Shown piece after piece: positions 1-41,299 of a DNA stretch of 41,299 nt (within the stretch, counting starts at the first letter, position 1; the number at the start of each line of letters is the position of its first letter). Source of the stretch: Lachnospiraceae bacterium (GTDB lineage Bacteria > Bacillota > Clostridia > Lachnospirales > Lachnospiraceae); the NCBI GenBank assembly GCA_017548765.1, contig JAFYZH010000037.1, forward strand, positions 1 to 41,299. Direction: 5' to 3'. A program made the position numbers and the translations under genes. Under the pieces are notes generated by a model. That model searched no databases. It saw only the letters and a list, made by a program, of their open reading frames with translations, and was not told where the DNA came from.

Positions 1-301
1 TCTTGAAGGGATTTTGCACAAAACGTCCGCGATATTCGGGAATCTCATAATCTTCCGGCTTTTGGTCCGCGATCACGATCATCCGAAACGTGCGGGGCAG
101 ACATTCGAACAGATCCATGTACATCATGTCCGGAAGTTTGCATCCGCAGATCACGATTCCTTTTTCGAGGTGGTCGGCACCGGATAGCACCATAGAAGCG
201 GAGCGGCATACCATTTCTACGGGATAGCCGCGCATACCGAGATGCGCAGCGATCCTTCTTCCGGTCTCAAGGCCGGAAAATGCCACGATCAGGTTCGCCA
301 T
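1..301 (-). CDS. ANTAR-type antitermination regulator (3' part outside window)
   Basis: The reading frame opens with ATG at 301 and runs off the left edge, giving the first 100 residues. It begins MANLIVAFSGLETGRRIAAH and resembles the receiver-like N-terminal half of the ANTAR regulators that sit beside glnA in Clostridia; the RNA-binding ANTAR half would lie outside the window. Proteins of this class bind paired hairpins in leader RNA and prevent termination. It starts 3 nt after the glnA stop, so it is almost certainly cotranscribed with glnA. Where receivers carry the phosphate-accepting Asp (pattern LLDxKLPDM), this protein reads VICGCKLPDM, so it looks like a pseudo-receiver. Family assignment rests on resemblance and position. 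The alternative is another CheY-like protein. Confidence 0.72.
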   Translation of the reverse strand, partial: MANLIVAFSGLETGRRIAAHLGMRGYPVEMVCRSASMVLSGADHLEKGIVICGCKLPDMMYMDLFECLPRTFRMIVIADQKPEDYEIPEYRGRFVQNPFK

Positions 302-304
302 ATA

Positions 305-1630
305 TTATCCTCTCAAAAAGTATTTATCGATCTCCCATTCAGAAACGGTCTTAATATATTCGGCCCATTCCTCTTTTTTCTGTGTGATATACTTTTCGGA
401 AATATAAGCCCCCAATACTCCCTGGATAAATGCATCCTGCTCGAAGCATTCGATCGCCTCGCCCAGGCTCTGCGGCAGGCCCTCGGGAACTAATTTTCCA
501 TCCTGCTTATACTTCGACGCGTCAGCCCCGCGTTCGATACCGTCCAGGCCGGCCGCCAGGATCACGGCGATAGCCAGGTACGGATTGCACGTTGCATCCG
601 GGTTCTTCAACTCGATACGCGCATGCTCCGGGCGCTCGAAATACGGGATACGGATCGCCGTACGTTTGCCGAGATTTGCGTATGCGACCTGGTTCGGAAC
701 GTAGATATTGCCATCCAGGCGCTTATAGGAATTCACGATGGGGTTGGTGATGAGGCTCATGCCGCGAAGATGATCCAGGACACCCGCGATAAAGCTGTAG
801 GCTTCCTTAGACAGATGGTTCTCATCCTCTTCCCCATAGAAAATGTTCTCACCATAACGGTCGAGCGAGAAATTGATGTGCATACCGGAACCGACCATGT
901 TGTTGAGCGGCTTCGGCATGAAGGTTGCGACCAGGCCATGCTTTTTCGCCACATTCTTCACAGCCAGTTTAAAGGTCACGATGGCGTCAGCTGCGCCGAG
1001 CGCGTTCAGGTATTTGAAATCGATCTCGTGCTGGCCGCGTCCCTTTTCGTGGTACGAAGCCTCGATATCGAAGTTCATGTCTTCCAGGGTAAATACCATG
1101 TCACGACGAACATTTTCCCCCTGATCGGAGTGACCCGGATCGAGGTAACCTTCCTCGGGCGCCGACTCCAGCGTCGGGCGGCCCATCTCGTCGGTCTGGA
1201 ACATGAAAAACTCACACGCCGGGCCTACATTTGCCAGGATGCCCTTTTGCTGCGCCTTCTCCAGCACACGCTTCAGGACGTGGCGCGGATCGTACTCGAT
1301 CGCCACACGGTCCGTCGTGTAAACGTTGCAGATCAGGCGGGCTACCTTACCGGCCTGCGGACGCCACGGGAAGATCTCAAAAGTATCGAGATCCGGGTAC
1401 AGGAACATCTCGTTGACGGTCTCGCCGTCGGAAGAGTCGAAACCGTTGATGTAAGTGCCGTCAAAGATAAAACGGTTGTCCAGGGCTTTCGCCAGGTTGT
1501 TCTTAGTGATAGCGACATTCTTCATGGCGCCGAAGATATCCGTGAACTGCAGGCGGATGAACTCGACGTTCTCCTCTTCTACGATTCGTTCGATGTCTTC
1601 TCTGGTGTAGCGTTTTTCGTTTCCGATCAT
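305..1630 (-). CDS. glnA: Glutamine synthetase type I
   Basis: Makes glutamine from glutamate, ammonia and ATP in the cytosol. The 441-aa length fits the GSI-alpha class. The N-terminal beta-grasp region includes RLQFTDIFGAMKNV. The metal and ATP site is seen in GSGMHINFSL and in KNPDATCNPYLAIAV near residue 345. The start is supported by GGAGG about 7 nt upstream of ATG 1630. It follows carB by 111 nt and is followed after 3 nt by the ANTAR regulator. It is the second glutamine synthetase in the window, alongside the unrelated-length type III enzyme at 15758-17860. GSI-alpha enzymes lack the adenylylation loop and are usually controlled by feedback inhibition; that is family knowledge. Confidence 0.97.
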   Translation of the reverse strand: MIGNEKRYTREDIERIVEEENVEFIRLQFTDIFGAMKNVAITKNNLAKALDNRFIFDGTYINGFDSSDGETVNEMFLYPDLDTFEIFPWRPQAGKVARLICNVYTTDRVAIEYDPRHVLKRVLEKAQQKGILANVGPACEFFMFQTDEMGRPTLESAPEEGYLDPGHSDQGENVRRDMVFTLEDMNFDIEASYHEKGRGQHEIDFKYLNALGAADAIVTFKLAVKNVAKKHGLVATFMPKPLNNMVGSGMHINFSLDRYGENIFYGEEDENHLSKEAYSFIAGVLDHLRGMSLITNPIVNSYKRLDGNIYVPNQVAYANLGKRTAIRIPYFERPEHARIELKNPDATCNPYLAIAVILAAGLDGIERGADASKYKQDGKLVPEGLPQSLGEAIECFEQDAFIQGVLGAYISEKYITQKKEEWAEYIKTVSEWEIDKYFLRG

Positions 1631-1699
1631 GGTAAAACCTCCGTAAATACTAATCTCTCATAAATATTTGATGCTGTTTGACTATATAAATGTTGCTGG

Positions 1700-1724
1700 G
1701 GGACCCGGCGCACTTCACGCTCCC
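1700..1724 (-). other. Weak hairpin in the carB-glnA gap
   Basis: The 111-nt gap between carB and glnA holds one imperfect hairpin on the coding strand: GGGAGCG pairs with CGC and TCCC around a bulge. No U-run follows, so it is unlikely to terminate transcription. I see no convincing promoter and no A-N-N-G hexaloop hairpin of the kind found before asnB, amt and gltB. glnA is probably transcribed by read-through from carB. Confidence 0.25.
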
Positions 1725-1741
1725 GAAATCCTATCAACATT

Positions 1742-4700
1742 CTATCGTACTATCGTGGTTATATCAACTATGCAGAGGTCTTTTTTTCGGTTTTCCAGTG
1801 AGGTGACGAGAGCCTGCGCCGTGTCGATCGCCGTGAGTACATTGACCCCGGTCTCGACCGCGCTGCGGCGAATGAGGAATCCGTCGCGGTGGTTCTTCGC
1901 ACCATCCCGCGGCGTATCGATAACGATATCGATCTCATGTCCGAGGATCAGGTCCAGGATGTTCGGGCTCTCCTCTTCGACTTTCCGCGTCTTTTCACAG
2001 GGAACGCCGCCCTTCTGCAAAACTTCATAGGTTCCGCGGGTCGCGTAGATCTTGTAACCGATCTCGGCAAAACGCGCCGCGATCGGAACGATGTCTTCCT
2101 TATCCTCGTCTTTCACCGTGATGACCATCTTGTAATAGTGCGGCAGTTCAACGCCGGCGCCGAGGAAGGCCTTATACAGTGCTTCGGAGAAATCAGGGGA
2201 TATGCCTAAGCATTCGCCGGTGGACTTCATCTCCGGTCCTAAGGAAATGTCCGCGCCGCGGATCTTCTCGAAGGAGAACACCGGCATCTTTATCGCATAG
2301 TAGCCGGCCTCCGGCTGCAAGCCCGGGGTGTAGCCCAGCTCGCGGATCGTGTGGCCGCAGATCACGCTCGTAGCCAGTGCGACGATCGGGATGCCCGTGA
2401 CCTTTGAGATATAAGGAACCGTTCGGGAAGAACGGGGATTCACCTCGATGATATACACATCGTCGTCTTTTGCGATGAACTGGATGTTGATCATACCGAT
2501 GACATGCAACTCGCGCGCCAGAAGCTCCGTGTAGCGGAGTAACGTCTCTTTCGCTTTTTGGGAAATGGACTGCGCGGGATATACGGAGATCGAGTCGCCG
2601 GAGTGGATGCCGGTCCGCTCGATATGCTCCATGATGCCGGGGATCAGGATGTCCTGACCATCGCAGATCGCATCGATCTCCAGCTCGGTGCCGCGGATGT
2701 ATTTATCGACCAGGATCGGGTGCTCCTGCGCGATACGGTTGATCTGACGGATGTATTCCGTCACGTCCTGATCATTGATCGCGATCTGCATGCCCTGGCC
2801 GCCGAGTACGTACGAAGGACGCACGAGCACGGGATAGCCGAGCTCTGCCGCGGCCTTACGCGCCTCTTCCTCGGTGAAGACGGTGTGTCCCTCCGGGCGG
2901 CGAATGCCGGTCTTGCGGAGCACTTCGTCGAAACGCTCACGGTCTTCCGCCGCATCGACGTCCTCCGGAGCGGTTCCGAGGATCTTCACGCCCATGCCAC
3001 GCAGTTGCTGGCTGAGCTTGATCGCGGTCTGACCGCCGAACTGAACGACAGCACCGTCCGGATGCTCCAGTTCCACGACGTTGCGCACATCTTCCGCCGT
3101 CAACGGCTCGAAATACAATTTATCCGCGGTATCGAAATCCGTCGACACCGTCTCGGGGTTGTTGTTTATGATAATGGTCTCGTACCCTTCCTTCGCGAAC
3201 GCCCACGTCGAGTGTACGCTGCAGAAGTCGAACTCGATACCCTGGCCGATACGGATCGGGCCGGAGCCTAAGATCAGCACCTTCTTTTTGCCGGTATCCT
3301 CGGACAATGCTTCATTTTCCACGCCGTAATCCGAATAGTAATACGGGGTCATCGCGTCGAATTCGGCCGCACAGGTGTCGACCATCTTGAAGCCTGCGGT
3401 GATCTTATTTTCCATGCGCATCGCGTAGACTTCGTCTTCCGTCATGCCGGAAAGCTTCGCGATCACGGCGTCGGGATATTCCATCTGCTTCGCCGCACGC
3501 AACAGATGCACGCTCATCGGCTCGGTAGACAGGCGCTGCTCCATGTCGAGCAGGTTACCGATCTTCTTGATGAACCACTCATCGATCTTCGTGAGCATAT
3601 GGATCTCATAACCACTCATGCCGCGGCGCATCGCCTCGGCGATGGTCCAGATGCGGCGGTCGTCCGTGTCGGAGATCATCTTCCGCAGGGCGTTGTCATC
3701 GACCGCAGAGTAATCGTAGCTCAGAAGCGCATCGACGTGCTGCTCGAGGCTACGCATTGCCTTCATCAGAGCTCCTTCAAAGCAACTCGAGATGGCCATT
3801 ACCTCACCCGTCGCCTTCATCTGCGTGCTCAGGTGGTGGTCGGCCGTAACGAACTTATCGAACGGCAGACGCGGCATCTTAACGACGCAGTAGTCGAGCG
3901 CCGGCTCGAAGCAAGCGTAGGTCTTACCGGTCACGGCGTTTTTGATCTCGTCCAGTGTGAAACCGAGGGCGATCTTCGCCGCTACCTTCGCGATCGGGTA
4001 GCCGGTCGCCTTCGATGCGAGCGCGGACGAACGCGATACACGGGGGTTTACCTCGATGACACAATATTCAAAACTCTCGGGGTCCAGCGCAAACTGTACG
4101 TTGCAGCCGCCCTCGATCTTCAGTTCCTGTATGATGTTCAGAGCCGCGCTACGCAGCATCTGATACTCTTTATCGGCCAATGTCTGCGTCGGCGCCACAA
4201 CGACCGAGTCGCCCGTATGAACGCCGACCGGGTCGATGTTCTCCATGCTGCAGACCGTGATCACATTGCCCGCGTGGTCACGCATGACCTCGTACTCGAT
4301 CTCCTTCCAGCCCGCGATGCAGCGCTCGACCAGCACCTCATGCACACGGGACAGACGCAGACCATTCTCCAGGATCGTGCGGCACTGGTCTTCATTTTCC
4401 GCGATACCGCCGCCGGCGCCGCCCAGGGTGTAGGCCGGACGCAGAACGACCGGGTAACCGATGCGCGTAGCCGCCGCAACGCCGTCCTCCAGGGAGGAAA
4501 CGACCTCGGAAGCCGCCACGGGCTCGCCGATCTTCGCCATGGTCTCCTTAAACAGCAGACGGTCCTCCGCCTTCTTGATGCCCTCGGTGCCCGTACCGAT
4601 CAGGCGCACATTGTGGGAGTCGAGAAAACCGTTTTCCGACAGAGCCATCGCCATGTTCAGGCCTGCCTGGCCGCCCAGCGTCGCCAGCAGCGAGTCGGGG

Positions 4701-4942
4701 TGTTCCTTCTCGATGACCTTCTGTGCGACCTCGACCGTCAGCGGCTCGATGTACACGTGGTCCGCCACGTCTTTATCCGTCATGATCGTAGCCGGGTTCG
4801 AGTTCAGCAAAACGACCTCGACGCCCTCTTCGCGCAGCGCCTTACACGCCTGCGTTCCGGCATAGTCGAACTCCGCCGCCTGTCCGATAACGATCGGACC
4901 CGAGCCGATCACCAGCACTTTTTTAATAGAACGATCCAGCAT
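1742..4942 (-). CDS. carB: Carbamoyl-phosphate synthase large subunit
   Basis: Uses ammonia passed from CarA, bicarbonate and two ATP to make carbamoyl phosphate for arginine and pyrimidine synthesis. The 1066-aa length is normal. Two homologous halves are visible: each starts with a nucleotide-binding motif (VLVIGSGPIVIGQAAEFDYA and VLILGSGPIRIGQGIEFDF) and carries an ATP-grasp domain (RPAYTLGGAGGG; RPSYVLGGQGMQ). The last ~130 residues form the MGS-like allosteric domain. The first 20 nt overlap the end of carA, and GGAGG precedes ATG 4942, so translation is coupled to CarA. The gene stands in the nitrogen run between carA and glnA. Confidence 0.97.
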   Translation of the reverse strand: MLDRSIKKVLVIGSGPIVIGQAAEFDYAGTQACKALREEGVEVVLLNSNPATIMTDKDVADHVYIEPLTVEVAQKVIEKEHPDSLLATLGGQAGLNMAMALSENGFLDSHNVRLIGTGTEGIKKAEDRLLFKETMAKIGEPVAASEVVSSLEDGVAAATRIGYPVVLRPAYTLGGAGGGIAENEDQCRTILENGLRLSRVHEVLVERCIAGWKEIEYEVMRDHAGNVITVCSMENIDPVGVHTGDSVVVAPTQTLADKEYQMLRSAALNIIQELKIEGGCNVQFALDPESFEYCVIEVNPRVSRSSALASKATGYPIAKVAAKIALGFTLDEIKNAVTGKTYACFEPALDYCVVKMPRLPFDKFVTADHHLSTQMKATGEVMAISSCFEGALMKAMRSLEQHVDALLSYDYSAVDDNALRKMISDTDDRRIWTIAEAMRRGMSGYEIHMLTKIDEWFIKKIGNLLDMEQRLSTEPMSVHLLRAAKQMEYPDAVIAKLSGMTEDEVYAMRMENKITAGFKMVDTCAAEFDAMTPYYYSDYGVENEALSEDTGKKKVLILGSGPIRIGQGIEFDFCSVHSTWAFAKEGYETIIINNNPETVSTDFDTADKLYFEPLTAEDVRNVVELEHPDGAVVQFGGQTAIKLSQQLRGMGVKILGTAPEDVDAAEDRERFDEVLRKTGIRRPEGHTVFTEEEARKAAAELGYPVLVRPSYVLGGQGMQIAINDQDVTEYIRQINRIAQEHPILVDKYIRGTELEIDAICDGQDILIPGIMEHIERTGIHSGDSISVYPAQSISQKAKETLLRYTELLARELHVIGMINIQFIAKDDDVYIIEVNPRSSRTVPYISKVTGIPIVALATSVICGHTIRELGYTPGLQPEAGYYAIKMPVFSFEKIRGADISLGPEMKSTGECLGISPDFSEALYKAFLGAGVELPHYYKMVITVKDEDKEDIVPIAARFAEIGYKIYATRGTYEVLQKGGVPCEKTRKVEEESPNILDLILGHEIDIVIDTPRDGAKNHRDGFLIRRSAVETGVNVLTAIDTAQALVTSLENRKKDLCIVDITTIVR

Positions 4943-6029
4943 TTTCCGCCTCCATCATTTCCACAAAACGATCAAATAATCCTTCAGTATCCTTCGGTCC
5001 CGGACTCGCCTCCGGGTGGAACTGTACGGTCAATATATTCCGACCCACATACCGCAGACCTTCATTCGTCTTATCATTGACATTCTCGTAGGCCGCAACG
5101 GCGATCTTCGGATCGACGGTGCTCATGTCGACCGCGTAGCCGTGGTTCTGCGACGTGATGTACACGCGCCCGGTCGAAAGATCCTTCACCGGATGGTTCG
5201 CACCACGGTGTCCGTAAGGCAGCTTATAAGTATCCGCGCCCGTCGCCAGCGCCATCAACTGGTGGCCCAGGCAGATAGCGAACACCGGAATGTCGCTCGC
5301 ATAGATCTCTTTTAATTCCTGTATTACATGGAAATTATCCTTCGGGTCACCCGGCCCGTTGGAGATCATGATGCCGTCCGGCTTGTACGCGAGGATCTCT
5401 TTCGCACTCGCCGTCGCCGGAAAATTCTTCACCGTGATCCCGCGCGCCCGCAGACTCCGCAGGATATTTTCCTTTTCACCCATATCGTAAAGCGCCACCC
5501 GTTTTCCGATCGAAGGGCCGGTCGGCGCGAATTCTTCCGCTTCTTTTGCCGTCGTCAAACGAACGCCGTCGGTCACCTTGTAGCCGCGGATCTTCATCAA
5601 AAGTTTCGGAAAATCTTCCTGAAGGTATTCCTTCGTGGTGATCATGCCGTTCATGGTCCCGGCCGTCCGCAGATGCTTCGTCAGCGCACGCGTGTCGATG
5701 CCGCTGATCGCCGGGATGTGATACTTCTTCAGGAGATTGGGCAATGTATTCTCCGAACGGAAGTTGCTCGGGATATCGGAAATATTGCGGGCGATCATCG
5801 CCTTCGGCCAGATGTTTTTCGACTCCATGTCCTCGAAACATATGCCGTAATTTCCGATCAGCGGATACGTAAACACGACAGCCTGCCCGCAATAGGACGG
5901 GTCTGTCAATATCTCCAAATACCCGGTCATCGATGTGTTGAAGACGATCTCCGCGATGACTTCCGCAGGCGCTCCCACGCAAGTTCCGCTAAATATAGTT
6001 CCGTCCTCTAAGATCAGATATGCCTTCAC
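4923..6029 (-). CDS. carA: Carbamoyl-phosphate synthase small (glutaminase) subunit
   Basis: Hydrolyses glutamine and channels ammonia to CarB. Class I glutamine amidotransferase: the catalytic Cys253 lies in FAICLGHQ, and the His/Glu pair in VQFHPEASPGPKD near the C-terminus. The N-terminal CPSase small-chain domain contains GTCVGAPAEVIAEIVFNTSM. The start codon is GTG at 6029, with GGGAGG about 7 nt upstream; it overlaps the purF stop by 4 nt (GTGA), so purF, carA and carB are translationally coupled. Length 368 aa is typical. The order purF-carAB ties purine and pyrimidine/arginine precursor supply to glutamine production in the same run. Confidence 0.96.
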   Translation of the reverse strand: MKAYLILEDGTIFSGTCVGAPAEVIAEIVFNTSMTGYLEILTDPSYCGQAVVFTYPLIGNYGICFEDMESKNIWPKAMIARNISDIPSNFRSENTLPNLLKKYHIPAISGIDTRALTKHLRTAGTMNGMITTKEYLQEDFPKLLMKIRGYKVTDGVRLTTAKEAEEFAPTGPSIGKRVALYDMGEKENILRSLRARGITVKNFPATASAKEILAYKPDGIMISNGPGDPKDNFHVIQELKEIYASDIPVFAICLGHQLMALATGADTYKLPYGHRGANHPVKDLSTGRVYITSQNHGYAVDMSTVDPKIAVAAYENVNDKTNEGLRYVGRNILTVQFHPEASPGPKDTEGLFDRFVEMMEAENAGSFY

Positions 6030-7474
6030 GCCGATACCTCCCTTGTTTCAAAGCGGTTTTTCTCATAATGCTCCGGCACCGCCGTCGGATATTTTCCGTC
6101 GAAGCAGGCGGTGCATACGCCGACCTGTTCCTCAGGAACCTGCATCAGCCGCGCCAGGATATCCCGGGCCGCGTCGACTTCCAGGAACGCCAGACTGTCC
6201 GCCCCGATGAAATCGCTGATCTCGGGGATCGACATCCGGCACGCGATCAGATGTTCACGTGAGTCGATGTCGGTTCCGTAGTAGCAGGGGTTCATGAACG
6301 GGGGCGATGAGATCCGCATGTGTACCTCTTTCGCTCCGGCGTCCTTCAGAAGTTTGACGATCTGCGCGCTCGTGGTACCGCGGACGATAGAGTCATCGAT
6401 CAAAACGACCCGCTTCCCTTTTACGGCAGGCTCCACACACGAAAGCTTCATGTGCACCATGTCCGCTCGTTCTTCCTGTGACGGAGCGATAAAACTCCGG
6501 CCAATGTACTTGTTTTTTATCAGTCCGATCTCATATTGAAGCCCGGACTCTTCCGAGTAGCCGAGCGCCGCGGAAAGTCCTGAGTCCGGCACACCGATGA
6601 CGATGTCCGCGTCGACCTTCTGACTCCGCGCCAGGCTCTTCCCGGCTTCCACCCGAAAATCATTGGCGAAAACGCCGTCGATCTTCGAGTCGGGCCGTGC
6701 AAAATAAATATGTTCAAAAATGCATAAACTGCGTTTCTCGGTGTTGCAGTGACTGGTGATGCTGCGGACCTGTCCCGCTTCCACGACTACGATCTCACCG
6801 GGAAGGATGTCCCGCTCGAACTGTGCGCCGACTGCTGCCAGCGCCGAAGTCTCCGAAGCGAATAAGATGGCGCCGGTCGCGGGGATCCTGCCCATGCACA
6901 GAGGCTTAAAACCGTGCGGATCGCGGACCGCGATCAGTTTCGCAGGCGACATCAGGACGAGCGAATAAGCGCCCTCCAGGATGCCCATCGCCTTCTCGAC
7001 CGCCGTCTCGATGGACGGGGTCACCAGGCGCTGTCTCGTGATGATGTAGGAGATAACCTCCGTATCACTGGTCGTATGGAAAATGCATCCCTGCTCCTCC
7101 AGCTCTCGTCGCAGCGCGGATGAATTTACCAGGTTTCCGTTGTGTGTGAGCGCCAGCTGGCCTTTGATATGCTTCACCAGCATGGGCTGCGCATTTTCCT
7201 TCGTGGAAAAACCGCTCGTCGAATAACGCACGTGACCCACGGCCATGTTCCCGGTGCCCAGTCGGGACAGCCTCTCCCGGTCGAAGACCTCGCTCACCAG
7301 ACCGAGATCCTTATCGCAGGTGATCAAGCGGCCTTTATTTACCGCGATGCCCGCTGCTTCCTCGCCGCGGTGCTGCAGAGCCACCAGCCCGTGATACACG
7401 ATCTGGGAGATCTGCCCTTCTTCAGGCTGCCAGATGCCGAACACACCACATTCTTCGTTCACATTTCCTCTCAT
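6026..7474 (-). CDS. purF: Amidophosphoribosyltransferase (glutamine PRPP amidotransferase)
   Basis: First step of purine synthesis: glutamine plus PRPP gives phosphoribosylamine. I place the start at ATG 7474, which has GAGGTGG close upstream and gives a short propeptide before the N-terminal nucleophile Cys9 (EECGVFGI). An upstream in-frame ATG at 7510 lacks a well-placed ribosome site. The PRPP loop is VVLIDDSIVRGTT. Four cysteines suited to the 4Fe-4S cluster of the Bacillus-type enzyme are visible (RSLCIFEH, LIACRM, VCTACF). About 482 aa. It follows gltD by 63 nt and overlaps carA by 4 nt. A small GGTCCG/CGGACC hairpin lies just before the start. Confidence 0.95.
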   Translation of the reverse strand: MRGNVNEECGVFGIWQPEEGQISQIVYHGLVALQHRGEEAAGIAVNKGRLITCDKDLGLVSEVFDRERLSRLGTGNMAVGHVRYSTSGFSTKENAQPMLVKHIKGQLALTHNGNLVNSSALRRELEEQGCIFHTTSDTEVISYIITRQRLVTPSIETAVEKAMGILEGAYSLVLMSPAKLIAVRDPHGFKPLCMGRIPATGAILFASETSALAAVGAQFERDILPGEIVVVEAGQVRSITSHCNTEKRSLCIFEHIYFARPDSKIDGVFANDFRVEAGKSLARSQKVDADIVIGVPDSGLSAALGYSEESGLQYEIGLIKNKYIGRSFIAPSQEERADMVHMKLSCVEPAVKGKRVVLIDDSIVRGTTSAQIVKLLKDAGAKEVHMRISSPPFMNPCYYGTDIDSREHLIACRMSIPEISDFIGADSLAFLEVDAARDILARLMQVPEEQVGVCTACFDGKYPTAVPEHYEKNRFETREVSA

Positions 7475-7537
7475 ACGACCCACCTCGTTACAGGTCCGCT
7501 TCGGACCCATAATGCGTTTAATGTATACCCCCGGGGA

Positions 7538-9034
7538 TCACAGATTGCTGTATCCCATCAAAAACTTATCGACTTCCTGTGCGCATGCGCGTCCTTCGAC
7601 TACGCCCCAAACGACCAGGGACTGGCCGCGGTGCATGTCGCCTGCGGTGAATACCTTCGGAACGTCGGTCGCGTACGCCGATTCGGCCGTCGCAACATTG
7701 CCCCTCGGGCCCACGCTTACGGAAAATGCTTCGGGCACGTAGCGCTCGCAGCCTACAAAACCCGCCGCGATCAGCAGAAGTTCGCAGGGGATCGTCTCCT
7801 CGCTGCCTTCCACGATCTCAAGCTTCCGGTCCACAAAACGCACCTTCGCGATCACGAGTTCCTTCAGGTTTCCCTTTTCGTCGCAGATCGCTTCCTTCAC
7901 CGTCGTCTCGTAGCGTCGCGGATCCTTGCCGAAGCGGTCAATGGCTTCCTGGTGGCCGTAGTCGGTTTTCTCGACCTTCGGCCATTCGGGCCAGGGGTTA
8001 TTCGCCGCGCGCTCCTTCGGAGGCTGCGCCATCATCTCCAGCGCCGTCACCGACTTACAGCCGTGACGGATCACCGTACCGATGCAGTCATTGCCCGTGT
8101 CACCGCCGCCGACAACGACGACGTTCTTACCCTTCGCGGAAATGTATCCGCCGGCTGCCTCCAGCTCGCTCATCTCGCGGCTGGCGATATCGTTATCCAG
8201 GATCGCCTTCGTGGTCGAAGTCAGGAAATCTACCGCATAATACACACCGCCCATGGTCTTCGGGTCGATGCCTGCAAGGGACCGCGCCTGCTTTGCGCCG
8301 CAGCACAAAACGATCGCGTCATACTCTTTCAGCAGTTCCTCCGCGGTGACATCCACGCCGACGTTCACGCCGGTCTTGAAGGTCACGCCTTCGGCCTCCA
8401 TCAGCGCCTGGCGGCGCAGGATCACGGATTTATCCAGTTTCATATTCGGGATGCCGTACATCAGCAGACCGCCGATACGGTCGCTGCGCTCGTACACAGT
8501 CACGCTGTGGCCGCGGTGGTTCAGCGTATCCGCCGTCGCCAGACCCGAGGGGCCGCTTCCGATGACAGCGACCTTCTTGCCGCTGCGAACCTTCGGAGGC
8601 ATCGGCTTGATGAAGCCTTCTTTGAACGCCGTCTCGATGATGAACAGCTCGTTGTCGTGAATGGTGACAGGGGAACCGCACATGCCGTTGATGCAGGCCT
8701 TCTCGCACAGCGCCGGGCACACTCTTCCGGTGAACTCCGGGAAGTTGGATGTCTTCGCCAGACGGTTGAATGCGTGCGCATCATTGCCCAGGTAGACTTC
8801 TTCGTTCCACTCGGGGATCAGGTTATGCAGAGGGCAACCGGTCACCATGCCATTCAATTTCATGGCCGACTGGCAGAAGGGCACGCCGCAGTTCATGCAG
8901 CGCGCGCCCTGCGTCCTCCGTTTCTCCGGCGTCAGCGGCTCGTGAAATTCACGGAAGTTCGTGATCCGGGCAGATACCGGCACATCCGTATTTTCTTGTC
9001 GTTCATATTCCAAAAATCCGGTAGGCTTTCCCAT
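7538..9034 (-). CDS. gltD: Glutamate synthase (NADPH) small subunit
   Basis: Supplies electrons from NAD(P)H through FAD to GltB. N-terminal cysteine clusters for two 4Fe-4S centres are visible (RCMNCGVPFCQ, GCPLHN, CPALCEKACINGMCG), followed by the FAD site VAVIGSGPSGLATA near residue 145 and the NADPH site VVVVGGGDTGNDC near residue 285, ending in AGDMHRGQSLVVW. I chose ATG 9034 (498 aa): AAAGGAGGG lies 6 nt upstream, whereas a TTG at 9040 has no spacing for that site. It begins 2 nt after the gltB stop, so the two subunits are made together. Confidence 0.95.
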   Translation of the reverse strand: MGKPTGFLEYERQENTDVPVSARITNFREFHEPLTPEKRRTQGARCMNCGVPFCQSAMKLNGMVTGCPLHNLIPEWNEEVYLGNDAHAFNRLAKTSNFPEFTGRVCPALCEKACINGMCGSPVTIHDNELFIIETAFKEGFIKPMPPKVRSGKKVAVIGSGPSGLATADTLNHRGHSVTVYERSDRIGGLLMYGIPNMKLDKSVILRRQALMEAEGVTFKTGVNVGVDVTAEELLKEYDAIVLCCGAKQARSLAGIDPKTMGGVYYAVDFLTSTTKAILDNDIASREMSELEAAGGYISAKGKNVVVVGGGDTGNDCIGTVIRHGCKSVTALEMMAQPPKERAANNPWPEWPKVEKTDYGHQEAIDRFGKDPRRYETTVKEAICDEKGNLKELVIAKVRFVDRKLEIVEGSEETIPCELLLIAAGFVGCERYVPEAFSVSVGPRGNVATAESAYATDVPKVFTAGDMHRGQSLVVWGVVEGRACAQEVDKFLMGYSNL

Positions 9035-9036
9035 GA

Positions 9037-12000
9037 TCAACCCTCCTTTGAAATCTCTTCAAATGCTTCCAGGACTGCAGCGTCGCGGCTGATGCCCTTC
9101 GCCTCGTACTTCGCGATGGTCTTCAGCATGCGGCTGTAACCGATCGGCACGATCTTCTTGAAATACGGCAGGCTCTCGTCATACTTCTCCAGGATGCCGG
9201 CTGCTTTCTTCGAGCCGGTCGCTGCCGCGTAATCCTTCAGGATCTCCAGCAGGCGTTCCTTATCTTCTTTTTCGGTGATCTCACCGAAAGTTACCATTTC
9301 TTTATTGATCCGGCGATACAAGTCGTGATGCTCGTCCAGAACAAACGCGATACCGCCGCTCATGCCGGCTGCCAGGTTCTTACCGGTCGGTCCGAGCAGG
9401 ACTGCCACGCCGCCGGTCATGTACTCCAGACCATGGTCGCCGCAACCTTCGGCTACCGCCGTCGCGCCCGAGTTACGCACGCAGAAACGCTCGCCTGCGA
9501 TACCGCTCGCATAAAGCGTACCGGAGGTCGCGCCGTACAACGCAACGTTACCGATGATGATGTTTTCATCGGCCGCATAGCCCGCGTTCTTCGGCGGGAC
9601 GATAATGAGCTTACCGCCGGACAATCCCTTACCGACGCCGTCGTTTGCATCGCCCGTCAGGCGGATCGTAAGACCCTTCGGAAGGAATGCGCCGAACGAC
9701 TGTCCGCCGCCGCCGACTGCTTCCACGCGGAAGGTGTCGTCCTTCACGTCGCTGCCCAGTTTCAGCGTGATCTCCGAACCGAGGATGGTACCAAAGCTAC
9801 GGTCTGTACTGGAAACCTGAACTGTTACAGGCTTCTTCTCGCTCTTCTTTCCGCTTAAAACATCCGCGAAATACGGCAGCAACTGCTTCATATCCGGTGT
9901 CTCGGAAAGTTTGAAATCATAAATGTCTTTCGGATCGAAATGACGCTTCTCGAACTCTGCATAGGTCGGATCGATCACCGCCGCCAGATCTACCATACCC
10001 GCGCGCTTCGTGATCGGGTGCCTCCGCACATGCAGGATGTCGCTTCTGCCGACCATCTCTTCCACGGTCTTGAAACCGAGCTGTGCCATGATCTCACGCA
10101 GTTCCTCAGCGATGAACAGCATGAAGTTCATAACGTGCTCCGGCTTACCTGCGAAACGCTTACGCAGCTCTTTGTTCTGCGTCGCGATGCCGACCGGGCA
10201 GGTGTCCTTCGAGCAGACACGCATCATCATACAACCCATGCATACCAGCGGAGCCGTTGCGAAACCGAACTCCTCGGCGCCCAACAGGGCTGCGATCGCA
10301 ACGTCACGGCCGCTCATCAGCTTACCATCGGTCTCGATGGTGACACGGGAACGGAGTCCGCTCTCGATCAGGCTGCGATGCGCCTCGGCCAGACCCAGCT
10401 CCCAAGGCAGACCTGCATGATGCACGCTGCTGGGCGGAGCTGCTCCGGTACCGCCGTCATAGCCCGAGATCAGGATGACCTGGGCACCGGCTTTTGCAAC
10501 ACCGGATGCGATCGTGCCGACGCCCGCTTCGGAAACCAGCTTAACGTTGATCCTAGCATCTCGGTTGGCATTCTTCAGATCGTAGATCAGCTGAGCCAGA
10601 TCCTCGATCGAGTAGATATCATGGTGCGGCGGCGGGGAGATCAGTGAGATACCCGGTGTGGAGAAACGTGTTGCCGCAACCCACGGGTAGACCTTCTTAC
10701 CCGGAAGATGTCCGCCCTCGCCGGGCTTCGCGCCCTGCGCCATCTTGATCTGTATTTCTTTTGCGCTCCGCAGATATGCGCTCGTTACGCCGAAACGTCC
10801 CGAAGCGACCTGCTTGATCGCACTGTTCTTCTCTGTGCCGTAGCGTTCGCTCGCCTCGCCGCCCTCACCGGTATTCGACTTACCGCCGAGACGGTTCATG
10901 GCGATCGCCAGGGTCTCATGTGCCTCCTGGGACAGCGAACCATAGCTCATGGCTCCCGTCTTAAACCTGCGGACAATGCTTTCCGCCGGCTCTACTTCGC
11001 TGATATCGATCGGTGCGCGATCCGATACCATATCCAGCAGGCCACGCAAGGTGTGCGGACGGTCCTCCGCATCGACCAGCGCCGTATATTCCTTAAACTT
11101 CGCATAATCGCCGGTACGTACCGCACGCTGCAGGTTAACGATCGTGGTCGGATCGTACAAATGATCCTCCGCGCCCTCACCGCTGCGCAGCGAGTGGAAA
11201 CCGGTCGAATCCAGTCTGGTGTCTGTACCCAGCTCCAACGGATCGAATGCATGATTGTGGCGGAACAAAACGCCCTCTTCGATCTCGCGGATGCCGATTC
11301 CGCCGACACGGCTCACCGTACCGGTGAAATAGTGATCCATCACTTCCTTCGACAGGCCGATCGCCTCGAAGATACGTGCGGACTGGTAGGACTGGATCGT
11401 GGAGATACCCATCTTCGCCGCGATCTTTACGATACCATTCAGGATCGCCGAGTTGTAATCCTCGATCGCCGTGTGGTAATCCTTATCCAGGATGCCCAGG
11501 TCGATCATCTCGGCAATGCACTCATGCGCGAGGTACGGGTGGATGGCCCGTGCGCCGAAGCCCAGCAGGACTGCCATCTGATGCACGTCACGCGGTTCGG
11601 CGGATTCGAGGATGATCGAAACTGCGGTGCGCTTCTTCGTGAGCACCAGGTGCTGCTCCACGCTCGAAACCGCCAGCAGCGACGGGATCGCCATATGGTT
11701 CTCATCCACGCCGCGGTCGGACAGGATGATGATATTCTTTCCGGAAGCAACCTCTTTATCCACGCGGATATTGAGCTGCTCCACCGCCTTCTTCAGCGAT
11801 GTATTCTTATAAAACAGCAAGGATACCGTCGTGCTCTTCAGGCTCTCCGTATCCAGGCTCTTGATCTTCATTACGTCAACGCCGGTCAGGATCGGGTGAT
11901 TGATCTCGAGCATGCGGCAGTTCTCGCTCTTCTCGGTCAGCAGGTCGCCATCGGAACCGATGTATACGGTCGTGTCGGTGACGATCTTCTCACGCAGCGA

Positions 12001-13557
12001 GTCGATCGGCGGGTTGGTGACCTGCGCGAACAGCTGCTTGAAATAGTTGAACAGCGACTGATGTCTGCGACTCAAAACCGCCAGCGGAACATCGTGTCCC
12101 ATGGAGACCGTCGGCTCGATACCGTTCTTCGCCATGGGCAGGATGAGGTCCTTCACATCCTCATAGGTGTAGCCGAACGCCTTATACAGGCGGTCACGCA
12201 TTTCCTGCGTGTGCGTCGGGATCTTCTTATTCGGGATCTTCAGATCTGCGAGATGCTGCAGATTCTGGTCCAGCCATTCGCCGTAAGGCTCCTTATTCGC
12301 ATAGATCGATTTACACTCCTCGTCGGAGATGATGCGCTTGCTCTTCGTATCTACGAGCAGCATGCGGCCGGGTTCCAGACGGGACTTTTTCACGATATGT
12401 GCGGGGTCAATGTCCAGCACGCCGACCTCGGATGCGAGGATCAGGCGGTGGTCATCCGTGATATAGTAGCGGGAAGGACGCAGGCCGTTGCGGTCCAGCG
12501 TCGCGCCGAGCAGCTCGCCATCCGAAAACAGCATGGCTGCCGGGCCGTCCCACGGCTCCATCATGGTCGCGTAGTAATGATAGAAATCCTTCTTCGTACG
12601 CTCCATGTACTCATTATGCTTCCAAGGCTCCGGTACCGTGATCATCATGGCCAGCGGCAGCGGCATCCCATTCATATATAAGAACTCGATCGTGTTGTCG
12701 AACATCGCAGAGTCCGAGCCCGACAGGCTGACAACAGGATACACCTTATCCAGATCCTCGGCAAAGATCCGGCTCTTCATGGTCTCCTCACGGGCGAGCA
12801 TACGGTCAATGTTACCGCGGATCGTGTTGATCTCGCCGTTGTGCGCGATCATGCGGTACGGATGCGCACGGTCCCACGAAGGGTTCGTATTCGTCGAGAA
12901 ACGAGAATGCACGATCGCGATGGCGGTCTTGTAATCGGTGCTACGCAGATCATCGTAGAATGCACGCAACTGCTTGACCAAAAACATACCCTTATAAACG
13001 ATCGTACGGGACGAAAGCGAGCAAACATAAGCATCATCGGCACTCTGCTCATATTCGCGGCGAACTACGTACAGACGGCGGTCGAAATCCAGGCCGCGCG
13101 CCACATGCTCCGGGCGTCCCAGGAAGCACTGATAGATCGCAGGCATCGAGTCCAGAGCCACCTGGCCCAGGATCTCCGGATGCGTCGGAACCTTACGCCA
13201 GCCCAGGAACTTAAGGCCTTCCTTCGCCGCGATCATCTGCAACATCCGCATCGAGAAAGTGCGCTTCATCTCATCGGCCGGCAAAAAGATCATACCGATG
13301 CCGTAGTCTCCGGCACCGCCTACAGAGATCCCCTGCTCTGCCGCTGCTTTTGAAAAGAAATCATGGCTCACCTGCAACAGGATGCCCACGCCGTCTCCGA
13401 CGCTTCCGCTGGCGTCCTTGCCCGCGCGGTGCTCGAGTTTTTCCACGATGGACAATGCGTCGGACATCGTCTCATAGCTTGCCTCGCCGTCGATATTTGC
13501 CACGGCGCCGATACCGCAGGCATCATGTTCGATCGGATGATATTCGTACTTTTCCAT
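9037..13557 (-). CDS. gltB: Glutamate synthase (NADPH) large subunit
   Basis: Converts glutamine and 2-oxoglutarate to two glutamates (the GOGAT half of GS/GOGAT). 1506 aa, full length. Class II amidotransferase nucleophile Cys14 lies in HDACGIGA after a 13-residue propeptide. The central domain is followed by the FMN/2-oxoglutarate barrel with GYDGGTGAAP; the 3Fe-4S cysteines are in CMGCMMMRVCSKDTCPVG starting at Cys1106; a C-terminal glycine-rich beta-helix domain (GDHGLEYMTGG) ends the protein. An AAGGAG site precedes ATG 13557. The gene has its own promoter (13666-13694) and a structured leader, described separately. Confidence 0.97.
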   Translation of the reverse strand: MEKYEYHPIEHDACGIGAVANIDGEASYETMSDALSIVEKLEHRAGKDASGSVGDGVGILLQVSHDFFSKAAAEQGISVGGAGDYGIGMIFLPADEMKRTFSMRMLQMIAAKEGLKFLGWRKVPTHPEILGQVALDSMPAIYQCFLGRPEHVARGLDFDRRLYVVRREYEQSADDAYVCSLSSRTIVYKGMFLVKQLRAFYDDLRSTDYKTAIAIVHSRFSTNTNPSWDRAHPYRMIAHNGEINTIRGNIDRMLAREETMKSRIFAEDLDKVYPVVSLSGSDSAMFDNTIEFLYMNGMPLPLAMMITVPEPWKHNEYMERTKKDFYHYYATMMEPWDGPAAMLFSDGELLGATLDRNGLRPSRYYITDDHRLILASEVGVLDIDPAHIVKKSRLEPGRMLLVDTKSKRIISDEECKSIYANKEPYGEWLDQNLQHLADLKIPNKKIPTHTQEMRDRLYKAFGYTYEDVKDLILPMAKNGIEPTVSMGHDVPLAVLSRRHQSLFNYFKQLFAQVTNPPIDSLREKIVTDTTVYIGSDGDLLTEKSENCRMLEINHPILTGVDVMKIKSLDTESLKSTTVSLLFYKNTSLKKAVEQLNIRVDKEVASGKNIIILSDRGVDENHMAIPSLLAVSSVEQHLVLTKKRTAVSIILESAEPRDVHQMAVLLGFGARAIHPYLAHECIAEMIDLGILDKDYHTAIEDYNSAILNGIVKIAAKMGISTIQSYQSARIFEAIGLSKEVMDHYFTGTVSRVGGIGIREIEEGVLFRHNHAFDPLELGTDTRLDSTGFHSLRSGEGAEDHLYDPTTIVNLQRAVRTGDYAKFKEYTALVDAEDRPHTLRGLLDMVSDRAPIDISEVEPAESIVRRFKTGAMSYGSLSQEAHETLAIAMNRLGGKSNTGEGGEASERYGTEKNSAIKQVASGRFGVTSAYLRSAKEIQIKMAQGAKPGEGGHLPGKKVYPWVAATRFSTPGISLISPPPHHDIYSIEDLAQLIYDLKNANRDARINVKLVSEAGVGTIASGVAKAGAQVILISGYDGGTGAAPPSSVHHAGLPWELGLAEAHRSLIESGLRSRVTIETDGKLMSGRDVAIAALLGAEEFGFATAPLVCMGCMMMRVCSKDTCPVGIATQNKELRKRFAGKPEHVMNFMLFIAEELREIMAQLGFKTVEEMVGRSDILHVRRHPITKRAGMVDLAAVIDPTYAEFEKRHFDPKDIYDFKLSETPDMKQLLPYFADVLSGKKSEKKPVTVQVSSTDRSFGTILGSEITLKLGSDVKDDTFRVEAVGGGGQSFGAFLPKGLTIRLTGDANDGVGKGLSGGKLIIVPPKNAGYAADENIIIGNVALYGATSGTLYASGIAGERFCVRNSGATAVAEGCGDHGLEYMTGGVAVLLGPTGKNLAAGMSGGIAFVLDEHHDLYRRINKEMVTFGEITEKEDKERLLEILKDYAAATGSKKAAGILEKYDESLPYFKKIVPIGYSRMLKTIAKYEAKGISRDAAVLEAFEEISKEG

Positions 13558-13607
13558 CTTAACTGCTCCTTTGTCGATACTACGGAAAATGCTTTCCCGG
13601 AATCACG

Positions 13608-13654
13608 AAAGGCACTTTGAAGGGCTGTTACACCCATCAAAGCGCCTTTGCTTT
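13608..13654 (-). promoter_or_regulatory. gltB leader: hexaloop hairpin overlapping a long hairpin
   Basis: On the coding strand, AAAGC-AAAGGC-GCTTT (13654-13639) is a 5-bp stem with a six-base loop having A at position 1 and G at position 4. It overlaps the 5' arm of a second hairpin, AAAGGCGCTTTGA (13649-13637) with TCAAAGTGCCTTT (13620-13608), 13 bp with one G-U pair. The two cannot form together. The downstream U-run is poor, so the long hairpin may be a weak terminator or a block on elongation or translation. The core GCAAAGGCGC is identical in the asnB leader. Proposed ANTAR target by inference; I did not find a second, upstream hexaloop hairpin. Confidence 0.5.
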
Positions 13655-13665
13655 TCTAAGAAAGC

Positions 13666-13694
13666 ATTTTAGCACAGCACACTATACGTGTCAA
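13666..13694 (-). promoter_or_regulatory. Promoter of gltB (sigma-A type)
   Basis: TTGACA at 13694-13689, a 17-nt spacer and TAAAAT at 13671-13666. Predicted start of transcription is near 13659, about 100 nt before gltB. The same -35, spacing and -10 occur before asnB (19571-19599). Confidence 0.8.
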
Positions 13695-13775
13695 TGATTT
13701 TTTTAAATTTTTCTCGTCTTTTCATGCCGCGCCGCAACATGCTTTCTTGTCAGTAATAGGTTGTATAACCACAAC

Positions 13776-15548
13776 TTATTCTACATCCTGTAATGCTGCG
13801 AAGTCTTCCTCGCCGGTACGTACCTTAACGACCTGCTCTACGCCGTATACGAAGATCTTACCATCACCGATATGACCGGTGTAAAGTGCCTTCTTCGAAG
13901 CCTCGATGACATCCGCCACCGGGATCTTGCTGACTACGACTTCGACCTTAACCTTCGGAAGCAGGGTAGCATCCATTTCAATACCACGGTACTTCTCGCC
14001 GGCACCCTTCTGGATACCGCAGCCCATGACCTGTGTGACCGTCATACCGGTAACACCGAGATCGTTGAGGGCCTTCTTGAGCTGCTCGTAACGAGCCAGC
14101 TTTGCGATGATAACGACTTTGTGCATCGTTGCAGTGCTCATAACGGGCGCTGCATTTACCTTTACGGCTGCATCGACCATAGCCTGCGATGCCTCGCCGT
14201 ACTCGCTGACACCGAGGTCCGTGTTCTCATTGACCGACATCTCCATGCCGGTAACATCCATGATGGAGAAACCTGAGTAAGCGGATGCAAGACCATGCTC
14301 AGTGATATCAAGACCTGTAAGTTCCTCTTCTTCGGTAACACGAAGACCGAAGATCTTCTTAATGATGGCAAATGTGATCGTGATGGTGATCGCTGTCCAA
14401 GCTGCCGTTGCCAGCATACCCAGAGTCTGGATGCCGAGGAGTTTGAAACCGCCGCCGTAGAACAGTCCGAGCATCGGGTTGCCTGAAGAGTCGGCCAATG
14501 CATAGGTGGGTGCTGTGTCAGTTGCGAACAGACCTACAGCCAGGGTACCGAAGATACCGTTGAACATGTGAACGCCTACAGCGCCGACAGGGTCGTCAAC
14601 GTGAAGTTTGTGATCCAGAAGCCAGATACCAAAGATAACTACGAGACCGGAGATCGCACCGATGATGGAAGCGCCGGCTGCGTCAACTACGTCACAAGGA
14701 GCGGTGATCGCTACCAGACCTGCGAGAGAAGCGTTGAGACACATGGATACATCGGGCTTGCCATAATGGATCCAGGTGAAAATCATACATACTACGGTTG
14801 CGACCGCGGGAGCGATCGTGGTTGTTACGAAGATAGCGCCCATCTGCTCAACACTGGTTGCAGCAGCGCCGTTGAAACCATACCAGCCGAGCCACAGGAT
14901 GAATACACCCAGGGCGCCGAGCGTGATGTTGTGGCCGGGGAAAGCATTGACCTTAGTAACCTTTCCGGCTTTATCTTTTACGAACTTACCGATACGGGGA
15001 CCGACCATGATCGCACCGATCAGGGCGCAGATACCGCCGACCATGTGAATGCAGTTGGAACCTGCGAAATCGTGGAAACCGAGCTTAGCGAGCCAGCCGC
15101 CGCCCCATGTCCAGTGAGCTTCGATCGGGTAGATCACTGCGGAAATGATCGCCGAGTAAACACAGTAAGAAAGGAAACGGGTACGCTCTGCCATAGCACC
15201 GGAAACGATCGTTGCGGTCGTCGCACAGAATACCAGGTTGAATACGAAGTTGCTCCAGTCGAAGTGAGCATAATCCGTGAAGATATCAAAGTTCGGAAGA
15301 CCTAAGAAACCTGCGAGCGCGTCTTCGCCCAGGAACAGACCGAAACCGATCAGAATGAACGTCACGGTACCGATACAGAAGTCCATCAGGTTCTTCATCA
15401 AAATGTTACCTGCGTTCTTCGCACGGGCGAAACCGGTCTCGACCATGGCGAAACCAGCCTGCATCCAGAACACGAGTGCCGCGCCGATCAGGAACCAGAC
15501 GCCGAACACTTTTTCGTCGATCAAACTCATAATGCTACCAGTATCCAT
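13776..15548 (-). CDS. amt: Ammonium channel fused to PII signalling domain (Amt-GlnK)
   Basis: Carries ammonium across the membrane and joins the channel to its own regulator. Residues ~1-435 are Amt: many membrane helices, FWMQAGFAMVETGF near the N-terminus, and the paired pore histidines in FAGSNCIHMVGG and DDPVGAVGVHMFNG. After a ~40-residue linker, residues ~475-590 are a PII domain: VVIIAKLARYEQLKKAL, a T-loop IQKGAGEKYRGIEMD with the usual Tyr (about residue 520), and YTGHIGDGKIFVYGVE. ATG 15548 is chosen because GAGGAGG lies 5 nt upstream; earlier in-frame codons would extend into the leader hairpins. In most bacteria GlnK is a separate protein that plugs AmtB; here it is tethered. 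Confidence 0.95.
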   Translation of the reverse strand: MDTGSIMSLIDEKVFGVWFLIGAALVFWMQAGFAMVETGFARAKNAGNILMKNLMDFCIGTVTFILIGFGLFLGEDALAGFLGLPNFDIFTDYAHFDWSNFVFNLVFCATTATIVSGAMAERTRFLSYCVYSAIISAVIYPIEAHWTWGGGWLAKLGFHDFAGSNCIHMVGGICALIGAIMVGPRIGKFVKDKAGKVTKVNAFPGHNITLGALGVFILWLGWYGFNGAAATSVEQMGAIFVTTTIAPAVATVVCMIFTWIHYGKPDVSMCLNASLAGLVAITAPCDVVDAAGASIIGAISGLVVIFGIWLLDHKLHVDDPVGAVGVHMFNGIFGTLAVGLFATDTAPTYALADSSGNPMLGLFYGGGFKLLGIQTLGMLATAAWTAITITITFAIIKKIFGLRVTEEEELTGLDITEHGLASAYSGFSIMDVTGMEMSVNENTDLGVSEYGEASQAMVDAAVKVNAAPVMSTATMHKVVIIAKLARYEQLKKALNDLGVTGMTVTQVMGCGIQKGAGEKYRGIEMDATLLPKVKVEVVVSKIPVADVIEASKKALYTGHIGDGKIFVYGVEQVVKVRTGEEDFAALQDVE

Positions 15549-15611
15549 AATAACCTCCTCGTTGCGTTCCTCCCAAAGTAAGCACCGCAACCTTTGTTTT
15601 TTCGATTTACC

Positions 15612-15629
15612 GTCCTGCTTTGGCAGGAC
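15612..15629 (-). other. Hairpin between amt attenuator and start
   Basis: GTCCTGC-CAAA-GCAGGAC on the coding strand, a 7-bp stem just after the terminator U-run and 64 nt before the amt start. It has no U-run of its own. Role unknown; it may protect the processed 5' end or shape the leader. Confidence 0.4.
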
Positions 15630-15639
15630 TCGCAAGATC

Positions 15640-15688
15640 AAAAAACGAAGGTGCTCCGGTTCCTTTCGTGCCCCGTTGCACCTTCGTT
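15640..15688 (-). terminator. Attenuator in amt leader with overlapping hexaloop hairpin
   Basis: AACGAAGGTGC (15688-15678) pairs perfectly with GCACCTTCGTT (15654-15644), followed by six Ts, a good intrinsic terminator placed before the gene rather than after it. Inside it, GTGC-AACGGG-GCAC (15681-15668) can form a 4-bp hairpin with a six-base loop bearing A at 1 and G at 4, using the terminator 5' arm. This is the ANTAR antiterminator arrangement. A separate strong hairpin (15721-15703, GGTACCGC/GCGGTGCC) lies just upstream but its loop does not match the ANTAR pattern. Terminator: sequence-supported; its control by ANTAR: inference. Confidence 0.72.
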
Positions 15689-15757
15689 CATGAAATTGCT
15701 TCGGCACCGCCGGGCGGTACCTTGTATATTGAGAGATTGGTTAGAAAAACGCCTAAT

Positions 15758-17860
15758 TTATACCGGCTGATACCGTACACTGTACAGGATCTCAGCGTAG
15801 GTCGGGTACGGCCACAGATCGCTCGGGATCAGCGGCTCGATCTCGTCGACTACCTCACGCAGCGCTGCCATGTCGGCCAGGATGACTTCCTGATGATACT
15901 TCGCCAAAGCGACAACATCGGTCAGTTCCTTCTCCTTAGCGACATCCTCTTCCAGCTTACCCAGCTTGCACTGCAGGCTGCATGCCAGACGGGAAATGTG
16001 CTTCAGGAGAGTCTCCTCACATGTGCAGGCATCCTTCGAAAGAGCCTGGCTCTTCTTGATGATCACATCTGCAAGACGTCCCTCGTAGTTTGCTACGGCT
16101 CCGGTGATGTTGTTCTTCACCATGGAGATCAGCGTAAGCGCCTCGATGTTGATGGTCTTGTAGTAGTTCTCATGCAGGATCTCGTAACGAGCCTTGATCT
16201 CGGACTCGGAGTAAACGCCCTGGTCCTCGAAGATCTTCATGTTCTTCGGCTCGATGAACGATCCGAGTGCATCGACGGTCGTCTTCAGGTTCAGCAGGCC
16301 ACGCTTCTCAGCTTCCTTCACCCACTCCTCGGAATAACCGTTGCCGTTGAAGATGATGCGCTTATGCGCCTTGATCTCGTCACGGATGAGTTTGTTGAGG
16401 GTCATGTCGAAGTCGTCTGCCTTCTCCAGGATCTCTGCATATTCGCTGAGTGTCTGTGCAACGATCGTGTTCAGAACGATGTTCAGACCGGAGATCGATG
16501 CGGAAGAACCGAGCGAACGGAATTCAAATTTATTACCGGTAAATGCAACCGGTGAAGTACGGTTACGGTCGGTCGTATCGCAAGGGATATGAGGAAGGAC
16601 CGTAGCGCCGATGCTCATCAGCTTCTTCTCGGGATCATGGTAGTCCGTGCCATCTTCGATCGCCTTCAGGACTGCGTCGAGCTCATCACCGATGAATACG
16701 CTCATGATCGCGGGCGGTGCCTCGTTTGCGCCGAGACGGTGGTCATTGGCCGCGGAAGCAACCGACATACGGAGCAGACCCTGATATTCATCGACTGCCT
16801 TGATGACTGCCATCAGGAAGAGCAGGAACTGCGCGTTCTGGGACGGTGTATCGCCCGGCTCCAACAGGTTCTTACCTGTGTCGGTCGACATGGACCAGTT
16901 GTTGTGCTTACCGGAACCGTTCACGCCTGCGAACGGCTTCTCATGCAGCAGGCATACCATGTGGTGCTTACCTGCAACGATCTTCATCAGCTCCATCGTC
17001 AACTGGTTGTGATCCGTTGCGATGTTGGTCGTCGAGAAGATCGGGGCCAATTCATGCTGGGCCGGAGCTACTTCGTTATGCTCCGTCTTCGACAGGATGC
17101 CGAGCTTCCACAGTTCCTCATCCAAGTCTTTCATATAAGCCTTTACTCTGGGCTTGATCATACCGAAGTAGTGATCTTCCATTTCCTGGCCCTTCGGCGG
17201 CTTCGCGCCGAACAATGTACGTCCTGTATAGATCAGGTCGGGACGACGCTTATAAACGTCGCAGTCGATCAGGAAGTACTCCTGCTCCGGGCCGACCGTG
17301 GTCATAACACGCTTGGAAGCGGTATCTCCGAACAACCGCAGGATACGTACTGCCTGCTTATCCAGCGCCTGCATGGAACGCAGGAGCGGTGTCTTCTTAT
17401 CCAGTGCCTCGCCGCTGTAAGAACAGAACGCGGTCGGGATGCACAGGGTGTCGTCCTTGATAAATGCATAGCTGGTAGGATCCCAGGCTGTATAACCACG
17501 TGCTTCAAATGTCGCACGCAGACCGCCGGACGGGAAGGAGGATGCATCGGGCTCGCCCTTAACGAGTTCCTTACCGGAGAACTCCATCAAAACACGTCCG
17601 TTTCCTTCCGGAGCGATAAAACCGTCATGCTTCTCTGCGGTGATGCCGGTCATCGGCTGGAACCAATGTGTGAAGTGCGTTGCACCCTTTTCGATGGCCC
17701 AATTCTTCATGGCCTCCGCAACTACGTTTGCGATGTCCAGCTGCAAATGCACGCCGTCATCGATGGTCTTGTGAAGTACACGGTACACATCCTTGGGAAG
17801 ACGTTCTTTCATCACATCGTCGTTAAATACCATACTTCCGAAAATCTTGGTAACATCCAT
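15758..17860 (-). CDS. glnN: Glutamine synthetase type III
   Basis: Makes glutamine from glutamate and ammonia. The 700-aa size and motifs mark the GSIII class found in Clostridia, Bacteroides and cyanobacteria. Visible landmarks: [14 protein letters not shown] near residue 65, [10 protein letters not shown] near residue 205, [13 protein letters not shown], the nucleotide/metal site [13 protein letters not shown], and [19 protein letters not shown] 17860 is chosen because AAGGAGG lies 7 nt upstream; an earlier codon at 17887 would overlap asnB. It begins 20 nt after the asnB stop, so asnB and glnN form one unit. Having GSIII near the start and GSI at the end of one gene run is unusual. Confidence 0.95.
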
Positions 17861-17880
17861 TTTGATATCCTCCTTTTTTA

Positions 17881-19464
17881 TTAACAACCGCTCTGGCCGT
17901 AGTTCTTAAGAACACGGGCCGACGGATCGTTGACATCACAGTTCTCCCAGTTTTTGTTCGGCATCCAGAAATCCTTGATCATCTCTGCCTGTCCGGGATA
18001 GAACTCCTCAAAGATCTCGCGATACAAAAGCGACTCTTTGGTGAACGGCGGCACGTAATCGTAAGCCGCGCATTTCTCTTTGAAAACTTCATCGCTGTAG
18101 ACTTCCTCGGCGTAAGCCTTTAAGTAGTCTACCATCGAATGTCCGACTGCATCGGAAAATGCTGCTTTCTCGCGCATCAGAATGTTCTGCGGCAGGTAAC
18201 CCAGGCCCTCGAACGCATGGCGCAACAGGTATTTTCCTTTGTTGTAGACATTCATCTTTTTCTCCGGCGGGATCCGCATTACGTAAGATACGAAATCCAG
18301 ATCGCCGAACGGAACGCGGGCCTCCATCGAGTGGACCGAAATGCAACGGTCGGCGCGAAGCACGTCGTACATGTACAACTCGCGAAGTCTCTTCTCTGCT
18401 TCCAACTGGAACTCTTCGGCGTTCGGAGCGAAGTCCGTGTACTTGTAACCGAAGATCTCATCGGAGATCTCGCCGGTCAGGAGCACCCGAATATCCGTGG
18501 TCTCGCGAATGCCTTTGCAGATCAGGTACATTCCCATGCTCGCCCGGATCGTCGTGATATCGAAGGTACCCAGGGCCGCGATGACCTCGCGGAGCGCTCC
18601 CAGCACGATGTCCTTATTGATGATGATCTCGTGATGGTTGCTGCCGATGAAGTCGGCCACCTCTTTCGCGTACTTCAGGTCGATCGCATCTTCGTTCATT
18701 CCGATGGCAAATGTCTCGATCGGATGTCCTAAGATCTTCGTCGCGATCGCGCATACCAGGGAACTGTCCAAACCTCCCGAAAGCAGGAAACCGATCTTTG
18801 CATCTGCATCCAGACGTTTTTCCACGCCTGCGATCAGTTTCTCGCGAATGTTCTTACAAACGGTCTCGAGGTCATCGTCCACATAGGGCTGACGCGCTGC
18901 CAGATCGTTGTAGCAGATGAACTCGCCTTTGTAATAGTAGTGGCCCGGCGGGAACGGCGTGATCTTATCGGTCAGGCCGACCAGGTTCTTCGCTTCACTG
19001 GCAAAACAGATGTCGCCGCTCTCGTCATATCCGTAGAACAAAGGCCGGATGCCGATCGGGTCGCGAGCCGCGATCAGTTCTCCCTCCTTAGCGTCGTACA
19101 GGATCATGGCGTATTCCGCATCCAGCATGGAAAACATTTTCCGTCCGTACAACTCGTACATCGGGAGGATGATCTCGCAGTCGCTGTCGCTCTGGAATGT
19201 GTAGCCGGCTTCCATCAGTTTTGCCTTCTGGTTTCGGAAGCCGTACAGCTCGCCGTTACAAACGACGATATTGCCGTTTCGTTCAAACGGCTGCATACCG
19301 GCCTCGGTCAGTCCCATGATGGACAATCTCTGAAAACCGAGGAAACCATCGCCCGCCTGCACGACCCGCATTCCATCCGGTCCGCGGGAAGTTGTGACCT
19401 TCATGTGGTTCTCAAATGCGGCGCGGGAGATATTTCTCTTTTTCATTCCCATTACAACGCACAT
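17881..19464 (-). CDS. asnB: Asparagine synthase (glutamine-hydrolysing)
   Basis: Transfers the amide of glutamine to aspartate with ATP. Class II amidotransferase: the protein begins MC, so Cys2 becomes the N-terminal nucleophile once Met is removed, which fixes the start at ATG 19464. RGPDGM and GFQRLSIMG follow in the glutaminase domain; the ATP-pyrophosphatase loop is [12 protein letters not shown] near residue 230, and [11 protein letters not shown] follows. 527 aa, close to the E. coli AsnB-type length. AGAGG lies about 9 nt before the start. The gene has its own promoter and an attenuator-like leader and is followed by glnN after 20 nt. Confidence 0.95.
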
Positions 19465-19505
19465 CGTTTTTTGCCTCTTTCTTCATGTGTTCTATCTTTG
19501 AATGG

Positions 19506-19549
19506 AAAAACAAAAAGCGCCACGGATATCCTCCGTGGCGCCTTTGCCA
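19506..19549 (-). terminator. Attenuator in asnB leader with overlapping hexaloop hairpin
   Basis: GCGCCACGGA (19541-19532) pairs with TCCGTGGCGC (19526-19517), a perfect 10-bp stem with a 5-nt loop, followed by TTTTTGTTTTT. It lies between the asnB promoter and gene, so it should cut transcription short unless opened. TGGC-AAAGGC-GCCA (19549-19536) is an alternative hairpin whose loop has A at 1 and G at 4 and which uses the terminator 5' arm. The core GCAAAGGCGC is identical to that in the gltB leader. Predicted ANTAR antitermination target by analogy with the EutV class. Confidence 0.72.
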
Positions 19550-19570
19550 TACATCATTCAAATTGAGCAC

Positions 19571-19599
19571 ATTTTAATACAGGTTCTCAACTTTGTCAA
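19571..19599 (-). promoter_or_regulatory. Promoter of asnB-glnN (sigma-A type)
   Basis: TTGACA at 19599-19594, 17-nt spacer, TAAAAT at 19576-19571. Predicted transcript start near 19564, about 15 nt before the hexaloop hairpin and 100 nt before the gene. Confidence 0.82.
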
Positions 19600-19618
19600 C
19601 AGTTTTTTTCAAATTTTT

Positions 19619-20131
19619 TTAATTTTTTTCCGAAGTCTCTTCCGGCGCGGGGTTCGGTCTGCGCGCAGGCGTAAGCATGAGCGGAAGTTTGTAGCTGGCG
19701 GTATAACCGTTCGCCTTCAGATCCTCGAGGATCTCTCCGTTTAAGCGGTTCGCCAGGAGAAGCAGTGATTTCAGGTCCTCCGGATCGATCGTCTTCAAGC
19801 CGGCTACGATATGCTCGCGGGCAATGCCTGCTACCTTCTTACGAAGGACCGCATGATCCGTGTCATCGGGATTATCCTGCTTGAAATGAATGGCGCCGCT
19901 GACCCTCATCACCAGGTCTTTGCCGTTCTCATCGGTCCCGTAGACGATCGGTTGCATATTTCTCTCGTCGAGCATCGCCATGATCACACCTTCAGGCAGT
20001 CTGCTCTTCCTCTGCGCCGCTGCCGGCTGTGGATCCTGCGGAGCCGCCTGCGGCTGCACACCTGCGGTTTTGCGGTTCGCATTTTCCGAAGCCTGTTTCA
20101 TTGCATCTTTTAATTTGTCAAAAAATCCCAT
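19619..20131 (-). CDS. Hypothetical protein, soluble, Ala/Gln/Pro-rich linker
   Basis: 170 aa, not recognised. It begins MGFFDKLKDAMKQASENANR, an amphipathic start, followed by a Gln/Ala/Pro-rich stretch (residues ~25-40). A compact middle (PEGVIMAMLDERNMQPIVYG) and a helical region (DLKSLLLLANRLNGEILEDL) follow, then a Pro-rich tail. No signal peptide or membrane segment. GGAGGAAAGG lies just before ATG 20131, and an extended -10 promoter is at 20165-20173. It sits between the ABC permease and asnB; no functional link to either is visible. Small proteins starting with MGFFDKLK often act as adaptor or envelope-stress proteins, but I do not assign a function. Confidence 0.75.
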   Translation of the reverse strand: MGFFDKLKDAMKQASENANRKTAGVQPQAAPQDPQPAAAQRKSRLPEGVIMAMLDERNMQPIVYGTDENGKDLVMRVSGAIHFKQDNPDDTDHAVLRKKVAGIAREHIVAGLKTIDPEDLKSLLLLANRLNGEILEDLKANGYTASYKLPLMLTPARRPNPAPEETSEKN

Positions 20132-20164
20132 AGCATCCTTTCCTCCATTTACGAGTATAGAAGT

Positions 20165-20173
20165 ATTATATCA
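20165..20173 (-). promoter_or_regulatory. Extended -10 promoter for the 170-aa hypothetical gene
   Basis: TGATATAAT on the coding strand: TG, one base, then a perfect TATAAT at 20170-20165. No good -35 is present, as is common for extended -10 promoters. It is 34 nt upstream of the gene, between the permease stop and ATG 20131. Confidence 0.55.
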
Positions 20174-20184
20174 CATTCTGCCCT

Positions 20185-22308
20185 CTATATCACGAAGAAA
20201 TAGTTGAACATTATGTACGACAGAACGCCCGACTCCCACAGGCAGAGCAAAAGCGGTACAGCGATGATCACAAGGCACACGATCGCTGTCATCAGGAAGC
20301 TTTTGATCCTGCTTGTCGCGAAAACCGTCACGCCGGTGACCAGAAGCATGCCGACATAGCGCTTCAGCCAAACGAGGGCGATCCCTCCGGCCATCGAAAA
20401 CGACGCAGGCAGGTTCTTCCAGTCCGGCAGGCTGTTCGCCGAAAAGCCGATGCCGTACGTTCCGTAACCCTTCAGCACCTGATAGAGGTATCTGCCGTAG
20501 ATCATCCCGTAAAACAGGGTGACCGTACCGAGCAGGATGAGGGCTTTGCACAGGAATACTTTTCCGCGTTTTGGGGAAATGCGGATCTGCCCGATCATGC
20601 CTGTGCGATATTCAACCGCCATGCTCGCCGCGCCGCACAAGATCGCCGCCAGCACCGCGCAGACGCCGAGGATGACGTTCTGCTTGCGGTCCTTATACAA
20701 TTTCTCATACCCGCGGACGTCGAGAGCCTGCGAGCCCTCCTTCGACTGCAGATATGTGAGATACTCCGTAATGCGGTTCAGCGCCGTCTGCTTATACTGA
20801 AGCGAAGACGAATCGGATGACATCCTCTGCTCCCGCTCCATCTCCTCCTCAAACTGCACGAGGATATCGCCGTACTGCTCCGGTCCGACCTGTTCCACAC
20901 GATACAGGTAGGATTGATAGAACATTTCCTCGATCGAGGAGTCGTACTTCTTATACGGTTTTGTCGTCGCCAACAGGAACACCGCTAGGATCAAAAGAAT
21001 ATAACCGATCTTCTCGAAACGGAAAAACTTCACGCTCTCATGTAGGGAAAGTCTCGTATGACTTCCGAAGCCATGCTCCTCCGACCGCTTGAAGATCCGC
21101 AGGAAACGGAGGCCTCTGCCCCGTCTCGGGATCACGCCGAAGCCTTTATTTGACAGGATCCAGCCGACCGCTGCGCAGACCAGGATCAGCAACGCCAGAA
21201 GCGCCAACGCGACGATCGGATAGCTGATCGGATCTCCGAACACGATCTCGTTGTGGTAGCGCGCGATCGTGTATCCGGGATCGGCAAATGAAACGAGATT
21301 GATCCGCTTAAAGCCAGCCAGATAACTCAGATCATCGATCTTCATGTAGAGGATACCCTCGATACCGATCAGCGAAAAGAGGATCACGTAGACCTTCAAC
21401 GCCGAGGAGACCAGCGAACTGACTACCGACGTAAGCAGCACGACTGCCGTCGATACGATGCAGGACCACACAAATACCAACAGGAGAAATGTCCCGATGT
21501 TGATCTGCATGACCGTCTGCTTATACCCGATCAGAGACTGCACCGGCTCCGTCAGGAACGAGCCGATCGGCCTTCCATAGAGCAGGCAGCCCGTCAGGAG
21601 CGTCGTCAACAGGAATAGAAAATTGCAGACCGCACAGCCCACGGAGACCGCTCCCACGCGGGTCAGGAACATCCGTCCGCGCCCGGACTTCATCGAAGAA
21701 TACAACCGAAGCAGGCCCTGCTCTTTTTCCTTCGTGAACATCAGCGAAGTCAGCAGAACCGCAAGCAACAGTTCCAAAAATATCAAACTCGGCAGGGACA
21801 ATGCTTCCGCAATGCCCTTCGTATGTGTCTGGCGGATCGTAAGGCCGAGCAGCTGCTCGTACTCCTTACTCGTTTTTTCCACATCCTTCATCTTATCGCC
21901 GGATCCGCCGAGGATCGTCAGCAACATTTTGTACTCAGCCGCTGTACCGGCCGCCTTCTTCACGAACTTGGGATAGTCGAGCACATCGGTGTACTCTGCC
22001 TCCTTGATCGCGAGCAGCTCCCTCTCCGTGAACAGAGAGTCGGTATACTTCGGGTCCGTCCAGACGACATTGCCCGGCTCCATATAAAAGATCGCCGACG
22101 CATCCTGTTTCATCTGGGCGAGCTGCTCCGCCGCCTCCGCATCGCTATAGCCGCGCAGATCCGCCGTCAACGCCCGGTAGGCGTGCGCGGGAGCGACATC
22201 ACGTTCGGCGTGGTACCAAAAATAGAGGGCGTTCACCAGAAGAAGGGCGACCAGAAAGCCCAGAAGCTTCCTGTTATGCCATAATTTATACCACTCATGC
22301 AGGAACAT
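20185..22308 (-). CDS. ABC-2 type transporter permease
   Basis: 707-aa membrane component of an ABC exporter. A first helix (GFLVALLLVNALYFWY) is followed by a large extracytoplasmic loop, a set of helices (LIFLELLLAVLLTSLMF onward), a cytoplasmic stretch, then a second group beginning KIGYILLILAVFLLATT with another loop and a final set of helices ending SYIMFNYFFVI. This layout fits ABC-2/ABC-type permeases that move peptides or lipids, or sense envelope stress; substrate cannot be told. Its ATG overlaps the ATPase stop by one base (TAATG), so the two are coupled. No N-terminal signal cleavage is apparent. Confidence 0.82.
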   Translation of the reverse strand: MFLHEWYKLWHNRKLLGFLVALLLVNALYFWYHAERDVAPAHAYRALTADLRGYSDAEAAEQLAQMKQDASAIFYMEPGNVVWTDPKYTDSLFTERELLAIKEAEYTDVLDYPKFVKKAAGTAAEYKMLLTILGGSGDKMKDVEKTSKEYEQLLGLTIRQTHTKGIAEALSLPSLIFLELLLAVLLTSLMFTKEKEQGLLRLYSSMKSGRGRMFLTRVGAVSVGCAVCNFLFLLTTLLTGCLLYGRPIGSFLTEPVQSLIGYKQTVMQINIGTFLLLVFVWSCIVSTAVVLLTSVVSSLVSSALKVYVILFSLIGIEGILYMKIDDLSYLAGFKRINLVSFADPGYTIARYHNEIVFGDPISYPIVALALLALLILVCAAVGWILSNKGFGVIPRRGRGLRFLRIFKRSEEHGFGSHTRLSLHESVKFFRFEKIGYILLILAVFLLATTKPYKKYDSSIEEMFYQSYLYRVEQVGPEQYGDILVQFEEEMEREQRMSSDSSSLQYKQTALNRITEYLTYLQSKEGSQALDVRGYEKLYKDRKQNVILGVCAVLAAILCGAASMAVEYRTGMIGQIRISPKRGKVFLCKALILLGTVTLFYGMIYGRYLYQVLKGYGTYGIGFSANSLPDWKNLPASFSMAGGIALVWLKRYVGMLLVTGVTVFATSRIKSFLMTAIVCLVIIAVPLLLCLWESGVLSYIMFNYFFVI

Positions 22309-23036
22309 TATTTACTCTCCATTCCGAGGCTCATGTAGATCTCCTCTACCGAAGTCTCTTTCTGTCCGCCGTACTTTTCATACAGCGTGTCCAATGTACC
22401 GCTCTCTACGATCTTTCCGTGGTTCAAAAAGATGATCTCTGAGGCCAATTTTTCAAGGTCACTTACGATATGTGTCGCGATGATGACGATCTTCTCGCCG
22501 GCTACGCGGCTGACCAGTTCCCGGAAGTGTACACGCTCCTTCGGGTCCAGCCCGACCGTCGGTTCGTCCATGATCAGGATCGACGGATCACCGACCAGTC
22601 CCTGGGCCAGCAGCGTCCGCTGCTTCATACCGCCCGAAAACGTGCCGATGCAGTCATTGCGGACTTCCCACAGGTTCACGCTGTGGATGATGTCGTCGAT
22701 CTCGTCCTTCACATCCTGCTTCTTCTTGCCCTTCAAAGAAGCAACGTAGTACAAGAACCGCGTCAGCGTAAAGTCCTCATAGATCCTCTGCTGCTGCGGC
22801 ATGAAACCGACCAGGCCGCGGTAATTCTTACCCATCGAGGCGATGTCCGTTCCATCCCAGAGGACCTTTCCGGAAGTCGCCTTCAGTCCGGTCGTCAGGA
22901 TGCCCATCAGCGTTGATTTTCCCGCGCCGTTCGGTCCCAGCAGGCCATAGATCCCCTCATGGAAGGTATAGGAAAATGAGTCCAATGCCCTCTTTTTACC
23001 GTATTCTTTCGTCAAATTCTCTGCAGTTAATATCAT
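22308..23036 (-). CDS. ABC transporter ATP-binding protein
   Basis: 242-aa ATPase partner of the permease that follows. Walker A is LLGPNGAGKST (residues ~33-43), the signature is FSGGMKQR, Walker B is ILIMDEPTVGLD and the switch His is in IATHIVSDLE. It resembles the ATPases of ABC-2 exporters (bacteriocin, drug or lantibiotic-immunity type). GGAGG lies 7 nt before ATG 23036, and a promoter is at 23121-23149. Substrate unknown; no regulator is next to it. Confidence 0.92.
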   Translation of the reverse strand: MILTAENLTKEYGKKRALDSFSYTFHEGIYGLLGPNGAGKSTLMGILTTGLKATSGKVLWDGTDIASMGKNYRGLVGFMPQQQRIYEDFTLTRFLYYVASLKGKKKQDVKDEIDDIIHSVNLWEVRNDCIGTFSGGMKQRTLLAQGLVGDPSILIMDEPTVGLDPKERVHFRELVSRVAGEKIVIIATHIVSDLEKLASEIIFLNHGKIVESGTLDTLYEKYGGQKETSVEEIYMSLGMESK

Positions 23037-23120
23037 GCCACGCCTCCGCTTTCCCGGCAGCCCCGGTTCCTATTCCGTTTACGCATCCTCAGATCCACGT
23101 TGCTTTCATCTGATAAATTA

Positions 23121-23149
23121 ATAATAACATATTATTTTTTCAATTTCAA
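23121..23149 (-). promoter_or_regulatory. Promoter of the ABC transporter pair
   Basis: TTGAAA at 23149-23144, 17-nt spacer, TATTAT at 23126-23121, in a very AT-rich stretch directly after the upstream terminator and 85 nt before the ATPase start. Confidence 0.6.
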
Positions 23150-23152
23150 TAC

Positions 23153-23189
23153 AAAAACCGCGACGAACGTAGGTTTCATCGCGGTTTTT
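23153..23189 (-). terminator. Strong intrinsic terminator, usable on both strands
   Basis: On the minus strand AAAAACCGCGA pairs with TCGCGGTTTTT across a 15-nt loop, with T-runs at both ends. It closes the transcript of the small Cys-rich gene and its folded 3' region and separates it from the ABC promoter. Confidence 0.85.
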
Positions 23190-23340
23190 GCTTGAAAGGT
23201 TAGAAAGTGGCGATCTGTTTTCACAGATCGGGGATGTCCGAATAGATCGGTGTAGAAATATTCGGGCACAAGGTCCTGCCGAAGGCAGAGGCCTTAAAAA
23301 TGGGGGTTATTATGAATCGAGTAACATAGGTAAAAACCAA
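23190..23340 (-). ncRNA. Candidate structured RNA / folded 3' region
   Basis: Between the stop of the 49-aa gene and the terminator, three strong hairpins stand in a row. On the minus strand: 23295-23270, an 11-bp stem with one bulged A and a UUC loop (CTGCC/GGCAG core); 23268-23235, a 10-bp stem GCCCGAATA/TATTCGGAC; and 23230-23211, CGATCTGT-GAAA-ACAGATCG, 8 bp closed by a GNRA-type loop. The GNRA loop and the terminator that follows favour the minus strand. No ORF with a ribosome site lies here. It could be a stable 3'-UTR, a small RNA released from the mRNA, or an independent RNA. It matches no RNA family I can name. Confidence 0.5.
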
Positions 23341-23490
23341 TTACTCCTCGTCTGCATCTTCATCTGCAGCATCGCACTCGCACTCGCCGTTGCAACCGCA
23401 AGCCTTCTCCTTAAGCTTAACGATCTTATCCTTGTTGGTAACTGCATATGCTGCTGCAGCAACTGCTGCAAGTAAAACTAATTTCTTCAT
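23341..23490 (-). CDS. Small Cys-rich acidic protein, probably membrane-anchored
   Basis: A 49-aa protein found by reading the strand directly. It starts MKKLVLLAAVAAAAYAVTNK, a hydrophobic N-terminal helix, continues with a short Lys-rich stretch (DKIVKLKEKA) and ends with CGCNGECECDAADEDADEE: four cysteines in 7 residues followed by an acidic tail. AGGAGG lies 7 nt before ATG 23490, which is strong support for a real gene. The Cys cluster suggests metal or redox binding near the membrane; that is inference. It has a promoter with phased repeats upstream and a folded 3' region downstream. The absence of a cleavage site suggests the N-terminal helix stays as an anchor. Confidence 0.75.
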   Translation of the reverse strand: MKKLVLLAAVAAAAYAVTNKDKIVKLKEKACGCNGECECDAADEDADEE

Positions 23491-23526
23491 CGTAGTTTCC
23501 TCCTGTGAAAGTAATGTAGGGTATTG

Positions 23527-23553
23527 CGGGCACCGCCCGCGGCATTTTTTTGT
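23527..23553 (+). terminator. GC hairpin followed by T-run (plus strand)
   Basis: GCGGGC-ACC-GCCCGC followed after GGCA by seven Ts, on the plus strand. No plus-strand gene ends here, so it may only be a leader hairpin in the 5'-UTR of the small Cys-rich gene on the other strand. Confidence 0.35.
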
Positions 23554-23608
23554 TTTCGATTCCCGCCGCGATCCTGGCTGCGAGCGTTCCTTCGAAAACC
23601 TTGATTAA

Positions 23609-23673
23609 GTTATACCACAAGATCGTGTCAAAGTCTTGAAGAGAGTCTTACCAAATTCTTACGAAAACCTTAA
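23609..23673 (-). promoter_or_regulatory. Promoter with four 11-bp phased repeats (response-regulator box)
   Basis: Upstream of the small Cys-rich gene the coding strand carries TAAGG, TAAGA, TAAGA and TCAAGA starting at 23672, 23661, 23650 and 23639, that is, every 11 bp. The last copy overlaps the -35 position of a -10 TATAAC at 23614-23609. This is the geometry of PhoB/OmpR-family response-regulator sites, where tandem half-sites replace a good -35. A TTGACA also occurs at 23631-23626 but is only 11 nt from TATAAC. The bound regulator is not known; PhoB/PhoP-type is a guess from repeat shape. Confidence 0.5.
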
Positions 23674-23707
23674 GTCTTAGATCGACGGTCTTCGCGTCCC
23701 TGATCCT

Positions 23708-24214
23708 CTAAATGTACTCGACACCCAGAGCCTGCAACTCCTCCCGCATCTTCTTCACACGTTCCTCCGGAAACCTCCGGCCGATGCAGTCCGTAAGCAT
23801 GTACGTCTTAATGCCGGCTTTCACGGCGCCCTTCGCCGTCGCGCCGACGCAGCCGCACTCATCCAGCCCGCACAGCACCATTTCTTCGTAGCCCTGCTCT
23901 TTCACTTGATTTCGGAATTCCCGCGAGGTAAATGTATTCGAGCGGCTCTTCTCGAAAATCAGAGGAGACTCCAGTTTTACGCCCGGATACATTTTCGCAC
24001 CCTGCGTTCCGCGGATCGAGAAGCCGACGCCCCACAGAAGCTTCGGCAGGATATGTTTGATGTAGATGATATCATAGCCATCCTCCCGATACGTTTCGAT
24101 GGCTTGGTTTACATTTGCCACCAGTTCCTCTGTATCATACGTAAACATTTTCTTCCGGTTTTCCCAAAGGTAATCGTTCTGCATGTCGATCACCACCAAC
24201 GCCTTATTCGCCAT
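23708..24214 (-). CDS. Cysteine hydrolase, isochorismatase/nicotinamidase family
   Basis: 168 aa. The isochorismatase fold opens with MANKALVVIDMQNDYLW; the catalytic set is Asp10, Lys89 (IFEKSRSNTF) and Cys122 (DECGCVGATA). Members hydrolyse small amides such as nicotinamide or form part of catabolic routes; the substrate cannot be read from sequence. ATG 24214 is chosen because the fold begins there and GGAAGG lies about 11 nt upstream; longer in-frame extensions to 24442 would run into the dtxR-type gene and are Arg-rich and unlike the family. A TATAAT at 24259-24254 suggests its own promoter. Confidence 0.88.
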   Translation of the reverse strand: MANKALVVIDMQNDYLWENRKKMFTYDTEELVANVNQAIETYREDGYDIIYIKHILPKLLWGVGFSIRGTQGAKMYPGVKLESPLIFEKSRSNTFTSREFRNQVKEQGYEEMVLCGLDECGCVGATAKGAVKAGIKTYMLTDCIGRRFPEERVKKMREELQALGVEYI

Positions 24215-24253
24215 AGTGCACACAACCTTCCTGTTTTCGGTTTTTTCCCGTTC

Positions 24254-24282
24254 ATTATACCGTATTTCGTCGTGTTTTACCA
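24254..24282 (-). promoter_or_regulatory. Probable promoter of the cysteine hydrolase
   Basis: A perfect TATAAT at 24259-24254, 40 nt before the gene and after the dtxR-type stop. The -35 position (GGTAAA-like) is poor, so strength is uncertain. Confidence 0.4.
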
Positions 24283-24320
24283 CCCTGGCGCAGGTTTTAC
24301 CGAAAAAGCGGCGGCTCTCC

Positions 24321-24719
24321 TCATCCCCCGCCCCTCGTATCCGAGTCCAGTTTTCTTTCGTACAGTTCCCGAAGGCGTTCACACGTCTCGTCTCCGATCG
24401 CATGTTCGATCTTACACGCCTCCGAAGCGGCGGTCCTCTCATTTACCCCGATACTGATCAGAAAGTTCTTGATAAGCGTATGCTTTTTCACCACTTCTTC
24501 AGCCAGCTTTTTACCGGTTTTTGTGAGTTGAATAACGCCGGCTTCATCATCCCGAATCAGTTTCATCTCACGCAGTTTTTTCATGGCTGTACAAACACTG
24601 GGTTTCGTGACCCCGAGTTCTTTTGCTATGTCGACCGAACGGACATATCCCTGTTTGACCTGCACTATCAGAATGCTTTTCAGGTAATCTTCCGTAGAAT
24701 TCCCTAACGTCATCTTCAT
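24321..24719 (-). CDS. DtxR/MntR-family metal-dependent repressor (copy 1)
   Basis: 132 aa. An N-terminal winged helix (TEDYLKSILIVQVKQGYVRS, then DIAKELGVTKPSVCTAMKKL as recognition region) is followed by a dimerisation/metal domain with KKHTLIKNFL and SEACKIEHAI, giving the His-Glu-Glu-His set typical of this family. There is no SH3-like third domain, so it is MntR-sized rather than DtxR-sized. It lies 24 nt after the FeoB-associated protein gene and is probably the last gene of the feo operon. Target could be the feo operators or a distant regulon. It is a paralog, not a copy, of the plus-strand regulator at 28023-28394. Confidence 0.88.
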   Translation of the reverse strand: MKMTLGNSTEDYLKSILIVQVKQGYVRSVDIAKELGVTKPSVCTAMKKLREMKLIRDDEAGVIQLTKTGKKLAEEVVKKHTLIKNFLISIGVNERTAASEACKIEHAIGDETCERLRELYERKLDSDTRGGG

Positions 24720-24743
24720 CCTATCCTTACCACGCCGCTGCGC

Positions 24744-24941
24744 CTACACGGTTTTTTGTTTTGCATCCGCCCGCGCTCTGTGACAGGCTGCGCACATCTT
24801 ACAATGTGCGCAGTTCCCGCCGCAGATCGATCTTCCTTGCTTTTTATCCCGGATCAGTGACCGCACGACCGCGGCCACTGTCAGGATCAGGAGCAGTGTG
24901 ATCAGGATGGTCCCGATATTTGCTAAGAGCCATTCCATCAT
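24744..24941 (-). CDS. FeoB-associated Cys-rich membrane protein
   Basis: 65 aa. One membrane helix (residues ~8-28, NIGTILITLLLILTVAAVV), then a short basic segment and a Cys cluster CGGNCAHCKMCAACHRA with five cysteines and two histidines. This matches the small proteins often encoded just after feoB in Clostridia, thought to help FeoB at the inner face of the membrane; exact role unproven. It starts 18 nt after the feoB stop. Two adjacent ATG codons (24941 and 24938) are both possible; AGAGAGG lies upstream of both. Confidence 0.87.
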   Translation of the reverse strand: MMEWLLANIGTILITLLLILTVAAVVRSLIRDKKQGRSICGGNCAHCKMCAACHRARADAKQKTV

Positions 24942-24959
24942 CGCGCTACCATCCTCTCT

Positions 24960-27356
24960 TTATTTGATCTGAGTCAGCTTATCTGCCTCTTTATACTTCT
25001 TAATAAACAGCATGTAAACGATGCCCGCGAACGCCGCGATCGAGAAGATCAGGCCTACGACATTGAGGTCGCCCGTAAATGCGCCGCCGATCTGGGTGAT
25101 CATCAGGGCAATGATGTACGCAAAACCGCACTGATAACCGATCGCGAACCATGTCCACTTGCGGTTGTTCATCTCCCGCTTGATCGCACCGATCGCTGCG
25201 AAGCAAGGCGCGCAGAGCAGGTTGAATACCAGGAAGGAGAAACCGGTCACAGTCGTAAACGCTGCGGCCAATGTCTGCCAAACCGTCAGTTCGCCGCCGC
25301 CATACAGGATACCCATGGTGCCGACGATGTTCTCCTTTGCGACTAAGCCGGTGATCGACGCCACGGTCGCCTGCCAGTTGCCCCAGCCGAGCGGTGCGAA
25401 GATCCATGCGATCGCATTTCCGACATTTGCCAGGAGAGACTGATCCAGCTCATCCTCTTCCAGCATACGGAAGCCGTCCGATGTGGAGCCGAAGCGGCTC
25501 AGGAACCAGATCACGATGGTCGACAGGAAGATGATCGTTCCGGCCTTCTTGATGAAGGACCAGCCACGCTCCCACATGGAACGGAGGACATTGCCCACGG
25601 TCGGCATGTGGTACGCCGGAAGCTCCATAACGAACGGAGCCGGATCGCCGGCGAACATCTTCGTCTTCTTCAGCATGATGCCGGAGATGATGATGGCAGC
25701 CATACCGATGAAGTAAGCAGAGGTCGATACCCACGCGGAGCCGTCGAAGATCGCGCCTGCGATCATGGCGATGAACGGGATCTTCGCGCTGCAAGGGATG
25801 AAGGTCGTGGTCATGATCGTCATACGACGGTCGCGCTCGTTCTCGATGGTGCGGCTCGCCATGATGCCGGGCACGCCGCAGCCCACGCCGATCAGCATCG
25901 GGATGAAGGATTTACCGGACAGGCCGAACTTACGGAATACACGGTCCAGTACGAATGCGATACGCGCCATGTAGCCGCACGCCTCCAAAAATGCCAGCAT
26001 CAGGAACAGTACCAGCATCTGCGGAACGAAACCGAGCACGGCGCCTACGCCGGCGATGATACCATCCAGGATCAAACTCTTCAGCCAGTCCGCTGCATTT
26101 GCCTTATCGAGCGCATTTTCCGCAAGGACGGGAATACCCGGGATCCATGTTCCGTAGTCCGCAGGATCCGGCTCGTCGCCGATCTCTTCCAGCTTTTTAA
26201 CGGCCGCCTCATAATCCTCGAGACTCGCCGTCTCCTCTGTGATCTCCAGCGTCTCTTCGTCTTCCAAGGTATACGTGAAATCACCGGTCGGCGCACTTCC
26301 GTTTTCCTCAACATACGCATCGTAGCCGTCAACGATCGCAGATGCACCTGCATATTCTTCGGCGATCTCGGCGTAGCCGCCGTCCATTCCGAACAGGTGG
26401 AAACCGTCGCCGAAAATGTTATCATTCGTGAAATCGGTTGCCGAGGCACCGATGCCCTTCATGGCGATCCAGTAGACCAGGAACATAATGATCGCAAAGA
26501 TCGGCAGACCGAGCCAGCGGTTCGTAACGACCTTATCGATCTTATCGGAAGTCGTGAGCGAGCCTGCATTCTTCTTTTTGTAGCAGGCCTTGATCACTTC
26601 CGCGATGTAGATATAACGCTCGTTTGTGATGATGCTCTCGGAGTCGTCATCCAGTTCTTTTTCCGCCGCTTTGATGTCCTTCTCGATATGTGCCATCATC
26701 GCGTCGTCGATCTTCAGCTTCTCGAGGACTTTGTCGTCGCGCTCGAAGATCTTGATCGCGTACCATCTCTGCTGCTCCTCCGGCATGTCGTGAACGACCG
26801 CCTCCTCGATGTGCGCGATCGCATGCTCGACCGGTCCGGAAAATGTATGCAGAGGAACCGTCTTGCCATTCTTCGCTGCATTGACCGCTTCCTGCGCAGC
26901 CTCCTTGATGCCATCGCCCTTAAGTGCCGAGATCTCGACTACCTTACACCCCAACTGGCGCGCCAGTTCCGCCGTTTTGATCACGTCGCCGTTCTTCTTC
27001 ACAACATCCATCATGTTGATCGCAACGACGACCGGGATGCCCAGTTCGGTGAGCTGCGTCGTCAGATACAGGTTTCTCTCCAGGTTCGTTCCGTCGATGA
27101 TGTTTAAGATCGCATCCGGACGCTCGCCGATGAGGTAGTTTCTGGCTACAACTTCTTCCAGCGTATACGGGGACAATGAATAGATGCCCGGTAGGTCGGT
27201 GATCGTTACGTCATCGAACTTCTTTAACTTACCCTCTTTCTTTTCGACCGTAACACCCGGCCAGTTACCTACGAACTGGTTCGATCCGGTGAGGGCGTTG
27301 AACAGGGTCGTCTTACCGCTGTTCGGATTTCCTGCAAGTGCTATACGAATACCCAT
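24960..27356 (-). CDS. feoB: Ferrous iron transporter FeoB
   Basis: 798-aa Fe2+ permease in the membrane. The N-terminal G domain shows GNPNSGKTT (residues 9-17), DLPG (54-57), NMMD (114-117) and SALKG (143-147), then a helical GDI-like domain, then the membrane core with two Gate motifs (GFVPQMLVLFLMLAFLEACG; GVGCGVPGIMASRT). Between the first and second membrane helices there is a ~95-residue acidic segment (about 315-412, with TYTLEDEETLEITEETASLE) that usual FeoB proteins lack or have much shorter. GGAAAGGAAG precedes ATG 27356. It is the third gene of the feo operon. Confidence 0.95.
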   Translation of the reverse strand: MGIRIALAGNPNSGKTTLFNALTGSNQFVGNWPGVTVEKKEGKLKKFDDVTITDLPGIYSLSPYTLEEVVARNYLIGERPDAILNIIDGTNLERNLYLTTQLTELGIPVVVAINMMDVVKKNGDVIKTAELARQLGCKVVEISALKGDGIKEAAQEAVNAAKNGKTVPLHTFSGPVEHAIAHIEEAVVHDMPEEQQRWYAIKIFERDDKVLEKLKIDDAMMAHIEKDIKAAEKELDDDSESIITNERYIYIAEVIKACYKKKNAGSLTTSDKIDKVVTNRWLGLPIFAIIMFLVYWIAMKGIGASATDFTNDNIFGDGFHLFGMDGGYAEIAEEYAGASAIVDGYDAYVEENGSAPTGDFTYTLEDEETLEITEETASLEDYEAAVKKLEEIGDEPDPADYGTWIPGIPVLAENALDKANAADWLKSLILDGIIAGVGAVLGFVPQMLVLFLMLAFLEACGYMARIAFVLDRVFRKFGLSGKSFIPMLIGVGCGVPGIMASRTIENERDRRMTIMTTTFIPCSAKIPFIAMIAGAIFDGSAWVSTSAYFIGMAAIIISGIMLKKTKMFAGDPAPFVMELPAYHMPTVGNVLRSMWERGWSFIKKAGTIIFLSTIVIWFLSRFGSTSDGFRMLEEDELDQSLLANVGNAIAWIFAPLGWGNWQATVASITGLVAKENIVGTMGILYGGGELTVWQTLAAAFTTVTGFSFLVFNLLCAPCFAAIGAIKREMNNRKWTWFAIGYQCGFAYIIALMITQIGGAFTGDLNVVGLIFSIAAFAGIVYMLFIKKYKEADKLTQIK

Positions 27357-27371
27357 TTTATTCTTCCTTTC

Positions 27372-27593
27372 CTACTCAACTTCGATCATTTCCGCGTCAG
27401 CCTTACGAAGCGACAGTTCATAATTCCGGACCATCACCTCGATCGGGTCACCCAGCGGCGCGACCTTGCGTACATAGACTGTGGTATTCTTCGTGATCCC
27501 CATATCCATGATCCTGCGTTTCACCGCTCCTGCTCCGTGAAGCTTAACAACCGTAACCGTCTCGCCGATCTTCACATCTTTTAGTGTCTTCAT
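27372..27593 (-). CDS. feoA: FeoA domain protein (copy B, next to feoB)
   Basis: 73 aa, SH3-like FeoA fold: TLKDVKIGETVTVVKL, RRIMDMGITKNTTVYV, DPIEVMVRNYELSLRKADAEMI. It helps FeoB function from the cytoplasm. ATG 27593 is chosen since AGAGGAG lies 5 nt upstream; a further upstream codon at 27614 overlaps the previous gene and has no such site. It starts 17 nt after the other feoA and ends 15 nt before feoB. Confidence 0.92.
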   Translation of the reverse strand: MKTLKDVKIGETVTVVKLHGAGAVKRRIMDMGITKNTTVYVRKVAPLGDPIEVMVRNYELSLRKADAEMIEVE

Positions 27594-27610
27594 TTTTTCT
27601 CCTCTCTGCA

Positions 27611-27823
27611 TCAAACCATGATTTTCCCGGCCAATTCGTCACTGACCGCCACGCGGCTCTCCTTCACTTTCACGATCAGGTTCCCGCCCAGCGAGCTCAC
27701 AACACTCACCTCTCCACCGACATTGAAACCCAGGTGTTCCAGGTGTTTTCTGACCTCCGGATTTCCGCCGATCTTTTTGATGATCTGCGGCTGTCCGGCT
27801 TCTGCATATACCAGAGGCATCAT
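27611..27823 (-). CDS. feoA: FeoA domain protein (copy A, first in operon)
   Basis: 70 aa, FeoA-like: MPLVYAEAGQPQIIKKIGG, RKHLEHLGFNVGGEVSVV, GGNLIVKVKESRVAVSDELA. It is shorter and diverged from the second copy. ATG 27823 (or the adjacent 27820) is preferred because GGAAAG lies about 6 nt upstream; an ATG at 27853 falls in the middle of an operator palindrome and has no ribosome site. It is the first gene after the feo promoter. Two FeoA proteins per operon is common in Clostridia. Confidence 0.88.
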   Translation of the reverse strand: MMPLVYAEAGQPQIIKKIGGNPEVRKHLEHLGFNVGGEVSVVSSLGGNLIVKVKESRVAVSDELAGKIMV

Positions 27824-27844
27824 GCTTTCTTTCCAGCCTTTCTC

Positions 27845-27862
27845 GGTTAGCATGTGCTAACC
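27845..27862. promoter_or_regulatory. Metal-regulator operator 1 (perfect palindrome)
   Basis: GGTTAGCATGTGCTAACC, an 18-bp perfect inverted repeat with GGTTAG/CTAACC half-sites, in the feo leader 22 bp before the chosen start. Probably bound by the divergent DtxR-type repressor. Confidence 0.75.
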
Positions 27863-27879
27863 GCATGATAAAAATATAT

Positions 27880-27897
27880 GGTTAGCATTGTCTAACC
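27880..27897. promoter_or_regulatory. Metal-regulator operator 2
   Basis: GGTTAGCATTGTCTAACC, same half-sites and spacing as operator 1, covering the predicted feo transcript start (about 27898). Confidence 0.75.
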
Positions 27898-27904
27898 ACG
27901 GTCT

Positions 27905-27933
27905 ATTATAGTTAGCGTCGCCTAACCTGTCAA
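27905..27933 (-). promoter_or_regulatory. feo promoter with operator 3 filling the spacer
   Basis: TTGACA (27933-27928), exactly 17 nt, TATAAT (27910-27905): a full consensus sigma-A promoter. The spacer is itself the third palindrome (27910-27927, GTTAGCGTCGCCTAACC on the plus strand). A repressor bound here would shut out RNA polymerase directly, and an unrepressed promoter should be very strong. Confidence 0.9.
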
Positions 27934-27960
27934 GCGTTTTTTTAAATTTCTAAAAAATGG

Positions 27961-27999
27961 TTGTATCTGCGCCCATTTTGTGGTAAGTTTATGCTAACG
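27961..27999 (+). promoter_or_regulatory. Promoter of plus-strand dtxR-type gene with operator 4
   Basis: TTGTAT at 27961-27966, 17-nt spacer, TAAGTT at 27984-27989. An imperfect fourth palindrome, GGTAAGTTTATGCTAACG (27982-27999), overlaps the -10, which would allow the repressor to limit its own synthesis. Confidence 0.55.
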
Positions 28000-28022
28000 A
28001 GTACTTGAAGGGAGATGTACGT

Positions 28023-28394
28023 ATGTCACTATTAGAATCGGGGGAAATGTATCTCGAAACGATCTATATTCTTTCACAGAAATCAAACGCCGTACGCGGC
28101 ATCGATATCGGCGAGCACTTGGGGTATTCGAAGCCTTCCGTCAGCAGAGCCCTCGGACTCCTTAAGGATGAAGGTCTGGTCCTAAAGGATAAAGACGGAT
28201 ATATCAAGCTGACCGAGGCCGGCGAAAAGATCGCAAAGACCATCTATGAGCGCCATACGGTCCTCTCGAAATTATTCATGGATCTCGGTGTGGATGAAGC
28301 CACGGCGACCGAGGATGCCTGCCGCATCGAACATTACATCAGCGAAACGACCTTTGAGGCGATCAAAGCACACATAAAGAAACACGGTGTATGA
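28023..28394 (+). CDS. DtxR/MntR-family metal-dependent repressor (copy 2, divergent from feo)
   Basis: 123 aa and the only convincing plus-strand gene. Winged helix (GEMYLETIYILSQKSNAVRG, DIGEHLGYSKPSVSRALGLL), then the metal/dimer domain with YERHTVLSKLF and EDACRIEHYI, giving the family His-Glu-Glu-His ligands. ATG 28023 has AGGGAG 8 nt upstream; the earlier TTG at 28005 has no site. It faces the feo operon across a 200-bp region with four shared palindromes, so it is the best candidate for the feo repressor, using Fe2+ (or Mn2+) as corepressor. It ends before a strong terminator. Confidence 0.9.
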   Translation: MSLLESGEMYLETIYILSQKSNAVRGIDIGEHLGYSKPSVSRALGLLKDEGLVLKDKDGYIKLTEAGEKIAKTIYERHTVLSKLFMDLGVDEATATEDACRIEHYISETTFEAIKAHIKKHGV

Positions 28395-28412
28395 AGCAAA
28401 CACACCCAACGT

Positions 28413-28459
28413 AAAAAGCAACCATGAACTGCTCCTTTAGCAGTTCCGGTTGCTTTTTT
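28413..28459. terminator. Bidirectional terminator between convergent genes
   Basis: AAAAAGCAACC ... AACTGCT-CCTT-TAGCAGTT ... GGTTGCTTTTTT: a two-part stem with a T-run at each end. It serves the plus-strand dtxR-type gene and the minus-strand gene ending at 28463. Confidence 0.88.
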
Positions 28460-28462
28460 ATA

Positions 28463-29332
28463 TCAATATCCCAGGCTGAGAATAAACGCCCGAATGCTGT
28501 CCTCCGTTTTCGGATCGATCCTATAATACACGCCACTCTCATGGTCGTTGTATGTAAGTCGCAGATAATATCGGTCGCTATATGCGCCCTGCTTTACTCC
28601 CGACAGGTCCAGCGTGTTCAAATGATCCCGCACTACATACCACTGCTCGGGCGTGAGGCGTTTGCTCTTACTCCCGCTGTAAGTGTCATCGTGGATGAAG
28701 AAATAGTACGATGCCTCCCCGCGGACCGGCGTGATCTGGTAGGAATAACGCGTCGTGGACAGATACATCTCCACGAGCTGCCTCTCCCCGATGCGACGCA
28801 AGTCTCTGCCCAGCGGACGCACCATTTCGTGTAGCGTTTCATGGATCGTAGACCACCGTCTGCCGGACGGGATCCGAAACTGCGCGGTATACGAAGCCCC
28901 GTCTTTCTCCCAAGTCAGGTGGAGTAACGAATAATCCCCGCCGTCCAGCACCTCGTTTTCGCGCTCCCATCTCCGGATGTCCTCCCGCGTGGTCTCCGCA
29001 CACTCCGAAAGCTCCGGCTTCAGATACTCGAATTCCTCCGTCAGGACCTGCCAAAGTTCCGGCGGAAATGCCGCGTGTTTTCGCTCCACGAGCCCCTCGT
29101 CGACCCATTCGTCCTCCTTCGGATACACACGCCCCACGCCGTCCAGCACGGCCAGTTTTGAGGCATCCGCTGCGTCCTCCGAATTCCCGAAACAATAGTC
29201 CTCGTAGTACGTCGTATAGACGATCTCCCGTGCATTGACCTCAATGTCAAACTCGGAATGATAGTCCATGCTTCCGCTGCTCGACTCATATTTCAAACCG
29301 GTCAGCCGGCCATAATCCTTATCTTCTTTCAT
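28463..29332 (-). CDS. Hypothetical protein, soluble
   Basis: 289 aa, not recognised. No signal peptide or membrane helix. It is rich in Tyr, Asp, Glu and Arg, with what reads as two beta-rich parts: one near residues 20-75 (SEFDIEVNAREIVYTTYYED) and one near the C-terminus (YYLRLTYNDHESGVYYRID). ATG 29332 is chosen because GGGGA lies 6 nt upstream and it begins 8 nt after the GH32 stop. It is the last gene of the tautomerase-GH32 unit, so it may be cotranscribed, but no sugar-related motif is seen. Confidence 0.72.
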   Translation of the reverse strand: MKEDKDYGRLTGLKYESSSGSMDYHSEFDIEVNAREIVYTTYYEDYCFGNSEDAADASKLAVLDGVGRVYPKEDEWVDEGLVERKHAAFPPELWQVLTEEFEYLKPELSECAETTREDIRRWERENEVLDGGDYSLLHLTWEKDGASYTAQFRIPSGRRWSTIHETLHEMVRPLGRDLRRIGERQLVEMYLSTTRYSYQITPVRGEASYYFFIHDDTYSGSKSKRLTPEQWYVVRDHLNTLDLSGVKQGAYSDRYYLRLTYNDHESGVYYRIDPKTEDSIRAFILSLGY

Positions 29333-29340
29333 GCTTCCCC

Positions 29341-30810
29341 TCACACGCTGCAGCGGAACCATTGAACGTCTCCGTTCTCTGCCTCCACGATCAGCTCTTT
29401 CGACAAAATGTCCGCCTCGACCTCGACCGCCCCGTAGATCCGGCCATCGTCTGCGAAATATTCCACGATCCCGCGGTCAATGATGACCCGGACCGATTCG
29501 TCGGTTTTTCCGATGTCGATCTTCGTTTCTCCGACCCGGATCGCCACAGGTGTCCCGGCCGCAACATCGATCTTAGCGACCATCGGTTCTCCTGCAAACG
29601 GCACTTCCGCACGCCCGTTTACACAAGGTCCTTCCCCCGCTTTCACTAAGCGGTCCCGGAATTCCTTTACCGGTTGGAAGCACAGCCGCAGCCCGTCCGC
29701 GCCGTCCTTCAGCGACAGCTCCGTCGTGATCGCCATCATGCCGCGAAAGCCACCCGCATCCTGCTGTGTGCGAAGCCACGTCATACTGATCACGCGGTCT
29801 TCCACCCCGGCAAATGTCTGGGCGGCATAGCCCAGTTTCGTGTCATAGCCCGTGAGCACTTCCGTCTCCGCATGAAACGCATACCCGTCAAAACTCCCGA
29901 TTTGGTAGTATCCGTCCGCAGACCAGAATACCCACTTCTTCTCGCCGGGCTTACCTTCGACCGGCAGATCAAATAATCCCGGGCACTCCCACATGCGTTC
30001 TGCCGAAAAGCGCTGACTCTCCTGCCAATGTACCAGGTCCTTCGACCGGAATATGGCAAATTCCGTCCCATCCAGGTAGAGCACCATGATGTAGGCGCCG
30101 CTTTCTTCATGCCAAAACACCTTCGGATCCCGGTTCTCGCCCTTCATGTGTTCGATCACGGTCCCGACTTTTTGCAAGGTCTCCCCGCCATCTGTCGACA
30201 CAGCGAGTCTCTGCGTGTGTTTATTTCCCGAATCGATGGACCATTGGTTGCTTCCGCCCGCCGCCGTGTAATAAAACAGCAGTGCATCCTTACCGAAGCC
30301 GGCTACATTTTCCCGATCCTGCCAGCCGCAGCCGGAGTAGACCGTACCGAACTCATCAGGTTGCAGGGCGACCGGCCGGTGTTCCCACGTGATCAGATCG
30401 CGGCTCACCGCATGGCCCCAGTGCATATTGCCCCATTCGGTCCCGAAGGGGTTCCACTGATAGTAAAGATGGTAGACGCCATCCGCATACACAAGGCCGT
30501 TCGGGTCGTTGATCCAGCCCGCCTCCGCAGTAAAATGCAGCAACGGGCGGTCCGGATAGGAAGTGTCCGGGCGGTCCTCATGGCATGCAAGATGCGCGAG
30601 CACATCCTCCGGAACGTCGCCGACGATCTCGATCTCCTGTCCGACGAAGCGCCCGACATCCAACGCAAAGAAACGATCCGGATGCGAAACGTCCAGTTTC
30701 ACATCCAGCTCGTTAAACTTCTCTCCGGCTGTATAAAAATGCAGTTTCTGCGCCTTCGCGTCCTTATGGACCGGAAACCACAGATACCTCTGCGTGATCC
30801 GAAATATCAT
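29341..30810 (-). CDS. GH32 beta-fructosidase (sucrose/fructan hydrolase)
   Basis: 489 aa, cleaves fructose from sucrose or fructans. The five-bladed GH32 core shows the nucleophile Asp102 in WINDPNGLVY, the stabilising Asp228 in NRDPKVFW and the acid/base Glu275 in WECPGLFDL, so it should be active. A ~75-residue N-terminal beta segment precedes the core and the usual C-terminal beta-sandwich ends it. There is no signal peptide, so it acts in the cytosol on imported sugar, yet no transporter, PTS or fructokinase gene is adjacent. AAGGTG precedes ATG 30810; it begins 9 nt after the tautomerase stop. Sucrose versus short fructan as substrate cannot be decided. Confidence 0.93.
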   Translation of the reverse strand: MIFRITQRYLWFPVHKDAKAQKLHFYTAGEKFNELDVKLDVSHPDRFFALDVGRFVGQEIEIVGDVPEDVLAHLACHEDRPDTSYPDRPLLHFTAEAGWINDPNGLVYADGVYHLYYQWNPFGTEWGNMHWGHAVSRDLITWEHRPVALQPDEFGTVYSGCGWQDRENVAGFGKDALLFYYTAAGGSNQWSIDSGNKHTQRLAVSTDGGETLQKVGTVIEHMKGENRDPKVFWHEESGAYIMVLYLDGTEFAIFRSKDLVHWQESQRFSAERMWECPGLFDLPVEGKPGEKKWVFWSADGYYQIGSFDGYAFHAETEVLTGYDTKLGYAAQTFAGVEDRVISMTWLRTQQDAGGFRGMMAITTELSLKDGADGLRLCFQPVKEFRDRLVKAGEGPCVNGRAEVPFAGEPMVAKIDVAAGTPVAIRVGETKIDIGKTDESVRVIIDRGIVEYFADDGRIYGAVEVEADILSKELIVEAENGDVQWFRCSV

Positions 30811-30819
30811 CTCTACACC

Positions 30820-31161
30820 TTAAAAATTCCCGCCGTTCCAGCCCCAGTCGCTGACCGGGTGATAGGTGACGTAAACATTGCTGCCCGGGATGCCGAGTTC
30901 GTCTGCGAACAGGTCGCAGATCTGGCCGGTCAGTTTATCATACGCCGACTTCGGCGCATTTCCGAACAGGCTGACCGAAACATAGGCCCCCTTATCCAGT
31001 TTCTTTCCGCCGAGCCAAAGGTCGTACTTATCCTCGATGCCGACCATAAGGTAGGTCTCGCTCTTATTCAGCGTGGTGATCAGCTTTCCGAGCTGTGATT
31101 TGATCGCTTCTTTCTTCGCGCTGTCCGCAGGGACAGTGATCTTTGCATTAATAAACGGCAT
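30820..31161 (-). CDS. MIF-type tautomerase
   Basis: 113 aa. The protein starts MPFINAKITVPADSAKKEAI; after Met removal Pro1 is the catalytic base of the tautomerase superfamily. The length and ends (GSNVYVTYHPVSDWGWNGGNF) match the macrophage-migration-inhibitory-factor/phenylpyruvate tautomerase branch. ATG 31161 has AGGAGG 7 nt upstream; upstream extension to 31224 would lose Pro1 and is rejected. It is the first gene of a three-gene unit with GH32. Its substrate here is unknown; pairing with a fructosidase is odd. Confidence 0.9.
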   Translation of the reverse strand: MPFINAKITVPADSAKKEAIKSQLGKLITTLNKSETYLMVGIEDKYDLWLGGKKLDKGAYVSVSLFGNAPKSAYDKLTGQICDLFADELGIPGSNVYVTYHPVSDWGWNGGNF

Positions 31162-31192
31162 ATTGTAACCTCCTGATCTATCTGGTCCTTTT

Positions 31193-31221
31193 ATTATACC
31201 GTATTTTCCGCTTTTTTTCCA
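31193..31221 (-). promoter_or_regulatory. Promoter of the tautomerase-GH32 unit
   Basis: TATAAT at 31198-31193, 17-nt spacer, TGGAAA at 31221-31216 as a weak -35. It lies after the terminator of the previous operon and 31 nt before the tautomerase start. Confidence 0.55.
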
Positions 31222-31225
31222 CACG

Positions 31226-31256
31226 AAAATCGGCCGCCGGGAGGCTCCCGACGGCC
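31226..31256 (-). terminator. Terminator after the metal-transporter operon
   Basis: GGCCGTCGGGA-GCC-TCCCGGCGGCC, an 11-bp GC stem with one G-U pair, followed by GATTTTC. Ends the copA-csoR-mntP/zip transcript 10 nt after the last stop. Confidence 0.8.
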
Positions 31257-31266
31257 ATTATTATCC

Positions 31267-32631
31267 TCAGATAAATATCATCAGCATTACGATCGCAAAT
31301 CCGATCACGAAGGCAAACGCGCCTTTATCATTGCCCTTTTGGGAAGCCAGCTGCGGTATCTCCTCGATCGTGGTGTAGATCAGCGCTCCTCCGGCAAATG
31401 CCATGACATAGGGCAATATGTTCGGGAAGAGCAGGGATACGATGACGGTGATGATACCGAGCAGTGGGATCGGCACGCCCGAAACGACGCCCATAAAGAA
31501 CGCCTTACCGGTGTTCGTTCCTTTCTCGTGGATCGGAAGCGAAACGAAGAGCGCCTCCGGGATGTTCTGCAACGCGATCGCGATCGCCAGGACCAGCGCC
31601 GTGGAGACCGAGATCCACTCCGTCTTCAGAAAATGCCCGGCGTAGATCGCACCCAGGGCAATGCCTTCCGGGATGTGGTGGATCACTTCCGTCAACATCA
31701 TCTTCACCGCCGGATCCAGCTGGCTCTTCGGCCCCTCCGTGATCCCGGCATAGGCATGCGTATGCGGCACGAGGCTGTCCACCAGGAACTGGATCAACAC
31801 TCCGCCGCAGAAGCACAAAACGACCGGAATGATCGCATATTTATAGTTGCCGCGCATTCCCTGCACGGCGGGCTCGATCATGCCCCAGACGGCGATCGAG
31901 ATCATGATTCCTGCCGTTCCTCCGGCCAGGATGGTCCGCAGATCTTCTGTCAGCCGGTTCTTCCGCGCGTACACGATCGCCGAGCCCAAGACCGTTCCCG
32001 CTAACGGGATCAGCATACCGAAGATCGTTTCAGAGTCGGTCAGTGCCTGCGACCGATCCAGATGTGTGATGAGCGAACGCAGGCCGATGAAGATCAGGAT
32101 CGTTCCACCCATGATCTCCGCGCCGGATTTGTAGCGCGTTCCGAAGATATGGCCGATCTTTACACCGACCATGGAGATGATGCAGGTGATGACTCCGATG
32201 ACCATGACCGCAAACAATACATTGACGAAGCCCGCATCCGCAAATACGCGGACCGGAACGGCCACGAAGGTAATACCGACTGCCAGCGCGTCGATGCTGG
32301 TCGCGACGGCCATCATGAACATCGTCTTCACATCGAAGCCGGGCTTCACTTCCTCCTCCGTTTCGAAGGCCTCTTTGATCATATTGCCCCCGATCAATGT
32401 GAGCAGAACGAACGCCACCCACGGCGCGATCGTGTTGATCAGATCTTCAAAACGCGAGCCGATCAGATAGCCCGCTAGCGGCATCAGTCCCTGAAACGCG
32501 CCGAACCATATGCCGCACAAAAGATATTCTTTAATCGTGATCTTCTTAACTGCCAGCCCCTTGCAGATGGAAACCGCGAACGCGTCCATCGCCAGGCCGA
32601 CCGCCAGAAGCAGTAACTCAAATGATCCCAT
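31267..32631 (-). CDS. MntP-ZIP fusion metal transporter
   Basis: 454 aa joining two transporter families in one chain. Residues 1-190 are MntP (manganese exporter family): six helices in two repeats, with the paired acidic residues Asp16 (GLAMDAFAVS) and Asp114 (TSIDALAVG). Residues ~203-454 are ZIP (GufA-like): a His-bearing loop (VPHTHAYAG), then the metal-site helices VIHHIPEG (318-323) and LQNIPEA (355-360). All signature residues are present in both halves, with a ~12-residue link (LDRSQALTDSET). ATG 32631 is preferred over a GTG at 32646 since GTGGAAG lies upstream. It follows csoR by 24 nt. Direction and metal are not settled: MntP exports Mn2+, ZIP usually imports Zn, Fe or Mn. Confidence 0.9.
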   Translation of the reverse strand: MGSFELLLLAVGLAMDAFAVSICKGLAVKKITIKEYLLCGIWFGAFQGLMPLAGYLIGSRFEDLINTIAPWVAFVLLTLIGGNMIKEAFETEEEVKPGFDVKTMFMMAVATSIDALAVGITFVAVPVRVFADAGFVNVLFAVMVIGVITCIISMVGVKIGHIFGTRYKSGAEIMGGTILIFIGLRSLITHLDRSQALTDSETIFGMLIPLAGTVLGSAIVYARKNRLTEDLRTILAGGTAGIMISIAVWGMIEPAVQGMRGNYKYAIIPVVLCFCGGVLIQFLVDSLVPHTHAYAGITEGPKSQLDPAVKMMLTEVIHHIPEGIALGAIYAGHFLKTEWISVSTALVLAIAIALQNIPEALFVSLPIHEKGTNTGKAFFMGVVSGVPIPLLGIITVIVSLLFPNILPYVMAFAGGALIYTTIEEIPQLASQKGNDKGAFAFVIGFAIVMLMIFI

Positions 32632-32655
32632 ACTACGTACTTCCACCCTCGTCCG

Positions 32656-32940
32656 TTATTTCATGAGCTTTCGTACCGTTTTCAGCAACTCATCCACGAT
32701 CTCTTCGTTTCCGTTTTTGATGCCTTCTGTTACGCACCCTTTTACGTGGTAACCCAGCAATTCCTGGTTGAAGCCATCCATCGCGGAAGATGCGGACATG
32801 GACTGTTGGAGGATATCGTTGCAGTACGCATCCTCTTCGATCATCTTTTCCAGCCCGCGTATCTGGCCTTCCAGGCGCTTCAGGCGGTTGAGCAGGGACT
32901 TTTTCTGCTCCTGGGAACGGTGCACTTTCTTACTTTCCAT
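32656..32940 (-). CDS. csoR: CsoR-family copper-sensing repressor
   Basis: 94 aa, all-helical (DUF156). The Cu(I)-binding Cys-His-Cys set is present: Cys40 (DAYCNDIL), His65 and Cys69 (GYHVKGCVTEG). The N-terminus is basic (KKSLLNRLKRLEGQIRGLEK), as expected for DNA binding. It should release DNA when Cu(I) binds. It lies 12 nt after copA and 24 nt before the MntP-ZIP gene. The long palindrome over the copA promoter (35555-35596) is the likely target, giving autoregulation of the operon. Confidence 0.93.
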   Translation of the reverse strand: MESKKVHRSQEQKKSLLNRLKRLEGQIRGLEKMIEEDAYCNDILQQSMSASSAMDGFNQELLGYHVKGCVTEGIKNGNEEIVDELLKTVRKLMK

Positions 32941-32952
32941 GCTTCGCCACCC

Positions 32953-33162
32953 TTATTGTACGGAGATGACCTTGTAGTCCTGGTCTTCCACAGCCTTACG
33001 CAGCACGTCGTCTGCAACTTCCTCGGCCAATGTAACGACCGCCGTATTTGCAGTGTGATCCGCAACCGCGCTCTCCACGCCCGCAACTGCCTCCAGTGCC
33101 TTCTTCACACGTGCCTCACAGTGTGCACACATCATACCTTCTACCATAAGTGTCTTTGTCAT
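32953..33162 (-). CDS. copZ: CopZ-like copper chaperone, possible internal translation start within copA
   Basis: In frame at codon 788 of copA, ATG 33162 is preceded by GGAGG (33175-33171) at 8 nt, an ideal ribosome site in the middle of a coding region. Translation from here gives exactly 69 aa (MTKTLMVEGMMCAHCEARVK...), the normal size of free CopZ, with the CAHC copper site. The linker before it also contains TATAAT, as if an old intergenic region had been read through. So the locus may make both a CopA-CopZ fusion and free CopZ. The fusion is read from sequence; internal initiation is inference. Confidence 0.55.
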   Translation of the reverse strand: MTKTLMVEGMMCAHCEARVKKALEAVAGVESAVADHTANTAVVTLAEEVADDVLRKAVEDQDYKVISVQ

Positions 33163-35523
33163 CGTCTTATCCTCCGTTCGATTATCATTATAATTCAAAA
33201 CTCCCTCCAAAGATACGGAGTTTTTCATTTTTCGGTCATGGGATGCGTCGTGTACCCGCACCCGGTTGAGTCTCAGCGCATTCATACATACGGTGAAACT
33301 CGAAAGCGACATGGCCGCCGCGCCCCACATCGGGTTCATCCGGATGCCCGGATACAGGCCAGCCGCCATGGGTATGAGAATGATATTATAGGCAAATGCC
33401 CAAAAGAGGTTCTCATAGATATTATTCAGCGTCTTTCGGCTGAGCCGTACGGCCGCCGATACGTCCGTAAGCTTCGAATTCATCAGGACTACGTCCGCTG
33501 CGTCCATGGCAACATCGGTACCCGCTCCGATCGCGATCCCGATGTCCGCACGCATAAGCGCGGGCGAGTCATTGATCCCGTCACCTACCATCGCAACTCT
33601 TCCGTGTTCCTGCAGGTTTCGTATGACCGCTTCCTTCCCGTCGGGAAGCACGCCGGCGATGACCCGGTCGACCCCTGCCTGTTTTCCGATCGCACCTGCT
33701 GTCCGTTCGTTATCTCCCGTCAGCATGACGACCTCGAGGCCCATGCCCTGCAACTCCTGCACCGCCCGCGCAGAGTCATCCTTGATGACGTCGGCGACGG
33801 CGATCATACCGAGCAGTTTCCCCGCTCTCGCAAAAAACAGCGGTGTCTTCCCTTCTGCCGCCAGACTCTGTTCCTTCAGCTCCATGGCCGGCTCTACCTG
33901 GCACACGGTGCGGATGAACGTACCGGACCCTGCATACAGCGCCTGTCCGCCCTGCTCCGCCGAAACGCCGTTTCCGGGCAATGTCTTCCAGTTCAGCACA
34001 GGCTGTACCGCGCACGGCGGATCCTGCACCGCATCTACGATCGCTTTCGCGAGAGGATGCTCGCTTCTGGCTTCTAGCAGATAGGCTGTCGTGACCAGTT
34101 CCGCCTCCGTTACGCCCTCCGCCGGAAGGATATCTGTCACCTCGGGCCTTCCCGCGGTGATGGTCCCGGTCTTATCCAGCGCAACGATCTGCACCTTTCC
34201 GGTCGTTTCCAGCGCCTCGCTGGTCTTAAACAGGATCCCGTTTTTCGCGCCCACGCCGTTGCCGACCATGATCGCGACCGGCGTAGCCAGTCCCAGCGCA
34301 CACGGGCAACTGATCACGAGCACGCTGATGGCCCGCTCCAGGGCCTCCGCCGCGCCGACTCCAACCACCATCCATACGCCGAAAACAACGACGGCGATGG
34401 CGATCACGGCCGGAACGAATATGCCTGAAACCCTATCTGCGATCCTGGCGATCGGCGCCTTCGTGGCCGCCGCATCGCTGACCATACGTATGATCTGGGA
34501 AAATGTCGTATCCTCGCCGACGCGGCTCGCACGGGCTTTGAAAAACCCGGAACGGTTTATCGTCGCGGCGCTTACATTGTCCCCCAAAGTCTTATCCACG
34601 GGAACGGATTCTCCGGTGAGCGCCGACTCGTCCACGGCCGTTTCGCCCTCGACGATCACCCCATCGACCGGGATCGACTCTCCGGGTCTTACCACGAAGA
34701 GGTCGCCTGCCTGCACCTCATCGATGCCCACCTCGATCTCGGCTCCGTCGCGCTCGATGACGGCGGTTTTCGGCGCCATCTTCATCAAGTTCTTCAGCGC
34801 GTCCGTGGTCCGCCCCTTCGATAGGGACTCCAGCATCTTTCCCACCGTGATCAATGCAGGTATCATCGCCGCGGACTCGAAATACAACTGACTGTGGTAG
34901 ATGTCCATCAGGTCCGCATTCGGCGTTCCCTGCGTGAGCATGACCGTCATTTTGTAGATCACATACAACGACCAGCCGAAGGATACCGACGACCCTAGCG
35001 CCACCAGAGCGTCCATGTTCGGGCTCCCGTGAAACATCGACTTGAATCCCGATGTGAAGAACGCACGGTTGATAAACATGACGATGAGCGCCAGCAGCAT
35101 CTGCGTGAGCGCCAGCCCCAGGTGGTTATGCTCCAGGAAGCCCGGGACTGGCAGTCCCAGCATATTATGTCCCATGGACAGGTACATCAAAACAAGCAGG
35201 AAACCGATCGACCAGACCAGCCTCCGCACCAGTTTCGGCGTCTCATGATCCTTCAGGGCCTCTTCCTCCGCCGCCAGCCGCTTTGACGAGCTCCGTTTTC
35301 CACTATTCTCTTTTACATCGGCCGCGTTTTTGATCTTCGCGCCGTAGCCGGCCGCTTCCACCGCCCGGATCACATCCGCCTCTTCGACATCACCCTCGAC
35401 TCCCATGGAATTCGTGAGGAGCGAAACGCTTACGGCGCTGACTCCGGGCAGCTTCCCGACCGCCTTCTCTACACGGGCCTGACACGCAGCGCAAGTCATC
35501 CCCGTAACGATATATTGCTTCAT
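32953..35523 (-). CDS. copA: Copper-exporting P1B-type ATPase with N- and C-terminal HMA domains
   Basis: 856 aa, pumps Cu(I) out of the cell. An N-terminal HMA metal-binding domain carries Cys11/Cys14 (GMTCAAC), then eight membrane helices, the CPC motif at residues 406-408 (ISCPCALGLATP), phosphorylation Asp450 (DKTGT), TGDN, and GDGINDSPAL. After the last helix, where most CopA proteins stop, a linker leads to a second HMA domain from residue 788 (GMMCAHC, Cys799/Cys802) that is the size of free CopZ. AGGAGAG precedes ATG 35523. It is the first gene of the copper operon, behind a promoter covered by a large palindrome. Confidence 0.95.
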   Translation of the reverse strand: MKQYIVTGMTCAACQARVEKAVGKLPGVSAVSVSLLTNSMGVEGDVEEADVIRAVEAAGYGAKIKNAADVKENSGKRSSSKRLAAEEEALKDHETPKLVRRLVWSIGFLLVLMYLSMGHNMLGLPVPGFLEHNHLGLALTQMLLALIVMFINRAFFTSGFKSMFHGSPNMDALVALGSSVSFGWSLYVIYKMTVMLTQGTPNADLMDIYHSQLYFESAAMIPALITVGKMLESLSKGRTTDALKNLMKMAPKTAVIERDGAEIEVGIDEVQAGDLFVVRPGESIPVDGVIVEGETAVDESALTGESVPVDKTLGDNVSAATINRSGFFKARASRVGEDTTFSQIIRMVSDAAATKAPIARIADRVSGIFVPAVIAIAVVVFGVWMVVGVGAAEALERAISVLVISCPCALGLATPVAIMVGNGVGAKNGILFKTSEALETTGKVQIVALDKTGTITAGRPEVTDILPAEGVTEAELVTTAYLLEARSEHPLAKAIVDAVQDPPCAVQPVLNWKTLPGNGVSAEQGGQALYAGSGTFIRTVCQVEPAMELKEQSLAAEGKTPLFFARAGKLLGMIAVADVIKDDSARAVQELQGMGLEVVMLTGDNERTAGAIGKQAGVDRVIAGVLPDGKEAVIRNLQEHGRVAMVGDGINDSPALMRADIGIAIGAGTDVAMDAADVVLMNSKLTDVSAAVRLSRKTLNNIYENLFWAFAYNIILIPMAAGLYPGIRMNPMWGAAAMSLSSFTVCMNALRLNRVRVHDASHDRKMKNSVSLEGVLNYNDNRTEDKTMTKTLMVEGMMCAHCEARVKKALEAVAGVESAVADHTANTAVVTLAEEVADDVLRKAVEDQDYKVISVQ

Positions 35524-35554
35524 AGTTCTCTCCTAAACCGAGTCATGAATCAAA

Positions 35555-35604
35555 TAGTCCCTCCCAGTATATTTCAGTATATACTAGGGGGGACTATCTG
35601 TCAA
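35555..35604 (-). promoter_or_regulatory. Copper-operon promoter covered by a long palindrome
   Basis: TTGACA (35604-35599), 17-nt spacer, TATACT (35581-35576). The spacer and -10 lie in a 42-bp inverted repeat (35555-35596) whose 18-bp arms, TAGTCCC...AGTATAT, match at 16 positions. G/C-runs flanked by TA-rich ends are typical of CsoR operators, so CsoR repression by occlusion is likely. Confidence 0.75.
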
Positions 35605-35628
35605 CCTATTATTTCTATCCGTGTGGGA

Positions 35629-36423
35629 TCAATCCCAGAGGTAATACATGTCGTTATACACCAGGTACGCGAACGAGACCGTACGGTCTCCCACTTTTAA
35701 TAGCACGTGATCGTAACCATCGAACCGCACTTCATAGATATCCTGGTCGAATTTGATCGGAGCACAGTTCTCATAAAAATCGCGGAAAACGAGGCCCATT
35801 ATCTCACGCACGCCGTATTCTTCCCCGTTATACTCGATAGCGGAATACATCTTTTTTATATAAATCTCATCCAGCGGATCATTATTATCGATTATATTCT
35901 TCCAGCGCAAAAGGAACTCCCTGTCTTCTTCGTCAAACGCGTTGAGGAACTGTTTTCCCCATCTGGAGGTGAAACTCGGATGATGCTCCTTTATATAATC
36001 AAGTCCCAATTCCAGATCGTTGATCACAGCAAGGTATTCCAGCAGAACCGAATAATCGCCGGTAGAACCGGATTTGAAATAACCCCGAAAGAAATTATCC
36101 TCATATCCGCCCAGGCCAATGATCATCGGATAGAGGATCACCATATCCTGCACCTGCGAAAAATCGCCGCCGTCGTTGATCGCATCTACGACCCTCATTA
36201 CCAATTCCTCGAGAGACGCTGCTCCCGGCTTATCGATGAGATCCCCTGTTGCACCCATTATGCCCGTCTGGTTTGCCGCTTGCGTTTTTGAGACATTGCC
36301 AGCCTTTGTGTCCGTGCTGCCCTTCGTCTCGTCTTCGTTGTTTTTACCCACGCATGCAACCATGGCGAACATCAGCATCAGTGCCATGACGATCATCGAA
36401 ATACGTTTTGTTACTCTTCTCAT
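35629..36423 (-). CDS. Hypothetical lipoprotein
   Basis: 264 aa, not recognised. A basic start (MRRVTKR), a hydrophobic stretch and a lipobox-like MVAC at residues 21-24 point to a lipid-anchored surface protein with Cys24 as the first mature residue. A low-complexity Thr/Lys/Asn linker (about 25-55) leads to a mostly helical domain rich in Asp, Glu, Tyr and Phe (EDREFLLRWKNIIDNNDPLDE; VREIMGLVFRDFYENC). It overlaps the preceding membrane-protein gene by 4 nt (ATGA), so the two are coupled. Function unknown. Confidence 0.78.
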   Translation of the reverse strand: MRRVTKRISMIVMALMLMFAMVACVGKNNEDETKGSTDTKAGNVSKTQAANQTGIMGATGDLIDKPGAASLEELVMRVVDAINDGGDFSQVQDMVILYPMIIGLGGYEDNFFRGYFKSGSTGDYSVLLEYLAVINDLELGLDYIKEHHPSFTSRWGKQFLNAFDEEDREFLLRWKNIIDNNDPLDEIYIKKMYSAIEYNGEEYGVREIMGLVFRDFYENCAPIKFDQDIYEVRFDGYDHVLLKVGDRTVSFAYLVYNDMYYLWD

Positions 36424-37991
36424 ATGGTTTCCTCCCCATGTTTTTCCGGCAACTTGATCTCAAGTCCGAAGGACCGGTTCTTGTGGTTGCCTTTATAGTT
36501 TTTAAATACCAACTTCCCTCTCTCGTCTGCATTGACCTTATAAAGCCGGATCTCGGTCTTCTCCAGCGGATAGGTCTTGTCGCCCAACGTTAAAGCAAAG
36601 GAAAATGCACCTTGTGTGTCTCCGCAGGTGATGACGAACTCGCCCGCCGCAGAGTTATCGTCTTCGGCAAATGCCTCCCGGAATGCCTTCAGGACTTCCT
36701 CTTCATCGAAATAAATGAAGGCGGCATGCCCGGATTTTTCATCCTCAAACCGCAGGAAAACATCCTTTAATCGCGCCGGATCCATGTCTTCCTTCCACTC
36801 GCCGTCCGATAAGATCTTCTCCCCATTGAAGAAATTGCAAATGGTCTTTGTGATCTTAAACCGGGCGTCGTCCGAGCGAAATATGATCGTATACTTGAAA
36901 CGTTTATAGTAATCGCTGATGGTGTCCGCCGATGGAACTTTTATCCCTTTCAGCGCAGTAAGGTCATCGTTTCTCTCACCATATTCGTCCGTCTCCTCAC
37001 CCACCAGCGGATAGTCGATCATGATATTGTGTATCTGATTTATACGGTTGTGATACATCCAGACTCTGCCCCAGGGCAGGATGCGAAACTCGATATCATC
37101 CAGCCAGAAGCGGTCCGTATCCTCAAAATAGCGGTCCAGTTCCTTCGGCAGATCCGTTTGGATCTTGTAGGTCTTATCCTCCGATGCATCGTACCAGACC
37201 AATGTCATCGAATTCGGCATATAGACGGTCCTGTCATTTGCATCGCCCTCGCTCGTATGGCCGAGGCATCCGGCGTAATAACCGCTGCGGCGCACCTTCG
37301 CCGTCCGACCCGGGAATTCGAACTTTCCCTCTATCAACGAGCACGGAAGCAGTCCCCACGTCCTTATGTTGACGCTCTTGCACCCATAAACATCAAAATG
37401 CTCTAGTTCTTGCGGGTTCGCGTCTAGTTCCTTCGCTTCCCAGGAGTCACCTTTCTCAAGCATGCTCTCCCGGATCATTGACTTTCGGAAATCATCCACA
37501 TTCAAACGCACCCATCGCGCAGCCGAATCCAGAGAACTTCCGGACAGGAACGAGTCCCGGTTCGCCCAAATATTGTACAGGCCGATCCACCCCGCCACAA
37601 ACAGAACGAGATACAGGCCGACCCGCGTTTCGCCGGCCACAAAAAACTTGATGAGCAGGAAGGATACCAAGCCCAGAACCAGGGACCCCATCGTTATAAC
37701 GATCGAGCGAAAAGCCCGCGCCATACCATTTCCCGCCGGATCACTGTTGGGATAAAACGGTGTAAAATAGAACCAATAATAGTCAAAGCCCATCACGGCG
37801 AGCATCGCGAGAAACGACGACCGCAAGGCCGTCTGATAGATCGCCGCCAGTTGCGTCCCCAAAGCCCCCAGCAAAAGCAACGTCAGAAACAGGTTCCCCA
37901 TTTTTCTCGCCGGACTGTAGCGCTCTTTAAGCGCGAAACCCGCGAAACTTAATAAAATACAAACGATCCATAAAACCGTTAATTTGATCAT
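36420..37991 (-). CDS. Hypothetical membrane protein with large soluble domain
   Basis: 523 aa. Four membrane helices occupy the first ~165 residues (LTVLWIVCILLSFAGFAL; GNLFLTLLLLGALGTQLAAI; IVITMGSLVLGLVSFLLIKF; GLYLVLFVAGWIGLYNIWA), followed by ~350 soluble residues. The middle part, with SMTLVWYDASEDKTYKIQ, TDLPKELDRYF and ILPWGRVWMYH, recalls DUF2931-type lipoprotein domains, a weak resemblance only. AAGGGGAG lies upstream of ATG 37991 and a good promoter at 38039-38068. It is coupled to the lipoprotein gene that follows. No function assigned. Confidence 0.78.
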   Translation of the reverse strand: MIKLTVLWIVCILLSFAGFALKERYSPARKMGNLFLTLLLLGALGTQLAAIYQTALRSSFLAMLAVMGFDYYWFYFTPFYPNSDPAGNGMARAFRSIVITMGSLVLGLVSFLLIKFFVAGETRVGLYLVLFVAGWIGLYNIWANRDSFLSGSSLDSAARWVRLNVDDFRKSMIRESMLEKGDSWEAKELDANPQELEHFDVYGCKSVNIRTWGLLPCSLIEGKFEFPGRTAKVRRSGYYAGCLGHTSEGDANDRTVYMPNSMTLVWYDASEDKTYKIQTDLPKELDRYFEDTDRFWLDDIEFRILPWGRVWMYHNRINQIHNIMIDYPLVGEETDEYGERNDDLTALKGIKVPSADTISDYYKRFKYTIIFRSDDARFKITKTICNFFNGEKILSDGEWKEDMDPARLKDVFLRFEDEKSGHAAFIYFDEEEVLKAFREAFAEDDNSAAGEFVITCGDTQGAFSFALTLGDKTYPLEKTEIRLYKVNADERGKLVFKNYKGNHKNRSFGLEIKLPEKHGEETI

Positions 37992-38038
37992 TTACTCCCC
38001 TTTATTTTCCTCATCCCTGGAATAATAATTCAATCCCT

Positions 38039-38068
38039 ACTATACCATGTTTATTATGAAATTGTCAA
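38039..38068 (-). promoter_or_regulatory. Promoter of the membrane protein-lipoprotein pair
   Basis: TTGACA at 38068-38063, 18-nt spacer, TATAGT at 38044-38039, about 48 nt before ATG 37991. Confidence 0.7.
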
Positions 38069-38121
38069 GGAAAGGGCCAGGGTGGGCGGCGTCCCGAGCA
38101 TGCCCAGATAGCGCCCTTTTC

Positions 38122-38475
38122 ATGCCTAAATCGAGGCTCACGCGCTGATTTAGGCATGGTTTCTCCCTCGTTCGGGCTTGATTCCTCCTCTCCCGGGAAA
38201 GCCACACTGCGTTTTTATGCCTAAACAGGAAACTTCTGCCCGTTTTAGGCATGGTTTCTTCCTCGTCTGTGAGCGCCTAAGTCCGCTTCTATGCCTAAAC
38301 AAGAAGACTTTACTCGTCTTAGGCATGATTTCTATGCTTCTGGGCCCCCTAACCGACCATGATCTATAACTAAGCAAGTGAAGTTGCCCTGATTTAGGCA
38401 TAATTCTCTGTTTTTGTACTTCAGTTTCGGCATGATTTGATGCCTAAATCGAGGATGCCCATGCTTCTTAGTCAT
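38122..38475. repeat. Array of five degenerate 36-nt palindromic units, period about 74 nt
   Basis: This fills most of the 592-bp gene-free stretch 37992-38583. Each unit is 36 nt: ATGCCTAAA, 18 variable bases, TTTAGGCAT. Units lie at 38122-38157, 38217-38252, 38291-38326, 38366-38401 and 38440-38475, so starts are 95, 74, 75 and 74 nt apart. Units 1-3 have both ends intact (the third with an 8-base core); unit 4 has a decayed left end and unit 5 a decayed right end. The sequence after each unit is also related (GGTTTCT-CCTCGT in the first two), so the repeated block is the whole ~74 nt. No protein-coding gene with a ribosome site is seen. Confidence 0.85.
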
Positions 38476-38541
38476 ATTTCACGCAAAAATCTCCACCGAA
38501 GCATCCCGCACTATCATCTCATCCCACAATTTTAAGCAAAG

Positions 38542-38566
38542 AAAAAGCCCCCGAAGGGGCTTTTTT
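38542..38566. terminator. Terminator downstream of the 126-aa hypothetical gene
   Basis: AAAAAGCCCC-CGAA-GGGGCTTTTTT: a short, strong GC stem with T-runs on both strands. It ends the minus-strand NUDIX/hypothetical unit and stands at the right-hand border of the repeat array. Confidence 0.88.
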
Positions 38567-38583
38567 ATCTTCAGTCGTGTCTG

Positions 38584-38964
38584 CTATGTTTCCGGATAGG
38601 GTTTCTCCCCTAAAAAGTATGAAACCTCATCCTCCATTTCTTGTTCTGTCAGATCGTAGGGAAATGGTTCGGATTCATCCATGGTATTTTTCATCAGTTC
38701 ATCATACGTACCTATTTCAGCAACGATGAATGGTTTTTGGGGATAGCATACTTCATCGATCCAATAATAGAGATCGCGATATTTAAATACTCTTCGCTGA
38801 CTAGTCCATTCAATCGGCTCCTTCCCAATAATAATTGTTGTGGTGCCCTGTTCATACGGTAAGTCAACTTCAAAAACCTCGGCTCCATGAGCGATCATGA
38901 TCTCCTCAATATGGTCTTTGATTTTTTCAAATTCTTCTCTTGTGATCTCATGATAAGGCCACAT
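38584..38964 (-). CDS. Hypothetical protein, acidic
   Basis: 126 aa, not recognised. Begins MWPYHEITREEFEKIKDHIE (helical), with a central beta-rich part (TTTIIIGKEPIEWTSQRRVF, YRDLYYWIDEVCY) and an acidic C-terminal tail. No signal or membrane segment. GGAGG lies 7 nt before ATG 38964. It starts 24 nt after the NUDIX stop, so they form a unit. The local sequence is more AT-rich than the nitrogen and copper operons, consistent with a later arrival. Size and acidity resemble immunity-type orphan proteins, but no toxin partner is next to it. Confidence 0.72.
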   Translation of the reverse strand: MWPYHEITREEFEKIKDHIEEIMIAHGAEVFEVDLPYEQGTTTIIIGKEPIEWTSQRRVFKYRDLYYWIDEVCYPQKPFIVAEIGTYDELMKNTMDESEPFPYDLTEQEMEDEVSYFLGEKPYPET

Positions 38965-38988
38965 TGCACTACCTCCACAATCCGGAAT

Positions 38989-39444
38989 CTATCTAAATGC
39001 TATTTGTTCTTTTGCAAGTGACATCGCATCATCTATCATCTCATTTCCGGCCGAATCAGAATAGTTTAGGTATTCTTTAAGCTTAGCCTCAGGTACCAAC
39101 TCTCTCCCGTAAGTCTTTCCCGTAGCCGGATCCGCATGACAATCATGAATGCTTTTTATCTTTGCTATCATCCTTACCTGGGCATACTTGTCTGCGTTAT
39201 CCTCCACAAATAAATAACCCAGATAATGAATATCTTCCAATTCAACATTTAATTCTTCAATGTATTCCCGCTTTAACGTTTCTTCAAAAGTCTCAGCATT
39301 TTCAGGTTTGCCTCCGGTCAATTTGTATTGACCATCCTCGATCCTTAAAATGACTCGACCATCATCTGAAAAGGCAATTCCATAAACCTGTTTTACAGGT
39401 AGATTTTCAGGAACTAAATCCTTAACCCATGTGAACTTAACCAT
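38989..39444 (-). CDS. NUDIX hydrolase-family protein
   Basis: 151 aa. The Nudix box is GKPENAETFEETLKREYIEE: GX5EX7REXXEE is kept, but the following residues are LN where the consensus has XG, so the loop-closing Gly is Asn. The family hydrolyses nucleoside diphosphates linked to another group; substrate unknown. ATG 39444 is chosen because GGGTGG lies upstream and the fold begins here; the longer frame to 39507 has no ribosome site. The C-terminal ~50 residues (KTYGRELVPEAKLKEYLNYS) suggest the branch that handles larger substrates. Likely cotranscribed with the 126-aa gene. Confidence 0.82.
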   Translation of the reverse strand: MVKFTWVKDLVPENLPVKQVYGIAFSDDGRVILRIEDGQYKLTGGKPENAETFEETLKREYIEELNVELEDIHYLGYLFVEDNADKYAQVRMIAKIKSIHDCHADPATGKTYGRELVPEAKLKEYLNYSDSAGNEMIDDAMSLAKEQIAFR

Positions 39445-39512
39445 AATACCACCCTTGATAATATTTTGCCCGGCAAATCCCGAATTATCATACTCATTTA
39501 ATTTCACATCCT

Positions 39513-39550
39513 AAAAAAGTAAAATGGCAATGCCTTTACGGGCGTTGCCA
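39513..39550 (-). terminator. Terminator after the GyrI-like gene
   Basis: TGGCAACGCC with GGCATTGCCA (one mismatch) across a short loop, followed by TTTTACTTTTTT on the minus strand. Separates the AraC/GyrI unit from the NUDIX gene. Confidence 0.75.
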
Positions 39551-39593
39551 ATAATTTACTGACACCGTCTCGAGAGTACTTACGCGCGCTTCT

Positions 39594-40055
39594 CTACCGC
39601 TTTTGGATTGGGAAAAACATATAATCCTTTCCCGTCTGTGGACAAGAATAATCATACACGGCACCCGCAAGCGGAATGTTGTTCTCTTTCATGTATTGTA
39701 ACATGTCTGAAAAAGTATTGTTTCCTTCGCATTCGACCTTCAGATAGTCATACGCAGGAAGTACCCATTTGACCCATCCTTCGGGAGCTTCCGCGTCATC
39801 CCTGCATTCTGCCCCAGCAAGATAAAGTCCTCTGCTGAAATCATCCCACGGCTTGAATGAGCGTGAAAAGTCAGTCATTGCCCCCCATATGCCAACGAGG
39901 TTTCCTGATTCGTCCCTTTTTGCAAGGTCGGCAATCTCATCAAAATGGGAATTGGCCTCTTGCCAAAGCCTCTGGATGAAGCCGTCCCCATCCTGGGTTG
40001 ATCCTTCTTTTCCAATCACGACAAACGAATCCTTGTAAACTTCTTCAATTTTCAT
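39594..40055 (-). CDS. GyrI-like small-molecule-binding domain protein
   Basis: 153 aa. A stand-alone GyrI-like/SOUL-type fold, as also found at the C-terminus of many AraC and MerR regulators: MKIEEVYKDSFVVIGKEGST at the start, FIQRLWQEANSHFDEI, LVGIWGAMTDFSR, and YDYLKVECEGNNTF. It lacks a DNA-binding domain. It lies 32 nt after the AraC-type gene, which carries the same kind of domain, so it may bind the same ligand or act as a sink or antidote for it. Start ATG 40055; GGGAGG lies somewhat far upstream (about 13 nt). Confidence 0.82.
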   Translation of the reverse strand: MKIEEVYKDSFVVIGKEGSTQDGDGFIQRLWQEANSHFDEIADLAKRDESGNLVGIWGAMTDFSRSFKPWDDFSRGLYLAGAECRDDAEAPEGWVKWVLPAYDYLKVECEGNNTFSDMLQYMKENNIPLAGAVYDYSCPQTGKDYMFFPIQKR

Positions 40056-40087
40056 ATACTTTCAGGCCTCCCTTCCGCGAATTCAAT

Positions 40088-40918
40088 TCACGCCTTTTTC
40101 AGCGGCACCCAGATGGCTATCTGCATCTCTCCGGAGCTGTCCTTTGCTGGAAGATAAACTTCCACGTCATAATCCCCCGCAAGCTGATATCCCTTGAGTG
40201 CAGGGAGCCACTCCGACCAGATTTTCGTGTTCACGTCCTGCAGCGTCTTCAGGGTACAGGGGAACTGCGCCCACAAGCTTCCAGGGATTACTCTGGTCTC
40301 GCACCCTTCCGGAATCTCTTCCCACGGGAAGTAAAGATCTGCGATCCAATAATCAAAATTCTTTCCAACCGTGTCAATGCATACGCCGAAGGTTCCCATG
40401 ATGGGACGCTTCTCGCCCTGTTGCATCCATTCCTCCCAAAACCTTGGAATTTCCTGATAACTTGTGTCTGAATTAAATTGCCTTTTTAATCCAACGATCG
40501 TAAACGGTGCCTTTTCTACAATACTGTACTCTAACATGTTTCCGCCCTCCATTGTTAATTTGATATGCATGGGAGCCAGGGACCTTAGATTTGCTCCCGG
40601 CTCACGCGCCTGCGACGGCGTGATGCCGTGGAACCGGCTGAATGCCTTTGCAAAGCTGTCCGGGGAATCATATCCATATGCCAGGGCCACGTCGATCACT
40701 TTTTCTTCGGTGCCTGTAAGCCTCTGAGCAGCCAGCGTCATTCTGCGCGCGCGAACATAATCGCCGACCGTCATTCCGCACAATGCGCCGAAGATCCGCT
40801 GATAATAAAAAGGCGATAAGGCTGCCTTCCCTGCTACTTTCTCTATGTCCAGTGCCTCCGACAGATTCTCTTCGATATAATCGATCGATTCCTGAAAGCC
40901 TTCTATCCAGCCTTGCAT
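40088..40918 (-). CDS. AraC-family regulator with GyrI-like effector domain
   Basis: 276 aa. N-terminal double helix-turn-helix (residues ~8-105): DIEKVAGKAALSPFYYQRIF and VIDVALAYGYDSPDSFAKAF, then FHGITPSQARE. The C-terminal ~150 residues form a GyrI-like ligand domain (FTIVGLKRQF, FDYWIADLYF, YQLAGDYDVEVYLP). Such proteins (Rob/SoxS-like, TipAS-like) respond to cationic drugs or other small molecules. AGGAGG lies about 9 nt before ATG 40918. The unit with the downstream GyrI-like gene suggests response to a xenobiotic; the ligand is unknown. Confidence 0.92.
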   Translation of the reverse strand: MQGWIEGFQESIDYIEENLSEALDIEKVAGKAALSPFYYQRIFGALCGMTVGDYVRARRMTLAAQRLTGTEEKVIDVALAYGYDSPDSFAKAFSRFHGITPSQAREPGANLRSLAPMHIKLTMEGGNMLEYSIVEKAPFTIVGLKRQFNSDTSYQEIPRFWEEWMQQGEKRPIMGTFGVCIDTVGKNFDYWIADLYFPWEEIPEGCETRVIPGSLWAQFPCTLKTLQDVNTKIWSEWLPALKGYQLAGDYDVEVYLPAKDSSGEMQIAIWVPLKKA

Positions 40919-41004
40919 CTTGGGTCACCTCCTCTCTGCAATCTCATCATAACAATAAATGGCTCTTACTGCCCGACTTTCCGTGCACTCCTTTTCAGGC
41001 TTTG

Positions 41005-41299
41005 TCAATTCCCCTCCATAAAGAGTTTATTTCCCTTCTCGTAAGCTTTTTGCAGATTCATGTTCCAGTTTTTCTCTCTAAGTTCATTTTCTCTTGACGT
41101 GCTGTCAAAAACAACAAATTCCATCTCTTTAGCGCGTCCGAATAACCGATCCCCTAACATAACTTTTTTCATGCTGTCCAGAAGCCCAAACTGTTCAAGA
41201 TGCTCCAGCGAATTACCTGCAGAACAAAGAATGATTGCTTTATCTAACATCTTCATGGTTTTATCACCATATGCAAATCCATAGGTCCATACTCTGTCA
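41005..41299 (-). CDS. Flavodoxin-fold NAD(P)H-dependent oxidoreductase, C-terminal part
   Basis: The frame is open to the right edge; the start lies outside. About 97 residues are visible, including WTYGFAYGDKTMKML, then AIILCSAGNSLEHLEQFGLL and a helical tail (NWNMNLQKAYEKGNKLFMEG). This matches the last third of Flavodoxin_2-type FMN oxidoreductases (quinone or azo-reductase-like), where the YGFAYG segment lies near FMN. An internal ATG at 41256 should not be taken as the start. It is upstream of the AraC-type regulator with 86 nt between, and may belong to the same stress response. Confidence 0.75.
   Translation of the reverse strand, partial: DRVWTYGFAYGDKTMKMLDKAIILCSAGNSLEHLEQFGLLDSMKKVMLGDRLFGRAKEMEFVVFDSTSRENELREKNWNMNLQKAYEKGNKLFMEGN

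Follow-up and report, generated by a model that had tools for sequence, protein, structure and literature searches.

Leaders of asnB, amt and gltB in a Lachnospiraceae bacterium resemble a single-hexaloop variant of ANTAR antitermination

The stretch of DNA analyzed here (the window, 41,299 nt of a Lachnospiraceae contig) carries two neighboring groups of nitrogen genes, one comprising asnB, glnA and amt and the other a same-strand run headed by gltB, in the order gltB-gltD-purF-like-carA-carB-GSI-ANTAR. The features of interest are as follows, with E values from the covariance model R1 described below.
19571..19599, minus strand: asnB promoter, TTGACA (19599-19594), 17 nt, TAAAAT (19576-19571); promoter score 11.5 of 12.5
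19536..19549, minus strand: asnB hexaloop hairpin TGGC-AAAGGC-GCCA, candidate ANTAR site and antiterminator, from sequence and covariation in relatives
19506..19545, minus strand: asnB intrinsic terminator, its 5' arm formed by the hexaloop and the 3' strand of the hexaloop stem; U-tract TTTTTGTTTTT at 19516-19506; R1 E 1.2e-8
17881..19464, minus strand: asnB, asparagine synthetase (glutamine-hydrolysing)
15758..17860, minus strand: glnA, type III glutamine synthetase (GSIII), starting 20 nt after asnB
15668..15681, minus strand: amt hexaloop hairpin GTGC-AACGGG-GCAC, identical in L072-L076, the amt loci of genomes G000-G004
15640..15689, minus strand: amt leader terminator (second architecture), from folding; not detected by R1
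13776..15548, minus strand: amt, ammonium transporter with a fused P-II domain
13666..13694, minus strand: gltB promoter, TTGACA (13694-13689), 17 nt, TAAAAT (13671-13666), from sequence
13639..13654, minus strand: gltB hexaloop hairpin AAAGC-AAAGGC-GCTTT, from sequence; 11 nt past the -10 box
13608..13649, minus strand: gltB larger hairpin with a weak U-tract, from folding; R1 E 3.1e-6
9037..13557, minus strand: gltB, glutamate synthase large subunit
305..1630, minus strand: type I glutamine synthetase (GSI), compared with chain 4s0r
2..301, minus strand: presumed ANTAR protein, N-terminal 100 codons (pseudo-receiver part), the gene being cut by the contig end; assigned through the congener protein P0006

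The first-pass annotation had described a hexaloop hairpin with A at loop position 1 and G at position 4 in each of the three leaders, placed on a larger hairpin, and both observations hold at asnB, amt and gltB. The larger hairpins of asnB and amt end in U-runs and are the two clear terminators it had named, whereas that of gltB ends in CCTTTCGTGA, a weak U-tract shared by G000 and G003, with five T in the congeners G002 and G004. At amt, the 5' strand of the hexaloop stem lies within the main 5' arm of the terminator and the loop lies in the terminator top. The near-identical promoters reported for asnB and gltB are both TTGACA-17-TAAAAT, and the 10-mer said to be common to these leaders, GCAAAGGCGC, has exactly two occurrences when both strands of the window are counted, at these two sites. 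Folding, which had been proposed as a check, gave z scores of -5.7 to -6.7 for the three leaders. The gltB hairpin begins 11 nt after the -10 box, which would place it about 4 nt from the inferred transcription start. No hexaloop is found in the 20-nt asnB-glnA gap, and none with A1/G4 in the window's carB-GSI gap or before a second GSIII copy (G000:C22). Rfam gave no match at gathering score over the whole window; at E<=1 on 13400-19700 its sole match was a sub-threshold microRNA (E 0.4, plus strand, inside asnB), and no known riboswitch or T-box appeared at the three leaders in these searches. A further hairpin, GGTACCG-CCCGG-CGGTGCC, lies upstream of the amt hexaloop; it was rejected as a P1 element, having a 5-nt loop and being missing in G001 (L076).

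A lack of conservation or covariation of the hexaloop stems among relatives had been set in advance as grounds for abandoning the idea. We took 101 loci, at most 30 per gene, 99 with and two without upstream DNA, searched them to a depth of 350 nt, and chose loops solely by the sequence 8-mer CA..GG.G. Among the 99 leaders, 62/87 loops selected in this way were enclosed by a stem of at least 4 bp, compared with 0/131 in coding DNA, and Watson-Crick pairs flanking the 8-mer occurred at 0.74/0.83/0.71 against 0.43/0.31/0.28 expected. In an antisense control the 8-mer occurred 17 times with pairing of 0.35/0.82/0.41 at these three positions, the high middle value perhaps arising from near-palindromic terminators. 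By gene, the hairpin was present in 8/11 asnB, 14/30 gltB, 22/30 amt and 15/30 glnA loci (59/101 in all); in the remaining 40 of the 99 for which upstream DNA existed, no such hairpin lies within 350 nt. A strict overlapping terminator accompanies 46 of the 62 hairpins. In alignment A1 (30 chosen rows), the covariation score was 0.747 for the hexaloop stem (0.268 shuffled) and 0.576 for the terminator (0.245 shuffled); neither score was reached in any of 500 shuffles and slid versions gave at most 0.18. The two structures share bases and each covaries, and pairing of the hexaloop stem survives changes on both sides. A loop-blind test gave a similar picture: among 83 hairpins beginning 0-22 nt past a promoter, six was the commonest loop size (35, compared with 8/39 in a background stretch), and these 35 loops carried A1 in 27 cases and G4 in 26. 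Based upon this comparison across relatives, the asnB, amt and gltB leaders are, as far as sequence can tell, a real RNA switch.

The distribution of this element follows that of ANTAR genes. At E<=1e-4, R1 matched 34/44 ANTAR-positive and 0/16 ANTAR-negative genomes (p 3.6e-8), a comparison limited by the overlap between the training and tested genomes and by the mostly greater distance of the ANTAR-negative ones. Weaker matches appeared in 2/16 of the latter at 1e-3 and 6/16 at 1e-2; when three were inspected, those in G047 and G052 lacked the hexaloop stem and that in G042 had 3 bp and preceded GSIII. In 34 of 80 independently fetched ANTAR loci, R1 has a match at the GSI-ANTAR operon leader; these make up 34 of the 43 plus-strand matches in that set, 31 with the hexaloop, and in 33/34 the hairpin begins 2-12 nt past the -10 box. 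Genes downstream of 51 fetched R1 matches comprise, by BLAST, GSIII, amt, gltB, purF-like, carA and GSI and, by eye, CTP synthase (three times), amino-acid-type ABC transporters and nifH. Some matches break the A1/G4 rule, either with G at position 1 (L211, L214, L303, L258, L271) or with A at position 4 (L289, L257, L262, L311, L270). Together with the covariation, the co-occurrence with ANTAR genes and the 34 GSI-ANTAR leaders lend support to the original suggestion of an ANTAR antitermination regulon, possibly of a one-hairpin kind.

Could such leaders be promoter-proximal attenuators under some other control, by a different RNA-binding protein, a small molecule or polymerase pausing, with the loop kept simply as the 5' arm of a terminator? 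In the main architecture the loop AAAGGC is complementary to GCCTTT on the U-tract side and would be favored by terminator selection alone, and even in the window's amt leader loop bases 3-5 can pair weakly in the terminator top. However, in the second architecture the loop lies outside the main terminator arm and still reads ANNGG; the eight amt leaders of this type keep A1, A2, G4 and G5 by eye, although A1, G4 and G5 were also selection criteria. Furthermore, terminator selection does not demand a competing second stem that covaries, nor would it explain a motif that follows ANTAR genes and heads GSI-ANTAR operons. Control by something other than ANTAR is therefore unlikely, albeit the best surviving of the alternatives.

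A second alternative is that these are canonical dual-hexaloop ANTAR leaders in which P1 was overlooked or has degenerated. Published target models use two stem-loops (PMC3369931; PMC8164766, in the passages cited), and in two genomes outside the family but within the order (G049, G056) two hairpins do precede GSIII, one loop of each pair being without A1 or G4. Yet when the 40 nt preceding each of the 62 hairpins, the window's three included, were scanned for another A1/G4 hexaloop, none turned up (dinucleotide shuffles would give 2.1), whereas the same loop rule does recover a P1-P2 pair before a eutP-like gene (L236). L065 has a hexaloop across a 29-nt linker, just beyond the 40-nt scan. 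L124 is included in the 62, although its hairpin overlaps no terminator and is itself the first of a pair. One upstream A1/G4 hexaloop was seen in the 51 further R1 matches (L221, 28 nt away) and two in the 34 GSI leaders, where the 40 nt scanned are mostly promoter DNA. Promoter positions argue in the same direction: a promoter score of at least 10 was found at 40/62 hairpins, and in 35 of these 40 the promoter ends 4-21 nt before the hairpin; in the GSI leaders the gap is 2-12 nt in 33/34. With the hexaloop so near the predicted 5' end of the RNA, most leaders that have a clear promoter could not accommodate a recruitment hairpin plus linker. An overlooked or degenerate P1 is, in our judgment, improbable. 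The first-pass annotation had found one hairpin per leader with very little RNA before it, and a single hairpin proves to be common in relatives. Among the features described for ANTAR target RNAs (PMC3369931), the leaders have the A1/G4 hexaloop hairpin and, at asnB and amt, its overlap with the terminator (window gltB having a weak U-tract only), but not P1 and P2 joined by a short linker; accordingly, they appear to represent a variant of ANTAR antitermination that uses one hexaloop.

A DNA operator, in which a repressor would bind an inverted repeat just downstream of the promoter and the RNA hairpin would be incidental, is very improbable. The sites do fall close to the predicted start of transcription, a common place for repressors to bind, but the arm sequences differ from locus to locus with pairing and hexaloop spacing preserved, when an operator would keep its arms; the terminator arm covaries too, and for the amt sites of G000-G004 the preceding 40 nt contain no good promoter. 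The idea that the hairpins arose by chance on normal intergenic terminators can practically be dismissed, as at least one hairpin with a Watson-Crick stem of at least 4 bp and an A1/G4 hexaloop is not rare in dinucleotide-shuffled leaders (0.070 for asnB, 0.065 for amt, 0.087 for gltB) but the joint chance is 4e-4 in the window alone, and the comparative stem and covariation statistics stand against it as well.

The gene closing the run had been called ANTAR-type. Its 100 residues in the window matched no Pfam family, and a search of the window's assembly gave no ANTAR domain; the assignment is presumed from the congeners G001-G004. The 183-aa orthologue from G003, P0006, differs from the window's 100 residues at a single position by eye and carries PF03861 (2e-14, 53.5 bits against a cut-off of 27.3), and G001, G002 and G004 encode 94-95% identical proteins at the same genomic place. 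The call is thus carried by the congeners, while the window gene is cut before the domain. As a control, Bacillus subtilis 168 gave no ANTAR match above the cut-off. No Pfam receiver match was obtained for P0006 or P0001, and by eye VICGC/VICGSKLPDM stands in place of VLLDIKMP (L001) and VLMDVKMP (L002). The N-terminal part would accordingly be a receiver-like domain without the phospho-acceptor Asp, distinct from the REC-ANTAR proteins of the EutV type, and the neighboring gene encodes GSI where a EutV-type system would have a partner kinase. Eleven residues have been described as contacting RNA in EutV (PMC8934654, in the part cited). P0006 retains four of them (Lys149, Glu160, Arg168, Met172), carries Arg at the place of Lys143, and departs from EutV at the remaining six (Arg142 to Glu, Lys147 to Gly, Tyr164 to His, Asn173 to Glu, Arg175 to Gly, Arg177 to Thr), as judged by alignment with the chain number inferred to be residue + 2; this count slightly reduces our confidence in the ANTAR reading.

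The glutamine synthetase partner was not part of the earlier finding. GSI directly precedes the ANTAR gene in 27/30 loci and in 79/80 of those fetched independently. Relative to 4s0r, and in Salmonella numbering, the window GSI carries E129A, N264V, E327Y (E flap), R339K and R359K while keeping E131, E212, E220, H269, R321, R344 and E357. Presumably these positions are catalytic and metal ligand residues, and the window protein therefore lacks the full set of an active GSI. Nevertheless, dN/dS among G000-G004 is 0.03-0.06, indicating purifying selection. The missing catalytic residues, combined with this selection, suggest that GSI may be the sensor of the ANTAR system.

Our reading, which we consider likely, is that the leaders are transcription attenuators at which the ANTAR protein recognizes just one hexaloop. 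At asnB and gltB, transcription would begin closely upstream of the small hairpin. If the hairpin stays unbound, the same bases would pair with the downstream arm to form an intrinsic terminator. Active ANTAR protein, encoded after GSI, would grip the hexaloop at A1 and G4 and block, rather than promote, termination, so that asnB-glnA(III), amt and the predicted run from gltB through GSI-ANTAR would be transcribed. Within an asnB-glnA-amt transcript, the amt leader would act as a further switch of this type. Since the carB-GSI gap has no A1/G4 hexaloop, the gltB leader probably serves the GSI-ANTAR pair in the window, unlike the 34 loci with their own GSI-leader motif. The signal probably comes from GSI, because the receiver-like domain of the ANTAR protein has no phospho-acceptor Asp; presumably, glutamine-loaded GSI would hold the ANTAR protein inactive and nitrogen shortage would release it. 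A broader proposal, to which we give slightly less than even weight, is that many Lachnospiraceae-type bacteria place nitrogen assimilation under one-hexaloop ANTAR switches at or near the first transcribed base, the RNA 5' end replacing the recruitment hairpin, with ANTAR kept in check by a glutamine synthetase which, in certain lineages including this one, would be a catalytically dead glutamine sensor kept for regulation only.

A parallel in gene order is Clostridium saccharobutylicum, where a type I glnA is followed by the gene of an ANTAR-type response regulator (NitR), as GSI is followed by the ANTAR gene here. This glnA-NitR pair was not found in the open-licence PMC literature searched; if single-hexaloop targets have already been published for NitR, the single-hexaloop part would be less new. 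The same literature yielded no paper on single-hexaloop nitrogen-gene leaders or GSI-ANTAR pairs, save a suggestion in PMC8934654, which is weak evidence of absence; passages of PMC5640608 contained nothing pertinent. The passages cited from Ramesh et al. 2012 (PMC3369931) describe dual hexaloops at eutP of E. faecalis, nasF and amiE, dual-hexaloop nitrogen regulons in Desulfotomaculum and Pelobacter, and a need of EutV for two hexaloops in vivo. The present leaders resemble those targets in the A1/G4 hexaloop, the terminator overlap, the nitrogen genes and the several operons per genome, but have one hexaloop, near the predicted 5' end of the transcript. In Walshe et al. 2022 (PMC8934654, in the part cited), the ANTAR dimer is proposed to contact hexaloops singly, and sites with just one hexaloop are suggested to be possible, with both hairpins still required by EutV for preventing termination and single sites expected where the transcribing polymerase imposes no time limit; here, in contrast, single sites overlap terminators. 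Their study did not settle why a protein that holds one hexaloop should require two, nor whether single sites regulate anything. The leaders described here offer dozens of candidate natural single-hexaloop antiterminators, and the question is directly testable in named strains with a GSI-ANTAR pair, which among the 80 loci include Roseburia porci, Lacrimispora celerecrescens, Fusicatenibacter saccharivorans and Lachnotalea glycerini, the last two with an R1 match at the GSI leader.

The proposed sensor invites comparison with Bacillus and relatives, in which nitrogen is sensed by a feedback-inhibited glutamine synthetase whose gene shares an operon with that of GlnR (PMC9249791, in the passages cited). 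Like the GS-GlnR and GS-TnrA circuits, the present system would place a glutamine synthetase sensor beside a regulator gene, a likeness that here consists of gene linkage (79 of 80 loci). It differs in that GlnR and TnrA bind DNA, whereas the regulator here has an ANTAR domain and presumably binds RNA, and in that the E-flap Glu active in the GS-GlnR/TnrA circuit is Tyr in the window GSI. If borne out, these parallels would point to decayed glutamine synthetases as dedicated sensors and to a glutamine synthetase-ANTAR pair controlling nitrogen in such Clostridia, as the RNA-level equivalent of GS-GlnR.

The nitrogen genes of the window are encoded on the minus strand as follows (gltD, purF, carA and carB were named by eye), and each of three large gaps contains a small hairpin with a six-base loop, bracketed here, that carries A at position 1 and G at position 4 (A1/G4):

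17881-19464, minus strand: asnB; leader hairpin TGGC[AAAGGC]GCCA in a large gap
15758-17860, minus strand: glnA type III
13776-15548, minus strand: amt with P-II domain; leader hairpin GTGC[AACGGG]GCAC in a large gap
between amt and GSI, minus strand: gltB (leader hairpin AAAGC[AAAGGC]GCTTT in a large gap), gltD, a purF-like gene, carA and carB, in that order
305-1630, minus strand: GSI, type I glutamine synthetase
2-301, minus strand: start of one more gene, the last of the run

These hairpins are present as the first-pass annotation described them, and the chance of such a hairpin in shuffled leaders is 0.065-0.087 per leader and 4e-4 jointly. Folding of the leaders, which it had proposed as a check, yields z scores of -5.7 to -6.7, and the 10-mer it reported as common to asnB and gltB, GCAAAGGCGC, occurs at those two sites only within 41 kb. 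A perfect 11-bp inverted repeat (AAAATGCTTTC / GAAAGCATTTT, 13660-13670 and 13586-13596) is found around the gltB leader hairpin, with its left half overlapping the -10 box. According to the fold, a second inverted repeat encloses the asnB switch (TTTGAATG 5' of the hexaloop and CATTCAAA 3' of the terminator, 19555-19562 and 19497-19504). Upstream of the amt hexaloop is a further hairpin, GGTACCG-CCCGG-CGGTGCC (15703-15721, minus strand), which is kept with changes in the congeners G002-G004 and absent from G001.

A search of 61 genomes for leaders of asnB, gltB, amt and glnA(III) provided 101 loci (all 11 asnB matches listed and 30 each among the matches listed for the others), including two, L041 and L059, without upstream DNA. 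To avoid choice by pairing, loops were picked by sequence alone, as every 8-mer CA..GG.G in 350-nt leaders. Of 87 such 8-mers in leaders, 62 are bracketed by a stem of >=4 bp, compared with 0 of 131 in coding DNA from these loci; the window's genome (G000) and its close relatives G001-G004 enter the leader counts several times. Among the matches listed, the hairpin occurs at 8/11 asnB, 14/30 gltB, 22/30 amt and 15/30 glnA loci. Rows of our 30-leader alignment had to show both a hexaloop stem of >=4 bp and a good terminator, which inflates the percentage paired within it; the sequence-selected 62/87 is the unbiased figure. In this alignment, both-side changes affect 4 of 5 pairs of the hexaloop stem and 8 of 13 pairs of the competing terminator, and neither covariation score is reached in any of 500 shuffles or in any slid register. 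The comparison across relatives suggested by the first-pass annotation thus came out in its favor. The hexaloop stem shares its 3' strand with the terminator, so both alternative folds are conserved simultaneously. The third loop base, which is free in ANTAR sites, changes in step with the terminator arm (A-U 29, G-C 3, U-A 2, C-G 1, mismatch or wobble 11; n=46). When hairpins were sought without regard to the size or sequence of the loop (174 leader regions, promoter in 124), six was the commonest loop size just after promoters (35/83 hairpins vs a background of 8/39); 27 of these 35 six-nt loops have A1 and 26 have G4.

A second architecture is evident at amt, by folding for the window leader and by eye for the others. 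In G000-G004 (L072-L076) as well as G012, G005 and G016 (L084-L086), it is the hexaloop stem's 5' strand that enters the terminator, and the loop (AAAGGC, AATGGC or AACGGG) stays outside the main arm; in the window, weak pairing of loop bases 3-5 is possible within the terminator top. That the loop is kept outside the main arm speaks against conservation for the terminator only.

A covariance model built from the 30 leaders, R1, has matches at E<=1e-4 in 34/44 genomes with an ANTAR gene over the curated cut-off vs 0/16 without (p 3.6e-8). This is an upper view, given that tested genomes supplied the training rows of R1 and that those lacking ANTAR are mostly more distant relatives. The counts become 39 vs 2 at 1e-3 and 39 vs 6 at 1e-2. 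G000, whose ANTAR gene is cut, was excluded; in it, R1 matches asnB (1.2e-8) and gltB (3.1e-6), misses the amt leader, and has no further match below 0.2. Of 51 strong matches fetched from relatives, 37 carry an A1/G4 hexaloop on a stem of >=4 bp, a number that rises to 45 if stems of 3 bp are allowed. Genes identified by BLAST after these matches include GSIII (type III glutamine synthetase), amt, gltB, purF-like, carA and GSI; those named by eye include three CTP synthases, amino-acid-type ABC transporters and nifH, along with some having no evident nitrogen link. In three genomes (L204, L210, L213), R1 matches with hexaloop stems of only 2-3 bp lie ahead of a gene whose product was judged by eye to be a large ATP-grasp-like protein, for which a previously unrecognised nitrogen function is possible.

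The first-pass annotation placed an ANTAR-type gene at the end of the run. As the window is a whole contig whose end truncates this gene at 100 codons, no ANTAR domain can be seen in the gene, and none was found elsewhere in the assembly. What stands is the gene order, which in the congener G003 runs on into a 183-aa protein with PF03861. The proteins adjoining GSI in G001, G002 and G004 are 94-95% identical, while the ANTAR protein of a fifth congener, G005, is more distant (29% over the last ~81 residues) and its GSI neighbor divergent. The first domain of the ANTAR protein gave no receiver match and, by eye, no acceptor Asp. ANTAR matches at E<=0.1 occur in 48/61 genomes, 44 being over the curated cut-off; sub-threshold matches occur in 4 of the 16 counted as lacking ANTAR (G021, G054, G057, G058).

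GSI immediately precedes ANTAR at 27 of 30 ANTAR loci among the matches listed from the 61-genome search; the other three encode receiver-type proteins, two of which (L002 and L008) have kinase and eut-like genes as neighbors, as judged by eye. An independent set of 80 named ANTAR loci among the matches listed, mostly labelled Lachnospiraceae, has the same arrangement in 79, the remaining one being cut by a contig end. At E<=1, R1 matched this set 45 times; plus-strand matches number 43, of which 34 lie 1.3-1.8 kb before ANTAR, which is the GSI leader, a leader type absent from the training rows. A hexaloop is present in 31, and the hairpin begins 2-12 nt downstream of the -10 box in 33/34 (promoter score >=9.5). 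A direct scan found a hexaloop stem of at least 4 bp in 30/75 GSI leaders.

Several variants were also encountered. L234 (G049), from another family of the same order, has the order GSI-ANTAR-GSIII in a genome with a separate EutV-like system. Five loci (L289, L257, L262, L311, L270), one of them from Lacrimispora algidixylanolytica, have R1 matches with the loop AAAAGC, A not G at position 4, at the same place ~2.7 kb after the ANTAR start. In six GSI leaders (L242, L266, L285, L287, L293, L314) the hexaloop is AAGGGT, where A1-U6 pairing could reduce the loop to AGGG.

In the published searches of PMC3369931 and PMC8164766, two stem-loops define ANTAR targets. The leader RNAs fail this definition: 0 of 62 hairpins have an A1/G4 hexaloop within 40 nt upstream vs 2.1 expected; in L065, a 29-nt linker puts such a loop slightly beyond that scan range. 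Promoters scoring at least 10 of 12.5 accompany 40/62 (4% in mononucleotide shuffles), and the gap from promoter end to hairpin is 4-21 nt in 35 of these 40, in agreement with the single hairpin and scant preceding RNA noted at first pass. With transcription expected to start ~7 nt after the -10 box, there would be no room for a first hairpin (P1, >=12 nt) plus linker. The same loop rule does detect a pair in G049, before eut-like genes (named by eye): TTACAC[AACGGC]GTGTAA-8 nt-GAGC[AATGAG]GCTC. GSIII leaders of G049 and G056, from other families of the same order, have two hairpins, one loop per pair being off the A1/G4 rule; in L079 and L082, two hexaloops occur and a separate terminator accompanies each. 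Comparison across relatives gives good support to the anatomy of the switch and to its place in nitrogen regulation under ANTAR control, and the leaders are best described as a variant of ANTAR target RNA with a single hexaloop and as candidate antiterminators.

Relative to the solved chain 4s0r, 5 of 12 checked residues differ in the window GSI (305-1630, minus strand): E129A, N264V, E327Y, R339K and R359K. We take these to include the E-flap Glu (here Tyr) and a metal ligand; N264 is variable in relatives too. With GSI dN/dS at 0.03-0.06 between G000-G004, the window GSI is probably a pseudoenzyme retained for regulation. Among the ANTAR-adjacent GSI of the listed named loci, the Glu of the E flap (for which see PMC9249791) is absent in 33/79 (23 Asp, 10 others), and all checked residues save N264 are kept in 31/79. 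Changed residues beside ANTAR together with low dN/dS suggest that in some lineages GSI stays paired with ANTAR after losing catalysis. By analogy, GSI would sense glutamine and control the ANTAR protein, much as glutamine synthetase does for GlnR.
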